NCBI GenBank assembly: GCA_900473175.1
Contig: UCKM01000005.1
Location: 196,190-260,189 of the forward strand
Length of the DNA: 64,000 nucleotides
Source: Hyphomicrobiales bacterium
GTDB taxonomy: Bacteria; Pseudomonadota; Alphaproteobacteria; Rhizobiales; Rhizobiaceae
Reading direction: 5' to 3'
The position numbers were made by a program, and so were the translations under genes. Shown piece after piece: positions 1-64,000 of this stretch. Within the stretch, counting starts at the first letter, position 1, and each line of letters starts with the position of its first letter. The notes under the pieces were generated by a model. It saw only the letters and a program-made list of their open reading frames with translations. It ran no database searches and was not told the origin of the DNA.

Positions 1-1
1 C

Positions 2-2524
2 GGCTGGACATGGGCGTGCGAGGAAGCTCAAGGCAAGTTCGACAATGTCTCCGCCCTCTTCAAGGCGGCCTATGGCCGGGCCTTACGCGCGGAATTTGGC
101 AAGCCGGCCCGCGAAAACATTCTGCACGCGATCGATACGAGCAAACATGGCCAGAGCTTGGGCCGGATGCGGAAGGCGCTCGCTCAAGCCGCTTTGGATT
201 CCGCCCCGCCCGATCTCGTAATTTTCGACGAATTCCAATGCTATCGCGAGCTGCTCGACGCAGGCGCCGATAATCCCTTGGCGCGTCAATTGCTGGCAGG
301 AATAGATGGAGGGACGCCGCCACCGATCCTCCTCCTGTCCGCCACGCCCTACCGTTTCTATGCCGAGCGCTGGGAAAGCGGCGCTGGGGCTGCTCCTCAT
401 GTCGAATTTTTCGAGATTATCGAATTTCTGGGCGGGTCGGCTGTACGCGCTGAGGCTGAAACCCAATTTCGTCGTTTTGGCGATCTCCTGCATTTGATCG
501 GCCACCTGCCGCCCGATAGCCGAACGGCGGCGATCGAAGAGGCGCAAACGCTCAAGCATCATCTCGAGGCGCTCCTCACACCGCTCATGTCGCGGACCGA
601 GCGTCCGGCTTCGGACCATGCCGGAGAGCCTGCGCCGCCGTCCGTAAGGATCGAGCCCCACGATCTCGACGTCTATCGCCATTTCACCGACCATGTGCCG
701 CCCAAGCTCGCGGGCAGCGCGATCGCCTACTGGCTTTCAGTGCCTCTCCCTGCGCAAGCGTTGGGGGACCGATACCAGATTTCTCGCGACATAGATTTTC
801 CAGCCACGCGCAGCGTCCCCCGGCTTGGAGTCACCAATTGCTTCAAGCCGCCCAAAGATGGTTGGGGAAGCGCCAAGCTCCGCGCCCTCAGCAACCTTGT
901 GCCGACGGAGGCCCTTGCGCTCCCATGGGTGTTGCCATCGCTGACTTGGTGGGCGCCTTCGGGCCCATGGGCGAAGGTGACGCAATCGCCCAAGATGCTG
1001 ATCTTCAGCCGGTTCAGGGCCACGCCGCAAAGCCTGGCAGCCCTCGTCAGCCTAGAGGTCGAGCGCAAATACGTTGGGAAAAGCAGTCTTCCCTACGCCG
1101 CCGCGTGGAAGAAGCGCCACCTGAATCCGAAGCCCAACCAAGGCCCCACGCTCGCCCTGTTTCACCCGAGCCCATTCCTAATCCGCGCAGTCGATCCCCT
1201 CGATGTGAAGGGAAAGGCGGCCACGAAGCAGATCAGAGCCAGGGCGCGGCAGCAGATTATTCAGGCGCTGCCCCCGTCCATCGCGCCGGAGGCTCCGAAT
1301 GCGCGTGGCAATCGGCGGCGCAAACCGGCGTGGGCGATCCTTGCGGCCGTCGAGCGCGCGCAGAAGGCGCCGCTGGCTCGGGAGTTCGCGGCGGTCCAGA
1401 AGAACTGGGGTCGGGTCGCACCGAAGGATGCCACGCTTCAAACCTTGCTCAAACAGCGCCAAGAAGCCGAGGCAATCACCTGGCTAAGCCGGTGGGAGCT
1501 GGACGCACTGGTGGATATGGCTCTCGGCGCCCCTGGCGTCGTGACAGGTCGAGCACTCTATCGCCACCTTCCGGACCTTTTCAATTTCCAGGAGCAGCAT
1601 TTCGCGCGGCTTGTGCGCTTCTGCTGGACGCGGCTGCGCACCTATCTGGATCGCCCCGTTTTCTGGTCGGTCTTACCCGGCGAGGACGCCACGCAGAAAT
1701 ATCAGAATGCGTGCGTTGATGGCTGCTTGGAAGCCGTCCTCGACGAACATTTCTGGCTGCGAAAATCCAAGGTCAATCCAGATGGGCTGATCGAGGATCT
1801 GTCGGCGGCGCTCGCAGCGAACGTCGGCACTTTCGGGTTCAAGGGCGCAAAGAAAAGGGACAAGATCCGTATCCGCTGTCACGCTGCGGTGCCGTTTGGA
1901 GGCACCGAGACAGAGACGCATCGACAGGACCATGATGTCGATGAACCGCCACCGGCGCGCTCTGAGGAAATCCGCAGCGCGTTCAATACACCATTCTGGC
2001 CCCATGTCCTGGCAACGACCTCTGTCGGACAGGAAGGTCTCGACTTTCATAGCTGGTGCGACAGGCTCGGCCATTGGGATCTTTGTTCCAGCCCGGTTGA
2101 CCTGGAGCAACGAGAAGGCCGGGTTCAGCGCTTCGGCGGGCTGACTGTCCGACAACCGCTCGCCCGAAAACTAGGTGAACAAGCGCTTGCGCAGGCACGA
2201 GGCCAAGCATCGTCGCCGTGGGACATCATCGCACGCGACGCCGACAAAGCATTCGCGGATGATAAAACCGGCCTCAGCCCGTGGTGGGCGATGGAAGGCG
2301 CAGATCTAAAGCGACATTTGTTCGCGCTTCCCCAAAGTCGCGACATTGACCGATTTGCAAAATTGAGGACGCAGAGGCTGCTCTATCGCCTTGCTTTGGG
2401 ACAGCCGGATCAAGAGGATCTTGTCGATCTCCTGACGCATCACGACGTGGAAACGACGCGGTCGCTGCAAGCATTGACCCTCGATCTGTCCGCATTTTCA
2501 CGACAGAAGAACCTCGATGAATAG
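2..2524 (+). CDS. DEAD/DEAH-type helicase, 5' end outside window
   Basis: The frame is open from base 2, so the N-terminus and Walker A motif lie upstream; about 840 residues are visible. A Walker B-type motif VIFDEFQCY is encoded near 220-245, followed by motif III (LLLSATPYR) near 330-350. A C-terminal helicase half near 2005-2140 carries TTSVGQEGLDF and the arginine-finger motif QREGRVQRFGG. Between the two halves is a long divergent insert rich in Arg and Trp. This layout is that of superfamily 2 helicases often found in defence islands, and the mobile-element genes downstream fit that context. I could not assign it to a named defence system. It ends at a TAG that abuts a repeat copy. Confidence 0.8.
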   Translation, partial: GWTWACEEAQGKFDNVSALFKAAYGRALRAEFGKPARENILHAIDTSKHGQSLGRMRKALAQAALDSAPPDLVIFDEFQCYRELLDAGADNPLARQLLAGIDGGTPPPILLLSATPYRFYAERWESGAGAAPHVEFFEIIEFLGGSAVRAEAETQFRRFGDLLHLIGHLPPDSRTAAIEEAQTLKHHLEALLTPLMSRTERPASDHAGEPAPPSVRIEPHDLDVYRHFTDHVPPKLAGSAIAYWLSVPLPAQALGDRYQISRDIDFPATRSVPRLGVTNCFKPPKDGWGSAKLRALSNLVPTEALALPWVLPSLTWWAPSGPWAKVTQSPKMLIFSRFRATPQSLAALVSLEVERKYVGKSSLPYAAAWKKRHLNPKPNQGPTLALFHPSPFLIRAVDPLDVKGKAATKQIRARARQQIIQALPPSIAPEAPNARGNRRRKPAWAILAAVERAQKAPLAREFAAVQKNWGRVAPKDATLQTLLKQRQEAEAITWLSRWELDALVDMALGAPGVVTGRALYRHLPDLFNFQEQHFARLVRFCWTRLRTYLDRPVFWSVLPGEDATQKYQNACVDGCLEAVLDEHFWLRKSKVNPDGLIEDLSAALAANVGTFGFKGAKKRDKIRIRCHAAVPFGGTETETHRQDHDVDEPPPARSEEIRSAFNTPFWPHVLATTSVGQEGLDFHSWCDRLGHWDLCSSPVDLEQREGRVQRFGGLTVRQPLARKLGEQALAQARGQASSPWDIIARDADKAFADDKTGLSPWWAMEGADLKRHLFALPQSRDIDRFAKLRTQRLLYRLALGQPDQEDLVDLLTHHDVETTRSLQALTLDLSAFSRQKNLDE

Positions 2525-2640
2525 CGGGCTTGCCAGTCGGCGCTCCCGGCATGCCCGCCCTGTTCATGCGGGACAAGCGGCCCCTCACGCGGCCTGATCA
2601 TATGACGACCGGCCTGGTCGGCTTCGTGCGGTTTCCCGCC
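2524..2640 (+). repeat. Copy A of a diverged ~120-bp repeat
   Basis: Starting at the helicase stop codon, this segment aligns over its whole length with 3101-3224 (roughly three quarters identical by eye). It begins GCGGGC, contains GTCGGC then CTCCC, then GCCCGCCC, and later CATATGACG followed by GCCTGGT. The remaining non-coding bases 2641-2853, up to the next gene, show nothing I recognise. The two copies flank the excisionase-like gene. In copy A the frame that would match copy B's small peptide has ATA in place of the ATG. Confidence 0.7.
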
Positions 2641-2853
2641 TATTTATATCCATGACTAGCCGCGTTCCCTACGCCTGATGATTGATACTTCCCTGATCAC
2701 TTCCGCGCGCTCATGTTTGGTCATGCAGGAGCGTGAGTCAGCAAAGCTCGGCCAGCGTGTCGGTGCCTCTGAATGATCGACACAACCCGAAATGCGTCTC
2801 GTGCTCGACCATCAACGATCATCAACGGCAGGTCTTCTGCCGAAGGAGGGCGT

Positions 2854-3084
2854 ATGTCCGAGACCACATTCCTCACGCCGGAAGAGGTAGCCGAACGCTA
2901 TCGTGGCAGCGTTTCCGTTGGCACTCTTCGGAACTGGCGTGCGATGAAGATCGGGCCGTCGTTCGTAAAAATAGGCAAAGCGGTTCTCTACCGGGTCGAT
3001 GAGCTTGAGGCGTGGGATGACAGGAATCGTGTGCAGTGCCGCGCCCCAAAGCGAATTGAACAAAGCGCCATGGACCGTGCTTGA
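2854..3084 (+). CDS. AlpA/excisionase-like helix-turn-helix protein
   Basis: This 76-residue protein begins at ATG 2854, chosen because GAAGGAGGG lies just upstream; an in-frame ATG 27 codons earlier has no comparable site. The N-terminus (FLTPEEVAERYRGSVS) followed by TLRNWRAMKIGPSFVKIG and VLYRVDELEAW is the MerR-like winged helix-turn-helix of the AlpA/excisionase (HTH_17) family. Such proteins act as recombination directionality factors or as small transcription activators in mobile elements. The nearby large serine recombinase is the obvious partner, though this link is inferred from context only. Confidence 0.8.
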   Translation: MSETTFLTPEEVAERYRGSVSVGTLRNWRAMKIGPSFVKIGKAVLYRVDELEAWDDRNRVQCRAPKRIEQSAMDRA

Positions 3085-3100
3085 TCGCTCAGTAAAAATG

Positions 3101-3224
3101 GCGGGCGCGCCGGTCGGCACTCCCCGCGCGCCCGCCCGCCTTCAGTTTATGCGAGGCAAACCGCCCCTCATGCGGCTGGACCATATGACGGCCAGCCTGG
3201 TGGGCCTCATGCGGGTTCGCCGCC
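3101..3224 (+). repeat. Copy B of the diverged ~120-bp repeat
   Basis: This copy lies just after the excisionase-like gene, in the same orientation as 2524-2640. It contains a GC-rich self-complementary start (GCGGGC...GCCCGC) and the shared CATATGACG...GCCTGGT block. A 48-codon reading frame, ATG 3098 to the stop at 3242-3244, runs through it. In the parallel frame copy A would encode a related peptide with a shared core (DHMT..LVG), but many differences fall in second codon positions. A selected protein is therefore not clearly supported. Confidence 0.7.
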
Positions 3225-3310
3225 ATTCCCACCGCCATGCTTGATCCGCCCCACTGTGCGGCTTCTCCCATGGTCCCCGCGCTTATCGGGTCCGGGTCCC
3301 CATATCTGAC

Positions 3311-4246
3311 TCAGGCTCTCGGCGTTTCCGCAACCGAACCCAGCGTGTCGATCTCGGCGATCTTCTGAAGCTCGCTGAGATAGTCCTGTTGATGGGTCGC
3401 CAACCAGCGAACCACCCGGCTGTTCGCCAGCAGCTTGGCGATGTAGCCGCGTGCGACGGTCAGATGCAGATTGTCGATGCCATAGGTTTCCTCCACCGAC
3501 TTCACCTGGGTCTGGAGCGCCGCCAACTCGCGTTCCATACGGGCAATCTGCTGGCCCGAGGGCGTTGGCTTGCCTCCCCCCTTCCCTTTGCGGGTGGTGG
3601 CGAGCTGGTTCTCGGACGTTGCCGCACGCAGCGCGCGCGCGAACATGACCGTGAAATTGTTCTGACCAATCATCAGGTCGGCGGCTTCGATCTGCCTGAC
3701 CGACGTCATCTGTCGCAGGATGTCAAACACCTTCATCGAACAGGGCGTATCCTTCAGCATATCGGCCGCCTCTGGGCTGATCCCTTCCAGGAGCCGGAAA
3801 CGCCGCAGCACGGACTCGACCTGAAGGTTCAAGGCGGTAGCGATGTCCGCCGATGACACGCCCCGGTCCATTGCCCGCGCGATCATCCGATGCTCCTGGA
3901 TCGGCGGGATGCGATTGACGCGCTTGTTGTAGGTATAGGTGTCGTCGTCAGCGGCAAGCAGGCACTCGACCTCGGAAATGTCGAGTTCCTTCAGCGCCTC
4001 AAGCCGCAGATGACCATCGAGGAGAAACCAGACCCCGGGCTTCTTCGGATCAGCCATCACGACGGGCGCTTCAATCAGGCCGATCGCTCTGATCGAACTG
4101 AGCACCTGGGCATAGGACCGGCTCGCCCTGGCGCCGTCCGGCAGCGTCTTGAGCGGAACGATCGACGTGACCGGAACAGTCAGAAGGTCGCTGCCGAACG
4201 CGAGATGGACATGGCCGTCCTCTCGGCCTTTCGTGTCGTCAGGCAT
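3311..4246 (-). CDS. RepB-type plasmid partitioning-like protein
   Basis: This 311-residue protein starts at ATG 4246 and overlaps the end of the upstream ParB-like gene by 8 bases. The N-terminal ParB-like domain (VPVTSIVPLKTL, then WFLLDGHLRLEALKEL) is degenerate in the CTP-binding region: the usual GxRR-type box reads DGHLRL, and the second box is NKRVNRI. A helix-turn-helix region (SSADIATALNLQVESVLRRF) follows, then a RepB C-terminal-type region and a coiled stretch near residues 220-255. It probably binds DNA as part of the element's maintenance or regulation. It is co-transcribed with the ParB-like gene and the recombinase; no ParA is visible. Confidence 0.8.
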   Translation of the reverse strand: MPDDTKGREDGHVHLAFGSDLLTVPVTSIVPLKTLPDGARASRSYAQVLSSIRAIGLIEAPVVMADPKKPGVWFLLDGHLRLEALKELDISEVECLLAADDDTYTYNKRVNRIPPIQEHRMIARAMDRGVSSADIATALNLQVESVLRRFRLLEGISPEAADMLKDTPCSMKVFDILRQMTSVRQIEAADLMIGQNNFTVMFARALRAATSENQLATTRKGKGGGKPTPSGQQIARMERELAALQTQVKSVEETYGIDNLHLTVARGYIAKLLANSRVVRWLATHQQDYLSELQKIAEIDTLGSVAETPRA

Positions 4247-5141
4247 GTTCGTCTCCCGACACACGCACCTTGAGCGCCCGGGGCATGGTGGCAAGCCCTT
4301 CCGCCCTGAGCAGGTTGACGAAGCCGTCATCGGCGAGAAGATCTTTCAGCGCCTCAACGACGAACAACAAACGGGTCTGGGTAAAATCGGATTTCTTGAC
4401 GAGCAGCCGCTGCTTTTCCGCCTCCCGCTGATAGACCTGCATGAGATCGGCAGCCGTCATCCTCCGGCTGCTGGCTTTCCGACCCAGGCGTCCGGAAGGC
4501 AAGCTCCCCCGGCGCTGGCTTTGCATCCGCATTTCGAGCAGACGGCGGACAGCGGCCAGCTTCTTGCCCCTGAGTTTGCCGGTCTCATAGGCGTCGAGGA
4601 GCAGATTCTGCGCCTCCTCGCTCTCGGCCTTGGAAATCTCCATCGCCAGCGTAATCGGGACAAGCCCCGTTTCGACCGCCGCGACGAGGCGCTCCTCGCC
4701 GCGCTCGAGAAGCGAGGCAATCATATTCACCCACGACGCCCCGACGCCGATCTTCTCTGCGATCTCGGCATCGGTATAGCCCCGAGAGCGCAGTGCACCG
4801 ATCTCCTTCATGAGATCGATGGGGCGTGGGTTCCGCCGCGCGATGTTTTCGACCAGACTCATCACGAGGCACTCGCTCTCGCTGGCCTCGATCACCACTG
4901 CGGGTATCTCGGTCTGGCCCAGCATCTGGAATGCTTCCAGGCGGCCTTCGCCACAGACGAGATCATAACGCGGTCCCCCCGCGCCATCGCGGCGGCTGAC
5001 TGTGATCGGCCGCTTCAAACCAATGGCTTCGATATTGTTCACGATCTCCCGGTGCTGACGCTTGTTGCGCGCGCGTGGGTTCAGAACCGTGATCCGCGAG
5101 ATAGGGATCATTTCGATCTTGTTTGGACGAACAGCGGGCAT
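4239..5141 (-). CDS. ParB/RepB/Spo0J-family protein
   Basis: This 300-residue protein starts at ATG 5141, whose A is also the last base of the recombinase TGA stop, so translational coupling is likely. The N-terminal nuclease/CTPase-like ParB domain has PISRITVLNPRARN, the box CGEGRLEAF and the box ENIARRNPRP. It is followed by a helix-turn-helix (YTDAEIAEKIGVGASWVNM) at about residues 120-140. Family members nucleate on centromere-like sites or act as element regulators. The pairing with a RepB-like protein and a serine recombinase suggests an integrated element rather than an active plasmid system. Confidence 0.85.
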   Translation of the reverse strand: MPAVRPNKIEMIPISRITVLNPRARNKRQHREIVNNIEAIGLKRPITVSRRDGAGGPRYDLVCGEGRLEAFQMLGQTEIPAVVIEASESECLVMSLVENIARRNPRPIDLMKEIGALRSRGYTDAEIAEKIGVGASWVNMIASLLERGEERLVAAVETGLVPITLAMEISKAESEEAQNLLLDAYETGKLRGKKLAAVRRLLEMRMQSQRRGSLPSGRLGRKASSRRMTAADLMQVYQREAEKQRLLVKKSDFTQTRLLFVVEALKDLLADDGFVNLLRAEGLATMPRALKVRVSGDEHA

Positions 5142-6709
5142 CAGGCAGCCTCCCCAAGCGGTATTGGCGTGGCGATGTCGTAGAGAAGATCGAGGCCGTC
5201 GAAGCGGTAGGCGTCGAGCCCGAGGGCATTGTCCTCTGCAAGCCGCAACTTTTCGGAGAGCATGTCGATCCGCGGGAACAGGTAGTAATCGAGCGGGTCG
5301 CGATTGGCGCTGTCCATCCGCACGACGATGGTGATGTCGGGTGCGAGCGAGGTGTCGAAGCGCAGATTCCACCGTCGCAACCCGGTCGGCAGCTCAATGC
5401 ACCTAGCGACTACAACGGAGAGGCTGAACTCGCCGTTGACGATCACCCGGTCAGTCTGGACATCCTGCCAGGCATCGCTTCCGGTCGCCCGCAGTCCGTC
5501 GAGCAACTCACGGAGAATACCGGGATGATGCTTGCGCAGTTCGCGGTTGATTTCGACATAGCGATAATCACGATCCGGCGTGAAGCCGACAAGGCTGTAG
5601 GCCCGAAGCAGGCTGCCAAAGCGGGAGCTGTAGGCGCTGCTCGATGGCACCCCGTCGCATTCGTCGATGACCAGACCGGATAGCAACCCCTTCCGCTGGT
5701 AGAGCTGCTTCAGCGATTTCAGCATCTCCTCGTCGCTCAGGCGAAAAGAGCGCGCGCCGATGATGGTCCTCGCCGCCTCGAACAGCTCGCGTTGGACGAC
5801 AGCCGCAAAAGCATCCTGCGACCTGATCCACATCTCGGGGTCGTTCTGGACGCGCTTTTTCTTCAGCTTGAAGGAGCGTCGGTTCCAGACGTTGTCGCCG
5901 ACATACTTCTCGTTGATCAAAATCTGATGGACCGTCCCTCTCGTCCAGGGCCGCCCGAGATCGGTCGGTATGCCGCGCGCGTTGAGATCAGCGGCAATGT
6001 CCCGCTCGGTGTATCCCTGATGGACGAAGGCTTGATAGATGCCCCGCACCAGGTCGACTTCCTCCTCCGGTCCAAGCGTCAGGATTACCCGATCGGTCTG
6101 AATGCTCTTGTGCTCGCCCCGGCCCAGATGCCCCTTGATGGCGCCGTGCTCGTCGACCAGCGTCCGGCGGAGGCCGAAGCCCGCAGGTCCGCCTTGGCGA
6201 TAGCCATCTTCGATCAACCGCCCCTGACCAGCGAACACCTTGGTCGACAGCTCGCGGCTATATTCGCCGGCCATCGCTCGCTTGACGCCTTTGACGATAG
6301 TCGAAATCGGACTGCCGTCATTGTCGAATTGCTCGGCGCAATATTCCACGGCAATGCCAGCACGGCGGCAGATGTATTCGTAGTAAGCACTCTCGTCGGC
6401 ATCCTGAAAGCGGCCCCAGCGGCTTACGTCATAGACAAGCACCAGGGCGAAATCGGTGCTGCCGGACTGAACGTCCTCAATAAGCTGCTTCAGCGCATCG
6501 CGACCCTCGATCTTGAGGCCGCTCTTGCCGGCATCGGCATAGGTTCTGACGATCTCGATTCCGCGCTCGTTGGCAAATTGCTTGATCGCTTCGGATTGGT
6601 TTTCCGTCGAATACTTCTGATGATCTGTCGACATGCGGACGTATTCGGCAGCTCGAAGAGGACGCTCGAGCTGTTCTGACCGATCATTATCGTAACGTCT
6701 CCGGCTCAT
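5141..6709 (-). CDS. Large serine recombinase
   Basis: This 522-residue protein starts at ATG 6709, with GAGGGCG about ten bases upstream. The resolvase-type catalytic domain begins AAEYVRMSTDHQ, placing the nucleophile at about Ser27, and continues with YADAGKSG and the active-site arginine region DVSRWGR. The second domain (AGFGLRR..., then YTERDIAADLNARGI and WTRGTVHQILINEKYVGDNVWNR) is the recombinase domain of large serine integrases. I did not find a typical four-cysteine zinc ribbon in the C-terminal third. It is the likely integrase of the element, first gene of an operon with the two partition-like genes. Confidence 0.92.
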   Translation of the reverse strand: MSRRRYDNDRSEQLERPLRAAEYVRMSTDHQKYSTENQSEAIKQFANERGIEIVRTYADAGKSGLKIEGRDALKQLIEDVQSGSTDFALVLVYDVSRWGRFQDADESAYYEYICRRAGIAVEYCAEQFDNDGSPISTIVKGVKRAMAGEYSRELSTKVFAGQGRLIEDGYRQGGPAGFGLRRTLVDEHGAIKGHLGRGEHKSIQTDRVILTLGPEEEVDLVRGIYQAFVHQGYTERDIAADLNARGIPTDLGRPWTRGTVHQILINEKYVGDNVWNRRSFKLKKKRVQNDPEMWIRSQDAFAAVVQRELFEAARTIIGARSFRLSDEEMLKSLKQLYQRKGLLSGLVIDECDGVPSSSAYSSRFGSLLRAYSLVGFTPDRDYRYVEINRELRKHHPGILRELLDGLRATGSDAWQDVQTDRVIVNGEFSLSVVVARCIELPTGLRRWNLRFDTSLAPDITIVVRMDSANRDPLDYYLFPRIDMLSEKLRLAEDNALGLDAYRFDGLDLLYDIATPIPLGEAA

Positions 6710-6826
6710 CACATTACGCCCTCGCGAACTTGCCTGCGGCGGTCCGGGCGACCTACCGCCGCAGCGCATGACGGGCCTCTACCGCCACTCCGCACGGAAA
6801 CAGTTTAGCTGCGGAGGAAACGGAAG

Positions 6827-7477
6827 ATGTTGCCGAAAACGGGCAGGAAATTACCCCTATGGACAGGCGTTCTTAGTGGACGCGAATCCTATGCGCGGAC
6901 CATCGCCGAGCTGCTACGCAAAGAGCATGGCGACAGCCGTCGCGCGATCAAACAGCTCATGCGCCAGACGGATGCAAGTGAGCGAACCGTCAAGCACTGG
7001 CTCTCAGGGCAGCACGGGCCAGACAGCGTCTATTTCCTGCGACTGGTGGTCTCCTCCCCGGTCATCAGGGCCTTCGTTCTCGGCCTGGTCGATGGGCCGG
7101 CGGCCATCCCGTTGACCGGCCCAGTGGATCGCATTTCTCTGGCCAGAGCCCGTGAAGCCTATGCAGTCGGGGAAGCCGCAGGGGGACGGTCGGCAACGGG
7201 CGCGCCGAAAAATGTCCCTGAACGTGTCCCTGAAGGCGACCCTATTAATGTCCCTGATCGAGCCGAACTCAACGAGCGGCAGCACTGGTTTCTCGACCGA
7301 GTCGCGGAAGGCCGAAGTGACGCACGGGATATTGCGGCGGTGTGGGCAGTCAGCCTGAAAACCGCGCGTCGGGACATCGCCGCGCTCAAGGTGGCAGGTC
7401 TCATATGCTACGTCGGCTCATGTCGAAAGGGACGGTATCAGATAGTTGGCCAGCATCGTCCTCCTCATGCTCGATGA
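6827..7477 (+). CDS. Two-domain DNA-binding protein of the element
   Basis: This 216-residue protein has GGAGG upstream of ATG 6827. The N-terminal ~90 residues contain a predicted helix-turn-helix (RRAIKQLMRQTDASERTVKHWL). After a Pro/Gly-rich linker, residues ~150-210 form a winged-helix-like region (DIAAVWAVSLKTARRDIAALKVAGLI). It is divergently arranged with the recombinase operon, with only 117 bases between the starts. Control of that operon is a reasonable guess, but no family name can be given. Confidence 0.65.
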   Translation: MLPKTGRKLPLWTGVLSGRESYARTIAELLRKEHGDSRRAIKQLMRQTDASERTVKHWLSGQHGPDSVYFLRLVVSSPVIRAFVLGLVDGPAAIPLTGPVDRISLARAREAYAVGEAAGGRSATGAPKNVPERVPEGDPINVPDRAELNERQHWFLDRVAEGRSDARDIAAVWAVSLKTARRDIAALKVAGLICYVGSCRKGRYQIVGQHRPPHAR

Positions 7478-7683
7478 TCGTGGGCTGAAGCGCCTATCCA
7501 TGAATCACGTTGCCGTTGCGGGGACGAGTATAACGACTTTGGAACTGCGCCGTGGCTATATGGGCAGGTGCAAACACGAGACAACATTGATTTCATACGA
7601 ATCGCATCGCTGGCAGTTCTTGCCGTAGCGCGCAGCGGTGTGTTCACGGAACCAGTAAAGCCCGTCTCCAGACGGAGGCGTGC

Positions 7684-10455
7684 ATGATCGAATGGATCAT
7701 CGGCGCGGCGCTTCTCGCTGGTGGTCTCTTCGGCACCAGCAAGACGAAACGGCCAAACGCGTCCCCGGCGTCCACTCCTCGCGAGGACTTCCCCGCCAAG
7801 ATCGCGGAGTGGCGCTCCCATTGGCAACCGACGGTAGATCACTCCCGGTGGATCCCGAAAAGCATGGCATCGCGCATTGTCGCGCGCTTTCCGCCGCCAA
7901 AGCGATCTGGGATATCCTTTCGGTTGCTTGGAGGTGATAGCGTCGAGCAGGAGCTGCTTGCCGAATTCGCAGCGCACAATGTAGCCTATCTCGCGCGACA
8001 GAAAGAGCGGCTGAAGCCATTCTTCGATACGGTCGAGAAGGACCCTCTTACCGACGATCAAATGGACGGCTGCATCTGCATGGACGATGCGGTGCAAATC
8101 GTGGCTGCGGCCGGGTCGGGCAAGACATCGACCATGGTCGCCCGGATCGGCTACGCCCTTCACGAAGGCCTGGTGAAACCCGAGCAGATACTCGTTCTTG
8201 CCTTCAACCGATCCGTCGCCGAGGAGCTCCAGTCTAGGGTCAATGCCAGGTTGGCTGGGTTCGACGGTATCGGTGCTGTCACGGTCAAAACCTTCAATGC
8301 CTTTGGCTTGGGCGTGATCGGCAAGGCGACAGGGCGGAAACCATCACTGGCGGAATGGGCCGAACCAGGCCGCGATAGCGCCACGATCGTCGAAATCATC
8401 GATGATATGCGATCAAGCGATGACAAGTTCCGGCACGATTGGGATTTGTTCCGCACCGTTTTTGGTCGAGACATCGGCTCGTGGAGCGATCCGTTGCAGG
8501 CCAATGCCTACCGCGACGGGCGGCGAGGCATCCTCACCGCGAAAGGCGAGATCGTCAAAAGCGAAGAGGAGCGAATGATCGCGGATTGGTTGTTCTACCA
8601 TGGCGTCCACTATCAATATGAGCAGCCTTACGAACATGACACCGCGACAGAGCATCATGGCCAGTATCGCCCAGACTTTTTCTACCCTGAGATAAATCTC
8701 TATCATGAGCATTTCGCGCTCAACGAAAGAGGTCAGGCGCCTCCACATTTTGGAGGCGATTATCTAGGCGGGGTCCGCTGGAAGCGTGAGCTTCACGCCG
8801 AAAAGGGCACCCGGCTCTTTGAGACCACTTCGCACGAGATCAGAAACGCAGAGGGCTTCGCAAACCTCGCCGAGGCGCTCACTCGCAGCGGCATCCTACT
8901 TCAATACGACCCTGATCGTCAGGCCAGGGGCCAACGCCCCGTTACGACCGAGCAACTTGCAGCGACGATCAGAATTTTCCAGCAGCACGTCAAAGGCAAT
9001 GGTCTCTCCCACGCACAGCTTCGGGAAACCGTTGCGAAGGACACGCGCGGCCATGCGGACCGGCTAACCCGGTTCCTGGCGCTCTATGAGCGGATAGCAG
9101 ACGAATGGGAGCGCCGGCTGCGGGAAGCCGACTGTATCGACTTTGACGACATGCTGTTGATGGCGATCGACCACATCGAAAGCGGCGGTTTCGTCAGCCC
9201 CTACATGATGGTGCTGGCCGATGAGTTTCAGGACACCTCACGGGCCAAGGTGCGCCTGCTAAAGGCCCTGCTGACGAGCGCAGGGGAAGAGGCGCATCTC
9301 TGCGTCGTCGGCGATGATTGGCAGGGCATCAACCGCTTCGCCGGCGCCGACATTTCCGTAATGACCGAGTTTGAAAAGGTGTTCGCCAATTCGACCCGGC
9401 TCATGCTGAGCACGACCTTCCGCTGTCCCGCGCAGCTATGCGAAGCCTCAAGCGCTTTCGTTCAAGCCAATCCCCGGCAGATTAGAAAGACCGTCGAGAC
9501 GACCAATCCCTATACGAAGAAATCGCTGCATACGTTTGCCGCCGAAACTCAGGCCCTCGCGCTGGCTCGGCTCGAGCAGGATCTGCACAGCATGTATGAT
9601 TTCGCGCGGAGTGGGCGACTAAACACAGATTCCGGTGACCGCATCAGCGTGATGATGCTCGGCCGGTACAACAATGACGAACCGCGAGGGTGGCAGCGCT
9701 GGAAACGGCGCTTCGGCGACCTTCTGAGTATTGAATACCGCACGGTCCATTCTTCTAAGGGCCTGGAAGCCGACTACGTGATGCTCCTGAACGTCGTTGA
9801 GGGCATGATGGGCTTTCCAAGCCAGATTACCGACGATCCGATCCTCCAGATAGCGATGCCCGAACCCGACCCATATCCTTTGGCTGAGGAGCGCCGCCTT
9901 TTCTACGTCGCGCTCACGCGGGCTCGCCGTCAGGTTCGCATTTACACCCTGGCCGATGCGCCATCGCGCTTCCTGATCGAGCTAGCGAGAACCGGCGCGG
10001 TGGAGATCGAAGCGGAGGAAGGCGTTCTGAGCCCGTGCCCGAAGTGCGGCTGCGGCACCATGAGGCGGTACGACGGCCAATATGGCCCGTTCGAGGCGTG
10101 CAGCACCCACCCTCGTTGTGATTTCAAGCGCAACATCTCGGTGGAAAGTTCCCGTGCGGGGGCACCGTCCAATCGGGTGAGGATCGCAAGCCCGATGTCA
10201 GTTGAAGATTCTTGTCCCACCTGTGGCGATGGATCGATGGTCGTTCGTTCCGGCGGAGCATATCAACCGTTCCTGGCTTGCTCGGGCTATCCTTCCTGCA
10301 AGACTACCGCCGCCCTTGACGGAGGCACTGAGGGTGGCGAAACTCGAAGGCAGACGTTGCCGATTGATCATCTAGCCGGACCCGGCTCGCGGACGACCCT
10401 AGATGCTCCACCGAATCGGCGAGATAGAAGCGTGAGCCGGAAGGGATTAGATTGA
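7684..10455 (+). CDS. UvrD/HelD-type helicase with two zinc ribbons
   Basis: This 923-residue protein has GGAGG before ATG 7684. A hydrophobic N-terminus ([14 protein letters not shown]) is followed by superfamily 1 motifs: Walker [10 protein letters not shown] near residue 145, Walker [10 protein letters not shown] near 513, then [12 protein letters not shown] and [11 protein letters not shown]. Between motif I and motif II, near residues 293-360, is an insertion with [19 protein letters not shown] and YHEHF, resembling a PD-(D/E)XK nuclease core. Two topoisomerase-type C4 zinc ribbons close the protein (CPKCG...C...C near 784-815 and CPTCG...C...C near 843-877). E. coli helicase IV is a distant relative. 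It is probably DNA repair or defence cargo of the element. Confidence 0.85.
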
Positions 10456-10607
10456 GCGCCGTGCATCAAAGGAATTCCCTGAGCGCGCCGATGATCGCTC
10501 GTGACGATCACGATAGCGCACTAAATGCCGATCCCCAGCTCCGGCACCACCTCCGGATACACTTCGGAAAAAACATTATATATCAAAGCTCTAGAACAAA
10601 CCATCGG

Positions 10608-10772
10608 ATGATCCACAATCACCCCTCCGGCGACCCCACTCCCTCGAAGGCCGATATCGACATGACCAAGACCATTGCCGGTATCGGTGCACAAATGGCC
10701 ATCGTCGTGCATGACCACATCATCATCGGCAAAAGTGGCCATGCCAGTTTGAAGGGTCTGAAGCTTTTTTGA
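10608..10772 (+). pseudogene. C-terminal remnant of a RadC/JAB-domain gene
   Basis: The fragment encodes [16 protein letters not shown] and then [19 protein letters not shown], the end of RadC with its JAMM metal-binding motif (HNHPSGD). The N-terminal two thirds of RadC are absent, and several residues between the two blocks are missing or rearranged. The open frame extends back to 10452 only through unrelated sequence and a TTG codon. It marks a probable boundary or decay scar of the mobile element. Confidence 0.75.
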
Positions 10773-10864
10773 GGTGTGTTTCCGGATGGCTCGTAGGGCA
10801 AACACGATCAAATGAAGCGTCCGAAATCCTCCTATTCAGGTATCGTGCTTGAATGGAGGTTTGA

Positions 10865-11698
10865 ATGAATTCGGTCGAGAAGGCGATCTGGTTTATCGAA
10901 GGGCATTTCGCCGAGGATATAACACTCGACGATATCGCGGCTTCGGCCGGGCTGTCGCGCTTTTATATGTCGCGTGCCTTTGCAGCAGTCACCGGCTGTT
11001 CGGTCAGCGGCTACATGCGTGGCCGCAGGCTCAGCGAAGCAGCGAAGGTTCTTTGCAAAGGTGCCCCCGATATTCTCTGCGTCGCTCTCGAAGCCGGTTA
11101 CAACTCCCATGAAGCATTCACGCGGGCCTTTCGCGACCAATTCGGCATGACGCCCGAACAGGTCCGCGCGGAGGGCCACGTCAACAACATCCCATTGGTG
11201 GAGGCTATCAAAATGCAAGAATCATTGCTTGTCGATCTCGAAACACCCCGCATTGTCGACGGCAAACCGCTGCTCGTCGTTGGCATTGGCGCGCGATACA
11301 ATTGTGAGAGCAGCAAGGCGATCCCATCGCAATGGCAGCGGTTCGCCCCTTTTGTCGGCCATGTGCCGGGTCAGGTGGGCGATGTATGCTATGGCGTTTG
11401 CTGCAACAGCGATGATGAGAACAATTTCGACTATGTCGCAGGTGTCGAGGTAAAAGACTTCACGGACGTTCCCGCGGAGTTCAGCCGCGTGCGCATACCG
11501 GCGCAGACATACCTGGTGTTCGCCCACAGAGACCACATTTCAACCATCAGGAGCACGTTCATGACGATATGGGGCAAATATCTCCCGGAATCTGGCCATG
11601 AAGTGGCCGATGCCGCCAATTTCGAGCGGTACGGACCCGAATTCGACCCGCGCACAGGCAATGGCGGCCTGGAAATCTGGATCCCTGTAAAGAAGTAA
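10865..11698 (+). CDS. AraC-family regulator with GyrI-like effector domain
   Basis: This 277-residue protein has GGAGG seven bases before the ATG. Residues ~1-100 form two AraC helix-turn-helices (ITLDDIAASAGLSRFYMSRA and ILCVALEAGYNSHEAFTRAF, ending FGMTPEQVR). Residues ~120-277 form a GyrI-like/AraC effector-binding domain (YCG-type fold, ending GGLEIWIPVKK). Relatives such as Rob and SoxS-type fusions sense small hydrophobic compounds. No adjacent target operon is obvious, since the next gene is 390 bases away beyond a foldback repeat. Confidence 0.9.
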   Translation: MNSVEKAIWFIEGHFAEDITLDDIAASAGLSRFYMSRAFAAVTGCSVSGYMRGRRLSEAAKVLCKGAPDILCVALEAGYNSHEAFTRAFRDQFGMTPEQVRAEGHVNNIPLVEAIKMQESLLVDLETPRIVDGKPLLVVGIGARYNCESSKAIPSQWQRFAPFVGHVPGQVGDVCYGVCCNSDDENNFDYVAGVEVKDFTDVPAEFSRVRIPAQTYLVFAHRDHISTIRSTFMTIWGKYLPESGHEVADAANFERYGPEFDPRTGNGGLEIWIPVKK

Positions 11699-11708
11699 CG
11701 TTCTTGTT

Positions 11709-11979
11709 GCAGCATTGCTGTGCGTGGTTCGACAGGCTTGTCTGTTTGATTTGGTGCATAATGATGAGGTTCCCTGGCTTGTCATACGGGGTCGATGCCC
11801 CTTGCAACTGTTCGGGGTTCATCGAAGGACAGGGCCATGCTCACCATCGGACTTTCATCGGTCCGGCCCGTCGAACGGCCTCCTGTCCATCGGCCCACGT
11901 GCTGGTATGAGCGCGTGGGCCTCATCATTATGCACAAATCAAACAGACAAGCCTGTCGAACCACGCACAGCAATGCTGC
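11709..11979. repeat. Foldback element with ~60-bp inverted repeats
   Basis: Bases 11709-11769 are the reverse complement of 11920-11979 with one single-base indel as the only difference. The 150-bp centre contains an internal 7-bp stem (GCCCACG/CGTGGGC). The arms carry GCGTGGTTCGACAGGCT, which recurs at 26329-26526. It encodes no transposase, so it resembles a non-autonomous palindromic repeat. It fills most of the 389-base interval between the AraC regulator and the next gene; the rest shows nothing. Confidence 0.85.
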
Positions 11980-12087
11980 CAAACTCCCTTGCGAGAGCAA
12001 CCATGCAACGCCCCATCCGTTACTACTGACATATGGCTTTCAGGATGACTGGAGATATGATGAGCCGAATTATTGGGAGTGAGAACC

Positions 12088-12807
12088 ATGCTGCAAGCTT
12101 GCCTTAATGGCGGTCGTACCCGTGAATTTCATGCAGCGGTGCCCTACACAGCGGACGAACTTGCCCAGGACGCGGCGCGTGTCGTTGCAGCCGGCGCGAG
12201 CGAACTGCATATCCATCCTCGCACCTACGATGGTCTGGAGACGATCAATCCCGGCGATGTTGCCGAGACGCTGCTTGCGGTGCGCAAGAGTGTTCCCGAG
12301 GTGCCAATAGGCCTGTCGACGCACTCGAGGATACTGCCAGGCGGCAGGGCCCGGCAAAAGCTGATCGAACAATGGCAGGTTGCTCCAGACTATGTGTCGA
12401 TCAATCTCATCGAGGAGGACGCGGGCGAGGTCATGGCCTTGGCACGCAGCAAGGGAATAGGCATAGAAGCCGGTCTCTGGTCGATCAGCGATGCGAAGCG
12501 CTTCGTCGCCATGCCCGATGCTGGGGATTGCCTTCGGATTCTGATCGAAATCGAGGAGCAGGATACCGAGGAAGGTATGATCGCTGCGACCGGCATAATG
12601 TCGGTGCTGGAACAGGCCGGATCACAGCTCCCCATCCTTCTCCACGGCGATGAGGCGAGCGTGTGGCCGATGTTCAATCTGGCCATAGCGCACGGCTACG
12701 ACCGCCGTATTGGTCTGGAAGACGGCAAGCTGCTCCCGGAGGGCAAGGAAGCCGAAGACAATGCCGACCTGATACGCGCGGCCGCCGTGCTGGGTCAGGG
12801 TACCTGA
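12088..12807 (+). CDS. Beta-keto acid cleavage family enzyme (BKACE, DUF849)
   Basis: This 239-residue protein starts at ATG 12088 with GGGAG upstream. Family enzymes are TIM barrels that condense acetyl-CoA with a beta-keto acid using a zinc ion. The HxH zinc motif is visible (ELHIHPR), as are GLSTHSRILPGG and the C-terminal HGDEASVWPM...RIGLEDG. It is shorter than many BKACE proteins (270-310 residues). The substrate cannot be predicted. It stands alone, with a terminator directly after its stop. Confidence 0.85.
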   Translation: MLQACLNGGRTREFHAAVPYTADELAQDAARVVAAGASELHIHPRTYDGLETINPGDVAETLLAVRKSVPEVPIGLSTHSRILPGGRARQKLIEQWQVAPDYVSINLIEEDAGEVMALARSKGIGIEAGLWSISDAKRFVAMPDAGDCLRILIEIEEQDTEEGMIAATGIMSVLEQAGSQLPILLHGDEASVWPMFNLAIAHGYDRRIGLEDGKLLPEGKEAEDNADLIRAAAVLGQGT

Positions 12808-12812
12808 AATGC

Positions 12813-12839
12813 AAAAAAGGCCGCTGATGCGGCCTTTTT
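12813..12839. terminator. Bidirectional rho-independent terminator
   Basis: A six-base-pair stem GGCCGC/GCGGCC with a TGAT loop is flanked by six A and five T. It lies between the convergent BKACE gene and tig and can serve both. Confidence 0.9.
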
Positions 12840-12862
12840 CACGATCACAATGCGGTTAAAGC

Positions 12863-14287
12863 TTATGCCTCGTCTTCGGTCTTCTTCTTGGCGGCCTTCT
12901 TCGGCGCTGCCTTCTTGGCAGGCTTCTTGGCTTCATCCGACTTGGTATCTGCCTCGTCGTCAGCCATCAGCACTTCCTTGGTCACCTTCTTGTCAGTGAC
13001 ATTGATGTTCGAGAGCAGGTGATCAACAACCTTTTCCTCGAAGATCGGCGCGCGCAGATTGTTGACGGCTTCCGGCGTCTTGCGGAAGAATTCATAGATC
13101 TGCTGTTCCTGACCGGGATAGCGGCGAACCTGGTCGTAAACGGCGCGCTGCAGTTCTTCTTCGGTCACTTCGATGCCGGCCTTGTTGCCGATTTCCGAGA
13201 GCACGAGGCCAAGACGCACGCGGCGTTCAGCCAGCTTGCGATACTCTTCGCGAGCTTCTTCCTCCGTCGTGTCTTCGTCTTCGAAGGTCTTGCCGGCTTC
13301 CTGCAAATCGTTGCCGATCTGTGCCCAGATATTGTTGAACTCGGCGTTGATCAGGCGCTCCGGCGATTCGAACTTGTACTCGCCATCGAGCGCATCAAGA
13401 ATCTGGCGCTTGACCTTTTGACGGGTGAAGGTGCCGTACTGGCTTTCGATCTGCTCGCGGATGACCTGACGCAGACGATCGGCACTTTCGATGCCGAGCT
13501 TCTTGGCGGTCTCGTCGTTGATTTCGAGTTCGCCGGGCTTTGCCACTTCCTTGACGGTGACGTCGAAGGTTGCGTCCTTGCCTGCGAGATGGGCCGCACC
13601 GTACTCGGCCGGGAACGTCACGTTGATCTGCTTTTCATCGCCCGCCTTGACGCCGATCAGCTGATCTTCGAAGCCCGGAATGAACTGGCCGGACCCGAGA
13701 ACGAGCGTCGCATCGGTGTCGGCACCGCCGTCGAACGGAACGCCATCGACCTTGCCGAGGTAATCCATGGTGACGCGATCGCCGCTCTCGGCCTTGCCCT
13801 TCTTGGTCTCGAAAGTCTGGGCGGAGCTCGCAACGCGCTTGACCTGCTCTTCGACTTCCTCGTCGGTCACGTCGACCACTTCACGGGTAACGGAAATCTT
13901 GGAAGCATCCTTGAGCTCGATAGCGGGCAGAACTTCGTAATTCAGCGAGAATTCGAAATCGGCCTGGCCGGTCAGAACCTTTTCCGCTTCCTTCTCGTCC
14001 TCGGTCATGACGACTTCAGGCTGGGTGGCGGATTTTTCGTTGCGGTCGGCAAGGATCGAGCGCGAAGAATCGCTCAGGATTTCATTGACGACTTCAGCCA
14101 TGAACGACTTGCCGTACATCTTGCGCAGATGGCTCATGGGCACTTTGCCGGGGCGGAAGCCGTTGATGCGCGCCTTGGCGCTGGCGCCTTGGAGGCGTTC
14201 GGAAAGCTTTGCTTCCAGATCCTTGGCCGGTACGACGACCTTGATCTCGCGCTTCAGCCCTTCATTGAGCGTTTCAGTAACCTGCAT
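12863..14287 (-). CDS. tig: Trigger factor
   Basis: This 474-residue ribosome-bound chaperone and peptidyl-prolyl isomerase folds nascent chains. The start [17 protein letters not shown] is placed at ATG 14287 with GAAGG seven bases upstream; a TTG six bases earlier is less likely. The N-terminal domain has the ribosome-contact signature GFRPGKVP at about residue 45. The FKBP-like domain ([14 protein letters not shown]...) spans ~165-250. The C-terminal chaperone arms follow, ending in a Lys/Ala-rich tail ([16 protein letters not shown]). A monocistronic gene with a long upstream region. Confidence 0.97.
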
Positions 14288-14871
14288 GTCCAAACCTTCA
14301 CTTTTTTAACATTCGTCCCGCCGTCGCCGGCTCATTGGCCAAATTGCGGGAGAGAAACTGTCTGCCATCACGGCGTCCGGTGCGGATGGAGCGAGCTTGA
14401 ACCCTTGCCATCCACGTTGATTTTATTGCCTTATTTCTAACTCAACTCTCGATTTGTGGCACAGATTGTATCACAGAATGTGGCACAAAGTTGCGGAAGA
14501 AATTGCACCCTTACCGACTGGTCGCTCCCTTTACTTGCCTTGCGTGCAAAAATCAATGGCGCAGCCGCCAGGGCCGGCGAAATTGCCAGCCTGCCTCGTC
14601 GCCGACCCACGATTGCAAGGTGACAACCAAATCGAACTATGCAAGTCTGGATAGGTGGGTTTCAGGACGCGTGATTTTGGACGGCGTTGCTTGCAATGTG
14701 TTGCGTACGGATCCAGTCTGAGCTTTCCACGCCATAGAGCGTTTAATATCTGACTTGCATCACTTGGTTTGACGATGCGCGGAAGCGGTATTCCGAACTG
14801 TACCAATCAGTGGATCACCTTGCATTTCGTTCCGCGCCGAATCGAAAGCCGACTGTCCTGGAGGCCTGCCC
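14288..14871. other. Long divergent intergenic region
   Basis: These 584 bases separate the divergent tig and efflux genes. Apart from the tandem TGTGnCACA motifs at 14455-14487, I see no RNA gene or convincing reading frame. Confidence 0.6.
14455..14487. promoter_or_regulatory. Three operator-like 9-mers at 12-bp spacing
   Basis: TGTGGCACA (14455), TGTATCACA (14467) and TGTGGCACA (14479) repeat exactly every 12 bases. The outer two are perfect palindromes around a central G. The array is 168 bases upstream of the tig start and about 385 bases upstream of the efflux adaptor. Direct repeats of palindromes at about one helical turn suggest a binding array for an unidentified regulator. Confidence 0.45.
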
Positions 14872-16035
14872 TTGTCACGAACGTTCATCCCAGCCGCAAA
14901 ACTCGGCTTTGCTGCCGCCATTTTCTTCACAACCGCAGCCTTGGCACAGGAAGCCGCCGCGCCGCCGCCCCCTCCCGTCACCGTGGCAAAGCCTGTCATG
15001 CGCGACATCATCGATGCGGATGAGTACATCGGACGGTTTGAAGCCGTCGACCAGGTTGCTGTGCGCTCCCGGGTTTCAGGTTACCTTGACACCGTTCATT
15101 TCAAGGACGGTGCTCTCGTCAAGAAGGGCGATCCCCTTTTCACCATAGATCAGCGACCGTTCGTAACCGCCCTCGATCAGGCGCAGGCGGCGCTTGAAGT
15201 CGCCAAGACGACAGCCACCTACGCGGAGGCGCAATACAAGCGGACGGAATCGCTGACCGGCAGTGGAACATTGTCGGTATCGACACTCGATGATCAGCGA
15301 CGTGCTTTCCTGGCCGGTCAGGCCAGCGTACGGGGCGCCGAGGCCGCTGTCGCCTCCGCCAAGCTCGACTTCGCCTATACTGAAATCACCGCGCCCCAGG
15401 ACGGGCGTATCGATCGCAGGCTCATTTCAATAGGCAATCTGGTGAATGCCAACGACACGATCCTGACGACGATCGTCTCGCTCGACCCGATCGACTTCTA
15501 TTTCGATGTCGATGAGCGGAACCTGCTTTCCTATGCGCGCACCGCGCGCGAACGCGGCAGCAACCTGCAGGAAGGCGGCGGCGGACTAGAGGTGACGGTG
15601 CGGCTAACCGATTCCAAGGAACCTCCGGTCAAGGGCAAGCTCGACTTCTCGGAAAACCGGCTCGATGCCGCGACGGGAACGATGCGTGTGCGAGCGCGCT
15701 TCGACAATCCCAAGTTCATCCTGCAGCCTGGCCTTTTCGGTCGCGTCGAGGTGGCCGCCTCAAATGTCTACAAGGGTATCCTGATCCCTGACGACGCCAT
15801 CGGTTCCGACCAGAATGAACGGGTTGTCTATGTGGTCGGCGATGACGGTACGGTTACAGCGAAGCCCGTCAGGCTGGGACCAAAGCAATATGGCTACCGC
15901 GTCATCCGCGAAGGCATGAGCGGTGATGAGACGATCGTTGTCAATGGCTTGATGCGCGTCCGGCCCGGCGCCAAGGTCAAGCCCGAACTCATCGTGCTTC
16001 CGCCGGAAGGCAAGGAAGCGGGGGTTAGCCAATGA
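14872..16035 (+). CDS. RND efflux periplasmic adaptor
   Basis: This 387-residue membrane fusion protein links an inner-membrane RND pump to an outer-membrane channel. The start is TTG 14872: GGAGG lies eight bases before it and it gives a good signal peptide (AAIFFTTAALAQ). The biotin-lipoyl-like halves (RSRVSGYLDTVHFKDGALV and AYTEITAPQDGRIDRRL) and the hairpin between them follow the AcrA/MexA pattern. No lipobox cysteine is present. It overlaps the pump gene by four bases (ATGA). Brucella BepD/BepF are family members; I cannot tell which is the orthologue. Confidence 0.92.
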   Translation: MSRTFIPAAKLGFAAAIFFTTAALAQEAAAPPPPPVTVAKPVMRDIIDADEYIGRFEAVDQVAVRSRVSGYLDTVHFKDGALVKKGDPLFTIDQRPFVTALDQAQAALEVAKTTATYAEAQYKRTESLTGSGTLSVSTLDDQRRAFLAGQASVRGAEAAVASAKLDFAYTEITAPQDGRIDRRLISIGNLVNANDTILTTIVSLDPIDFYFDVDERNLLSYARTARERGSNLQEGGGGLEVTVRLTDSKEPPVKGKLDFSENRLDAATGTMRVRARFDNPKFILQPGLFGRVEVAASNVYKGILIPDDAIGSDQNERVVYVVGDDGTVTAKPVRLGPKQYGYRVIREGMSGDETIVVNGLMRVRPGAKVKPELIVLPPEGKEAGVSQ

Positions 16036-19000
16036 GGTTCGCGCATTTCTTCGTTGACCGGCCCATCTTCGCATCTGTTCTATCCATCGTTCTTCTGATT
16101 GTCGGCGGCATCGCCTATACGCAGCTTCCCGTTGCGCAATACCCCGAAATCGCCCCGCCCACGATTGTCGTGCGCACCTCGTATCCGGGCGCCGATGCGG
16201 AAACGATTGCCAATACGGTCGCGACACCGATCGAACAGGAAATCAACGGCGTCGAGGACATGCTCTATATGTCCTCCTATTCGACCGCAGACGGTTCGAT
16301 GGCATTGACGATCACGTTCAAGCTCGGCACGGATCTCGATAAGGCGCAGGTTCTCGTGCAGAACCGAGTCTCGATCGCAGAACCGCGCCTACCGGAAGAA
16401 GTGCGCCGCCTCGGCATAACGACGACGAAAAGCTCGCCCGATCTGATGATGGTCGTCCACGTGCTTTCGCCCAACAACCGCTATGACCAGCTCTACGTAT
16501 CGAACTATGCCCGCACGCGCATTCGCGACGTCCTGTTGCGGCTCGATGGCGTCGGCGATCTCATCATCTTCGGCGAGCGCGAATATTCGCTGCGCATCTG
16601 GCTCGATCCGCAAAAGCTCGCGGCCTATTCCATGACGGCCAGCGATGTCGTCCAGTCCTTGCGCGACCAGAACGTGCAGGTCTCAGGTGGCTCGATCGGT
16701 GGCCCACCGTCGTCCGGAAACAACGCCTTCCAGTATACGGTGACGACCGAGGGACGCTTCAGTGACGCGAGACAGTTCCGCTATGTCATTGTAAAGGCTT
16801 CAGAAAGCGGCCGTCTTGTCCAGCTGCAGGATGTGGCACGTATCGAGCTTGGCGCGAAGGACTACGTGACCAACAGCTATCTCGACGGCAGTCCTGCTGT
16901 CGCGCTTGGCATTTTCAGCCGTCCCGGCACCAATGCGCTGGCCGCCGCCGCGACGATCCAGGCCACCATGAAGGATCTGGCCAAGGATTTCCCGGCGGGC
17001 CTTACCTACGACATCGTCTATAACCCTACGGAATTCATCTCGGAATCAATCAACGAAGTCTACAAGACCATTCTCGAAGCGGTGATCCTTGTTGCTTTGG
17101 TGGTCCTCGTCTTCCTGCAATCCTGGCGCACAGCGATCATCCCGATCGTCGCCATTCCCGTCTCGCTCATCGGCACGCTGGCCCTGCTATTGGCCTTCGG
17201 CTTCTCGCTCAACATGCTGACCCTGTTCGGCCTTGTACTTGCCATCGGTATCGTCGTGGATGATGCGATTGTGGTGGTGGAAAACGTCGAGCGAAATCTC
17301 GCGGCGGGCATGACACCGAAACAGGCGGCACACGTCACGATGGACGAAGTGGGAACGGCCGTCATCGCCATTTCGCTCGTGCTGATTGCGGTCTTCGTGC
17401 CGACGGCATTTATTCCGGGCATCTCCGGGCAGTTTTACCTGCAGTTTGCCGTCACGATTGCCGTGGCGACGGCGATCTCTGCGCTCAATTCGCTGACGCT
17501 GTCGCCGGCGCTTGCGGCAATCGTCTTGCGCCCGCATGAACATGCGCATTCGCGAAATCCGCTGGCACGCTTCGGACGAATGCTTGCCAATGGTTTCAAT
17601 ACCGGCTTCGACAAGATGGCGTCGGGCTATTCCTGGGTCATTCGACACCTCGTTGGCTCGGCTGTCGGTATCGTTGCCTCGCTCCTGGTATTTGCAGCCC
17701 TCCTCGGTGCAACCTGGTATATGGCGACTACGGTGCCGCGCGGCTTCATTCCCACCATGGACCAGGGCTACGCGATTGTCGTAGTCCAGCTGCCTGATGG
17801 GGCATCGCTGGAGCGGACCGACGCCGTGATCAAGAAAGTGTCCGACATCGTCAAGACCGTGCCGGGCGTCAAGAATGCGGTGGCTTTTGCCGGGTTCAAT
17901 GGCGCGACATTTACCAATGCATCCAACGCAGGCGTGGTCTTCACTCCATTTGAATCATTCGAAGATCGGTTGAAACAAGGTCTTTCCGCCAATGCGATCA
18001 TCGGCAAGCTGTTCGGCAGTCTGCAGAGTATCCAGGAAGCTTTCATCATCGCCGTGCCGCCCCCCTCGATCCGCGGGGTCGGCAATTCCGGCGGCTTCAA
18101 GATGCAATTGCTCGATCGCGACAGTTCCGACATGCGCAGGGTCCTCGGCCTTGCCTACCAGATGATGGGAGAAGCCAACAAGACCCCGGGTCTCACCGGT
18201 GTCTTCACCACCTTTTCGGCGTCGAGCCCGCAATATTTCCTCGAAGTCGATCGCGACAAGGCGAGAGCGTTGAATGTCCCCATCCCCAACATCTTCGAGA
18301 CGCTCTCGATTAATCTGGGTACGTCTTATGTAAATGATTTCAACGCTTTCGGTCGCGTTTATCAAGTGAGAGCGCAAGCGGACCGGCAATATCGCGTCGA
18401 TCGCGCCGATATCCTCGCGCTGAAGGTGCGCTCGGCAACGGGTGCACTGGTTCCACTGGGTACGCTCGTGGAAATCAGGGATACGACCGGCCCTTCGCTG
18501 GTCCAGCGCTACAATATGTACGTGTCGGTCCCTTTGCAGGGTAATCCGGCTCCGGGCGTTTCCACGGGTACAGCGCTCGACAAGATGGAGGCCCTGGCAG
18601 CGAAAACACTGCCGCCGGGGACGACTTTCAACTGGACCGAATTGGCCTTCCAGGAGCGCGGCACCGGCAACACCGCGATATTCATCTTCGGACTGTCTGT
18701 GATCTTCGTGTTCCTTGCACTATCGGCGCAATATGAAAGCTGGATCCTGCCGCTGGCAATCATCCTGATCGTTCCATTGGCAGTGCTCGCCGCGCTCATA
18801 GGCGTGCACTTGCGCGGCATGGACAACAATATTCTCACGCAGATCGGGCTAGTGGTCCTCATAGGCCTTGCCGCAAAGAACGCAATTCTGATTGTGGAAT
18901 TCGCACGACAGCATGAGGAAAGCGGTGCCACGCCTGTCGAAGCCGCCATCGAGGCGAGCCGCTTGCGCCTGCGTCCGATCCTGATGACGGCTTTCGCATT

Positions 19001-19199
19001 CATCTTCGGCGTGGTGCCGCTGATGATCGCAACAGGACCAGGCGCGGAGATGCGCCAGTCGCTGGGTACGGCGGTATTCTCCGGTATGCTCGGCGTCACC
19101 TTCTTCGGCCTCTTCCTGACGCCTGTCTTCTATGTAGCGCTGCGCTCTTTGCGACGCCGCAAACCAAAGCCTGTGGAAGCGCCGGCGCGGGGCTTTTAA
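16032..19199 (+). CDS. RND multidrug efflux permease (HAE1 family)
   Basis: This 1055-residue AcrB/MexB-type proton antiporter has the usual HAE1 length. The N-terminus (MRFAHFFVDRPIFASVLSIV) is typical. TM4 carries the proton-relay aspartates in GIVVDDAIVVVENVER. Two large periplasmic porter loops and 12 membrane segments are evident, and the C-terminal half repeats the fold. It forms an operon with the adaptor upstream. No TetR/AcrR repressor and no outer-membrane factor are adjacent; the TolC-like protein at 57-58.6 kb could serve as the exit duct. Confidence 0.95.
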   Translation: MRFAHFFVDRPIFASVLSIVLLIVGGIAYTQLPVAQYPEIAPPTIVVRTSYPGADAETIANTVATPIEQEINGVEDMLYMSSYSTADGSMALTITFKLGTDLDKAQVLVQNRVSIAEPRLPEEVRRLGITTTKSSPDLMMVVHVLSPNNRYDQLYVSNYARTRIRDVLLRLDGVGDLIIFGEREYSLRIWLDPQKLAAYSMTASDVVQSLRDQNVQVSGGSIGGPPSSGNNAFQYTVTTEGRFSDARQFRYVIVKASESGRLVQLQDVARIELGAKDYVTNSYLDGSPAVALGIFSRPGTNALAAAATIQATMKDLAKDFPAGLTYDIVYNPTEFISESINEVYKTILEAVILVALVVLVFLQSWRTAIIPIVAIPVSLIGTLALLLAFGFSLNMLTLFGLVLAIGIVVDDAIVVVENVERNLAAGMTPKQAAHVTMDEVGTAVIAISLVLIAVFVPTAFIPGISGQFYLQFAVTIAVATAISALNSLTLSPALAAIVLRPHEHAHSRNPLARFGRMLANGFNTGFDKMASGYSWVIRHLVGSAVGIVASLLVFAALLGATWYMATTVPRGFIPTMDQGYAIVVVQLPDGASLERTDAVIKKVSDIVKTVPGVKNAVAFAGFNGATFTNASNAGVVFTPFESFEDRLKQGLSANAIIGKLFGSLQSIQEAFIIAVPPPSIRGVGNSGGFKMQLLDRDSSDMRRVLGLAYQMMGEANKTPGLTGVFTTFSASSPQYFLEVDRDKARALNVPIPNIFETLSINLGTSYVNDFNAFGRVYQVRAQADRQYRVDRADILALKVRSATGALVPLGTLVEIRDTTGPSLVQRYNMYVSVPLQGNPAPGVSTGTALDKMEALAAKTLPPGTTFNWTELAFQERGTGNTAIFIFGLSVIFVFLALSAQYESWILPLAIILIVPLAVLAALIGVHLRGMDNNILTQIGLVVLIGLAAKNAILIVEFARQHEESGATPVEAAIEASRLRLRPILMTAFAFIFGVVPLMIATGPGAEMRQSLGTAVFSGMLGVTFFGLFLTPVFYVALRSLRRRKPKPVEAPARGF

Positions 19200-19236
19200 C
19201 GAATGAACTGCAGTCGCGTGAGACAAAGCGGAGTAC

Positions 19237-19692
19237 ATGATGATTATCCACGAGATGTCGAGGCAGGAAATCAAGGAACTGCTTACCCGGGCCAGCATTG
19301 GCCGGCTGGCCTGTGCCAAGGACAACCAGCCCTATGTCGTCCCGCTGCGTTTCGTCTATAATTCCGTATATCTCTATTCGTTCACCACGGTCGGGCGGAA
19401 AATCGAATGGATGCGCGAAAACCACAAGGTCTGCGTGGAATTCGACGAAATTGACGCCACGAACAGCTGGTACACGGTGTTGGTGACCGGGCGATTTGAG
19501 GAATTGACAAACGCGCCGGAACACGTGGCCGAGCGCAACCGGGCGCACGAACTCTTGAACAAGAAAGCCGAATGGTGGGAACCCGGCTTCGTCAAGACAA
19601 TCATCCGCGATGAGGAGCGGCCATTGGAACCTGTCTACTTCCGCATCGCCATTTCAGAAACGACAGGCCACAAGGCGGTCAAGACGGGTTGA
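19237..19692 (+). CDS. Pyridoxamine 5'-phosphate oxidase-family protein
   Basis: This 151-residue protein has a split-barrel flavin-binding fold: MSRQEIKELLTRASIGRLAC, then QPYVVPLRFVYNSVYLYSF and GRKIEWMRENHKVCVEFDEI. Such small proteins bind FMN, F420 or haem, and their substrates are usually unknown. It begins 37 bases after the efflux pump and may be read through from it, but no functional link is known. Confidence 0.85.
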   Translation: MMIIHEMSRQEIKELLTRASIGRLACAKDNQPYVVPLRFVYNSVYLYSFTTVGRKIEWMRENHKVCVEFDEIDATNSWYTVLVTGRFEELTNAPEHVAERNRAHELLNKKAEWWEPGFVKTIIRDEERPLEPVYFRIAISETTGHKAVKTG

Positions 19693-19820
19693 GGCTCGGT
19701 ATAACATCCACCGTATCGATATTGCACAGCTAGTAATCAGAGCGCCCGACGGGATAAGCCTTGATTTGCTAAACTCACTTCACTGAGTTAGGAGATTTTC
19801 TGCAATCCTGGGAGGGAAAT

Positions 19821-20675
19821 GTGGATACTATTGCCGGCTCTCACAAAACTTGGCTATTCGAAGGCTTTTGTCCGATTTGCCAATCACCTACTACGTTCCA
19901 AGCGTCCAATGAGTGGTTCAGAGATCACTTAGTATGTTACCAGTGCCCGGGAGGATCCGTGCCCCGCGAGCGGGCGCTAGCTCTCATTCTCAATGAGATC
20001 CGCCCAAACTGGAGAAACCTGGCCATTCATGAGTCTTCCCCTTCGCCAAGGGGTGTCTCCGCTGTCTTGTTGCGCGAGGCAAGAAGTTACCTGTCCTCAC
20101 AGTACTTTCCAAACGAACCCTTGGGCAGCTTGGTCGATGGTGTTCGAAATGAAAATCTGGAATCACAGACGTTTGAAAATGAATCGTTCGATATCGTGAT
20201 TACATTGGATGTCATGGAACACGTCTATCATCCAGACAAAGTGTTTTCCGAAATTTATCGGACCTTGAGATCCGGTGGCGTCTACATTTGCACATTCCCT
20301 GTGAGAAACTATCAAGTTAACGGGTGGGAACGCAGGTTTATCCAAAATGAAGATGGCAGCCGAAATCACATCAAAGACCCTGAAATCCATGGTAATCCGG
20401 TGAGTTCCGAGGGGAGTGTCGTAACCGTGGATTATGGATATGATCTGCACAAGGCAATCGCGGAATGGGCTCCGTTTGATATTCGGGTTAGTCGCTTCAA
20501 TGATGCCTATCACGGCATCATGGGAGACTATACCGAGGTTGTTGTTTGCCAAAAACGCGATCCACGGCCAATTCCAAAAGTTTTGGATTTTGATCCTCGA
20601 ACCCCTGTTCGCTCCTCGTTCGCATCACGCCTGTTCCACAGGTTAAGGCGAAAGCCGCAAGTGAAATATCGTTAA
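19821..20675 (+). CDS. SAM-dependent methyltransferase with N-terminal cysteine pairs
   Basis: This 284-residue protein has start GTG 19821, preceded by GGGAGGGA. Residues 17-20 and 39-42 hold two CxxC pairs (CPIC, CYQC) that could bind zinc. The class I methyltransferase core is recognisable by ESFDIVITLDVMEHVYHPDK and TLRSGGVYICTFP; the glycine-rich first motif is poorly conserved. Proteins of this type often occur in polysaccharide or secondary-metabolite clusters. Codon use is AT-richer than its neighbours, suggesting recent transfer, and it sits upstream of a tRNA gene. Confidence 0.8.
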   Translation: MDTIAGSHKTWLFEGFCPICQSPTTFQASNEWFRDHLVCYQCPGGSVPRERALALILNEIRPNWRNLAIHESSPSPRGVSAVLLREARSYLSSQYFPNEPLGSLVDGVRNENLESQTFENESFDIVITLDVMEHVYHPDKVFSEIYRTLRSGGVYICTFPVRNYQVNGWERRFIQNEDGSRNHIKDPEIHGNPVSSEGSVVTVDYGYDLHKAIAEWAPFDIRVSRFNDAYHGIMGDYTEVVVCQKRDPRPIPKVLDFDPRTPVRSSFASRLFHRLRRKPQVKYR

Positions 20676-20736
20676 TCGGAGCGAACCGTGATCCGCCATA
20701 TTATGCAGTAACAACAAAAACTTATGGAAAGTAACG

Positions 20737-20819
20737 TGGTGCGGATGGAGGGACTCGAACCCCCACGGTCTCCCGCCAGAACCTAAATCTGGTGCGTCTA
20801 CCAATTTCGCCACATCCGC
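20737..20819 (-). tRNA. tRNA-Leu (anticodon UAG)
   Basis: On the minus strand a 7-bp acceptor stem (GCGGATG/CATCCGC), D-arm, anticodon stem CCAGA/TCTGG with loop TTTAGGT (anticodon TAG), a short class II variable arm and T-arm GGGGGTTCGAGTCCC are all present. The CCA end is encoded. Class II architecture and anticodon agree on leucine. Confidence 0.96.
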
Positions 20820-20937
20820 AGATGGAGGCGTGACCGCACCCCAAGCGCCGGTCTCTATATCATCCAATTTCCGGGGGTCAAAGGGAAAAGGCGGATATCA
20901 AGCAGCAATATTTGTCATCACCAGTGATGCATTCTGG

Positions 20938-21513
20938 TCAGTAAACCGGCTCTTCATAAAGCAGCATGCCATTGTCCTTGAGGGCGCGAATCTGGGCGTC
21001 TCCCGCAGGTGAAACGGCGATCACGGCCTCGATCTTGCTTTCCCGCTGCTGATCCTCGATCGCCCGCCCCTGGCCCTCCGGCACATAATAGCGCTCGATC
21101 CCATAATTGACGCGAAGTTGCGGGTAGACCACCGCATTGGCAAATCCAGCCGTACGGCCGCGTAGCTGGACCTCCCCAGGCTGCAAATCATCGCGCTTCT
21201 GCCAGGATGCGCTGGAGAATATCCACGCGCCGTCGTCGCCCTGCTTTACCGTCACATAGATGTCGGCCAGGCGGTCTTCGCCGACAGGTGGCTTTCCGCT
21301 GACCTTGGCGGCTTCGATATTGGAAATGCCGTAGCCGAGCGTGACGTAATCGCCGCGCATAAGATCGTGCGGATCGACCGGTTCGGTCAGAAGCGTGATG
21401 TCGCTGCCATTGCGCAGGATCGAGGCGCGTTGCGCGACCATGGCATAGAGTGCACCTGATTGCAGCTGCGCCACCAGCGCACCGATCCAGAGAATACGAC
21501 GCTTGAAAATCAT
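20938..21513 (-). CDS. GDYXXLXY-domain membrane-anchored protein
   Basis: This 191-residue protein has one N-terminal membrane segment (RRILWIGALVAQLQSGALYAMV) and the family signature GDYVTLGY near residue 54. The rest is predicted extracytoplasmic. The gene overlaps the upstream DUF2157 gene by four bases. This pairing is common in proteobacteria, which implies a joint function at the membrane, but the function is unknown. Confidence 0.85.
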   Translation of the reverse strand: MIFKRRILWIGALVAQLQSGALYAMVAQRASILRNGSDITLLTEPVDPHDLMRGDYVTLGYGISNIEAAKVSGKPPVGEDRLADIYVTVKQGDDGAWIFSSASWQKRDDLQPGEVQLRGRTAGFANAVVYPQLRVNYGIERYYVPEGQGRAIEDQQRESKIEAVIAVSPAGDAQIRALKDNGMLLYEEPVY

Positions 21514-22640
21514 GCGGTTACCTCCTTTTTCGGATTCTTTTTCTGAAGGCGACGCTCCATTCGGATGACGAAGGCCGCAAGAAGCAATACGAGTATGCCT
21601 GCACTGAGGAAGAAACCGGCTGTACCGATCATGGTGCCGATGGTCTGGAAGGCCAGATAAAGGACCTCCAGCGAGAATACCGTATAGGCGACCCAGCGTA
21701 CCGTCAGATTGCGGTATCCGGAAAGAGCAAGCCCGGCAATCGAACAGCCCAATATGGCAAATCCGATAATGACCTGGTTGGTAACTCCTTCGCTGAACTC
21801 ATCGAACTGGAAAAAGATCAGTGCAAGGAGCAGCATCACGAAGCCGTAGGCGCCGATTGCTTCGCTCCAGCCCGTCACTTCCTGCACCAAGCGGGTACGA
21901 AGTGCATCGACAAGGAAAAGAGCAGCACCGAGGATCGCGGCCATCCACAAGATGCCGGGGTGGTCGAGATCGAAACGGACGACGAAGACATAGGTGATCA
22001 ACAGGATGGCAATCAGATGCCGTGCGGCCCTGCCCTTCGTGTACCAGACCAATCCGGCGCAGATGAGCGCCAGGATCGGAACCAACCACAGATAGCTCAA
22101 TCGCCCCGACGAAGCTGGTTCCAGCGAACAGAACAGATAGAACCCGGTAATCGCAGCGCTTGCCGAGACGAGCACGGGTGCACGCAAGAGCAACGCCGCG
22201 ACCATGGTGCCAGCAACCCATAGTAAGGCCGCATCCGATGCATCGCCAGAAAGATGATACATCTGGCCAACCAGCGCTATGCCGGCACCGAAGGTAAGCG
22301 CGGCCATCAGATAGAGCGCCTGGCTGAATACCTTGTCGCCGCGGCTCTCCCGCCAGGCGCCGCCGATATAGCCGATGAAAAGCGTTGCTGCGATCAGGCC
22401 GACCCTGACGAGGCGCGGCATGGCTTCCCAATTTGCGGCAACGAGCGAAACGATGGCAGCGCCGAGGAGGATTGCACCCAAGAGTGCAAGGATACCGCCG
22501 AGGCCGAAACCGGAGCCATTACTGTCGATGTCCTGGCGCAAGCGCTCCGCCGTTGCAGTGTCGATCAGTCCATCCCGCTGCCACCGCGCAATGTGTCTCT
22601 TCACGCCAAGGGAAATCGCCACGGGCCGCTCCTCAATCAC
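21510..22640 (-). CDS. DUF2157 integral membrane protein
   Basis: This 376-residue protein has a short soluble N-terminus (HIARWQRDGLIDTATAERLR), the conserved start of the DUF2157 family. About ten hydrophobic segments follow, ending in a basic tail (RRLQKKNPKK). It is the first gene of a two-gene operon with the GDYXXLXY protein. Function is unknown. Confidence 0.88.
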   Translation of the reverse strand: MIEERPVAISLGVKRHIARWQRDGLIDTATAERLRQDIDSNGSGFGLGGILALLGAILLGAAIVSLVAANWEAMPRLVRVGLIAATLFIGYIGGAWRESRGDKVFSQALYLMAALTFGAGIALVGQMYHLSGDASDAALLWVAGTMVAALLLRAPVLVSASAAITGFYLFCSLEPASSGRLSYLWLVPILALICAGLVWYTKGRAARHLIAILLITYVFVVRFDLDHPGILWMAAILGAALFLVDALRTRLVQEVTGWSEAIGAYGFVMLLLALIFFQFDEFSEGVTNQVIIGFAILGCSIAGLALSGYRNLTVRWVAYTVFSLEVLYLAFQTIGTMIGTAGFFLSAGILVLLLAAFVIRMERRLQKKNPKKEVTA

Positions 22641-22744
22641 TGACGTGTCTCAACTGACGGCAGTACCTGGCTGCAATTATGGCTCGATTCGGGCCATTAC
22701 CGCAAAGATACCGCTTGTGCGCCGCAACAATTAAGATCGATTAA

Positions 22745-22759
22745 TGTTGCAATGCAACA
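22745..22759. promoter_or_regulatory. 15-bp palindrome upstream of the DUF1127 gene
   Basis: TGTTGCA-A-TGCAACA is a perfect inverted repeat about 110 bases before the DUF1127 start and 100 bases from the divergent DUF2157 start. GCAACAATT also occurs twice here (near 22723 and 22754). It looks like a dimer operator; the binding protein is unknown. Confidence 0.4.
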
Positions 22760-22871
22760 ATTGCATAGCTGATCTGCAAACTTGGCTCTGCAACTTTTGA
22801 GGGTCATCACCTATCTTCAGTTCAACGATCAAGAGTGATCAACCGAACAACGAACCGAAATGGTGAATGAA

Positions 22872-23018
22872 ATGAACCTTATCCGCTCTTACAGCAACTG
22901 GCGCCGTTACCGTGACACGGTTTCCGAGCTGAACCGCCTGTCGACCCGCGAACTCAGCGACCTGGGCATTGCCCGCTCGGACATCCCGTTCGTCGCCAAG
23001 AAGTCGGCAGTCCGCTAA
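22872..23018 (+). CDS. DUF1127 (YjiS-like) small basic protein
   Basis: This 48-residue protein (MNLIRSYSNWRRYRDT..., then LSTRELSDLGIARSDI and the end KKSAVR) has the Arg-rich helix and RELxDLGIxRxxI motif of DUF1127. Start ATG 22872 fits the family and has GGTGA five bases upstream; ATG 22860 would add four residues. In Rhodobacter sphaeroides, the DUF1127 protein CcaF1 binds RNA and its gene is co-transcribed with CcsR sRNAs. The hairpins that follow here have the same motif. Confidence 0.93.
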   Translation: MNLIRSYSNWRRYRDTVSELNRLSTRELSDLGIARSDIPFVAKKSAVR

Positions 23019-23031
23019 TCAGAATATCGCC

Positions 23032-23145
23032 GGGGCTCATCCTCCTCCCGGAGCCTCCGCGATCAAAGACCGGCACTCCTCCTCCCAGCCGGTCTTTATC
23101 AAACGACACCCACCGCACCTCCTCCCGCGGTGGGTGTTGTTGTTT
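23032..23145 (+). ncRNA. Cuckoo/CcsR-type sRNA array with three CCUCCUCCC hairpins
   Basis: Fourteen bases after the DUF1127 stop come three stem-loops, each with CCTCCTCCC in its loop. Hairpin 1 is GGCTC/GAGCC (23034-23055). Hairpin 2 has a 10-bp stem AAAGACCGGC/GCCGGTCTTT (23065-23097). Hairpin 3 has an 11-bp stem ACACCCACCGC/GCGGTGGGTGT (23106-23137) followed by a T-rich tail that makes it a terminator. The anti-Shine-Dalgarno loops, the hairpin spacing and the upstream DUF1127 gene match the described cuckoo RNA/CcsR arrangement. Processing from the mRNA is expected from known cases, not shown here. Confidence 0.85.
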
Positions 23146-23157
23146 TCAGGCACCGCG

Positions 23158-23733
23158 CTATCGAACGCCGCCGTAGCCTCGTCCCTTCCATTCCGCCAAA
23201 CGCATGACATCCGGTGGGCCGCCTGCCGGCTCATACCAGGAATCGACCGCCCACAATGTGCCCGAACCGTCCTTCAACACTGCGGTGAAGTGCGGATAAC
23301 GGCCATCGATGAAGCTTCCGCGCGAATCGCGCCGGGCGACCGTATGAAATCGCAAAAGGCCTTCATCCTGCAGATAGCGCAGGAAATGGTCGGTATTGGT
23401 CGATTCATCGATGCAGTCCATCTGTCCCCTTTCGCGCCCCTTGCCAAATTCCATCTTCGGCCGGTCGGCTACGCCGATCACCTCGGTGCTGCGGCGCTCG
23501 AAGACCTGGACGGCGCGGCGCACCGCTGCACGTTCGGCTTCAGCGGACGTGTTGCCGCTTGCCATGATCGAGGCGATTTGGGCACGGTTGGCCGCCGTCA
23601 AGGTCACCGACGTCCGATAGGTACAGCCATAGCCGTGACAGACGCCGAACGTTTGCGCCAGCGCCATTGACGCTGTGCTGTACACGATGGCGCAAAGGAG
23701 GAGCGGCAGGGTGATCGATCTCGGTGCGGACAT
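23158..23733 (-). CDS. Conserved exported protein of unknown function
   Basis: This 191-residue protein has a signal peptide (LPLLLCAIVYSTASMALAQ). The mature part holds GVCHGYGC, MDCIDESTNTDHFLRYL and a C-terminal GTLWAVDSWYEPAG region. I do not recognise a characterised family. It converges on the sRNA terminator 13 bases away. Confidence 0.75.
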   Translation of the reverse strand: MSAPRSITLPLLLCAIVYSTASMALAQTFGVCHGYGCTYRTSVTLTAANRAQIASIMASGNTSAEAERAAVRRAVQVFERRSTEVIGVADRPKMEFGKGRERGQMDCIDESTNTDHFLRYLQDEGLLRFHTVARRDSRGSFIDGRYPHFTAVLKDGSGTLWAVDSWYEPAGGPPDVMRLAEWKGRGYGGVR

Positions 23734-23872
23734 GGGGCAACCCTAACAACCCTGGCGGGTGAAGCCTACTGGATTCGGAATTTATGGTTGCTGTTATGCG
23801 TTGATGGGTAGAAACGCCCTGCGCCCGGACCTACATGGTAAGTCCCACCTGTGATGCTCCGGGAGCACAATC

Positions 23873-24819
23873 ATGCAAAAACGTCGCCTTGGCCGTACCG
23901 GCCTCTCCATCGCACCTCTGGTTCTTGGCGGAAATGTCTTCGGCTGGACGGCCGACAAGCGGACATCATTCGATCTCCTTGACCGCTTCGTCGATGCCGG
24001 ATTCAATGCCATCGACACGGCGGATGCCTATTCGCGCTGGGTTCCCGGCAATGAGGGGGGCGAATCGGAAACGATCATCGGCGAATGGATGCAATCGCGT
24101 AGGGCACGCGACAAGGTTACGATCATCACCAAAGTCGGCTCCGACATGGGCCAGGGCAAGAAGGACCTTTCGGCGCCCTACATCGCCAAGGCGGCGGAAG
24201 CCTCCTTGAGGCGGCTGCAGATCGATGCGATCGACCTTTACCTGTCGCACTGGCCTGACCCAGATACACCCTATGAGGAGACGCTGGGCGCCCATGAAAA
24301 ACTGCTGAAGGCAGGCAAGGTCAAAGCGATCGGGGCGTCCAACCTCGACGCTACACAATTGCGCGAAGCACTCGATGTGGCGAAGGCCAGGAACCTGCCC
24401 CGCTATGACGTGCTGCAACCTGAATATAATCTCTACGACCGCAAGAGCTATGATGGTGAGCTAGGCGATCGTGCGTGGCCGAAGATATTGGCGTCATCAC
24501 CTATTTCAGCCTCGCCCGGGGGTTTCTTTCCGGCAAGTATCGCAGCGAGGCCGACCTCGGCAAGAGCGCGCGCGGCGGCGGGATCAAGGACTACCTCAAT
24601 GCGCGCGGATATCGCATCCTGGCCGCACTCGACGAGATATCCGGGAAACACAAGGCGAAACAGGCGGAGGTTGCGCTCGCATGGATCATCCACCGCGAAG
24701 GCGTGACAGCCCCGATTGCAAGCGCGACATCGCTGGAACAGATGGAAAGCCTCATCAAGGCCGCGTCACTCGCCCTCAACAAGGACGATATGGCCGAACT
24801 CGACCAAGCCAGCGCCTGA
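23873..24819 (+). pseudogene. Aldo/keto reductase gene with a single-base frameshift
   Basis: The first frame encodes a normal AKR N-terminus (RRLGRTGLSIAPLVLGG, GFNAIDTADAYSRW, the YLSHWPDPDTP segment) up to about Arg at 24470. The rest of the enzyme ([20 protein letters not shown] to the end near 24819) is in the next frame. Adding one T after 24472 restores a continuous protein of about 315 residues reading GDRCVAEDIG. The catalytic Asp and Tyr (DTADAYS) are intact. This may be a real recent inactivation or a sequencing error. Confidence 0.85.
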
Positions 24820-24840
24820 GCCAATCCGAAGTATATGAAG

Positions 24841-24865
24841 GCCGCTGCAACTGCATTGCAGCGGC
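24841..24865 (+). other. Perfect 10-bp hairpin before trmFO
   Basis: GCCGCTGCAA/TTGCAGCGGC with a five-base loop lies between the reductase and trmFO, 25 bases before the trmFO start. There is no T-run, so it may be a weak terminator or 5' UTR structure. Confidence 0.5.
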
Positions 24866-24890
24866 TCGCCAAAGAGTTTATTGGGAGCGC

Positions 24891-26300
24891 ATGTCGATCA
24901 TACCTGTACATATCATTGGCGGCGGCCTCGCCGGTTCCGAAGCATCGTGGCAGCTCGCGCAGGCGGGTATACCCGTCATCCTGCATGAGATGCGACCGGT
25001 TCGCGGCACCGACGCGCACAAGACCGAGGGTCTGGCGGAGCTCGTCTGTTCCAACTCATTCCGCTCGGACGATGCGCAGACGAACGCCGTCGGTGTTCTG
25101 CATGCCGAAATGCGGCTCGCCAATTCGCTGATCATGGCGTGTGCCGACGCGCACCAGGTTCCGGCCGGCAGCGCTCTTGCCGTTGACCGCGATGGTTTTT
25201 CCGATTCCGTAACGGTCGCGCTTGAAGCCCATCCGCTTGTCACGATCGAGCGCGAGGAGATCACCGGCCTGCCCCCGGCAGAATGGGATAAGGCTATCAT
25301 CGCCACGGGGCCATTGACCGCGCCATCGCTGGCCGAGGCAATACGCAAGGAAACGAGCGCTGACGCCCTCGCCTTCTTCGACGCCATCGCGCCGATCGTT
25401 CATTTCGATTCCATCGACATGAACGTGTGCTGGTTTCAGTCGCGTTACGACAAGGTAGGCCCCGGCGGCACCGGCAAGGACTACATCAACTGCCCGATGA
25501 CGAAGGAACAATATGAAGCCTTTGTCCAGGCGTTGATCGCTGGCGACAAGACGGAATTCAAGGAGTGGGAGGGCACACCCTATTTCGATGGCTGCCTCCC
25601 GATCGAGGTTATGGCGGAGCGCGGACCGGAGACCCTGCGACATGGTCCGATGAAGCCTATGGGGCTTACCAACGCGCACAACCCGACAGTCAAGGCTTAT
25701 GCGGTCGTCCAGCTGCGGCAGGACAACGCGCTCGGCACGCTCTACAACATGGTCGGTTTCCAGACCAAGCTTAAATACGGCGCACAGACCGATATCTTCC
25801 GGATGATTCCGGGGCTTGAGAATGCCGAATTTGCACGGCTGGGTGGCCTGCACCGCAACACCTATCTGAACTCCCCGATCCTGCTTGATCCTACATTGCA
25901 GCTGAAGAGCCGTCCTGGTTTGCGTTTTGCCGGCCAGATAACCGGCTGCGAGGGCTATGTGGAATCGGCGGCGATCGGCCTGCTTGCCGGGCGCTTTGCC
26001 GCTGCGGAACGTCTTGGTCAGACTCTGACACCGCCTCCGGCGACAACGGCGTTTGGCGCGCTGCTCGGGCATATCACCGGTGGTCATATCGTCACCGATG
26101 AAGAGCCGGGTAAGCGGTCGTTCCAGCCGATGAACGTCAATTATGGCTTGTTTCCGCCAATTGAAACGCCAAAGTCCGAGGGCAAGCGACTGCGCGGCAA
26201 GGAAAAGTCAAACGCCAAGAAACGTGCCATGAGCGCCCGAGCACTTGCCGATTGCCGCTCGTGGCTGGGCCTGCCTGCATTGGCAGAGGCCGCCGAGTAA
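24891..26300 (+). CDS. trmFO: tRNA (uracil-54-C5)-methyltransferase, folate-dependent
   Basis: This 469-residue flavoenzyme makes ribothymidine at position 54 of tRNA, using methylenetetrahydrofolate and FADH2. The start ATG 24891 has GGGAG upstream and is the only one giving the conserved N-terminus: the FAD-binding glycine motif [18 protein letters not shown] followed by [21 protein letters not shown], the CP segment of [14 protein letters not shown] and [15 protein letters not shown] are family hallmarks. The frame remains open upstream, but that extension is AKR sequence in another frame. Confidence 0.96.
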
Positions 26301-26328
26301 TCTGTCGTACGTGAGTCGGTGGTGTGGT

Positions 26329-26526
26329 GCGTGGTTCGAGAGGCTCAGCATGAAGGGAGGTAGGCTCGTTTCAGAAAGCCAAAAATGAAAGCTTCCCGCC
26401 GCTGCCGTCCGACGTGCAGTCGCCTCCGCTGAGGGACGTTGGTGAAATGCGGAGAGCCAGAGTAGACACTTTGACTATGTCGACGCGAGCTACAGCTTCC
26501 CTCATGGTGAGCCTGTTGAACCACGC
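26329..26526. repeat. Degenerate foldback element related to the one at 11.7 kb
   Basis: The left arm (26329-26360, starting GCGTGGTTCGAGAGGCTCA) is matched by the reverse complement of 26496-26526 (GCGTGGTTCAACAGGCTCA). The arms enclose ~135 bases. The shared GCGTGGTTC...AGGCT ends tie it to 11709-11979. It sits between the convergent trmFO and squalene/phytoene-synthase-like genes and has no coding capacity. Confidence 0.7.
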
Positions 26527-26546
26527 GCAATGTTTGCTCTGAATGA

Positions 26547-27380
26547 CTACCCGATCGACGCCCGGAACATGGCCCACTGGCGGCGCAGCGGCGAGATATC
26601 CGCAACCTCGTTTGCCGCATCCGCACCCTTTGCTTTCAGCTTTTTCAGGTAGACGGGCGTAAGCATCGCTGGCAAGTAGGCCGGCCGCAGGCTCACCGGC
26701 AGTGATCCCGCAGCAGCTTCGAATTTCCCAAGATGATCTTCAGCAAGTGCAATCATCGCGTCGATCGAGCGCTTTATAGCCCCCTTGTCAGAACCCTCGA
26801 GCAGCGCCTGCGGACTGCAACTGACCGCGCCGAGAATGTCGCGCGGAATAAACACCTGTCCACGGCGCCGGTGCAAAGGCAACAATCGCAAAAGCCCCGC
26901 CACTGCCTGAGCGACACCCGCGTGCCCGGCCGCTTCGGCGTGCACGGGCGCGGCCGCATTCAGCACAAGGCTGGCAAGCTGGATCAGGGCCGAGGCGGTC
27001 TCGCCGCAATAGCCTTCGAGATCATTGCGGCTCGGCATCGGATCATCATAAAGATCGAAGATGCGTGCTTCACAGTAGTTGTCGAAAGCGCTTCGCGGCA
27101 GATCGTGGGAATTGATGGTGTCGACAAGTGCTGCGGCTACCGGATTACCGGACACCGCGCCGTGCTCGGTGCCGTTGATCAGGTCGCGCCACCATTGCAG
27201 ACGCACTTCACCCGGCAGCGGATCGTGGATCAGGTCGCGAATGCGGGCAATTTCCGCGTTGAACGCGTAGAGAGCGGCAAGCGCACCCCGTTTGTCTTGA
27301 GGTGCATAAAGTATGGAGACATACCGGTCCGGATCTGCATCGCGCAGGAATTGCATGCAGTGGGTTTCATTGGCGTTCAT
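26547..27380 (-). CDS. Squalene/phytoene synthase-like protein (NDUFAF6-like)
   Basis: This 277-residue protein has the isoprenoid-synthase fold: ALAALYAFNAEIARIRD, EVRLQWWRDLI, and YCGETASALIQLASLVL. The aspartate-rich motifs of true phytoene synthases (DxxxD) are poorly preserved. Together with its position next to an NDUFAF3-type gene, this suggests it is the bacterial counterpart of the complex I assembly factor NDUFAF6 rather than a carotenoid enzyme. That role is an inference. Confidence 0.8.
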   Translation of the reverse strand: MNANETHCMQFLRDADPDRYVSILYAPQDKRGALAALYAFNAEIARIRDLIHDPLPGEVRLQWWRDLINGTEHGAVSGNPVAAALVDTINSHDLPRSAFDNYCEARIFDLYDDPMPSRNDLEGYCGETASALIQLASLVLNAAAPVHAEAAGHAGVAQAVAGLLRLLPLHRRRGQVFIPRDILGAVSCSPQALLEGSDKGAIKRSIDAMIALAEDHLGKFEAAAGSLPVSLRPAYLPAMLTPVYLKKLKAKGADAANEVADISPLRRQWAMFRASIG

Positions 27381-27394
27381 GGCTAAAGAATGAG

Positions 27395-27784
27395 CTAATC
27401 GACCGCGATCAGCGCCGCAGCGACGGCGCGATCCTCGGCGAGCAAGACGTTGTAGGTTCGAACGGCGGCACCGGTGCTCATCGGATCGGCCGATATGCGG
27501 TGCTTGCGCAGTTCGTCACGCAGCGCTTGCGGCAGCCGGCGCAATTCCGTTCCGGTCCCGACAAGAAGAATTTCGATGTCGCCCGCCTGCGCCAAAACGA
27601 GTGACAGATCGGCAATCGTCACAACAGGCGGCGTCTTCGGTTCCCATCCGTGAATTCCCGAAGGAAGGCACAATATGGAGCCCCGATGCGACATGTCGGC
27701 AAAGCGAAATCCGCCATTGCCATAGGCATCGATCGGTGCCCGCCCAGGGAAATGGGCTTCCCGGATTTCAATGCCCTTGGCCAC
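27395..27784 (-). CDS. Mth938-like (DUF498/NDUFAF3-like) protein
   Basis: This 129-residue protein has the Mth938 fold signatures: IDAYGNGGFRFADMSHRGSI, then IEILLVGTGTELRRLP and STGAAVRTYNVLLAEDR. Human NDUFAF3, needed for complex I assembly, is a homologue. It follows secDF by five bases and precedes the NDUFAF6-like gene by 14, so all are probably in one operon. Confidence 0.9.
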   Translation of the reverse strand: MAKGIEIREAHFPGRAPIDAYGNGGFRFADMSHRGSILCLPSGIHGWEPKTPPVVTIADLSLVLAQAGDIEILLVGTGTELRRLPQALRDELRKHRISADPMSTGAAVRTYNVLLAEDRAVAAALIAVD

Positions 27785-27789
27785 CGTGT

Positions 27790-30060
27790 TTACGCTCCAT
27801 TCTGCTCGGAAACCGCCGCCGAGCGCCCGCCGTCGATCACATCCCGACCCTTGAGGCCAAACAGCATCAAAAGCGGGCCCGCCACGAAGATCGACGAGTA
27901 GGTTGCAACCACGATACCGACAGCAATGGTGAGCGCAAACGACCGAACATCATCGCCGCCATATGCGTAAAGCACGATGAGTGCCAGGAACGTGGCAAGC
28001 GATGTGAGGATCGTTCGAGACAGGGTCTGATTGATCGAGGCATCAAGGATGGCCGAAAGCGTCATTCCCGTTCCCTGCCGTCGCAGGTTCTCGCGGACAC
28101 GGTCATAGATGACCACCGTATCATTCAGCGAATAGCCGACAATTGCGAGCAGTGCCGCGATACTCCAGAGATTGAATTCCATCTGGAAAATCATGAACAT
28201 GCCGAGGACGAGAACCACATCGTGAATCGTTGCAAGGATCGCACCCACCGCGAAATGCCATTCGAAGCGGAACCACACATAGGCAAGAATTGCGATCAGC
28301 GACAAGCCCACAGCAAGGGCACCGGCTTGCGACAAGCCGCTCGATACCGAGGGGCCGATGACATCGATGCGACGGAAATCATAATCATCCTGCAATTCGC
28401 CGCGGATCTTGACGCCAACGGTCTGTTCGGCGTTTTCACCCTCGCCCTGGCTGCCGACGGTGATCAGAGCGCGATCGTCCGACTTGAAAGGCTCGATCTT
28501 GACCTCGCCGATGTTCAGTTCATCAAGGCGACCATAGACGTCGTCGAGATCGATCGCCCCTTGGCGCGACTGTATTTCCACCATCGTCCCGCCCTTGAAA
28601 TCGATGCCGAAATTCATGCCGACCACAGCAAAGAGCACGATTGCGGCGATGCTCGACAGAGCCGAAAACCCAAGCGTCAGACCGCGCAGCTTCATGAACG
28701 GGATTTTGGTGTCGTTGGCAACGAGCTTGAGCGGTGCGCCCGGCACTTCCTTCGGCTTCGAGCGTTGCACCCACAGGGATATTAGCCAGCGCGTCAAGGT
28801 GAAGGTCGTGAACAATGTCGTTACGATACCGATCGTCACGGTGAGCGCGAAACCGTGCACCGGTCCGCTTCCGAGAATGAAGAGCACAAGCGCTGCAATC
28901 AGTGTGGTGACATTGGCATCGACGATCGTGGCAAGCGCGCGGGAGAAGCCGGAATCAATTGCCTGGATGACCGAGAAACCGGCACGCCTGTCTTCGCGGA
29001 TGCGCTCGTAGATGAGAACGTTCGAATCCACGGCCATGCCGATGGTGAGCACGATGCCGGCAACGCCCGCCAGGGTTAGCGGCGCTTTGAAGAGCGTCAG
29101 AACCGCGAGAATGAGAAGCACGTTGACGACCAGCGCAACGCTAGCGATGACCCCGAGGAACCCATAGGTCAGCAACATGAAGAGAATGACGAGGCAAGCG
29201 CCAATCAGCGCAGCGATCTTGCCGGAGGTGACCGCCGCCGCGCCCAGATCAGTGCCGATCGTGCGCTCTTCAACGACCGTGACATCTGTCGGCAAAGCGC
29301 CGGCGCGCATGACAAGTGCAAGGTTGCTGGCGCCCGACAGGTCGAAATTGCCGGTGATCTGGCCGGTATTACCCGGAATGGCTTCGCTTATGACCGGGGC
29401 CGACAGGACCTGATTGTCGAGGACGATGGCGAAGGATTGCCCGACACTGGCCTTGGTCGCTTTCGAAAACCGATCCGCGCCGATGCTGTCAAGCCTGAAC
29501 GTGACGACTGGCTGCTGGGTCGCCGTATCAATACCCGCCTGCGCGTCCACGAAATTCTTGTTCGAAACCAGCGGTTCCTTTTTGACGAGATAGGCCACGG
29601 GCGGATCATCGAACGAATAGACGATCTCGTCATCTTCAGGCGGCGTTCCATCGATCGCCTGCTGGACCGGCACTGAGGAATCGACCATCTGGAAGCTGAG
29701 TTCGCCGGTAAGGCTCAATATGTCCTTGAGCAGCTGTGAATCGTACAGGCCCGGTACTTCGACCAGAACGCGGCCGTTGCGCTGGCTTTCCACATTGGGG
29801 TTGGTGTAGCCGAGTTCGCTCAGTCGGCGGCTGAGGACCGCAACCGTGGCTTCTGTATCGGGCAGATGATCCTTGTCGACCTGAAGACCAATGCGAGAAC
29901 CGCCTTCCAGATCGAGCCCAAGCGCCAATTGCTTCTTCGGCAGCCAGTCCGGCAGCTTCACCAATTGGTCCTGCGTGAAGACGTTCGGCAGTGCCAATAT
30001 CACGCCTGCCAGAACAACAGCCCAGATAAGTACGGTCTTCCAGCGGCTAAAATACAGCAT
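27790..30060 (-). CDS. secDF: Fused SecDF translocase subunit
   Basis: This 756-residue membrane protein uses the proton gradient to pull exported proteins through SecYEG. Start ATG 30060 gives MLYFSRWKTVLIWAVV. The SecD half has a large periplasmic domain after TM1 (LGLDLEGGSRIGLQV) and the TM4 motif GMAVDSNVLIYERIRED. The SecF half begins near residue 470 (MNFGIDFKGGTMVEI) and has VGYSLNDTVVIYDRVREN. Natural SecD-SecF fusion is common in this order. yajC lies just upstream. Confidence 0.96.
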   Translation of the reverse strand: MLYFSRWKTVLIWAVVLAGVILALPNVFTQDQLVKLPDWLPKKQLALGLDLEGGSRIGLQVDKDHLPDTEATVAVLSRRLSELGYTNPNVESQRNGRVLVEVPGLYDSQLLKDILSLTGELSFQMVDSSVPVQQAIDGTPPEDDEIVYSFDDPPVAYLVKKEPLVSNKNFVDAQAGIDTATQQPVVTFRLDSIGADRFSKATKASVGQSFAIVLDNQVLSAPVISEAIPGNTGQITGNFDLSGASNLALVMRAGALPTDVTVVEERTIGTDLGAAAVTSGKIAALIGACLVILFMLLTYGFLGVIASVALVVNVLLILAVLTLFKAPLTLAGVAGIVLTIGMAVDSNVLIYERIREDRRAGFSVIQAIDSGFSRALATIVDANVTTLIAALVLFILGSGPVHGFALTVTIGIVTTLFTTFTLTRWLISLWVQRSKPKEVPGAPLKLVANDTKIPFMKLRGLTLGFSALSSIAAIVLFAVVGMNFGIDFKGGTMVEIQSRQGAIDLDDVYGRLDELNIGEVKIEPFKSDDRALITVGSQGEGENAEQTVGVKIRGELQDDYDFRRIDVIGPSVSSGLSQAGALAVGLSLIAILAYVWFRFEWHFAVGAILATIHDVVLVLGMFMIFQMEFNLWSIAALLAIVGYSLNDTVVIYDRVRENLRRQGTGMTLSAILDASINQTLSRTILTSLATFLALIVLYAYGGDDVRSFALTIAVGIVVATYSSIFVAGPLLMLFGLKGRDVIDGGRSAAVSEQNGA

Positions 30061-30123
30061 ACGGTCGCGACCTTTTGCGGCTAGAATCAACAGGGCGGCT
30101 CGATGGCCGCCCGGTACTATGCC

Positions 30124-30465
30124 TTATTTCTTGTTATCGGCAACCGGCTCGCCCTTGACGCGCACATCTGCCACCATGCCACGCAAGACGCGTGCCTTGA
30201 CGCCCTCACCGATTTCAACGTCGAGTTCGCCTGTATCTTCATAAACCTTCGTTACCTTGGCGATGAAGCCGCCGCCCGTGATGATCGTATCGCCACGGCG
30301 GATGTTCTTGAGCTGCTCCTCACGCTTCTTCGCTGCCGTGCGCTGCGGCCGGATGATCAGGAAGTACATGATCACGAAGATCAGGATGAACGGCAGGATG
30401 CTCATGAGCATTTCCGGTGCGCCACCTGCACCCGTCGCCTGGGCATATGCGGGAGTTACGAACAT
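30124..30465 (-). CDS. yajC: Sec translocase accessory protein YajC
   Basis: This 113-residue protein has one membrane segment (MLMSILPFILIFVIMYFLII) followed by RPQRTAAKKREEQLKNI and GDTIITGGG, the classic YajC signature. It is the first gene of the yajC-secDF operon and associates with SecDF in the inner membrane. Confidence 0.95.
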   Translation of the reverse strand: MFVTPAYAQATGAGGAPEMLMSILPFILIFVIMYFLIIRPQRTAAKKREEQLKNIRRGDTIITGGGFIAKVTKVYEDTGELDVEIGEGVKARVLRGMVADVRVKGEPVADNKK

Positions 30466-30620
30466 AGAGACAACCTCCAGAGAAGACCAATTTTCGATTG
30501 AACCAGCCTGCGCAATACAATGTTTGTTTGGACAAAAGCAACCTCACAAAACCGCGTGGGCTCCTTTTCCATTTATCGTCAACATGATAGTTGCAAGTGC
30601 GTAGACAAAACAAAGGCTTG

Positions 30621-31490
30621 ATGAGAATGTCACGGGAATTGCTGACCGATAAACTTGATCGTCTGATTGCGGTGCTGGAGCGCATGGCACCCCCTGAACC
30701 GCAGGCTGTCGACCTTGATTGCGCGGATTGCTTTGTTTGGAATCCCGAGCATCTGGCTTTCGATCCTGTCCGCAAGGTCAACCGCGTCGATATCTCGCTG
30801 ATCCGCGGCGTCGATAATGTGCGTGACATCCTCTTTGACAACACCAAGCGATTTGCCGACGGGTTTCAGGCCAATAACGTGCTCCTGTGGGGCGCGCGCG
30901 GTATGGGAAAGTCATCACTGGTCAAGGCGGTCCATGCCTCGGTCAACGTTGCAGCACCAGCCGGAAGCCATCCGCTCAAACTGATCGAGATCCACCGCGA
31001 GGATATTGGCAGCCTCCCCGCCCTCATGACAGCCATCAAGGATACCGACTATCGTTTCATCCTGTTTTGCGATGACCTGTCGTTTGACCACGATGACACC
31101 TCCTACAAATCGCTCAAGGCAGCGCTTGAAGGCGGTGTCGAGGGCCGTCCGGACAATGTGATTTTCTATGCGACCTCGAACCGGCGCCATCTGTTGCCGC
31201 GCGACATGATCGAAAATGAGCGCTCGACGGCGATCAATCCTTCAGAAGCGGTTGAGGAAAAAGTCTCGTTGTCGGACCGTTTTGGCCTTTGGCTCGGCTT
31301 TCACAAATGCAGTCAGGACGACTATCTTTCGATGATCGACGGATATGCTGCCCATTTCGATCTCGCGCTCGACCAGCACCAACTCCATGCCCAGGCACTG
31401 GAGTGGGCGACGACGCGTGGGTCCCGTTCGGGCCGCGTCGCCTGGCAATTCACCCAGGATTTGGCCGGAAGGCTCGGAAAGAAGCTTTAG
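30621..31490 (+). CDS. DUF815-family AAA ATPase
   Basis: This 289-residue protein has Walker A GARGMGKSS near residue 92 and a Walker B-like FILFCDDLSF. The sensor-like NVIFYATSNRRHLLPRDM and the C-terminal helical region are typical of DUF815 predicted AAA ATPases. The start is uncertain: ATG 30621 is close behind AAAGG, and ATG 30627 gives wider spacing. It is divergent from yajC. Molecular function is unknown. Confidence 0.88.
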   Translation: MRMSRELLTDKLDRLIAVLERMAPPEPQAVDLDCADCFVWNPEHLAFDPVRKVNRVDISLIRGVDNVRDILFDNTKRFADGFQANNVLLWGARGMGKSSLVKAVHASVNVAAPAGSHPLKLIEIHREDIGSLPALMTAIKDTDYRFILFCDDLSFDHDDTSYKSLKAALEGGVEGRPDNVIFYATSNRRHLLPRDMIENERSTAINPSEAVEEKVSLSDRFGLWLGFHKCSQDDYLSMIDGYAAHFDLALDQHQLHAQALEWATTRGSRSGRVAWQFTQDLAGRLGKKL

Positions 31491-31503
31491 ACAGAACGGC
31501 AAA

Positions 31504-31525
31504 GCCCGCGTCTTCCGACGCGGGC
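31504..31525. terminator. Terminator-like hairpin between convergent genes
   Basis: A 9-bp stem GCCCGCGTC/GACGCGGGC with a TTCC tetraloop lies between the DUF815 and nlpD-like genes. Runs of T are short on both strands, so strength is uncertain. Confidence 0.65.
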
Positions 31526-31548
31526 CTTGCGTTGATATCGCTGATCGA

Positions 31549-32892
31549 TCAGGATTCGAGATACTTCGAAGGATCGACAGGAGTCGAGTTCTTGCGCACT
31601 TCGAAGTGCAGTTTCGGCTGGGTGGCGTTGCCTGTCATGCCGGATTTGCCAAGTTCCTCGCCGCGCTTGACCTTCTGGCCCCGCTGTACATTGAGCTTGC
31701 TGGCATTGCCATAGACGGTGACCAGGCCGTTGTCGTGGCGCACCAGTACCGTATTGCCGAACTCCTTGAGGCCATCGCCGGAATAAATCACAACGCCATT
31801 CTCGGCGGCCTTGATCGGCGTGCCCTCCGGCACTGATATATCGATACCATCGCTGCCCTTGCCATAATTGGCGACGACACGGCCGCGTACGGGCCAGCGC
31901 ATGCCGGCCACGCCGGTCGACGACGGTGCTGCAGCAACATCCTTCTCGGCATCATCGATCACCTTCTCGCTCGCCTGCGGCGGCGTGTAAGGTTTGGCTT
32001 GACCGTCGGCTTGCGGCGCGGCCGGCGCTGCACGAGCCTGGGGCGCTGCGCTGGCGACGACCTTCGGCTGTTCGACCGGCGGGGTCGATGCCGTCTTGAC
32101 CTGATCGACAGCGCCTTTCGGCTTCATGTTATTGGCGACATTCTGCGCCAGCGCTGCATTCGACGGCGGGATGATCAGCGACTGGCCAACGCGGACGTTG
32201 CCGTCCTTCATGTTGTTGGCCTGTTTGATCGAATCTACATTGGCGCCGGTCTTGCGCGAGATTGCGTGCAGCGTGTCGCCGCTCTGCACGGTATAGGAGC
32301 CGCCATTGCTCGGAGGGGTCGTATTCTTCGCGCTGGTGGACGGCGTGGCGGAAGGTGCAGCCTGCTTTTCCTTGACCTGCTGCGCCTGCGGAAGCACCGC
32401 AACATCGTTCGACGCCGGGGCCGGTTTGGCGGGCATGCGGGCTTCGCGGCCATCGGGTGTCTTCAAAGTGCCGCCACTCGAGGCGAGCGGCGCTGCCTTC
32501 ATCGGCTGGACTGGCTCGGCTGAAGCCATTTGCTGGTTGCGGACGGGTGTAGCGCTTGCGACGGGTGCCAGCGCCGGGCGCGACGGCTGCGAGGAAACCG
32601 GTGGCAGAGCCGCGGTGCTTGCTGCGCCGACTGGCGGCAGGCTGCCGCGCTGTACCGTACCGCGACTGACCGAAGCGGTCGGAGTTCCGTCAACCGGCGG
32701 CGTATAAGGCTGCGGGGCCGCGTTCTGCGTCTGCATTATTGAACGCTGGTTGTCGCTGTAGCCAGAACTGAAATCGGCACTGGTGAAGCGCTGTACGCCA
32801 GAGCTGCAACCTGCAGCCATACCAGCAAATGTGAGGATGGCGGCATTAAGAGCCAGCCGCCGTGACGCTTTGTCTAATGTACTCAAACGCAT
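31549..32892 (-). CDS. NlpD/EnvC-type lipoprotein, LysM plus degenerate M23 domain
   Basis: This 447-residue protein has a lipobox (FAGMAAGCSS) that predicts lipidation at about Cys29. A long Pro/Ala-rich stretch leads to a LysM repeat (YTVQSGDTLHAISRKTG) at ~195-240, and a LytM/M23 domain spans ~335-445. Zinc ligands appear lost: the region expected to hold HxxxD reads GSDGIDI, and the HxH motif reads PKLHFEVR, as in E. coli NlpD. It therefore probably activates amidases at division sites rather than cutting peptidoglycan. The order surE-pcm-nlpD is shared with E. coli. Confidence 0.88.
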   Translation of the reverse strand: MRLSTLDKASRRLALNAAILTFAGMAAGCSSGVQRFTSADFSSGYSDNQRSIMQTQNAAPQPYTPPVDGTPTASVSRGTVQRGSLPPVGAASTAALPPVSSQPSRPALAPVASATPVRNQQMASAEPVQPMKAAPLASSGGTLKTPDGREARMPAKPAPASNDVAVLPQAQQVKEKQAAPSATPSTSAKNTTPPSNGGSYTVQSGDTLHAISRKTGANVDSIKQANNMKDGNVRVGQSLIIPPSNAALAQNVANNMKPKGAVDQVKTASTPPVEQPKVVASAAPQARAAPAAPQADGQAKPYTPPQASEKVIDDAEKDVAAAPSSTGVAGMRWPVRGRVVANYGKGSDGIDISVPEGTPIKAAENGVVIYSGDGLKEFGNTVLVRHDNGLVTVYGNASKLNVQRGQKVKRGEELGKSGMTGNATQPKLHFEVRKNSTPVDPSKYLES

Positions 32893-33047
32893 CGCATGTC
32901 CCGCCCGTACTCAATACAAGAATATTGGGAGCATTAGATCGCGTTAATGTTACCCGACGGTTAAAACGCGCATAAAATTTGTAAAAAATTCACCAAACCC
33001 GTAAATGGTTGCACTGCACAAACGAGGAATTTCTAGGCTGTGCGGGT

Positions 33048-33701
33048 TCAGAGCGCTGCGGCAACGCCTTCAAGCAGCGGGAGAAACCGCACCGCCATCA
33101 GGTCCTGGCGTTCGAAACGGCTGCCTATCTTTGACAACCGCGCCATCACCTGCCTGCCTTCGAGCGGACCGATCGGGGCGATCATCACGCCGTTCGAAGA
33201 CAAGAGGTCGACGAACTGGCGCGGCATGCTTTCGAAAGCACCCCATATCACGATGCGGTCGAACGGGCCGTCATTTACCAGGCCATGCCTGCCGTCGGCG
33301 TGTTTGACGAAGGTGTTCTCGATCTTGAGCGCTTGCAGACGCTGCTGCGCAAGTTCAACAAGGGTTTGGTAGCGTTCCAGTGACAATACCCGGCCGGAAA
33401 GACGCGCCATGACGGCGGACGTGAAACCGGTGCCGGTGCCGACTTCAAGCACCCGGTGCGTCGGCTCCAGATCAAGCGCGTTGATCAGTTGCGCCTGAAG
33501 GTCTAGCCCTTCCATGAACTCGCCGCACTCGATCGGCAGCATCCCCTCGCCATAGGCGACATTACCGAGATTGCCATTGACAAAGGCCATGCGCGGCGTC
33601 GCCTCGAAGGCGCTCAGCAGCCGCTGATCCGTCAGTCCTTGCGATCGCATCCGGAGTACGAAGGCGGCGAAGCCTTCTCGTTCAGATAGAACCGGCTTCA
33701 T
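33048..33701 (-). CDS. pcm: Protein-L-isoaspartate O-methyltransferase
   Basis: This 217-residue SAM enzyme repairs isoaspartyl residues in aged proteins. It has the SAM-binding motif [18 protein letters not shown] and the [20 protein letters not shown] region, with the LIDxL-like end replaced by [14 protein letters not shown]. Its start overlaps the surE stop by four bases. A second, more distant family member is encoded at 58.7-59.4 kb. Confidence 0.93.
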
Positions 33702-34456
33702 GCGAATGCTGCCTCAAGGGTCGCGCGCGTTTCGTGTGCGGTCAGATCGAGCTGCAACGGTGTAATGGAAATGAAATTCTTGCGGATCGCCGCCACATCG
33801 CTGTCCTCAGCGGGTACATCCTTGCCGCGGCCGTAGCGCAGCCAGTAATAGGGCAAGCCTCGGCCATCATGGCGCTCTTCGATGGCAAGGCCGTGCGAGA
33901 GCTTGCCTTGGACCGTCACGCGCGTTCCAGCGATTTCGGAACTGCCGCAACTCGGGAAATTGATATTGACGAGAACGCCCTTTGCCAGGTCGGCGCCAAG
34001 AAGCTTCTTCAGGAGTGCCGGTGCATGCGCCGCCACCACCTCCCACGGCACGACGCGCGCACCACCGTCGAGGTTATACTCCTGCGACAGGGCAATCGAT
34101 TTGATACCAAGCAGCGTGCCCTCGATGGCACCGGCGACTGTTCCGGAATAGGTAACGTCATCTGCCATGTTCGAGCCCGAATTGACACCTGAGAGGATCA
34201 GGTCGGGCGGCTCAGGCATCAGGTGCTTGACGCCCATGATGACGCAATCGGTCGGTGTGCCGCGCAGGGCAAAGTGGCGTTCGTCGATCTTGCGCAGCCG
34301 CAGCGGATTGGAAAGCGTCAGCGAGTGTGCCAGACCGCTTTGGTCGGTTTCCGGCGCGATCACCCAGATATCGTCAGAGAGCTGGCGGGCGATGCGTTCG
34401 AGTACGCTCAGACCTTCCGCATGAATACCATCATCGTTGGTCAGAAGAATGCGCAT
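33698..34456 (-). CDS. surE: 5'/3'-nucleotidase SurE
   Basis: This 252-residue metal-dependent phosphatase acts on nucleoside monophosphates. The metal site is seen in [10 protein letters not shown] (Asp8, Asp9), TDQSGLAHS (Ser) and [19 protein letters not shown] (Asn). It lies 16 bases after serS and overlaps pcm, the usual stress-survival arrangement. Confidence 0.96.
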
Positions 34457-34472
34457 CGCCCTACCCTCTAAA

Positions 34473-35756
34473 TCAAGCGGCTCTTTCGATCCGTGTCAGT
34501 CCACCCATATAGGGCACAAGTGCTTGAGGAACTGTGACGCTGCCGTCCTCATTCTGATAATTTTCCACAACCGCGATCAGCGCGCGTCCGACCGCGACAC
34601 CCGAACCGTTGAGCGTGTGAACGAAACGGGTGGCCTTCTCGCCTTCCGGCCGGTAGCGGGAATTCATCCGTCGCGCCTGGAAATCGCCGCAGACCGAGCA
34701 GCTGGAGATTTCGCGATACGCCTTCTGCCCTGGCAGCCAGACCTCGATATCGTAGGTCTTCTGGGCGCCGAAGCCCATGTCGCCGGTGCAGAGCGTCACT
34801 GTGCGGAACGAAAGGTCGAGCCGTTTCAGAACTTCCTCAGCACAGGATGTCATGCGCTCATGCTCGTCGATGGAACGATCGGCATCGGTGATTGATACCA
34901 GTTCGACCTTCATGAACTGGTGCTGGCGCAGCATGCCGCGCGTATCGCGCCCGGCGGAACCCGCCTCGGAACGGAAGCAGGCGGTCAGCGCGGTCATGCG
35001 GATCGGCAGATCACGAATGTCGAGAATTTCCTCGCGCACGAGGTTGGTAAGTGGCACCTCGGCCGTGGGAATGAGATAACGTCCATCGGTCGTCTGGAAC
35101 AGGTCTTCGGCAAACTTCGGCAGCTGGCCAGTGCCATAAAGCACATCGTCATTGACCAGCAGCGGTGGGCTCACCTCGGTATAGCCATGCTCGCTCGTAT
35201 GCAGATCGAGCATGAACTGGCCGAGCGCGCGCTCAAGGCGTGCCAACTGGCTCTTGAGGACCGTGAAGCGGCTGCCGGAAAGCCGGGCTGCACGTTCGAA
35301 ATCCATATAGCCGAGTTTCTCGCCGATCTCGAAATGCTCCTTCGGCTCGAAGGCGAAATTTTTCAAATGGCCAACGCGCCGGACTTCGACGTTGTCCGTC
35401 TCGTCCTCGCCAACCGGCACACTGTCGAGCGGAATGTTGGGCAGCACCGACAGCGCATCGTTCAGCGCGCGATCGAGCTGCCTCTCTTCCTCTTCGGCCG
35501 ACTGCAGGAACAGCTTGATCTCGGCCACCTCCGCCTTGAGGCGGTCGGCGGTCGCCTGGTCCTTGGCGCCCATCGCCTTGCCGATCTCCTTCGAGGCGGC
35601 ATTGCGACGCTCCTGCGCCTCCTGCAATTTGGCGATGTGCTGACGGCGCTTTTCATCGAGCTCGATCAGGCGGGATGAAGCCGGCTCATTGCCCCGTTTG
35701 GCCAGAGCTGCGTCAAGCGCTTGCGGATTCTCGCGGATCCATTTGATATCGAGCAT
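34473..35756 (-). CDS. serS: Seryl-tRNA synthetase
   Basis: This 427-residue class II synthetase has an N-terminal long coiled-coil tRNA-binding arm at ~30-100 ([20 protein letters not shown]). Motif 2 is [20 protein letters not shown] and motif 3 is [18 protein letters not shown]. The length is normal for the family. It is preceded by tatC with a 66-base gap and probably shares an operon with surE and pcm. Confidence 0.97.
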
Positions 35757-35822
35757 GGGAATAAGCCGTCTTGGAGTGAACCGTAAATAAAGAGCGCGAA
35801 CGCCCGGCGAAATCTGTGGCCG

Positions 35823-36647
35823 TCAGGACGAGGATTCGCTGGGCTCCGATTGCGCTTCGGCATCAGCTGCCGCACGCTTCTTCTCGACCAGACGCGCCAT
35901 CCAGATGGAAATCTCGTAGAGAAGGATCGTCGGGAGTGCAAGACCGATCTGGCTGATCGGGTCGGGTGGCGTAATGACGGCCGCCACGACGAATGCGATA
36001 ATGATCGCGTATTTGCGCTTCGACCTCAGCCCCTCATAACCGACGAGACCGACGCGCGCCAGCAAAGTGGTAACCACCGGGAGCTGAAACACCAAGCCAA
36101 AGGCGAAGATCAGCGTCATGATCAGGCTGAGATATTCAGAAACCTTGGGCAATAAGGAAATCTGCACCTCACCGGCACCGCCCTGCTGCTGCATGGCAAG
36201 GAAGAACCACATGATCATTGGCGTGAAGAAGAAGTAGACCAGGGCTCCGCCGAGGAGAAAGAGGATCGGCGATGCAATCAGGAAAGGCAGAAACGCCATC
36301 CGCTCATTGCGATAGAGGCCAGGGGCTACAAATTTATAGATCTGCGACGCGATCACCGGGAACGCCAGAACAATGCCGCCGAACATGGCGATCTTCACCT
36401 GAGTGAAGAAGAATTCCTGCGGAGCCGTGTAGATCAACTGCGCCTTGGCAGGGTCAAACCCTGCCCAGCCGACGGCCCATTGGTAAGGGATGACCAGCAG
36501 ATTGAACAATTGCTTGCCAAAGTGAAAACATCCGAGGAAAGCAACAAAGAAGGCGAGCAGCGCCCAGATCAGGCGCTTGCGGAGTTCGATCAGGTGCTCG
36601 ATCAGCGGCGCCGAGCTCTTGTCGATATCGTCATCGTACTTGTTCAA
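35823..36647 (-). CDS. tatC: Sec-independent translocase subunit TatC
   Basis: This 274-residue protein has six membrane spans and is the receptor for twin-arginine signal peptides. The N-terminal LIEHLIELRKRLIWAL and the conserved PxxTSQ-like helix (SLIMTLIFAFGLVFQLPVV) are visible. The tail is Ser/Glu-rich. Its ATG overlaps the tatB stop by four bases. A likely Tat substrate, the phospholipase C, is in this window. Confidence 0.97.
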   Translation of the reverse strand: MNKYDDDIDKSSAPLIEHLIELRKRLIWALLAFFVAFLGCFHFGKQLFNLLVIPYQWAVGWAGFDPAKAQLIYTAPQEFFFTQVKIAMFGGIVLAFPVIASQIYKFVAPGLYRNERMAFLPFLIASPILFLLGGALVYFFFTPMIMWFFLAMQQQGGAGEVQISLLPKVSEYLSLIMTLIFAFGLVFQLPVVTTLLARVGLVGYEGLRSKRKYAIIIAFVVAAVITPPDPISQIGLALPTILLYEISIWMARLVEKKRAAADAEAQSEPSESSS

Positions 36648-37255
36648 GATTGTGTCCCCGTGTCGCCAGCTTTGGCGCGCGGCTTGGCCGTTCTTTTTGC
36701 TGGCGCCGCCCTTGTTGTCGGTGCCTCGGCGGGTGTGGCCGCCGCGACTACGGGCGGTACAATTTTTTCTGCCTTCGTCGCGGCCGCCGGCTTCGCGGCC
36801 GGGCTCGCTGGCTTGCGCTTGGGCGCTGCCTTGACCTTTGTCTCGACGGGGGCACTCACTGGCGCAGCCGCTATCGGCTCCATCACCTGCGGCTGCAGCT
36901 GTGCGGCGCCGGGAGCCTCCGGATCAGGTATTGCCACGTTTTCCTTGGCGACGGCGGTTGCGTCCTTCAGGCTGGAGCGAATTTCCTCGCCCATCGTCCT
37001 GACCGGATCGAACACCTTGCGAATGTCGCTGCGCGGATCGAGGCCCTTGGCCTCGTTGATGATGTCACGAACATCATCAAGCTCAGCCTCCTTGAGCGCT
37101 TCGTCGAACTGGCGCCGGAACTCGCCGGCCGTGGCGCGAAACTTCGCAGTTGCCTTGCCGAATGCGCGCAGCATCTTCGGCAAATCCTTCGGGCCGACCA
37201 CCACGATCATGACGATCACGATAACCAGGATTTCCGACCAACCAACTTCAAACAT
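36644..37255 (-). CDS. tatB: Sec-independent translocase subunit TatB
   Basis: This 203-residue protein has an N-terminal membrane helix (VGWSEILVIVIVMIVVVGP) followed by KDLPKMLRAFGKATAKFR, the amphipathic helix of TatB. A long Ala/Pro/Lys-rich C-terminus follows. It forms the substrate-binding unit with TatC and lies in the order tatA-tatB-tatC. Confidence 0.95.
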   Translation of the reverse strand: MFEVGWSEILVIVIVMIVVVGPKDLPKMLRAFGKATAKFRATAGEFRRQFDEALKEAELDDVRDIINEAKGLDPRSDIRKVFDPVRTMGEEIRSSLKDATAVAKENVAIPDPEAPGAAQLQPQVMEPIAAAPVSAPVETKVKAAPKRKPASPAAKPAAATKAEKIVPPVVAAATPAEAPTTRAAPAKRTAKPRAKAGDTGTQS

Positions 37256-37319
37256 TCAACATGCTCCGGCCCCAGCGCAGCAACGAGGCCGCGCGCACGA
37301 CGAGGCTAATCATTGGCAA

Positions 37320-37544
37320 TCAAGACTTTGTCGTCTTTTCCTTGACCGAGTTCACCGGCTGGCCAGTCTGATTGTCAATCGTCTTGGAACTGTCGGCAGT
37401 GGTTTCGTCGTCGCTCATGCCGCTCTTGAAGTTCTTGATGCCCTTGGCAACGTCGCCCATGAGTTCAGGAATCTTGCCGCGCCCGAACAGAAGAAGCACC
37501 ACTGCAAGCACGATAAGCCAGTGCCAGATTGAAAAACTACCCAT
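37320..37544 (-). CDS. tatA: Sec-independent translocase subunit TatA
   Basis: This 74-residue protein starts at ATG 37544, chosen for GAGG six bases upstream and the conserved [15 protein letters not shown] start. The membrane helix, [21 protein letters not shown] hinge and amphipathic helix are standard TatA. It oligomerises to form the translocation pore. Confidence 0.96.
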
Positions 37545-37750
37545 CTTATCCTCACATTCGCCCAAAGTTCTGGGCTGATCTATGCCTTTTCCCCGTGCTT
37601 TTCAAACACAACGCGATGTATTGCAAACACAAGTTCGTTCTGCTGTTTCACATTCATGTAAACGCGGCGCAAGCCCGAAGTTGGAATGCCCGTGCAAAAA
37701 CTTCACAACGGGTTGTTTCAGCCACATTAGCCTTAAGTAGAAAGCTTGTC

Positions 37751-38482
37751 TCAATCATGTTCGACGCGGGGAGTCAAAAGCCCGAGTTCTTCGAGGTCGA
37801 TATCCGTCAGCGGATCCTCGTCTTCCGTCAATTCATCCGGATCATTGGTCGGGACTGGAACGGCGAAATTAGCCGGCATGCGTGCCGACAGCAGGCCTGC
37901 ACCGCGCAATTCGTCGATGCCCGGCAGATCGCGTACTTCCTGCAGGCCGAAATGATCGAGGAACGAAGCGGTCGTGCCGTAGGTGATGGGACGGCCCGGC
38001 GTGCGGCGACGTCCGCGAAATTTGATCCAGCCGGTTTCCATCAGCACGTCAAGCGTGCCTTTCGAGGTTTCCACGCCGCGAATGTCTTCCAGCTCGGCGC
38101 GCGTCACCGGCTGATGGTATGCGATGATTGCCAGGACCTCCAATGCCGCGCGTGACAGCTTCTTCTGCTGCACCGCCTCGCGGTTCATCAGGAAGGCGAG
38201 ATCGGCGGCAGTCCGAAAGGCCCACGCACCACCAATCTGACGCAGATTGATGCCACGCTTGGCGTAGATCTCCTGCAGCTCGCCCAAAAGCGCCGGCACA
38301 TCCACGCCGGACGGAAGTCGCTCCTGCAGCGCCTTTTCTGTCACCGGCTCAGCGGATGCAAACAGAATGGCCTCCGCCATACGCAGGGCGTCCGACGCGG
38401 GGACCCGCGAATTCCAGTTTCCGGCGGGCTGGTCCTCGTCCTCATTGTCGTCGTCGATATGTTCGTGGATGCTGTCAGCCAT
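37751..38482 (-). CDS. scpB: Segregation and condensation protein ScpB
   Basis: This 243-residue protein has two winged-helix domains (DALRMAEAILFASAEPVTE and LSRAALEVLAIIAYHQPVTRAELEDIRGV). It binds ScpA as part of the SMC complex for chromosome segregation. An acidic C-terminal tail (EDPLTDIDLEELG) is present. It overlaps the scpA end by eight bases. Confidence 0.95.
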   Translation of the reverse strand: MADSIHEHIDDDNEDEDQPAGNWNSRVPASDALRMAEAILFASAEPVTEKALQERLPSGVDVPALLGELQEIYAKRGINLRQIGGAWAFRTAADLAFLMNREAVQQKKLSRAALEVLAIIAYHQPVTRAELEDIRGVETSKGTLDVLMETGWIKFRGRRRTPGRPITYGTTASFLDHFGLQEVRDLPGIDELRGAGLLSARMPANFAVPVPTNDPDELTEDEDPLTDIDLEELGLLTPRVEHD

Positions 38483-39290
38483 TGACGACCTCTATTGGCT
38501 CGAACGTCTCCGCTGCGGCTGTCTCTGGTCTGTTGCGCAGATAGATCGGTTTGAAAGCACCGATCTGGCGGATTTCCAGGTGACCCTCTCGAACCATTTC
38601 AAGAGTTGCCGCGAACGAACTGGCGATCGCAGTAGCCCTTTCGGCAGGCGATATGATGAATTCGAGAAGATATTGGTCGAGCGCCGTCCAGTCCTTCATT
38701 TCACCGACGAGGCGCATGAGGATCAAACGCGCATCTTTCAGCGACCAAACGCTGCGCCGTGCAATCTGCACCTGCGAAACGGCGCGCTTTTGGCGCTGCG
38801 AGGCATAGGCGATCAGCAATTCGTAGAGCGTGGCGGCATAGGTATTGGTCTGATCGAGGATCACGGCTTCTGGCATACCGCGCGCGAAAACATCGCGGCC
38901 AAGCCGGTTGCGATTGACGAGCTTCATCGCCGCGTCGCGCATCGCTTCCAGCCGCTTCAGCCTGAATTGCAGCGTGGCCGCCAGTTCCTCGCCGGACTCG
39001 CCATCGTCGCCGGGTGTCTTCGGAATCAGAAGCTTCGACTTGAGGTAGGCAAGCCAGGCCGCCATGACCAGATAGTCAGCCGCGAGTTCGAGCCGCAGGG
39101 CCTGGGCCTGGCGAATGAAGACCAAATACTGCTCCACCAGTGCCAGCACCGAAATGCGGGCTAAATCGACCCGTTGATTGCGGGCCAGGTGCAGCAATAG
39201 ATCAAGCGGACCTTCGAAGCCCTTGATATCAATGACGAGCAAGGGCTCGCTTACGCCGCGATCGGACGGACTTTCCCACAGCGCCTCCAT
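38475..39290 (-). CDS. scpA: Segregation and condensation protein ScpA
   Basis: This 271-residue kleisin bridges SMC heads. ATG 39290 is preferred: it has GGAG upstream, and the longer open frame would run into nagZ. The N-terminal signature FEGPLDLLLHLARNQRVDL is clear, and the C-terminal winged helix (AERATAIASSFAATLEMVREG) contacts SMC. Partner of scpB directly downstream. Confidence 0.94.
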   Translation of the reverse strand: MEALWESPSDRGVSEPLLVIDIKGFEGPLDLLLHLARNQRVDLARISVLALVEQYLVFIRQAQALRLELAADYLVMAAWLAYLKSKLLIPKTPGDDGESGEELAATLQFRLKRLEAMRDAAMKLVNRNRLGRDVFARGMPEAVILDQTNTYAATLYELLIAYASQRQKRAVSQVQIARRSVWSLKDARLILMRLVGEMKDWTALDQYLLEFIISPAERATAIASSFAATLEMVREGHLEIRQIGAFKPIYLRNRPETAAAETFEPIEVVNG

Positions 39291-39348
39291 GGGCGCTCCA
39301 TTATGTCCGTTGAACTTTTGCTCCGTCGCAGACAAATCGCTCTCGTTT

Positions 39349-40368
39349 CTATGCCACCGCCTCGAAGTAGCGCTGGAATTCTTCCCGGAGTTCCTCCTCG
39401 CTTGAAGTATCCGGTTCTTTTCTAAAATCGATGGCCCGTCGCGCCCGCTCGAGCGCCTTACCCTCAAGTTCGGGCGTGCATGACGACACCGCCGTCATCT
39501 GGTCCATGATGCCATGGCAATGAAGCACGATATCAAGTCCCGCCGCAAAGATTGCTTTGGTCCGATCAAAATAATCCCCAGAAAGTGCATTCATGGAGAT
39601 ATCATCGCTCATCAACAGGCCATCGAAGCCGATAAAGTCACGAATGATCTCCTCAACCACCTTGCCGGATGTCGTCGCCGGGCTTTTCGGATCGATTGCC
39701 GAGAAAATCACATGGGCGCTCATGGCCATCGGCAAGTGGGCCAAAGCACGGAACGGCGCGAAATCGTGTTCTGCGAGTTGTTCAAGGGGCGTCGTCACCG
39801 TAGGCAATTCGTGATGCGTGTCGGCAAAGGCACGGCCATGTCCCGGAATATGTTTCATCACCGGCAACATGCCGCCGGCAAGCAAGCCCTCGGCTGCCGC
39901 AGCGCCCATTGCCGCAACGATTTCCGGGTGTTTGCCATAGGCCCTTGTACCGATCACGTCGTTTGCGCCCTCTACCGGAACATCCAGCACGGGCAGGCAA
40001 TCGACATTGATGCCAAGCTTGAGCAAATCGAATGCATGGAGCCGCGAGAGCAGCCATGCCGCGCGCAGCCCCTGCTCCTCGTTTTCCCGGTATAGTGCCC
40101 CGAGTGCCGATCCAGACGGATAGTTCCACACCAGCGGCGGGCGCAGACGCTGCACCCTGCCGCCTTCCTGATCGATCAGGACCAGCGCGTCATCACGATG
40201 CACCAGATCGCGCAAATGCGCGCACAAATCCTCAATCTGTGCCGGCTCGCTGACGTTGCGGGCAAATAGAATAAAGCCCCAAGGACGCTCGTCGCGAAAA
40301 AACGCGATCTCGTCGGGGGTCAGTTTCAAACCGGATGTACCGGCAATCCATGCTTTTGATTCGCTCAT
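39349..40368 (-). CDS. nagZ: Beta-N-acetylhexosaminidase NagZ
   Basis: This 339-residue cytoplasmic GH3 enzyme removes N-acetylglucosamine from recycled muropeptides. The GH3 motifs VLIDQEGGRVQRL and KHIPGHGRAFADTHHELP, with the catalytic Asp-His dyad (DTH), are present, as is LLMSDDISMNAL with the nucleophile Asp. It lies between the SPOR gene and scpA in an apparent operon. Confidence 0.95.
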   Translation of the reverse strand: MSESKAWIAGTSGLKLTPDEIAFFRDERPWGFILFARNVSEPAQIEDLCAHLRDLVHRDDALVLIDQEGGRVQRLRPPLVWNYPSGSALGALYRENEEQGLRAAWLLSRLHAFDLLKLGINVDCLPVLDVPVEGANDVIGTRAYGKHPEIVAAMGAAAAEGLLAGGMLPVMKHIPGHGRAFADTHHELPTVTTPLEQLAEHDFAPFRALAHLPMAMSAHVIFSAIDPKSPATTSGKVVEEIIRDFIGFDGLLMSDDISMNALSGDYFDRTKAIFAAGLDIVLHCHGIMDQMTAVSSCTPELEGKALERARRAIDFRKEPDTSSEEELREEFQRYFEAVA

Positions 40369-40392
40369 GCCATGAGTCTACTGCTTTGCCGT

Positions 40393-40421
40393 AAAAAAGG
40401 AAAAGGCGGCCGCGGGCCGCC
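40393..40421 (-). terminator. Rho-independent terminator after the SPOR gene
   Basis: On the minus strand a 7-bp stem GGCGGCC/GGCCGCC with a three-base loop is followed by a T-rich tract (six T in a row at the end). It lies between the SPOR gene and nagZ, so nagZ may have its own promoter or depend on read-through. Confidence 0.75.
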
Positions 40422-40444
40422 TCTTCGTGAGAAATCAGACGAAC

Positions 40445-42976
40445 TTACTGCGTTACGAAGCAGCTGCCGCCGGCAGCCTTGTATTTGGTGCACAGATTGA
40501 TCGCATCCGACTTCGATCCCGCAGGGATACGCACCCGGAAGAACGTGCCCTTACCTGCAATCTCGGCCTGCTTGATATCGACGCCCCGTCCACCGATCAC
40601 GCCAGCATATTTCTGCGACAAGGCGGCATAGGTCTTCTGTGCGCCCTCGACATTCGGTTGGGAAGCGATCTGGATCAAATAGCTGCCCGCAGCAGGCGCC
40701 GCGGAAGCGACCTGTTGTGCAGCGGCGTTCTTCGGCGGCACGCGATCGACGATGTCGACGGGCTGGTCAGCAGGACGATCGACCACCGGAGCGTTCCTTG
40801 GAGTTACGGACGCGACGGTTTCCTGGGTGATCTTTTTCGTCTCGACCGGCTTGGCCGGCAGTTTCCCGGCAGCAGGCGCCTTTGCGACCTTTGCCGGTGC
40901 AGGCTCTGGTGCTGCGGCTGCCGCCGGCGCAGCGGATTGGTTGTCCTGAACCAGCGTGCCGATTGCATCGTCACCAGATGAGTCATCGGTTACAGGCGCA
41001 GCCGAAGCCGTCGGCGTGCTGGCAGGAGCCGGCGCCGGGCGCTCAACCGGGGCAGCGGCAGGACCCGTGCTCAGCGCCTGATCGGCCTGCGGGATTGACG
41101 CAACCATGGTTCCGTCAGGCTTGACGACCATCGTCTGCACCTTGCGCGGTGCCAGTGTATTGCTTTTCGCTGCCGGTTGTTGGTCCGAGGCAGCATCTTG
41201 CTCCGCAGGATCAACCCGGGCTTCTACCTTGTCCGTAGCAGGCGCTTCAGCGTCCTCATCGGCGGCAAGATCGACTGGATCTTCCTGGGTCGTCACAAGC
41301 TGGTCCTGTTTCGGCGCTGCCGGAGCGGCAGTCGCGTCCTTGTTGTAGACAGCCTTGTCTTGATTAGGAACGATGGTCGTACTGGTCGTTTCCGGCTGAA
41401 CCTTGATCGGCGTCTTGTCGGCCATGATCACAACAGGGTCACCACCCGAATGGCCCGTCCATTTGTAGGCGACGGCGCCGGCAACGGCCAGAAGCACCAC
41501 GGCTGCGGCTACTCCTGGAACGAAGAAAGTGCTGCGGCCCTTCGGCTGCTTTTGTCCATAGGGCGTAGCGGCGATGTCGACATCATGGCGCCGCGGGTCG
41601 TAGCCAAAGTCGTTGTCGTCTTCGGGTCCATGGGCCGGACGCCCGTGCTTGGCAGTAGCAGCGGCCGCTCCCATTGCAGCAACGCCTGCCGCGGCAGCGT
41701 AACCCGCCTGACTGTATCGGCCTTGCTCGGCCTCATTGCCGAATACATCGGCAAAGATATCGGCATACTCATCTTTTTTGGGCTCAACCTTCGCAGGCTC
41801 TTCAGCAGCAGCGTAGCTGGCACGCTGGTCGTCGGCTTCGATCGACCCAAAGACTTCGGCAAACTCGGTCTCCAGCTCACCCAGCCCATTGTGCTCGGGC
41901 GCATCATCTTCATAATGCACGGCCGGAAGGTCGAGGGCTTCGGTAAAGTCGACGCGGTTCTCCGTCACGGCAATGGTATCGACGTCGGGCGCCGTCTCAA
42001 CAAACGAGGCAGCGCGATCAAGCTCGTCCGCATAATCGCTAAGATCATGTACCTCGGGCACCACCGGGGCTGCAGCTATTGGCGCTGCTACCGGAACCTC
42101 GATCGGTTCACGAGCGGGCGAGTAGGACTGTTCGGCGTGATAGAGCGGAAATACGGGCTGTTCGGATACAGCGGAATGATCCTCGTCGGCATCGGGCGAG
42201 ACCTCGAAATCATCGAATGCGGCCATCAGTTCATCGGCGTCAAAATCATCTTCCACCGTATCCTGCGCCTGTTCGTCCGTCGCCTCGTAGCGCGATGGCT
42301 CGGGAACATGGTAGCTGACCGGCTCCGGAGTGGGCTGGGCAACAGGCTGCTGGTAGGACATTGTCCGGCTGATTGTAGGTGCAGGTTCGGTACGGCCTGG
42401 AACATGTGTCTGCGAGCCATAACCCCAGGAAGCATTGGCCGAACGTTGGATTACCGGTTGAGCTGAACTCGCAAGGAGCGTTTCCAGCTCATCTTCGAGG
42501 CTCAGCGACGGCCCAGCAACAACTGGACGTTCACCATAGGGTGCAGCGGCCATCGCAGGAGCGTCGATCCCTTCGCCTGCTTCGCCATCCGCATAGGCGG
42601 CGTCCGGCTCATAATCGGCATAGTCCGGTTCTTCATAAGCAGCAATCGGTTCGGCGGCTGCGGAGTGGCGATCATGGGCCGGCTCGCCGGCCGCCAATTC
42701 ACGCTCGATCGATTCCTGAAAATCCTGGACCGCAAGCTGATCTTCCTCGGCGGGCTGGCTGGAGTGCGCAGCCTGCCTGGCGGACTGTGCGGCTGGCTCC
42801 TCATCGAAGCCTCCCATCAGTTCGCGTTCGAGATCCAAAGCAAAGGCGTCGTAGGACCCGGCGGAAGCTTCCTCATCAGGCGTTCCCATAATGCGGGAAA
42901 GCTCCATCAAAGGGTCGTCACTGCCAAATCGCGAATCATCCTGCCGGTGAGAACGCTGAATGTAATTGTCCGCCAT
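40445..42976 (-). CDS. SPOR-domain membrane protein
   Basis: This 843-residue protein starts at ATG 42976 (MADNYIQRSHRQDDSRF). The first ~480 residues are acidic, Ala/Glu-rich and low in complexity. A single membrane segment near 490-515 (VPGVAAAVVLLAVAGAVAY) follows, then a Pro/Ala/Lys-rich periplasmic stretch. The SPOR domain at ~765-843 (GSYLIQIASQPNVEGAQKTY to ARNLCTKYKAAGGSCFV-like end) binds denuded glycan strands at division sites. It is a probable cell-division protein. Confidence 0.9.
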   Translation of the reverse strand: MADNYIQRSHRQDDSRFGSDDPLMELSRIMGTPDEEASAGSYDAFALDLERELMGGFDEEPAAQSARQAAHSSQPAEEDQLAVQDFQESIERELAAGEPAHDRHSAAAEPIAAYEEPDYADYEPDAAYADGEAGEGIDAPAMAAAPYGERPVVAGPSLSLEDELETLLASSAQPVIQRSANASWGYGSQTHVPGRTEPAPTISRTMSYQQPVAQPTPEPVSYHVPEPSRYEATDEQAQDTVEDDFDADELMAAFDDFEVSPDADEDHSAVSEQPVFPLYHAEQSYSPAREPIEVPVAAPIAAAPVVPEVHDLSDYADELDRAASFVETAPDVDTIAVTENRVDFTEALDLPAVHYEDDAPEHNGLGELETEFAEVFGSIEADDQRASYAAAEEPAKVEPKKDEYADIFADVFGNEAEQGRYSQAGYAAAAGVAAMGAAAATAKHGRPAHGPEDDNDFGYDPRRHDVDIAATPYGQKQPKGRSTFFVPGVAAAVVLLAVAGAVAYKWTGHSGGDPVVIMADKTPIKVQPETTSTTIVPNQDKAVYNKDATAAPAAPKQDQLVTTQEDPVDLAADEDAEAPATDKVEARVDPAEQDAASDQQPAAKSNTLAPRKVQTMVVKPDGTMVASIPQADQALSTGPAAAPVERPAPAPASTPTASAAPVTDDSSGDDAIGTLVQDNQSAAPAAAAAPEPAPAKVAKAPAAGKLPAKPVETKKITQETVASVTPRNAPVVDRPADQPVDIVDRVPPKNAAAQQVASAAPAAGSYLIQIASQPNVEGAQKTYAALSQKYAGVIGGRGVDIKQAEIAGKGTFFRVRIPAGSKSDAINLCTKYKAAGGSCFVTQ

Positions 42977-43085
42977 AGCGTATAATCCTGTACTCAACTG
43001 TGAAACGTCCGCAAACGTTCCGCATTGGCCTTACCAGCGCAATGTGGGCAAAAGTTGTCAGGATTGCTACGCTTTTTAACGCATT

Positions 43086-44843
43086 TTAACGCATTTCAGT
43101 CGGGGCGTCCGCACCTATTATTGACAATCCGGACGCCAGGACTTTCGAAACAACCTGAACCAGCCCTAGCCTGGCTTGCGACAAGTTTGGATCGTTAACC
43201 TTAATAAAACGTAAGTCCGGATTTTCGGTGCCTCTGTTCCACTGCGTATGCAGCGAACTTGCAAGGTCATAAAGGTAGAACGCAAGCCTGTGTGGCTCCT
43301 GATGCAAGGCCGCTGTTTCGATCAACCGAGGGTACTCAGCGAGTTTGCGAATGAGGGCAATTTCGCTCTCGTCCGTCAGCAGGCCGAAGTGCTGGGCGCT
43401 CCCCGCCAGCGCCTGTTCGCCAATTCCCATCTGTTCAAGCGCCTGCCGGAAGACCGAATGGCACCGGGCCGAAGCATATTGGACGTAGAAGACGGGATTG
43501 TCCTTCGAATGTTCGGTCACCTTGGCGAAATCGAAATCGAGCGGCGCGTCATTCTTCCGGTAGAGCATCATGAAGCGAACGGGATCACGCCCTACTTCCT
43601 CCACCACGTCTCGCAGGGTGACGAATTCGCCTGAGCGCTTCGACATCCGCACCGGCTCGCCATTGCGATAGAGCTTGACCAGCTGGCAGATGAGGACGGT
43701 GAGCTTCGCCGTGCCGCCCGAAACGGCCCGCGCCAGCGACTCGAGCCGCTTGATATAGCCGCCATGGTCGGCGCCAAGCACATAGATCATCTCATCGAAG
43801 TGGCGATCATACTTGTCCTTGAAATAGGCGACGTCCGCAGCGAAATAGGTGAACTGCCCATCGGACTTCACCAGTGGCCGGTCAATATCGTCGCCGACGT
43901 CCGTCGACCGGAACAGGGTCTGTTCACGATCTTCCCAATCCTCCGGCAACTGCCCCTTGGGTGGCGGCAACTTGCCCTTGTAGACGTGGCCCTTCAATGT
44001 CAGGTCGTTGATCGCCGAGCGGATCAACTTGGCGTTGTTGGCGTGCAATGTTCGTTCCGAGAAGAACACATCATGATGCACGTTGAGCGACGCAAGATCA
44101 TCGCGGATCATAGCCATCATTGCATCGATGGTCCTGTCCTTGACGAGGGCAAGTGCCTCCTCTTCCGGCATTTCCAGAAGCTTGGTGCCGAATTCGCTGG
44201 CAAGCGCCTGACCGACAGGAACAAGATAGTCACCTGGATAGAGACCCGCCGGTATCTCACCGATACGCTCGCCGAGCGCCTCGCGGTAGCGCAGCATCAC
44301 TGAGTTCGCCAGCACATCGATCTGCGCACCCGCATCGTTGATGTAATATTCCTTGGCCACGTCATAACCGGCGAATTTCAAGAGATTTGCCAAGGTATCG
44401 CCGACGACTGCGCCGCGGCAGTGGCCGACATGCATCGGCCCCGTAGGATTGGCGGAGACATATTCGACATTGACCCGGTGGCCATAGCCGAGCTGCGAGC
44501 GGCCGTAATTGAGGCCGGCGCCGAGCATCGCGGCCAATTGCCGATGCCAATAGGAATCTTTCAACCTCAGATTTATGAAGCCAGGTCCGGCAACATCGAC
44601 CGTCCCGACATCGGGATCACCTTTTAGGGCATCGCCGATCTGAACCGCGAGTTCGCGCGGATTTTGACCCACAGCCTTGGAAAGCACCATCGCCGCATTG
44701 GTCGCTATGTCGCCGTGGCTGGGATCACGCGGTGGCTCGACACCCACGCGGGACAGGTCTACTTCAGCACCATCTATGGTTTTGAGTTCAAGCGCTTGCA
44801 GGGCTTTTTTGATCCGCGCGTCGAAATCAGCGAAGATGTTCAT
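43086..44843 (-). CDS. argS: Arginyl-tRNA synthetase
   Basis: This 585-residue class I synthetase has an HIGH-type motif in [20 protein letters not shown] and a KMSKS-type motif in [15 protein letters not shown]. The N-terminal Add1 domain and C-terminal anticodon-binding DALR domain ([16 protein letters not shown]) are present, and the length is normal. It lies 65 bases downstream of dgt, in the same direction. Confidence 0.97.
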
Positions 44844-44907
44844 GACGTCATACTCGTTTGGGTTTGGGCAGGTGTGAGCGGCAAATCTACCGCAATTTGC
44901 GCCCGCA

Positions 44908-46116
44908 TTAAGCTAAATCGGGCGTATGGTCAAACAGTCGGCGGTGTTCACGCACAGCATAGGTGTCGGTCATGCCCGCAAGGAAGTCGGCAACGAGACG
45001 GGCGCGCGCTGCCCGATCGCCTTCCGCAAGCCCGTCGCGCCAGCCTTCCGGCATGCACTGACCGTCAGCGAGATAGGCGTCGAACAGCTCGCGCACAATT
45101 CTGTCGGCGGATTTGCGCACGCGCATGACGCTCTCATGAAAATAGAGGTTCTTGTAGAGAAACGCCTTGAGCGCTTTTTCCTGCTCCCGCATGGCCGTTG
45201 AGAACCCGACCATGCTACGGCCGGCCCGGTGGATATCCCCGACTGTTTGGGGGTTGAGTTCGTTCAGATTGGCCTGCGCGCTGCGGATGACGTCCTCGAC
45301 CATGATCGTTATCTGGCGGCGAACAATCTCGTGCGACGTGCGTCCATCGTCGAGACCGGGATATTTCTGCCGGACAGCACGCAGGATTTGCCCTGAAATC
45401 GCAACATCTTCGAGGCCGTCCAGCGTCAGCAGGCCAGAGCGCAAGCCGTCGTCAATATCGTGCGCATTATAGGCGATGTCATCGGCAATGGCGGCGCACT
45501 GCGCTTCGAGCGAGGCAAAATTCGTCAGCTCAAGATCATTGCGCGCATTATACTCGATGATCGGCCCAGGCACCGGATGCCCTATCCCCTTGCCCTCATC
45601 GTCGATCAGCGGGCCATTGTGCTTGACCAGTCCCTCCAGCGTTTCCCAGGTGAGATTCAGCCCATCGAACTCGGCATAGCGCTTTTCAAGGTTCGTCACG
45701 ATGCGCAGAGACTGCGCATTGTGATCAAACCCGCCGAAATCCCGCATCTTTTCATTCAACGCGTCTTCACCGGTGTGACCGAATGGCGTGTGCCCGAAAT
45801 CATGGACAAGGGCGATGGCTTCGGCCAGATCCTCGTCGAGCCGCATCGACCGTGCCAGCGCCCGGGCGATCTGCGCGACCTCGATCGTATGGGTCAAACG
45901 TGTGCGGTAGTGGTCGCCCTCGTGCGCGATGAAAACTTGCGTCTTGTGCTTCAGCCGCCGGAACGCCGTCGAGTGGATGATCCGGTCGCGGTCACGCTGG
46001 AAGACCGTGCGCGTCGGGCTCTCTGTTTCCGGAACAAGCCGTCCCCGGCTTTTTTCGGGATCGCAGGCGTATGGCGCCCTCTCCCGATAACCGAAACCAA
46101 TACCCTGCATGGACAT
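44908..46116 (-). CDS. dgt: Deoxyguanosinetriphosphate triphosphohydrolase-like protein
   Basis: This 402-residue HD-domain hydrolase converts dNTPs to nucleosides and tripolyphosphate. The metal motif is visible in [13 protein letters not shown] and [15 protein letters not shown] (His-Asp pair), followed by [16 protein letters not shown]. The N-terminus ([20 protein letters not shown]) is typical of the Dgt type 2 subfamily. It is divergent from the Fe-S protein gene. Confidence 0.93.
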
Positions 46117-46270
46117 AATATAATGGCACCTTCTCGCCGTGGGACTGGTGGCAGCGTTGACTTCACGGTCGCCAATTCTTAGCTATGGTGTATGATGAAT
46201 GGCAAGGCGTGACATGGCAATGTCAATCCGGCCGTACAGCGGAGCGATCCGCAAGGGATATGTAAAAAGA

Positions 46271-46606
46271 ATGACCGAAGTAGCGAATGTTTCTGTCTCC
46301 GATGCCGCTGCAAAGCGCATATCGGCAATCCTGAAATCGGAACCGGCAAAGACGGCACTGCGTATTTCTGTCGAAGGCGGCGGCTGCTCGGGCTTTTCCT
46401 ATAAATATGACCTTGTCGAGGCGCAGGACGAGGACGACATCGTCATTGAGAAACTCGGCGCGAAGGTGCTGATCGATTCGATCTCCCTGCCCTATATTGG
46501 CGGCTCCGAGATCGATTTCGTCGATGACCTGATGGGCCAGTCGTTCCAGATCCGCAATCCCAACGCGACCGCCTCCTGTGGCTGCGGAACCAGCTTCTCC
46601 GTCTGA
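46271..46606 (+). CDS. erpA: Iron-sulfur cluster insertion protein (ErpA type)
   Basis: This 111-residue A-type carrier delivers Fe-S clusters to apoproteins. ATG 46271 gives the conserved start MTEVANVSVSDAAAKRI; longer starts at 46199 and 46211 add a poorly conserved segment. The three ligand cysteines are in GGGCSGFSYKYD and ASCGCGTSF. It could also be called an IscA-type protein. A well-spaced xth gene follows. Confidence 0.92.
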   Translation: MTEVANVSVSDAAAKRISAILKSEPAKTALRISVEGGGCSGFSYKYDLVEAQDEDDIVIEKLGAKVLIDSISLPYIGGSEIDFVDDLMGQSFQIRNPNATASCGCGTSFSV

Positions 46607-46650
46607 AAATTCCACCCCGAAATCGCTGTTGCAACCAGAGCGGAATTGCC

Positions 46651-47430
46651 ATGAAGATCGTCACCTGGAACATCAACGGCGTCAAGGCACGCATTGAAGT
46701 GCTGACCAACTGGTTGCAGGAATCCAATCCGGACATTGTGTGCCTGCAGGAAATCAAATCGGTCGACGACGCATTTCCGCGGTTCGAGATCGAAGCGCTT
46801 GGCTATCATGTGGCGACCCACGGCCAGAAGGGTTTCAACGGCGTCGCCATATTGTCGAAAAAGACACCGGACGAAGTGAACCCCGGCTTGCCCGGTGAAG
46901 ATGCAGACGACCATGCGCGGTTCATGGAAGCGGTGTTTTCGACCGAGAAAGGCCCGTTGCGCGTGGTCTCGCTCTACCTGCCCAACGGCAACCCCGTTAA
47001 CACCGAGAAATTTCCCTACAAATTGCGCTGGATGGCGCGGCTTGAGCGCTGGGCCGAGGAGCGGCTGGCGCTTGAGGAGCCGCTGATCCTTGCTGGCGAT
47101 TACAATGTCATCCCCGAGCCGATCGATGCGAAGAATCCCGACGTGTGGGTCAATGACGCTTTGTTCCAGCCCGAGACGCGTCAGGCTTTCCGGCGCCTGG
47201 AGAATCTCGGCTTCACCGATGCGGTTCGCAATGTCAGCGAGCAGGCTGGCATATATACATTCTGGGATTATCAGGCGGGCGCCTGGCAGAAGAACAACGG
47301 CATCCGCATCGACCACCTGATGCTGTCGCCGGAAGCGACCAACATGCTTGAATCGGCAAGTATCGAAAAGCATGTCCGCGCCTGGGAAAAGCCTTCCGAC
47401 CACGTCCCGGTCGCAATCTCCATCGCCTGA
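46651..47430 (+). CDS. xth: Exodeoxyribonuclease III
   Basis: This 259-residue AP endonuclease/3'-5' exonuclease of base excision repair has the motifs MKIVTWNINGVKAR, CLQEIKS (metal-binding Glu), LAGDYNVIPE, GIRIDHLMLS and SDHVPVAI (catalytic Asp-His). The length is standard. It lies 44 bases after the Fe-S protein gene and is probably co-transcribed. Confidence 0.96.
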   Translation: MKIVTWNINGVKARIEVLTNWLQESNPDIVCLQEIKSVDDAFPRFEIEALGYHVATHGQKGFNGVAILSKKTPDEVNPGLPGEDADDHARFMEAVFSTEKGPLRVVSLYLPNGNPVNTEKFPYKLRWMARLERWAEERLALEEPLILAGDYNVIPEPIDAKNPDVWVNDALFQPETRQAFRRLENLGFTDAVRNVSEQAGIYTFWDYQAGAWQKNNGIRIDHLMLSPEATNMLESASIEKHVRAWEKPSDHVPVAISIA

Positions 47431-47681
47431 CAATCTTTCGGGAAAAATATAATATTACTGCGATATAGATGTAATATTTCTGTAACAAATATGCCTTTGT
47501 TGCTTTATTTATTCGAAACTTGTGTAATTATATATTTTTGGTTGCAACTATAGTCGAATTGACGGCCAGTCGTTCCGTTTATATCCCCATCCATAATTTC
47601 GCTCGAACGCGTTCGCGCAGGCTCATGGCCGCGCTGATCTCGTTCGCTTGTTTCAGATATTCATTTTATGACGACTGGAGA

Positions 47682-50075
47682 ATGGCAGTGACTTCCTCAA
47701 AACAACGCGCGGGTATGAGTCGCCGCAAATTCATGGAAATGATGGGCGTCACGGCTGGCGGTGTTGCCGGCCTCAACATGCTGCCCCCTGCGATTCAGCA
47801 GGCGCTGGCGATCGAGCCCAACAATGCAACGGGCACGATCCGAGACGTCGAGCATGTCGTGATCATGATGCAGGAGAACCGATCCTTCAATCACTATTTC
47901 GGCACCTATAATGGAGTTCGCGGCTTTACCGATCCGCGTCCAGTGGTGTCGCCCAAGACCGGCAAGGATTTGTTCCACCAGCCCATCAATGACAGTGTGC
48001 TGGATTATGTGGGCACGAATTTTTTCGACGCTTTTGATACGAGCAAGTATGGATACCGTTGCGGCGTCCCGAACGGTGCCAAAGAAGTTCTGCCGTTTCC
48101 CATGAATTACGATACGACGGGCGAAAATCAGCGAGGAACGAACCACGGCGTCGACAGCGGCCAGGCATGTTGGAATGATGGCAGATATGACAACTGGATT
48201 CCCGCAAAAAAAGATGTGCTGACCATGGCCTATCTCAAGCACAAGGATATCAGCTACCATCGCTATCTCGCCAATGCGTTCACCGTTTGCGATCACTATT
48301 TCGTATCATGCCATGGAGACACGATCCCCAACCGGCAATATCTCGTCTCGGGAGCCGCTGCTAACCCGGCCAAGAAGAACCCTCAAGTTATTTGGCCCGA
48401 TTTTGGCTCAACCCCAAGTATGGCAACGCGCCTGGTTGCAGACTGGACGACCTATCCCGAGCGGATTGAGAAGTTCAACAGCGCGCAAACCGACCCTTCA
48501 AAGAAAATCAGCTGGAGAACCTATCAGGGTGGGACCGGCATCGCGGGTGATGCCACCGATTGCTACGAAGAAAACAATCTTGCGTACTTTGCAGCCTATG
48601 ACAACCAACCAGTTAATGGATGCTACTGGGTCGACGGAGCATGCTACAAGGACGGCAAAGCCTATACGGGCAGCGTTGCAACGCTACCCGATCTGGTGCG
48701 CAACGGGGTGACCAACCGCACACTGAAGGAACTTAAGCAAGACGTCCTCGACGACAAACTGCCCAACATCTCCTGGATCGTGGCACCCTACATTTATTGC
48801 GAGCATCCTCAAGCCAACGTCACGGATGGCGCATACTACATCAACGAGGTCCTGAGCGCTCTGGTCTCCAACCCGGACGTATGGAGCAAGACAGTATTCA
48901 TCCTGAACTATGATGAGAATGATGGTCTTTTCGATCACGTGGTTCCGCCAATGCCTACGGACGATAAGGGCCCTGGCAAGATGTCGCCCTCACTGAAGGA
49001 TGGGTTGGACCGCGAGTTGTATAACCAGCCAGATGGCACCACATTTAAGGATCAGTGGATAGGACTTGGCCCGCGCGTTCCCGCAATCGTTGTTTCGCCT
49101 TGGAGCAAGGGAGGCTGGGTTTGCTCCGAAGTCTTCGATCACACCTCGACATTGCGTTTCCTTGAAGCCCGCTTTGGACTGGAGAGCGACCAGATCGGCA
49201 AGGACAACCCCTTGTACGAGAGCAACATAACGCCGTGGCGGCGCGGGGTTACGGGCGACATGACCTCGGCGTTCGATTTCTCGAACCAGACCGCTGCATT
49301 TCCCCAATCTTCCAAGGCGGTCACGAAAAGCAGCCGGAAATGGTGGACTTCGCCCACTGTTCCTTCCAACAACGCCCTGCCAATGGCGGAAAATCCGGTC
49401 ACCACGTTTTCTGCCGCCAATACCAGCAATCCGGATTTCACCCGCCAGGCGCGGCCGCTTCCGCATGAATTCCATGTCAACGGGCAATATGACGCGAAGG
49501 CGAACCAGTTCGTCGTCGATATCGTTAATTCTGGTGCGGCCGGCGCTTACTTCTATGTTTATGACTACGTGCTCAAGGACGAAAAGCCGCGGCGCTACTC
49601 CGTGGTAAAAGACGAACCGCTGCAGGACAGTTGGGCCATTGGAGACAAGGGCTACAACCTCGCGGTCCATGGCGCCAACGGTTTCTATCGTCTCTTCAAG
49701 GGTGTTGCGATGCACGTCGACAAATTACATCCGGAAGTCGAGATCATGTATCAATCCAATGGCGGCGTGACGCTTAAGATGATCAACCGGGGGATCGAAA
49801 ACTGCCAGCTGAAAATTACCTCGCATTACGACAAAATCGATAATGCCGACGGTCTTCCAACAATAGTCGTTCACACCTTGAAGGGTGCGGCCTGCACATT
49901 CGAGTTTCAGGAACTCGCGACCAAGTCGGGCTGGTATGATATTTCCGTCGAACTGCTCGATGATAAGGGCAATCCGGACGGCGTCTATCTGCGCCGCTTT
50001 GCCGGCCACGTCGAAACCGGCTTGGCCAGCATCACCGATCCGTTTCTCACCTACAACAAGGTGGAGGCAGTCTGA
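47682..50075 (+). CDS. Phosphocholine-specific phospholipase C, Tat-exported
   Basis: This 797-residue secreted enzyme hydrolyses phosphatidylcholine or sphingomyelin to release phosphocholine. The N-terminus holds a twin-arginine signal (MSRRKFMEMMGVTAGG). The phosphoesterase domain starts HVVIMMQENRSFNHYFGTYN, a hallmark motif with catalytic Glu/Asn. The C-terminus has two DUF756-type beta-domains. ATG 47682 is very close to GGAG; GTG 47688 is an alternative. The AT-rich upstream region has no clear Pho box. In this order such enzymes often respond to phosphate shortage, which is not shown here. Confidence 0.92.
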   Translation: MAVTSSKQRAGMSRRKFMEMMGVTAGGVAGLNMLPPAIQQALAIEPNNATGTIRDVEHVVIMMQENRSFNHYFGTYNGVRGFTDPRPVVSPKTGKDLFHQPINDSVLDYVGTNFFDAFDTSKYGYRCGVPNGAKEVLPFPMNYDTTGENQRGTNHGVDSGQACWNDGRYDNWIPAKKDVLTMAYLKHKDISYHRYLANAFTVCDHYFVSCHGDTIPNRQYLVSGAAANPAKKNPQVIWPDFGSTPSMATRLVADWTTYPERIEKFNSAQTDPSKKISWRTYQGGTGIAGDATDCYEENNLAYFAAYDNQPVNGCYWVDGACYKDGKAYTGSVATLPDLVRNGVTNRTLKELKQDVLDDKLPNISWIVAPYIYCEHPQANVTDGAYYINEVLSALVSNPDVWSKTVFILNYDENDGLFDHVVPPMPTDDKGPGKMSPSLKDGLDRELYNQPDGTTFKDQWIGLGPRVPAIVVSPWSKGGWVCSEVFDHTSTLRFLEARFGLESDQIGKDNPLYESNITPWRRGVTGDMTSAFDFSNQTAAFPQSSKAVTKSSRKWWTSPTVPSNNALPMAENPVTTFSAANTSNPDFTRQARPLPHEFHVNGQYDAKANQFVVDIVNSGAAGAYFYVYDYVLKDEKPRRYSVVKDEPLQDSWAIGDKGYNLAVHGANGFYRLFKGVAMHVDKLHPEVEIMYQSNGGVTLKMINRGIENCQLKITSHYDKIDNADGLPTIVVHTLKGAACTFEFQELATKSGWYDISVELLDDKGNPDGVYLRRFAGHVETGLASITDPFLTYNKVEAV

Positions 50076-50132
50076 TGCGGAACCCTGGCGGTCGCCTGGC
50101 GGCCGCCAAGCTGCCCGGCAGCCGAGAGGTGA

Positions 50133-50927
50133 TCAGAAATCGCCGGTCTTGATGATATCTTCGGCAAGGACCATGGCGGTGCGCCGGTCGGCTTCATCCG
50201 AAATGGAGAAGGCCTGCTCCTGGATATCGCCGATCCAGACCCGGTCCTGCTTGCTGGCGTGTTCGAGTGCCGCGGTCATCATGGCAAGGCCACGCACGGT
50301 CTTGCCGGCCTGGAACAACAGGTTGCCGAGCATGGCCTGCGCACCCGCATTGCCCTTTTGCGCCGAAAGGCGGAACCAGCGCGCGGCCTGATTGGGGTTG
50401 GACTGCCCACCTTCGCCCTTCATCAGCATCTTGCCAAGTTCGAACTGCGCATCGGAATCGCCGAAATTGGACGCCGCCTGAAGATAAAGATCGCGCGCCG
50501 CACCCGGATTGGCCTCGACGGGTGAATTGGGGATGCCGCGTTTCAGATAGCCGGCCAGAGCGACGAGCGCATCGGCCACATAGCTTTCGTTCTGCGTGCC
50601 CTGGTCGGCGCCTTCCTTGATCACCTGCTCGAACATCTTGTAGGCCTGGTAATCGTCTTCCTTGACGCCGTCGCCCTCCGCATACATGCGCGCGAGCTTC
50701 CAATTGGCGCCCTGATGTCCCTTTTCGGCAGCAAAGCGCAATGCCTTGACCGCTTCGTCCTTGTGACCATTCTTGTAGGCGGAGAAACCGAACTTGAAGA
50801 GCGCAAAGGGGCTTGAATCCTCCTTGACCTCATTCTGGGTGTCGAACGCAAAGCACGGCATGGTCATGGCGCTCATCAAAAGGCCAATCCCGACAAGGGG
50901 AGCGACAAGACGATCAGTGATGTCCAT
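50133..50927 (-). CDS. exoR: ExoR homologue, periplasmic Sel1-repeat regulator
   Basis: This 264-residue protein has a signal peptide ending CFA-FDTQ. The mature part aligns from memory with Sinorhizobium ExoR: SPFALFKFGFSAYKNG, then AEKGHQGANWKLARMY, LAGYLKRGIPNSPVEA and RGLAMMTAALEHASKQDR. Sel1-type repeats (~60-220) mediate binding to the ExoS sensor. In rhizobia, periplasmic ExoR represses the ExoS/ChvI system that controls exopolysaccharide, motility and symbiosis. No exoS or chvI is in the window. Confidence 0.9.
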   Translation of the reverse strand: MDITDRLVAPLVGIGLLMSAMTMPCFAFDTQNEVKEDSSPFALFKFGFSAYKNGHKDEAVKALRFAAEKGHQGANWKLARMYAEGDGVKEDDYQAYKMFEQVIKEGADQGTQNESYVADALVALAGYLKRGIPNSPVEANPGAARDLYLQAASNFGDSDAQFELGKMLMKGEGGQSNPNQAARWFRLSAQKGNAGAQAMLGNLLFQAGKTVRGLAMMTAALEHASKQDRVWIGDIQEQAFSISDEADRRTAMVLAEDIIKTGDF

Positions 50928-51415
50928 GGCACCCTGCTTCCTTTGTCCCGATCAGCTTTGTCGCAGCATGATTGCGCGCCATTTCAACTGTCCGGGCATA
51001 ATTCCCGCCTGACTGCCTCGACATGGCAGCCGGTTTCGGAAAGTGCACAAGTTGCACATCATTCCAGCAATCATTTGACGGATTTCCGGCAATAGTGGGG
51101 CTCACGATAAAATGATGGCCAATCGCCGGATGTAGGCTATGGAAGCTGACTTGCGGAATACGTACTGAGACCATCATTTCCCCGTGCGGAGCATCTGTAC
51201 TATTACTCGACGTTTTCGACCCACCGCGGCCGCCGCCCTTTTGAGGTGCTCCGGGTTTGTGGCGCAAAATGGGCAAATTTGTCCCCCACTCCGCCACCAC
51301 GGATCATCAATCAAGAGTGTTGCTGAATCGTCACAAATTCAGGGGGCTACCGGCATTCGCGGCACAAAAAAAGCCCGGTATTGCGCCGGGCTTTTTGCAT
51401 TCGCTTGGTGACGGA
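50928..51415. other. Intergenic region upstream of exoR
   Basis: This 488-base stretch holds the exoR promoter region and the terminator at 51366-51396. I see no gene in it. Confidence 0.6.
51366..51396. terminator. Bidirectional terminator after the FadL-family gene
   Basis: GCCCGG/CCGGGC stem with seven A before and five T after. It terminates the minus-strand outer-membrane gene ending at 51416. Confidence 0.9.
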
Positions 51416-52726
51416 TCAGAACCTCAACTTGCCCGAGACGGACAGGGCGGTAATAAGGTCATCGCCATAGTCATAGGTGGCGTCAGTGCCGCACGGACGA
51501 TTGCCGGTGCAGGGTGTTGGACCATAGGAGCCAGACTCCATCACACCAACGCCGCCGCCGACGCGGAACTCAGCGTTCTTGTTGGGAGAGTAGGAAACGC
51601 CGCCGGAGAGCAGCCAGGTGTCGGTCTGCGTGGTAAGGCCGGTAGACGTGCCGCGGTCCCAACTAACCTGTGCTGTTGCCGACCACTGCTCATTGAACTT
51701 GTGACCGACGCCGGCCGAGAAATACCAGCCATCCCGGAACATCAGATCGAGCGAAGTCAGACGGAACGGCGAGCTTGGTCCGCAGGCGCCGAGGGATTTG
51801 GTCGAGGTCGGGCAGAAGGCGATGACATCAAGCACGCTCCAGTCGACCCACTTGACCGTACCGTAGGCCAGCCAGTCTTTCACGATGCCGGTCTGCCAGT
51901 TGAACTGTACCGACTGCGGCATGGTGGCCGTGCCGTAAACGTCCGTTACCGTGCCGGCGGGAATGCCCAACGGGCGAGCTAAAACGCTTGGAATCTCCGT
52001 AAGGTCGACGAAGCCATTGATCTGACCGAGGTCTACCGCTGCGTTGTAGATCAGGCTCGTGCGGAAATGATAGTCAGGAATTTCGTATGAAACACCGGCG
52101 CGCCAACCCCAACCGTCTCCCTCAAGATCAAGCAGACCGGAACCGTCGAAGCCCGCGGCTAGCGCATTGAATGGGCGACCCGGGCGGCTGAGAGCGGCGT
52201 TGATGGCATCGGGACCGAAAACCATGCGGCGCTTGAAGCCCCAGACTTCCTGGTAGGACACGCCGCCGATTGCGCGGATGAAGCTCTTGTCCGTGACATC
52301 GAACTTATAGGAGCAGGTGAGACCCCAGTCGTTGCTTTGAATCTTGGTCTCGATGTTCTGATTGTTGCCGGCCCAGTTAAAGCCAGGGTCGGTATGAACG
52401 CCCCACGGCTGCGTGTAGGTGCCAAGGCAGTCGAGGTCAGGAGTTACGCCAACCTTCGCGCCATAGCGCCAGACCGAGTAGTCAGGCGTTTCGTCGGCTG
52501 TGGTGTTCGGACCGCCGCGTCCATCGCGCGGATTGGTATCTTTGGCGTTCTTGATCTTGCGATCCGGCATCACATAGACCGTGCCGAGCTCCGTGACGAA
52601 ATTGCCCGGCTCGAACAGAAGTTCCCAGTTATAACCTCCGCGCTCAAGCCCCCCGGCTTGAGCAGCGGAGGCCACACTGGTCAAGAGCAATGCCCCACCC
52701 AATATTGTTGAAATTGCTCTCGACAT
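51416..52726 (-). CDS. OmpP1/FadL-family outer membrane protein
   Basis: This 436-residue protein has a signal peptide (ISTILGGALLLTSVASAAQA) and a C-terminal phenylalanine (SVSGKLRF), typical of outer-membrane beta-barrels. The N-terminal GGLERGGYNWELLFEPG and the repeated strand pattern match the FadL/TodX long-chain fatty acid and hydrocarbon transport family. The substrate is unknown. A pair of cysteines (FCPTS...ACGPS) could form a disulfide in a loop. Confidence 0.88.
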   Translation of the reverse strand: MSRAISTILGGALLLTSVASAAQAGGLERGGYNWELLFEPGNFVTELGTVYVMPDRKIKNAKDTNPRDGRGGPNTTADETPDYSVWRYGAKVGVTPDLDCLGTYTQPWGVHTDPGFNWAGNNQNIETKIQSNDWGLTCSYKFDVTDKSFIRAIGGVSYQEVWGFKRRMVFGPDAINAALSRPGRPFNALAAGFDGSGLLDLEGDGWGWRAGVSYEIPDYHFRTSLIYNAAVDLGQINGFVDLTEIPSVLARPLGIPAGTVTDVYGTATMPQSVQFNWQTGIVKDWLAYGTVKWVDWSVLDVIAFCPTSTKSLGACGPSSPFRLTSLDLMFRDGWYFSAGVGHKFNEQWSATAQVSWDRGTSTGLTTQTDTWLLSGGVSYSPNKNAEFRVGGGVGVMESGSYGPTPCTGNRPCGTDATYDYGDDLITALSVSGKLRF

Positions 52727-53113
52727 TAATTCCCCTCCCGAAGTCCAAAAGCGTACCGAACGTCGTCACTGTTCAGCAAAGATGTTACTTATACGTAATA
52801 GGTAACAAAGCGCGCGAAACGTGCAACGGCTTTGCACTGGAGCAATTCGACGACGGCACCGCGAGGATTGGTGAAATTCTCGAATTTCGCAAATTTCCAA
52901 TCAAAGTTTGGCGGGTTTTCAAACTAATCCGAAATGGTTAGTGGCGAAATCGAAGGTTTTTGGGCGAAAAACGCCGTTGTTGCTCAAATGCAACGATGCT
53001 CAAAAATGACAGAATTGCGGCTTTTAACCGGTGGAAATGGGGAACTTCCCCAGCAGATTCGAGGGGAAGTCCGGATTTTTCAGACTAGGATTCGCACAGG
53101 CGCGAATCCCTTC
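52727..53113. other. Intergenic region between valS and the FadL-family gene
   Basis: This 387-base region is AT-richer around 52780-53000 and should contain the FadL-family gene's promoter. No RNA gene, repeat or reading frame stands out. Confidence 0.55.
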
Positions 53114-55900
53114 TCAACCGGCCTCTCGCACACGGCGGATCGCGGTTTCAATCTTTTCGGCTGCGGCCTGCAACTCGGTGAGACGTTCGCGTTCGGCTTC
53201 GACGATTTCCGGCTTGGCATTGGCGACGAATTTCTCATTGCCGAGTTTTTTGCCGATCTTATCAGCCTCATCCGCGATCTTGCCGGCTTCTTTCGTCAAC
53301 CTGGCGATCTCCGCATTGACGTCGATCAGGCTGCCAAGCGGCAGGCAAGCTGTCGCTTCGCCGATGACGAATTGCGCCGAGCCCTTCGGCGCACTGTCGG
53401 CAGCCGTGATGGTTTCAACCCGCGCCCGCCATTTGATAGACGCTTCGTGGCGCTGCAGCCGCTCGTTCGTCACCGCATTCGCACCTATGACCACAAGCGG
53501 TGCCACCGCCGATGCAGGAACGTTCATCTCGGCGCGTACCGAGCGAATTCCGGTGACGAGGTCGATCAGCCAGTTGATATCCGCCGCCGCCTCCGCATCG
53601 AGGAAATCCGGTTCCGGCCACGGCGCATGGCAGAGCAATGTTTCGCGGGCTTCGCCTTCGCCGGCCGTGTGTGCCCATAGCTCTTCGGTCATGAAGGGCA
53701 TGAAGGGATGGAGCAGCTTGTAAATCTCATCAAGAACATAGGCGGCACAAGCCTGTGCTTCTGCCTTGGCTTGCATATCCTCGCCGTTGAACACCGGCTT
53801 CAGGAGTTCGATGTACCAGTCGCAGAACTGGTTCCAGACGAAGCGATAGGCGGCACCGGCAGCTTCATTGAAGCGATAGCTGGTGATGCCGTCAGTGACG
53901 TCGCGTACCGTATTGGTGAGTTCCGTCAGAATCCAACGATTGACGGTAAGCTTCGCATCTTCCGGACGGAAGGATGGATCGCGCTTGACGCCGTTCATTT
54001 CGGCAAAGCGCGTCGAGTTCCACAGCTTGGTGCCGAAATTGCGATAACCGGCGATACGGCTCGGGTCGAGCTTCACGTCGCGTCCCTGCGCCGCCATGAT
54101 CGCCAGCGTGAAGCGCAGTGCGTCGGCGCCGTACTCGTCGATCAGATCGAGAGGATCGATGACGTTGCCCTTCGATTTCGACATCTTGGCGCCGTTCTTG
54201 TCGCGAACCAGCGCATGCACATAGACGGTATGGAACGGCTCCTCGTTCATAAAATGCAGGCCCATCATCATCATGCGGGCAACCCAGAAAAAGATGATGT
54301 CGAAACCAGTTACGAGAACATCGGTCTGATAATAGGTGGCAAGCTCCGGCGTCTTGTCGGGCCAGCCGAGCGTGGAGAATGGCCACAGCGCCGACGAGAA
54401 CCAGGTGTCGAGCACATCTTCGTCCCGAGTCAGGATATCGCCCGGCTTCAAGTTTTCCAGCAAATCCTGGACATAGGCCTTCATCGGCCCTTCATGTGCG
54501 AGGTAATGCTGGATTGCGGCGCTGAGTGCCTCTTCCTCGGTGCGTTCGACGAAGACCTGGCCATCGGGACCATACCAGGCCGGGATCTGATGCCCCCACC
54601 AGAGCTGGCGCGAAATTGTCCATGGCTGGATATTCTCCATCCAGTCGAAATAGGTTTTCTCCCAGTTCTTCGGAACGAAGTTCGTGCGTCCTTCGCGAAC
54701 GCTTGCAATCGCCGGCTTGGCGAGCTCGGCAGCGTTCACATACCACTGGTCGGTCAGGAAAGGTTCGATCGGCACACCGCCGCGGTCGCCATGGGGAACC
54801 ATGTGGGTGTGATCTTCGATCTTGTCGAGGTATCCGCCCTCTTCCATCATGCCGACGATGAGTTTGCGGGCCGCAAAGCGATCCTTGCCATCCAGGACGT
54901 GAATGAGCTGGCTGAGATTTCTCGATGGCTCCAAGCCCTCGAGGAAATCGTCATTGTCCTGCAGATGTATCGATGCGTCCGTATTGAGGATGTTGATCTG
55001 GCGCAGATCATTGCGCCTGCCGACCTCGAAATCATTGAAGTCATGCGCAGGCGTGATCTTCACTGCGCCGGACCCTGCCTCGGGGTCGGCATAGCTGTCG
55101 GCAACAATGGGAATGTGCCGACCGACCAGCGGCAGGACGACATTGTTGTCAATCAGGGCGTGGTAGCGGGAGTCATCCGGATTGACGGCAACGCCCGTGT
55201 CACCCAACATGGTTTCAGGCCGCGTCGTTGCGACGACGATATAGGTGTGCGGGTTTTCCGGGTCGAAAGCCACATTTTCGAGCGGGTAGCGGAAATGCCA
55301 GAGGTGGCCCTTGACCTCCCGCTGCTCGACCTCAAGATCGGAAATAGCCGTCAGCAGCTTGGGGTCCCAGTTGACGAGGCGCTTGTCCTTGTAAATCAGG
55401 CCTTCCTTGTAAAGCGTCACAAAGACTTCAAGAACCGCCTTTGACAGGCCCTCGTCCATGGTGAAACGTTCACGCGACCAGTCGCACGATGCACCGAGGC
55501 GCTTGAGCTGATCGGCGATGATACCGCCTGACTCAGACTTCCACTCCCAGACGCGCTCGACGAATTTCTCGCGGCCCATGGCCCGGCGGCCTGGCTGTTG
55601 CCGCTCCATCAATTGCCGCTCGACAACCATTTGCGTGGCGATACCCGCATGATCCATACCGGGTTGCCAGAGCACGTTCTTGCCGCGCATGCGCTCAAAG
55701 CGGACGAGAATGTCCTGGATCGTATTATTGAGCGCGTGGCCCATATGCAGCGAGCCCGTAACATTTGGTGGCGGAATGACGATCGCAAACGGATCGGCGC
55801 CAGGCTTCGAGCCGGCACCGGCCTTGAACGCACCGGCTTCGTCCCAGCGCTCTGCGATCTTCGGCTCTACGGCCGCTGCGTCGTACGTCTTCTCAAGCAT
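53114..55900 (-). CDS. valS: Valyl-tRNA synthetase
   Basis: This 928-residue class I synthetase has its HIGH-type motif in NVTGSLHMGHALNNTIQD, the editing domain (TRPETMLGDTGVAVNP) at ~210-330 and KMSKS in NGAKMSKSKGNVIDP at ~520. The C-terminal coiled coil is rich in Lys/Glu (IARLTKEAGKIADEADKIGKK). The length is normal. It is the last gene of the run popZ-valS. Confidence 0.97.
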   Translation of the reverse strand: MLEKTYDAAAVEPKIAERWDEAGAFKAGAGSKPGADPFAIVIPPPNVTGSLHMGHALNNTIQDILVRFERMRGKNVLWQPGMDHAGIATQMVVERQLMERQQPGRRAMGREKFVERVWEWKSESGGIIADQLKRLGASCDWSRERFTMDEGLSKAVLEVFVTLYKEGLIYKDKRLVNWDPKLLTAISDLEVEQREVKGHLWHFRYPLENVAFDPENPHTYIVVATTRPETMLGDTGVAVNPDDSRYHALIDNNVVLPLVGRHIPIVADSYADPEAGSGAVKITPAHDFNDFEVGRRNDLRQINILNTDASIHLQDNDDFLEGLEPSRNLSQLIHVLDGKDRFAARKLIVGMMEEGGYLDKIEDHTHMVPHGDRGGVPIEPFLTDQWYVNAAELAKPAIASVREGRTNFVPKNWEKTYFDWMENIQPWTISRQLWWGHQIPAWYGPDGQVFVERTEEEALSAAIQHYLAHEGPMKAYVQDLLENLKPGDILTRDEDVLDTWFSSALWPFSTLGWPDKTPELATYYQTDVLVTGFDIIFFWVARMMMMGLHFMNEEPFHTVYVHALVRDKNGAKMSKSKGNVIDPLDLIDEYGADALRFTLAIMAAQGRDVKLDPSRIAGYRNFGTKLWNSTRFAEMNGVKRDPSFRPEDAKLTVNRWILTELTNTVRDVTDGITSYRFNEAAGAAYRFVWNQFCDWYIELLKPVFNGEDMQAKAEAQACAAYVLDEIYKLLHPFMPFMTEELWAHTAGEGEARETLLCHAPWPEPDFLDAEAAADINWLIDLVTGIRSVRAEMNVPASAVAPLVVIGANAVTNERLQRHEASIKWRARVETITAADSAPKGSAQFVIGEATACLPLGSLIDVNAEIARLTKEAGKIADEADKIGKKLGNEKFVANAKPEIVEAERERLTELQAAAEKIETAIRRVREAG

Positions 55901-56154
55901 GCAATTAATCCGTCAATTTGCGGAGAATGGATTGGTACGGTGTAAACCGAATGGCCGCAGATAAGTCAATCAATGCTGACTTATTAAATACAACTTGCAC
56001 TCGCTAGACGAATCATTGGCATCGCCCGACCAATGGCATGCGCAATATGGCGTATTTTGGGGAAGTTGAAGCGAAAGCGTTTCAAATCCTTGCGTTGGCG
56101 CGATCACGCCGAATACGCTCAGGGTCATACAAGGAAATTGGTGGTGTCCAGCCC

Positions 56155-56988
56155 TTACCGGCGTCCGCCTCGTGCCACGCGTTCGATCTCTTCACGCACG
56201 AGGCGCTCGACCAGCGTCGGCAGATTGTTGTCCAGCCAATCCTGCAGCAGCGGACGCATAATTTCCTGAGCAATTTCGTCGAATGAGCGGCGCTGCTCGT
56301 TGCGGATCGCGAATGACAGGTCCTCGAACGCGGAACTTACCTGGCGTTCGGTCGCCTCGGAGAGGATCGGGTCGAGCGCGCGCTCAAGATCCAGCGAAAC
56401 CGCATCATCCATGCCTGCGTCCGGTTGCTCGCCTGGCAGCTCGGTATCTGCCGCGATCTGCGTCTCCGCAAATTCGACAGGTTGGACAACCAATTGCGGC
56501 TGGTCCAATTCAACTGCAGCAGGAAGCTCATGCAGCGGCGCTTGGGTTTCCTCGACGATTGCTTCCATCACACCTGCTTCGAGATTGTCTGTGGTGGCGG
56601 CGGGCTCAGCAACCACGTCCTCGATCGGCTCCTTGGCGAACTGCCTGAGCTTCTCCGTATAGGAGGTAATGGTGCGCGCCGCTCCGCGTTCGACAAATTT
56701 CGGCTGTTGCGGCGGCGCTGCCGGCCGGCGCAGCGCCGATTCAAACGAAGGCGCCACAGGCGGAGCGACTGCAATGCCTTCGCGTGGCGGCAGTTCCGCC
56801 TCTTCAATGGCTATCGGCTGGGCTGGTGGGGCCTGCGTCGTCGTAGCGGCAGGCGGAACATCCGAGTTGACCGGCAACGGTGGAACCTCATCGTGCCGTG
56901 TCGTGTCACTCTCTTCGATGATACGGCGGATCGATGCGAGAATTTCCTCCATGGAGGGTTCTCGCGCGACGCTGGATGATTGTGCCAT
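56155..56988 (-). CDS. popZ: PopZ-like polar organising protein (DUF2497)
   Basis: This 277-residue protein starts at ATG 56988 with AAGGG upstream. The N-terminal helix (REPSMEEILASIRRII) and C-terminal region (MRPLLQDWLDNNLPTLVERL, VREEIERVARGG) are the two conserved PopZ segments. Between them is a long Pro/Glu/Ala-rich disordered linker. In alphaproteobacteria PopZ self-assembles at cell poles and anchors the ParB-centromere complex and polar signalling proteins. Confidence 0.9.
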   Translation of the reverse strand: MAQSSSVAREPSMEEILASIRRIIEESDTTRHDEVPPLPVNSDVPPAATTTQAPPAQPIAIEEAELPPREGIAVAPPVAPSFESALRRPAAPPQQPKFVERGAARTITSYTEKLRQFAKEPIEDVVAEPAATTDNLEAGVMEAIVEETQAPLHELPAAVELDQPQLVVQPVEFAETQIAADTELPGEQPDAGMDDAVSLDLERALDPILSEATERQVSSAFEDLSFAIRNEQRRSFDEIAQEIMRPLLQDWLDNNLPTLVERLVREEIERVARGGRR

Positions 56989-57140
56989 GATGCCCTTGCC
57001 CACTACATCTTGCTTCATTGCGCAGCAACGAATCTGTATTCAGTGTAGAAGCTTGTATTATGTTTGAGAATCCCCCGGGAGACTGTTTGCAGCTAACCCA
57101 CAGTTTTCTCAATGGAGAGCCGTTCCGCATGAGCCAGAAA

Positions 57141-57172
57141 TTAAAATGCCGCCCGGCTTTACACCTGGCGGC
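57141..57172 (-). terminator. Terminator of the TolC-family gene
   Basis: On the minus strand, GCCGCC/GGCGGC closes a 13-base loop and is followed by ATTTTAA. The stem is short but follows the tolC stop by about 33 bases. Confidence 0.6.
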
Positions 57173-57204
57173 AAAATCTCAGCGCTAGAAAATCGGATCG
57201 GCGA

Positions 57205-58599
57205 TCAGCGCCCGTCTGGCGTGCGCAGGCCGATCCACTTGTCCTTGACGGCGTCGTAGTGCTCTTCCGGCCTGTATTCGGCCACCTGCAGCCCGATCTG
57301 CGAGGCCGTCAGACGACCCACAGCCGACAGAACTGCATAACTGGTTACGACGCTATCGCGTTCAGCCTGTGCCAATGATACCTGACCGGTAAGGACATCG
57401 GCCTGAGCGTTCAAGACGTCGAGCGTTGTCCGCTGTCCGACCTTGCGCTCTTCGATAACACCATTAAGCGCGAGCTGTGCAGCGGCAACCACAGACCTTT
57501 GTGCAATGATCTGCGCCTTGGCCGATTCCATTTGTGAGTAGGCCTGGGCGATTGCCTGACGCACGCTGTCGCGCGCCACGTCGACTTCGATGCGCCGCTG
57601 GCCCAACGTTTCCTTCGATTGCCGAACCAGGGCCGACGTACGGCCGCCATTGTAGATCGGGATCGTAACCTGGATACCAGCCGACGCCGAGGTTCCGTCC
57701 GTCGTGCCGCTGCTGACACCGCCGGCGAAGATCTCGTCGCGTTGAATTGCGCCTGTCAGGCCGACCTGCGGCAAAAGTTGCCCCTCATTGGCTTTCACGA
57801 CGTAGCCGGCAGCGTCTACTGCATATTGGCTGGCGAGAATCGCCGGATGATTGCTCGTCGCAATCGAAAATGCCTGATTCATCGATTTCGGCAAGGATTT
57901 TGAGGCCATTGCGGCAGCGGCGAGCTTGCCCGGCGCTACGCCAACGATCTGGATATAATTGGCTTCTGCGATTTTCTCATCGGACTTGGCGGCATCCAGC
58001 GTGGCAATCGCCGAAGCCTTGGATGCTTCCGCCTGCGCAACGTCGGTTCGCGTTCCCTCACCTACATCGAAGCGTGCCTTGGCCGCACGCAGCTGCTCGT
58101 CAAGAAATTCGAGGTTCTTCTGGCGCAGAATAACGATCTGACGATTGAGGTAGACGTCCATATAGGCCTGCGCAGCACTGAACAGCAGGTTCTGTTCGTT
58201 GTTGCGCAAATTTTCCCGCTGGGCGAGCACCTGTGTCTTGGCCGACTTGATATTGTTGCTGACCGTAAATCCATCGAACAGGAGCTGATTGATCTGAATT
58301 CCGAATGTGCCGACATTGCTCGTGCCATTGAGACCGCCATCAAATCGCCGATGGGTGGACGTCAGATCGGCCGTCGCAGAGACGACTGGACGGTAGCCCG
58401 ACTTCGCAACAGCTACGCCCTCATCGGTAACGCGGACACCTGCCCTGTCTGCATTGAGTGTCGAATTGTTTTCATAAGCTTTGGCCATCGCGCCAAAGAT
58501 CGTTTCAGCCATCGAAGGCGTAGTGGCCAATACCGTCGCTGATAACAGCGCTGCGGCTAGTACTCGCTTACCCGCTTTGAACACCATAAGCCCCTTCAT
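57205..58599 (-). CDS. TolC-family outer membrane efflux channel (BepC-like)
   Basis: This 464-residue protein has a signal peptide (LAAALLSATVLATTPSMAE). Two TolC repeats are evident: coiled-coil helices around NLLFSAAQAYMDVYLNRQIV and the second copy near VARDSVRQAIAQAYSQME, with the motif GQRTTLDVLNAQADVLTGQ. The start may be ATG 58599 or ATG 58587; the latter has AAGGGG close by. It probably serves RND pumps and type I secretion, including the pump at 14.9-19.2 kb. Brucella BepC is the likely orthologue. Confidence 0.9.
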   Translation of the reverse strand: MKGLMVFKAGKRVLAAALLSATVLATTPSMAETIFGAMAKAYENNSTLNADRAGVRVTDEGVAVAKSGYRPVVSATADLTSTHRRFDGGLNGTSNVGTFGIQINQLLFDGFTVSNNIKSAKTQVLAQRENLRNNEQNLLFSAAQAYMDVYLNRQIVILRQKNLEFLDEQLRAAKARFDVGEGTRTDVAQAEASKASAIATLDAAKSDEKIAEANYIQIVGVAPGKLAAAAMASKSLPKSMNQAFSIATSNHPAILASQYAVDAAGYVVKANEGQLLPQVGLTGAIQRDEIFAGGVSSGTTDGTSASAGIQVTIPIYNGGRTSALVRQSKETLGQRRIEVDVARDSVRQAIAQAYSQMESAKAQIIAQRSVVAAAQLALNGVIEERKVGQRTTLDVLNAQADVLTGQVSLAQAERDSVVTSYAVLSAVGRLTASQIGLQVAEYRPEEHYDAVKDKWIGLRTPDGR

Positions 58600-58740
58600 T
58601 CCTAAACCTGCACGTCCGACCGAACCGATTGGTTCGACAACATCTCGTTCATTAGCTGCCAATTCACAAGATGACCACAGACACAATTTCCGATTGCAAA
58701 CAAAGTCACCGACCGTTGCACATTTGTCTCATGCCCGTAG

Positions 58741-59415
58741 TCAGAACTCGAACTCAGCTACCTTTTCAAAACTTGGAAGCGGCTTGACCGCGGAATTGAA
58801 AGCGCGGCGTCCGGAAACAATCCCATCATTCTTTCCGTACAACATTGCCTTGCCTGCGTTTCCGGCCCCCACGACCACCGCGAGTCGCCCCCCATCCTTC
58901 AACTGATCGAATAATGTACCAGGAACCTGGTCCACGCTACCCTCAATTATGACTACGTCGTAAGGCGCTTCGGACGGATAGCCTTTTACCAAGGGTCCAT
59001 TAACCACAACGACATTGTCAAATCCCAAGTTCGACAGCGTGCCCGAAGCCTGTTTGGCCAGCGTCTCGTCACTTTCAAGGGCGATCACCGAGCCGGCGAT
59101 TCGCGACAGGACGGCCGCAGAATAGCCAGTGGCCGAGCCAACGTCGAGGACGACATCATCCGGCTGGATATTGGCAAGTTGCACGAGCTTGGCAAAGGGC
59201 GACGGCTGCATCAAGTAGCGGGCACCTGTCGATAGAGTAGCTGGCAAAACCAATACATCGTCATCGATATAGGCAAGCGGCAGGCGCGCATCCGGCACGA
59301 ATTTCTCCCGCGGCACATCAAGAAACGCCTGTAAAAGCGGCTTTTCGGTCACATCAGTCGTGCGCAACTGATTGTCGACCATCTTGGTACGCAGGTCATC
59401 GAAATTCGGCATCAT
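58741..59415 (-). CDS. Protein-L-isoaspartate methyltransferase-like protein
   Basis: This 224-residue protein starts at ATG 59415 (MMPNFDDLRTKMVDNQLRT), with ATG 59412 as an alternative. Its SAM motif (VVLDVGSATGYSAAVLSRI) and VPREKFVPDARLPLAYIDDD match the PCMT family, but it is divergent from the pcm gene at 33 kb. The order PCMT-like, tolC, DUF2497, valS is common in this order of bacteria. Its substrate is unclear. Confidence 0.85.
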   Translation of the reverse strand: MMPNFDDLRTKMVDNQLRTTDVTEKPLLQAFLDVPREKFVPDARLPLAYIDDDVLVLPATLSTGARYLMQPSPFAKLVQLANIQPDDVVLDVGSATGYSAAVLSRIAGSVIALESDETLAKQASGTLSNLGFDNVVVVNGPLVKGYPSEAPYDVVIIEGSVDQVPGTLFDQLKDGGRLAVVVGAGNAGKAMLYGKNDGIVSGRRAFNSAVKPLPSFEKVAEFEF

Positions 59416-59834
59416 TCCACAAGCTTTCCTGACAAGGCGCTTGCGACCCTTGGACTGCAAGCGCGTAACATGCTTCTGACGGATCCGCATCAAATCCATC
59501 GTCTGTAAAGTTGACGATCCCTCGCAGGATCACCCTCTCACAGAAGTTACTATTTTACTTAAAGGGTGTGGCAAAAATTTCCATTAGCGTCAATGAATGA
59601 CTAACGCGCCGGGCAGGTGCGGTTCACAATAATTGCCGATTGCGTCCTTCATGCACCACATCCCCGCTCCCCTCGAGGCGGACTTCGATGGTCATATATC
59701 CATCGCCAAGATAAATCTTGAGAACCATCGCCTTTAACCCTAGGACTAATGTGGGATTGTACAGATCGCCCGCAACTGTCATTCTGCGCTCCAGTGCAGG
59801 AATCGTTCGCGCGAACGATAGGAATTCGAGGCAA
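59416..59834. other. Divergent promoter region
   Basis: These 419 bases separate the methyltransferase-like gene from the GGDEF gene. I see no RNA gene or repeat. Confidence 0.5.
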
Positions 59835-60386
59835 ATGATTGAGATCAAAGGATTCAATGACGTTCTGATCAGCCAGGACGAACTGACGGGACTGGCCGAC
59901 AGGGCAGCGCTCGAAGAGCATCTCGACAGCCTCTGCGGCACATATGCCGAGAGCGATTTCGACGACCGGCTGCAGTTCGCCGTCCTTTGCATCGATGTCG
60001 ACGGTTTTGCGAAATTCAATGAACGCCATGGCCGTGCCGAGGGCGACAACTTGCTGAGGCTGGTGGCAGACCGCCTGCAGTCGTGCATGCGCAAGAACGA
60101 TGTGATCTATCGTATCGCCGGCGACGAATTTGCCATCGTCCTCTTGCAGGTGACACAAAATGAGGTTGCCGGCATCGCAGATCGCATCATCGGCACGGTT
60201 TCGCAGCCGTTCGATTTCGGCGGCGCCGGAACCGTTTCGGTGAGCGTCACGATCGGCGCTGCACTCGCGCCGCGCGACGGCGATACGCCGGAAAGCCTGC
60301 TGTGGTGCGGCGACGCGGCCCTCTACATCGCCAAAAAGGCCGGCAAAGGTGTTTACCGCAGATACTCCGAACGACGTTCAAGCTGA
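59835..60386 (+). CDS. Small cytoplasmic GGDEF-domain protein
   Basis: This 183-residue protein consists almost entirely of a diguanylate cyclase domain. ATG 59835 is preceded by GAGG; the open frame upstream is not conserved-looking. The signature reads AGDEF, a variant found in some active enzymes. The product-inhibition I-site RKND sits exactly five residues before it, and IDVDGFAKFN carries the metal-binding Asp. There is no membrane segment or sensory domain. It probably makes c-di-GMP, though activity is not proven by sequence. Confidence 0.9.
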   Translation: MIEIKGFNDVLISQDELTGLADRAALEEHLDSLCGTYAESDFDDRLQFAVLCIDVDGFAKFNERHGRAEGDNLLRLVADRLQSCMRKNDVIYRIAGDEFAIVLLQVTQNEVAGIADRIIGTVSQPFDFGGAGTVSVSVTIGAALAPRDGDTPESLLWCGDAALYIAKKAGKGVYRRYSERRSS

Positions 60387-60425
60387 TCGCCTGATGAGCT
60401 TGGCTCATATGTGGAGTGGAATTGT

Positions 60426-60444
60426 GTTGGAGGCCTCGCCCGGA
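60426..60444 (-). repeat. tRNA-Cys 3'-end-like repeat, copy 1
   Basis: GTTGGAGGCCTCGCCCGGA is identical to 62553-62571. On the minus strand it reads as the T-stem 3' half, acceptor stem (CGAGGCC), a T discriminator and CCA, as expected for a tRNA-Cys end. No tRNA body is attached. GGAGTGG occurs shortly before both copies. Confidence 0.55.
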
Positions 60445-60654
60445 CCCGTCAAAGCGAACAATTTCAACATGTTGCAAAAGGTTGTGGCAGTTTTAACGGG
60501 CACCAAATATCAATGGGTTGCAAAGGGCGCTACCACACCTTTACCATTGGTCTATGCAGATCACCTGGAAAAGAACCATCATGGGCGGCGATGAGCTACA
60601 CCACGACTTCTGCGCTTATGTAGTGAGCGTCAAGTCCGCTCGGCCAATCGTAAG

Positions 60655-60680
60655 AAAACGGCGGGCCCTAAGGTCCGCCG
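60655..60680 (-). terminator. Porin gene terminator
   Basis: On the minus strand the stem CGGCGGACC/GGGCCCGCCG-type hairpin (60659-60680) is followed by TTTT. It lies about 108 bases beyond the porin stop. Confidence 0.7.
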
Positions 60681-60787
60681 CTCCGTGAGAATGAGCGACT
60701 GGAGATCAATCCCATCATCACATGTTGGGCCGCAGTCCTTCTACGGCACCAACTCAATAATGGCTTTTTGGAAGTTTCGATCGCGAC

Positions 60788-61909
60788 TTAGAAGTTGCGC
60801 TGGAAGCGGACCATGCCACCGAACGCGTCATCGCTGCCGCCACGTGCTTCCGACAGGTCTGCACGAGCGCCGTCGAACTTGGTGTAGTTTATTTCCGGCG
60901 TTATGACGAAACCAGGAACCAGCTGATAGGCTACGTTAAGAGCGAAAGCATAGGTGCCTTCTTCTTCGTATGCGCCCTGGCCGTTAAGAGTTGCCTTGTC
61001 GGTAAGCTTCGCGGAGAAACCTGCCCAGGCAGCCCAATCGCCTTCCCATTCGCCGAACCAGTTACGGTTTGCAGGATTGCGAATTGCGCCGGTGACCGGG
61101 TTTACCACCGGCGACTCATAATCGGACTGGTAGCCGCCCATTGCGAACAATGAGAACGAGTCGGTGACTTTCACGTCCAAACGCAACTTTGCAGCAACAT
61201 CTTCAACGTTGGAGTCATAACCAACAACGCCCGAGATACCGCCCCAGCTCTGTTCCCACTTCGCACCAGCAAGGACGTGCGGCATGTAGTCTTCGATAAC
61301 GTAATTGCCGCCGAATACGGTTTCGCCATCCTGGCCCTGTTCCGCTGCAACAATGGCCGAGAAGCCATTGCCGCCCTTGAAGGTGTAGCTAACCTGGTTG
61401 GTCGTGCCCGACTGGTAGTTGATCACGTCGTCGTTGATGATCTTACCGGCATAATTGGTCCACGAACCGAAGATTTCGTCGGCAACACCGATGCGGAAGC
61501 CGCCGAGTTCGATGAATGCCTGCGGTAGCGAAGCTCCATTGTCGCTGCCGTTGGTGAACTGGAAACGGCTCTGGATGTAGGAACGCAGAGTACCGAGTTC
61601 AGTCTCCGAACGGGCGTCGAAGCGAACTTCAGCGCGTGTACGCTTGTACCAGGTCTCGTTGCCCTTGGCCCCGACGTTCCCACCCTTGTAGACGTCGTCG
61701 CCGCCCTTGGCATCATAGCGAACGTATCCGCTGATTTTCAGGCAAGTCTCTGTCCCCGGAATATAGAAGAAGCCAGCGCCGTATGCGTCACAAACGCGAA
61801 CGTATTCGACGGGCTCTGGTTCGGCAACGACGACTGCATCAGCAGCGCGCGCACCGGTTACTGCGACGAGAGCCGCAGCGGAGCCGAGTAGAAGGCTCTT
61901 AATGTTCAT
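60788..61909 (-). CDS. Outer membrane porin (Brucella Omp2 family)
   Basis: This 373-residue protein has a signal peptide (SLLLGSAAALVAVTGARAAD). The mature start holds VRVCDAYGAGFFYIPGTETC with the paired cysteines of the alphaproteobacterial porin family and LKISGYVRYD. It ends in Phe (FGGMVRFQRNF), as expected for a trimeric beta-barrel general porin. An AT-rich region of about 270 bases lies upstream and should hold its promoter. Confidence 0.94.
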   Translation of the reverse strand: MNIKSLLLGSAAALVAVTGARAADAVVVAEPEPVEYVRVCDAYGAGFFYIPGTETCLKISGYVRYDAKGGDDVYKGGNVGAKGNETWYKRTRAEVRFDARSETELGTLRSYIQSRFQFTNGSDNGASLPQAFIELGGFRIGVADEIFGSWTNYAGKIINDDVINYQSGTTNQVSYTFKGGNGFSAIVAAEQGQDGETVFGGNYVIEDYMPHVLAGAKWEQSWGGISGVVGYDSNVEDVAAKLRLDVKVTDSFSLFAMGGYQSDYESPVVNPVTGAIRNPANRNWFGEWEGDWAAWAGFSAKLTDKATLNGQGAYEEEGTYAFALNVAYQLVPGFVITPEINYTKFDGARADLSEARGGSDDAFGGMVRFQRNF

Positions 61910-62183
61910 TTAGTTTCTCCATGAAGGTAAGTAGTGACGACAGCGTCTTTACGTGCAATCACAAAAGAGTCAAAGCATAAATCAAATTAAAATCAACCTA
62001 TGGTTGAACATTCACAAGATAGTGACAATTTAATCACATCTAAGCAAACTATAACTCGGCAAAATAAGTCGTATTATACTGTGTATTGTTTAGAAATACG
62101 TCAAACTTATCATCTAACATTTATATGTAACAGAAATATGTGGATTTTATTACATTTATGGGTATTCAAGGGCGCTACCCCAA

Positions 62184-62459
62184 CTATAAAAGACCACTCG
62201 GCCCATAATACGGGATCCCCGTCAGCCCAACGTCTTTTGATCCACACTTCGCGCATCGGAGCTTCGGCACCAGGTCGTTATGCATGGCCCCATGGTCCCT
62301 GCCGAGTTTTGCAGCCAGCTCCTCTAAGTCGAACTCCTGACCATGGTGGCAACCCTTGGCGAAGCAATAGGCCCAGAGGGAATAGCGATTATCGATCAGG
62401 GCACCGATCGTCCCCGTATCTCCGAGAACGTCACTCGATTGGGGTGAAATCGGGAACAT
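62184..62459 (-). CDS. Hypothetical zinc-ribbon-like protein
   Basis: This 91-residue protein (start ATG 62459, with AAGG nine bases upstream) has YSLWAYCFAKGCHHGQEFDL and later LVPKLRCAKCGSKDVGL. The spaced C...CHH and CAKC pairs suggest a metal-binding fold. Similar small proteins occur in rhizobia, but none is characterised. It lies near the suspected island border. Confidence 0.55.
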   Translation of the reverse strand: MFPISPQSSDVLGDTGTIGALIDNRYSLWAYCFAKGCHHGQEFDLEELAAKLGRDHGAMHNDLVPKLRCAKCGSKDVGLTGIPYYGPSGLL

Positions 62460-62552
62460 ACTGCCACACCTTGAAGGTGGGGTGGTGTCCCAAGCTGCCA
62501 CACCTGAGAAAAAAGTAAGCAATATCAAATAATTGGAGTGGTGCTGTGTGAC

Positions 62553-62571
62553 GTTGGAGGCCTCGCCCGGA
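62553..62571 (-). repeat. tRNA-Cys 3'-end-like repeat, copy 2 (possible attachment remnant)
   Basis: Identical to 60426-60444, and the match to a tRNA-Cys end extends two bases further (GGAATC). To its right begins AT-rich, atypical DNA with the thymidylate-synthase-like gene. This is the pattern left at one border when an element integrates into a tRNA 3' end; the intact tRNA would lie beyond the window. Confidence 0.5.
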
Positions 62572-62990
62572 ATCCATTAATTTAATATTTTCAATGATTT
62601 ACAGCGTGAGTGAGGGACAAGAAAAGACTATAGGGGACTAGGGACATCAGTTTTGAGGTTTTCGAAGTGAGGGACAGATAACTTCGTTTCTTAACAAAGA
62701 GGGCTCCGATCTTGCTTGCTGGTTTCCCTAGCATGGCAAGAGATTGCCAAATAATCAGCCGCAACGATAACTACGATCATGACAAATGCGTCGAACTACC
62801 GCTGAGTAGCTCGACTGGCTTGCTTGGTCCTACTTCCTGCTTGCCGCAATCGGTTAGTGATTTGAGCGCATAAGATTAAGCATTACACCGCAAACTTATA
62901 GCTTTCTTCCACACAATTTGCCTGTATGCCAGCGGCAGAACCCGTCAGGACATGTCCTCAACGGGAAGAGCTTATTCGGGGGTTGGGAGA
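62572..62990. other. AT-rich non-coding stretch with AGTGAGGGACA repeats
   Basis: This 419-base region has no gene I can support. AGTGAGGGACA occurs twice (62609-62619 and 62666-62676), and GGGGAC/GGGAC occur between them. Such short repeats could be integrase arm sites, but this is speculative. Confidence 0.45.
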
Positions 62991-64000
62991 ATGGTGTTTT
63001 ACGCTAGGGCAAACAGCCTCGACGATCTAATGCGCGCTGTTTTCAAGCGGCTGCTCTCCCCACGATCGGGTAATTTCAAGGTATCCTCGCGAAAGGGAAA
63101 CAGTACAGAGATTTTCGGCGCCTTGCTCGAACTGACTGATCCACGTGCACGACTCGGCAGATCAATGGGTCGGGCTCGCGTTTTCAGCCCACTCGGGGAA
63201 CTCATTTGGTATCTCTCGGCCAGCAATTCCCTTGAATTTATCCGATATTATATTCGCGACTATTACAAGTTTTCTGACGACGGTACGACTCTCAATGGCG
63301 CATACGGCCCTCGCCTTTTCCACGCCGACCGTGCGCAAGGAGAGGACTTTCCGAGAGACCAGTGGCAGCGGACGATGGATACGCTTAGGCGGAGGAATGG
63401 AACGCGAAATGCGGTGATCCAAATCTTCTCGAATGAAGATGCCGCCAGTGATACCAAGGACAAACCTTGCACGTGCACCCTACAGTTTGCCGTGAGAAAC
63501 AAGAAGGTTTACCTGCACGTCCATATGCGGTCAAACGATGCGCTTCTTGGTCTACCCCATGATATTTTTTCGTTCACGATGCTTCAAGAAATTGCTGCAC
63601 GAGAGCTTGGGTTCGGCATTGGGACGTACATTCATTCTGTGGCAAGTCTGCACCTGTACGACGACACTGAATGCCTCGATTCAAAAACGATGGCTGAGCA
63701 CTATTTGAATGAAGACTTGCATGACATTGTTCCCATGTTGCCGATGCCGGAGGGAAATCCTTGGCCTTCAATTCGCAAGGTTATTGAAGCGGAAAATCAG
63801 ATTCGAATCGGCAACGATGATTATCCAATCGACAGTAGATTGGACCCTTATTGGGCGGACTTAACTCGGCTCGTCAAAGCCTACTCAATCGATAAGGCAG
63901 GTCTGCCCCAAGCCAAATTGGAGGAATTGCTTGCTGATATGGCCTGGTCCGGTTACCGCCTGTACATTCTGGATCGAATCGCCAAGAAGACTAATTCAAG
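62991..64000 (+). CDS. Thymidylate-synthase-fold protein, dCMP-type signature, 3' end outside window
   Basis: The frame starts at ATG 62991 (GGGAG just upstream; GTG 62994 possible) and stays open to the last base, giving 336+ residues. It aligns without gaps with E. coli ThyA around the active site: Cys160 (PCTCTLQF) for C146, Arg180 (MRSNDALLGLP) for R166, Asp183 for D169, His221 and Tyr223 (SLHLY) for H207 and Y209. The residue matching ThyA N177 is Asp191 (LPHDIFSF), as in T4 dCMP hydroxymethylase. Upstream motifs RKGN, GELIWYLSA and LNGAYGPRLF fit the fold. A C-terminal extension beyond residue ~230 is unlike ThyA. It may modify a cytosine nucleotide. Confidence 0.85.
   Translation, partial: MVFYARANSLDDLMRAVFKRLLSPRSGNFKVSSRKGNSTEIFGALLELTDPRARLGRSMGRARVFSPLGELIWYLSASNSLEFIRYYIRDYYKFSDDGTTLNGAYGPRLFHADRAQGEDFPRDQWQRTMDTLRRRNGTRNAVIQIFSNEDAASDTKDKPCTCTLQFAVRNKKVYLHVHMRSNDALLGLPHDIFSFTMLQEIAARELGFGIGTYIHSVASLHLYDDTECLDSKTMAEHYLNEDLHDIVPMLPMPEGNPWPSIRKVIEAENQIRIGNDDYPIDSRLDPYWADLTRLVKAYSIDKAGLPQAKLEELLADMAWSGYRLYILDRIAKKTNS

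Follow-up and report, generated by a model that had tools for sequence, protein, structure and literature searches.

The window, by which we mean the whole 64-kb stretch of DNA analysed here, carries a small DUF1127 gene followed at once by three hairpins that each expose CCUCCUCCC in their loop (23026-23141), and a putative LysR-type regulatory site with core promoter elements precedes the gene (Table 1). Three hairpins with CCUCCUCCC loops behind a DUF1127 gene had been reported in a preliminary description of this DNA and are confirmed by folding, motif search and unpaired probabilities; the array start placed there at 23032 is corrected slightly, in that the array is present and its first hairpin begins near 23026.

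Table 1. Features of the DUF1127-ar14 locus, in window coordinates
Feature	Position	Strand	Basis or remark
Perfect inverted repeat TGTTGCA-A-TGCAACA, upstream half of a putative LysR-type site	22745..22759	+	read directly
Both published LsrB consensuses, overlapping (TGCA-N6-GCAT and GCAT-N3-TG-N3-T)	22753..22775	+	pattern search
Looser LysR-type box GCATAGCTGATCTGC	22763..22777	+	48 nt from box start to start of the -10
Putative -35, CTGCAA, followed by a 17-nt spacer	22788..22793	+	inferred from conservation
Putative -10, CTATCT	22811..22816	+	conserved register
DUF1127 small protein gene, 48 aa	22872..23018	+	PF06568; codon differences against 17 relatives
ar14 (cuckoo) sRNA	23022..23142	+	RF02344, 114 bits
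Hairpin 1, loop motif 23041-23049	23026..23063	+	folding, motif search, pairing probabilities
Hairpin 2, loop motif 23078-23086	23065..23097	+	folding, motif search, covariation, pairing probabilities
Hairpin 3, loop motif 23118-23126, probable terminator with broken U-tract	23102..23141	+	folding, motif, covariation

The small protein and the RNA array

The small protein matches PF06568 with 56 bits against a cut-off of 23.3, the searched translation including a 4-residue in-frame extension from a second ATG upstream at 22860. In the DUF1127 frame, 17 close relatives, which are not independent of one another, together differ from the window by 131 synonymous and 28 nonsynonymous codon changes, a ratio suggesting that the protein is probably under selection. 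The genome looks Phyllobacterium-like: among the carriers of exactly the same 48 residues are Phyllobacterium brassicacearum, P. bourgognense and P. sophorae. The RNA-binding role of DUF1127 proteins is disputed in the literature: RNA binding and sRNA maturation are reported for CcaF1, RNA binding is reported to have been looked for in Salmonella YjiS and none found, and the short DUF1127 proteins of Agrobacterium are described as interacting with PhoR, with CcaF1 able to replace them there (PMC12501420). For one S. meliloti DUF1127 gene, leader attenuation via an upstream ORF is reported (PMC12218461); the predicted leader of the window's gene measures only ~49 nt. We set aside the idea that the loops act back on the DUF1127 start, because the GGUGA ahead of the start codon, judged by eye, pairs poorly with CCUCCUCCC.

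The array sits close behind the gene, the ar14 match starting 3 nt past the stop codon (23018) and the first loop motif at 23041. By cmscan, RF02344 is matched over its full length (model 1-123 of 123) at 114 bits, with a cut-off of 58.8 and an E value of 2.5e-20. The motif CCTCCTCCC has exactly three copies in the window, all of them on the + strand and in the array (0.41 expected), and at least three matches anywhere in the window were reached in 1/100 shuffles. The stretch 23019-23160 folds with -63.9 kcal/mol (z -7.35), a stability equalled by 0/200 shuffles, and the mean unpaired probability of loop motifs 1, 2 and 3 is 0.97, 1.0 and 1.0, respectively.

That the array ends in a terminator, as proposed earlier, is plausible from the U-rich stretch after hairpin 3; the terminator would be an imperfect one, the U-tract being interrupted by a G. 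A terminator scan of the window region returned none, and it was restricted to loops of 3-8 nt, so that a terminator at hairpin 3 is undetectable by that scan. Hairpin 3 may also terminate a convergent frame on the - strand (23158-23733; 191 aa, no Pfam match), whose end is 16 nt away.

Conservation of the array and its linkage to DUF1127 genes

In the family sample, an ar14 match is present in 97 of 101 genomes, in 91 of them above the cut-off. When folded to minimum energy, 74/74 extracted arrays place each of their three CCUCCC cores in a hairpin loop, and three complete 9-mers are present in 61 of them and two in 13; the loop conservation among relatives that the preliminary description looked for is thus found. 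Hairpin 1 is too variable for column alignment or a consensus structure and was examined through single-sequence folding alone. For hairpins 2 and 3, 38 of the 74 arrays were compared: 97.9% of the cells pair, double changes occur in 19/21 pairs, and 170 cells are changed on both sides. None of 500 shuffles gave covariation as high, and the signal is lost when columns are slid by 1-3. Hairpins 2 and 3 combine covarying stems with invariant loops. With a full-length score above the cut-off, three hairpins with CCUCCUCCC loops and compensatory stem change in hairpins 2 and 3, the window's array belongs to ar14, and the cuckoo-type identity for which a covariance-model check had been proposed is upheld, also by the downstream motif count in 71/80 named relatives (best 80 of 234) given below.

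In the class sample, the window's own genome was the single one of 289 in which RF02344 scored above its cut-off, and 14 others stayed below it under strict filters, which indicates that the Rfam model barely detects cuckoo arrays outside the family. At four loci of another alphaproteobacterial family (L180, L181, L194, L195), a DUF1127-like gene, recognised by eye, is followed by long arrays with six or more CCUCCC-type loops, below the Rfam cut-off. At three further alphaproteobacterial loci (L182, L183, L192; genomes of 1.7-1.9 Mb), CCUCCC hairpin arrays, also judged by eye, come after a different small ORF of ~40 residues. A Pfam scan of two of these small ORFs gave no match; possibly, cuckoo-like RNAs have a further type of small protein as partner here.

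The linkage between gene and array was counted from both directions. Starting from the arrays, we used 87 loci, namely four copies from the window's own genome, 29 loci of the family search and 54 stretches chosen among the matches listed (101 genomes); a single genome may contribute several loci, tandem occurrences were joined into one and those inside a neighbour's flank left out. A DUF1127 stop lies less than 110 nt 5′ of the array at 37/87 loci, at 31 of these 37 within 20-33 nt; 14/87 have a DUF1127 gene elsewhere in the same-strand flank, and at 36/87 no DUF1127 gene was found on the same strand in the flank examined, a count in which L042 and L097, falling below the array rule, were entered as having none. 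Starting from the genes, 71/80 named DUF1127 relatives (best 80 of 234) carry three or more CCTCCC in the 200 nt past the stop, the remaining ones having two (7) or none (2); many of these loci are closely related and therefore not independent. In a control stretch 500-700 nt downstream, 0/80 of the same set have at least three. At L116, one of the two relatives without CCTCCC, a second DUF1127-like frame comes next and loops follow further on.

The window's genome holds four ar14 copies and eight DUF1127 genes, from which, in 4.9 Mb, we estimate by our own arithmetic a chance of about one in ten thousand for the adjacency. Two of the copies lie directly behind a DUF1127 gene (the window and C24), and two have no adjacent one (C36, C16). 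Elsewhere in this genome (C25, L099) a DUF1127 gene near-identical to the window's has kept promoter and box, and the stretch 3′ of it looks like a decayed array. Mixed clusters were seen at L006, L007, L009, L010, L016 and L025, with arrays 5′ of the genes and, at L010, L016 and L025, also between DUF1127 genes. Two loci from records titled Xylophilus MAG and Bacillus subtilis (L120, L139) are by eye of Brucella/Pseudochrobactrum type; their titles probably reflect contamination or mislabelling.

The predicted promoter region and its putative LsrB/VtlR-type box

Two LsrB consensuses are available in print, TGCA-N6-GCAT for NfeR1 (PMC10746234) and GCAT-N3-TG-N3-T at -61 to -49 of the AbcR1 promoter (PMC8844928). 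Their combination in front of the DUF1127 gene is the sole match in the 64-kb window (0.03 expected; one match in 3/100 shuffles), and when lengthened by one base the combined pattern occurs three times genome-wide, twice in front of near-identical DUF1127 genes. Given a transcription start predicted near 22823 from the sequence, GCAT-N3-TG-N3-T at 22763-22775 would lie at about -60 to -48, which fits the published LsrB position. Scanned over the 300 nt 5′ of the window's gene, the Brucella VtlR motif CAATGCAGCCATGCA shows four mismatches at best, and that place is away from the box; this argues against a literal Brucella-type VtlR site, while the two LsrB consensuses fit exactly.

Among relatives, promoter regions were compared for 34 DUF1127-linked units, in which the first array follows a DUF1127 gene, and for 52 other units, defined by the lack of a DUF1127 gene in the 110 nt 5′ of their first array, some carrying one at another place; from L042 no promoter region was obtained, and that of L097 was placed by hand. 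The strict combined consensus stands before 15/34 DUF1127-linked and 7/52 other units (shuffled means 0.02 and 0.00) and before 18/80 named genes (best 80 of 234; shuffled mean 0.02), being absent from 19/34, 45/52 and 62/80, respectively. The other three ar14 promoters of the window's genome are without it and have looser forms instead. A looser 15-nt box, with at most one mismatch, precedes 27/34 DUF1127-linked and 28/52 other units (shuffled 0.7 and 0.75) and 61/80 named units (best 80 of 234; shuffled 1.75), and was not found in 7/34, 24/52 and 19/80; these box counts are partly circular because the box was derived from the same sequences, the strict consensuses coming from print. A slightly relaxed pattern is kept in 16/17 close relatives.

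From the start of the looser box GCANNGCTGNNNTGC to the window's CTATCT there are 48 nt, and exactly this distance separates box and -10 in 27/27 DUF1127-ar14 units with a box and in 56/61 named ones (from the best 80 of 234), the -10 search having favoured offset 48 where ties arose; with shuffled tails the mean counts were 1.06 of 27 and 2.14 of 61. The other units with a box show 47 nt in 13/28 and 48 nt in 4/28. The putative -35 reads CTGCAA in the window and CTTCAA in many relatives, a sequence about equally close to RpoH1 CTTGAA and to the housekeeping CTTGAC, and the core promoter as a whole agrees to a similar degree with both consensuses, the RpoH1 and the housekeeping one, as given for S. 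meliloti.

The best-supported input of the unit is likely an LsrB/VtlR-type LysR regulator acting at the box. A candidate for such a regulator is encoded in the genome, where one of two ar15 (AbcR) copies adjoins a LysR gene; lsrB is published in a setting beside AbcR (ar15) (PMC8844928, PMC7143759), and from position and family only the gene is presumed to be lsrB. LsrB is reported to activate NfeR1 (PMC10746234) and to respond to oxidants in S. meliloti (PMC10746234, PMC8844928). VtlR is reported to bind the promoter of atu1667, whose authors left undecided whether it acts as protein or as sRNA (PMC7486931) and which is described as an ortholog of the VtlR-activated small-protein genes of Brucella, called DUF1127 (PMC12595884). 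In the literature searched, as far as its accessible parts extend, a link between LsrB/VtlR control and the DUF1127-ar14 unit was not found.

Proposed mode of action and relation to known systems

Based on the collective evidence, the likeliest reading of the locus, and one that we consider probable, is that a single LsrB/VtlR-activated transcript gives rise to a small protein and to a translation-blocking three-loop ar14 sRNA. An LsrB/VtlR-type LysR regulator would activate the promoter and the transcript would start near 22823; its 5′ part would be translated into the 48-aa DUF1127 protein and its 3′ part would constitute the ar14 sRNA, which probably comes free of the 3′ UTR by release or processing. 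Through CCUCCUCCC, each hairpin loop would pair with Shine-Dalgarno sequences of the GGAGG type in target mRNAs and so block their translation. The targets would probably be transporter mRNAs above all, by analogy with NfeR1, for which two transporter targets and redundant use of three motifs in translation inhibition are reported (PMC8844928, PMC7143759). Gene, array, covariation of hairpins 2 and 3, linkage and conserved promoter geometry come from the computation itself, and precedent in relatives suggests transcription, LsrB/VtlR binding and translation blocking. A genome search for the full loop complement before ATG gave six sites compared to none in the control, two of the six preceding plausible genes (mch and hydroxyisourate hydrolase), which is a weak signal.

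Compatible with this explanation, though rather doubtful, is a self-contained module in which the array is bound, and its processing guided, by the DUF1127 protein of the same unit: it would account for the tight conserved linkage and has a precedent in CcaF1 (PMC8625941, PMC10253847), yet arrays without an adjacent DUF1127 gene exist, and the reports on YjiS (no RNA binding) and on the Agrobacterium proteins (PhoR interaction) point elsewhere (PMC12501420). The sigma factor bears on a second alternative, that the unit is driven mainly by RpoH as in ccaF1-CcsR and serves a general stress answer, with the LysR box secondary. The window's CTGCAA (CTTCAA in relatives)-N17-CTATCT does resemble the published RpoH1 CTTGAA-N16-CCTATAT (PMC8844928), and of the 27 DUF1127-linked units that have a box, 21 end their -35 in A and 18 have a C in front of the -10; however, the two sigma consensuses overlap almost entirely, the named set (from the best 80 of 234) has the C in only 17/58 (with the A in 48/58), the LysR box stands in fixed register, and relatives of each half of the unit are reported to depend on LsrB/VtlR (PMC10746234, PMC7486931). 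We regard RpoH as the main driver as unlikely. The stress control suggested in the preliminary description calls for modification: the best-supported input is the LsrB/VtlR-type LysR box, and an RpoH-like core promoter is possible.

An array with its own promoter inside the DUF1127 gene, making it a separate sRNA like NfeR1, appears distinctly improbable. Two of the four ar14 copies of the genome manage without an adjacent DUF1127 gene and NfeR1 has its own promoter (PMC10746234, PMC7143759), but the window's only combined LsrB site lies upstream of the DUF1127 gene; an E. coli-type scan of 22641-23200 found no sigma-70-like site, which weighs weakly since the same scan misses the predicted promoter too. 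That the hairpins do no more than stabilise and terminate the DUF1127 mRNA at its 3′ end, as might be suggested by hairpin 3, which is followed by a U-rich stretch and is 16 nt away from where the convergent frame ends, is very improbable, for such a role has no need of three invariant loops, which are fixed while the stems of hairpins 2 and 3 covary, and 36/87 array loci have no DUF1127 gene in the flank examined.

The preferred reading of one transcript with two products has a wider counterpart, which we put forward tentatively as a serious possibility: loci of dual function across the Rhizobiaceae in the broad sense, in which a frozen promoter serves both protein and sRNA, the sRNA explains some of the effects credited to the protein, and NfeR1-type genes are the same unit without ORF. 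The locus itself is ordinary for its group, and the arrangement of DUF1127 gene and array has already been described in related bacteria. What is added here is the likely input and the conserved promoter geometry before the DUF1127-ar14 unit, as read from sequence comparison. The locus thereby joins the LsrB/VtlR control of DUF1127 proteins and sRNAs with the cuckoo/ar14 RNAs, subjects treated apart in the accessible parts of the published accounts. If the shared unit is real, DUF1127 deletions that also remove or uncouple the 3′ array alter two regulators together, and protein-only and RNA-only mutants would separate them; the conserved geometry makes a protein-plus-sRNA regulon directly testable.

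The locus is a further case of the published cuckoo/ar14 family and of CIN1-type pairing. Cuckoo RNAs are defined by two to four adjacent hairpins with CCUCCUCCC in every loop, a further mark of the family being accumulation as a small RNA with repression of mRNAs via the loops, and the three-hairpin family, also known as ar14, goes back to Reinkensmeier et al. 2011 (PMC3927594). With its members (RF02344; S. meliloti SmelA075 and SmelC397, the latter being NfeR1) the window shares three hairpins, CCUCCUCCC loops, variable stems, several copies per genome and an LsrB-type promoter box; NfeR1 is a separate sRNA with its own promoter, whereas the window's array seems to be the 3′ end of the DUF1127 transcription unit. 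VtlR-activated atu1667 of A. tumefaciens and its Brucella orthologs have in common with the window a small DUF1127 gene (by orthology) and an LsrB/VtlR box upstream, in a comparison made by description; an array 3′ of the gene goes unmentioned in the accessible part of the published account. The pairing of a DUF1127 gene with CcsR-like sRNAs has already been named CIN1 locus, with ccaF1-CcsR1-4 of R. sphaeroides as the type, and the window has in common with it a short DUF1127 gene directly 5′ of several like hairpins on the same strand. The CcsR RNAs are reported to be co-transcribed with the gene and processed by RNase E with help from the DUF1127 protein, and the ccaF1-CcsR unit is described as RpoHI/RpoHII-driven (PMC10253847). 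The match to CcsR claimed at the outset is one of architecture, compared by description, of a DUF1127 gene and then hairpins; R. sphaeroides has four sRNAs, described as RpoHI/RpoHII-driven, the window three hairpins and an LsrB/VtlR-type box.
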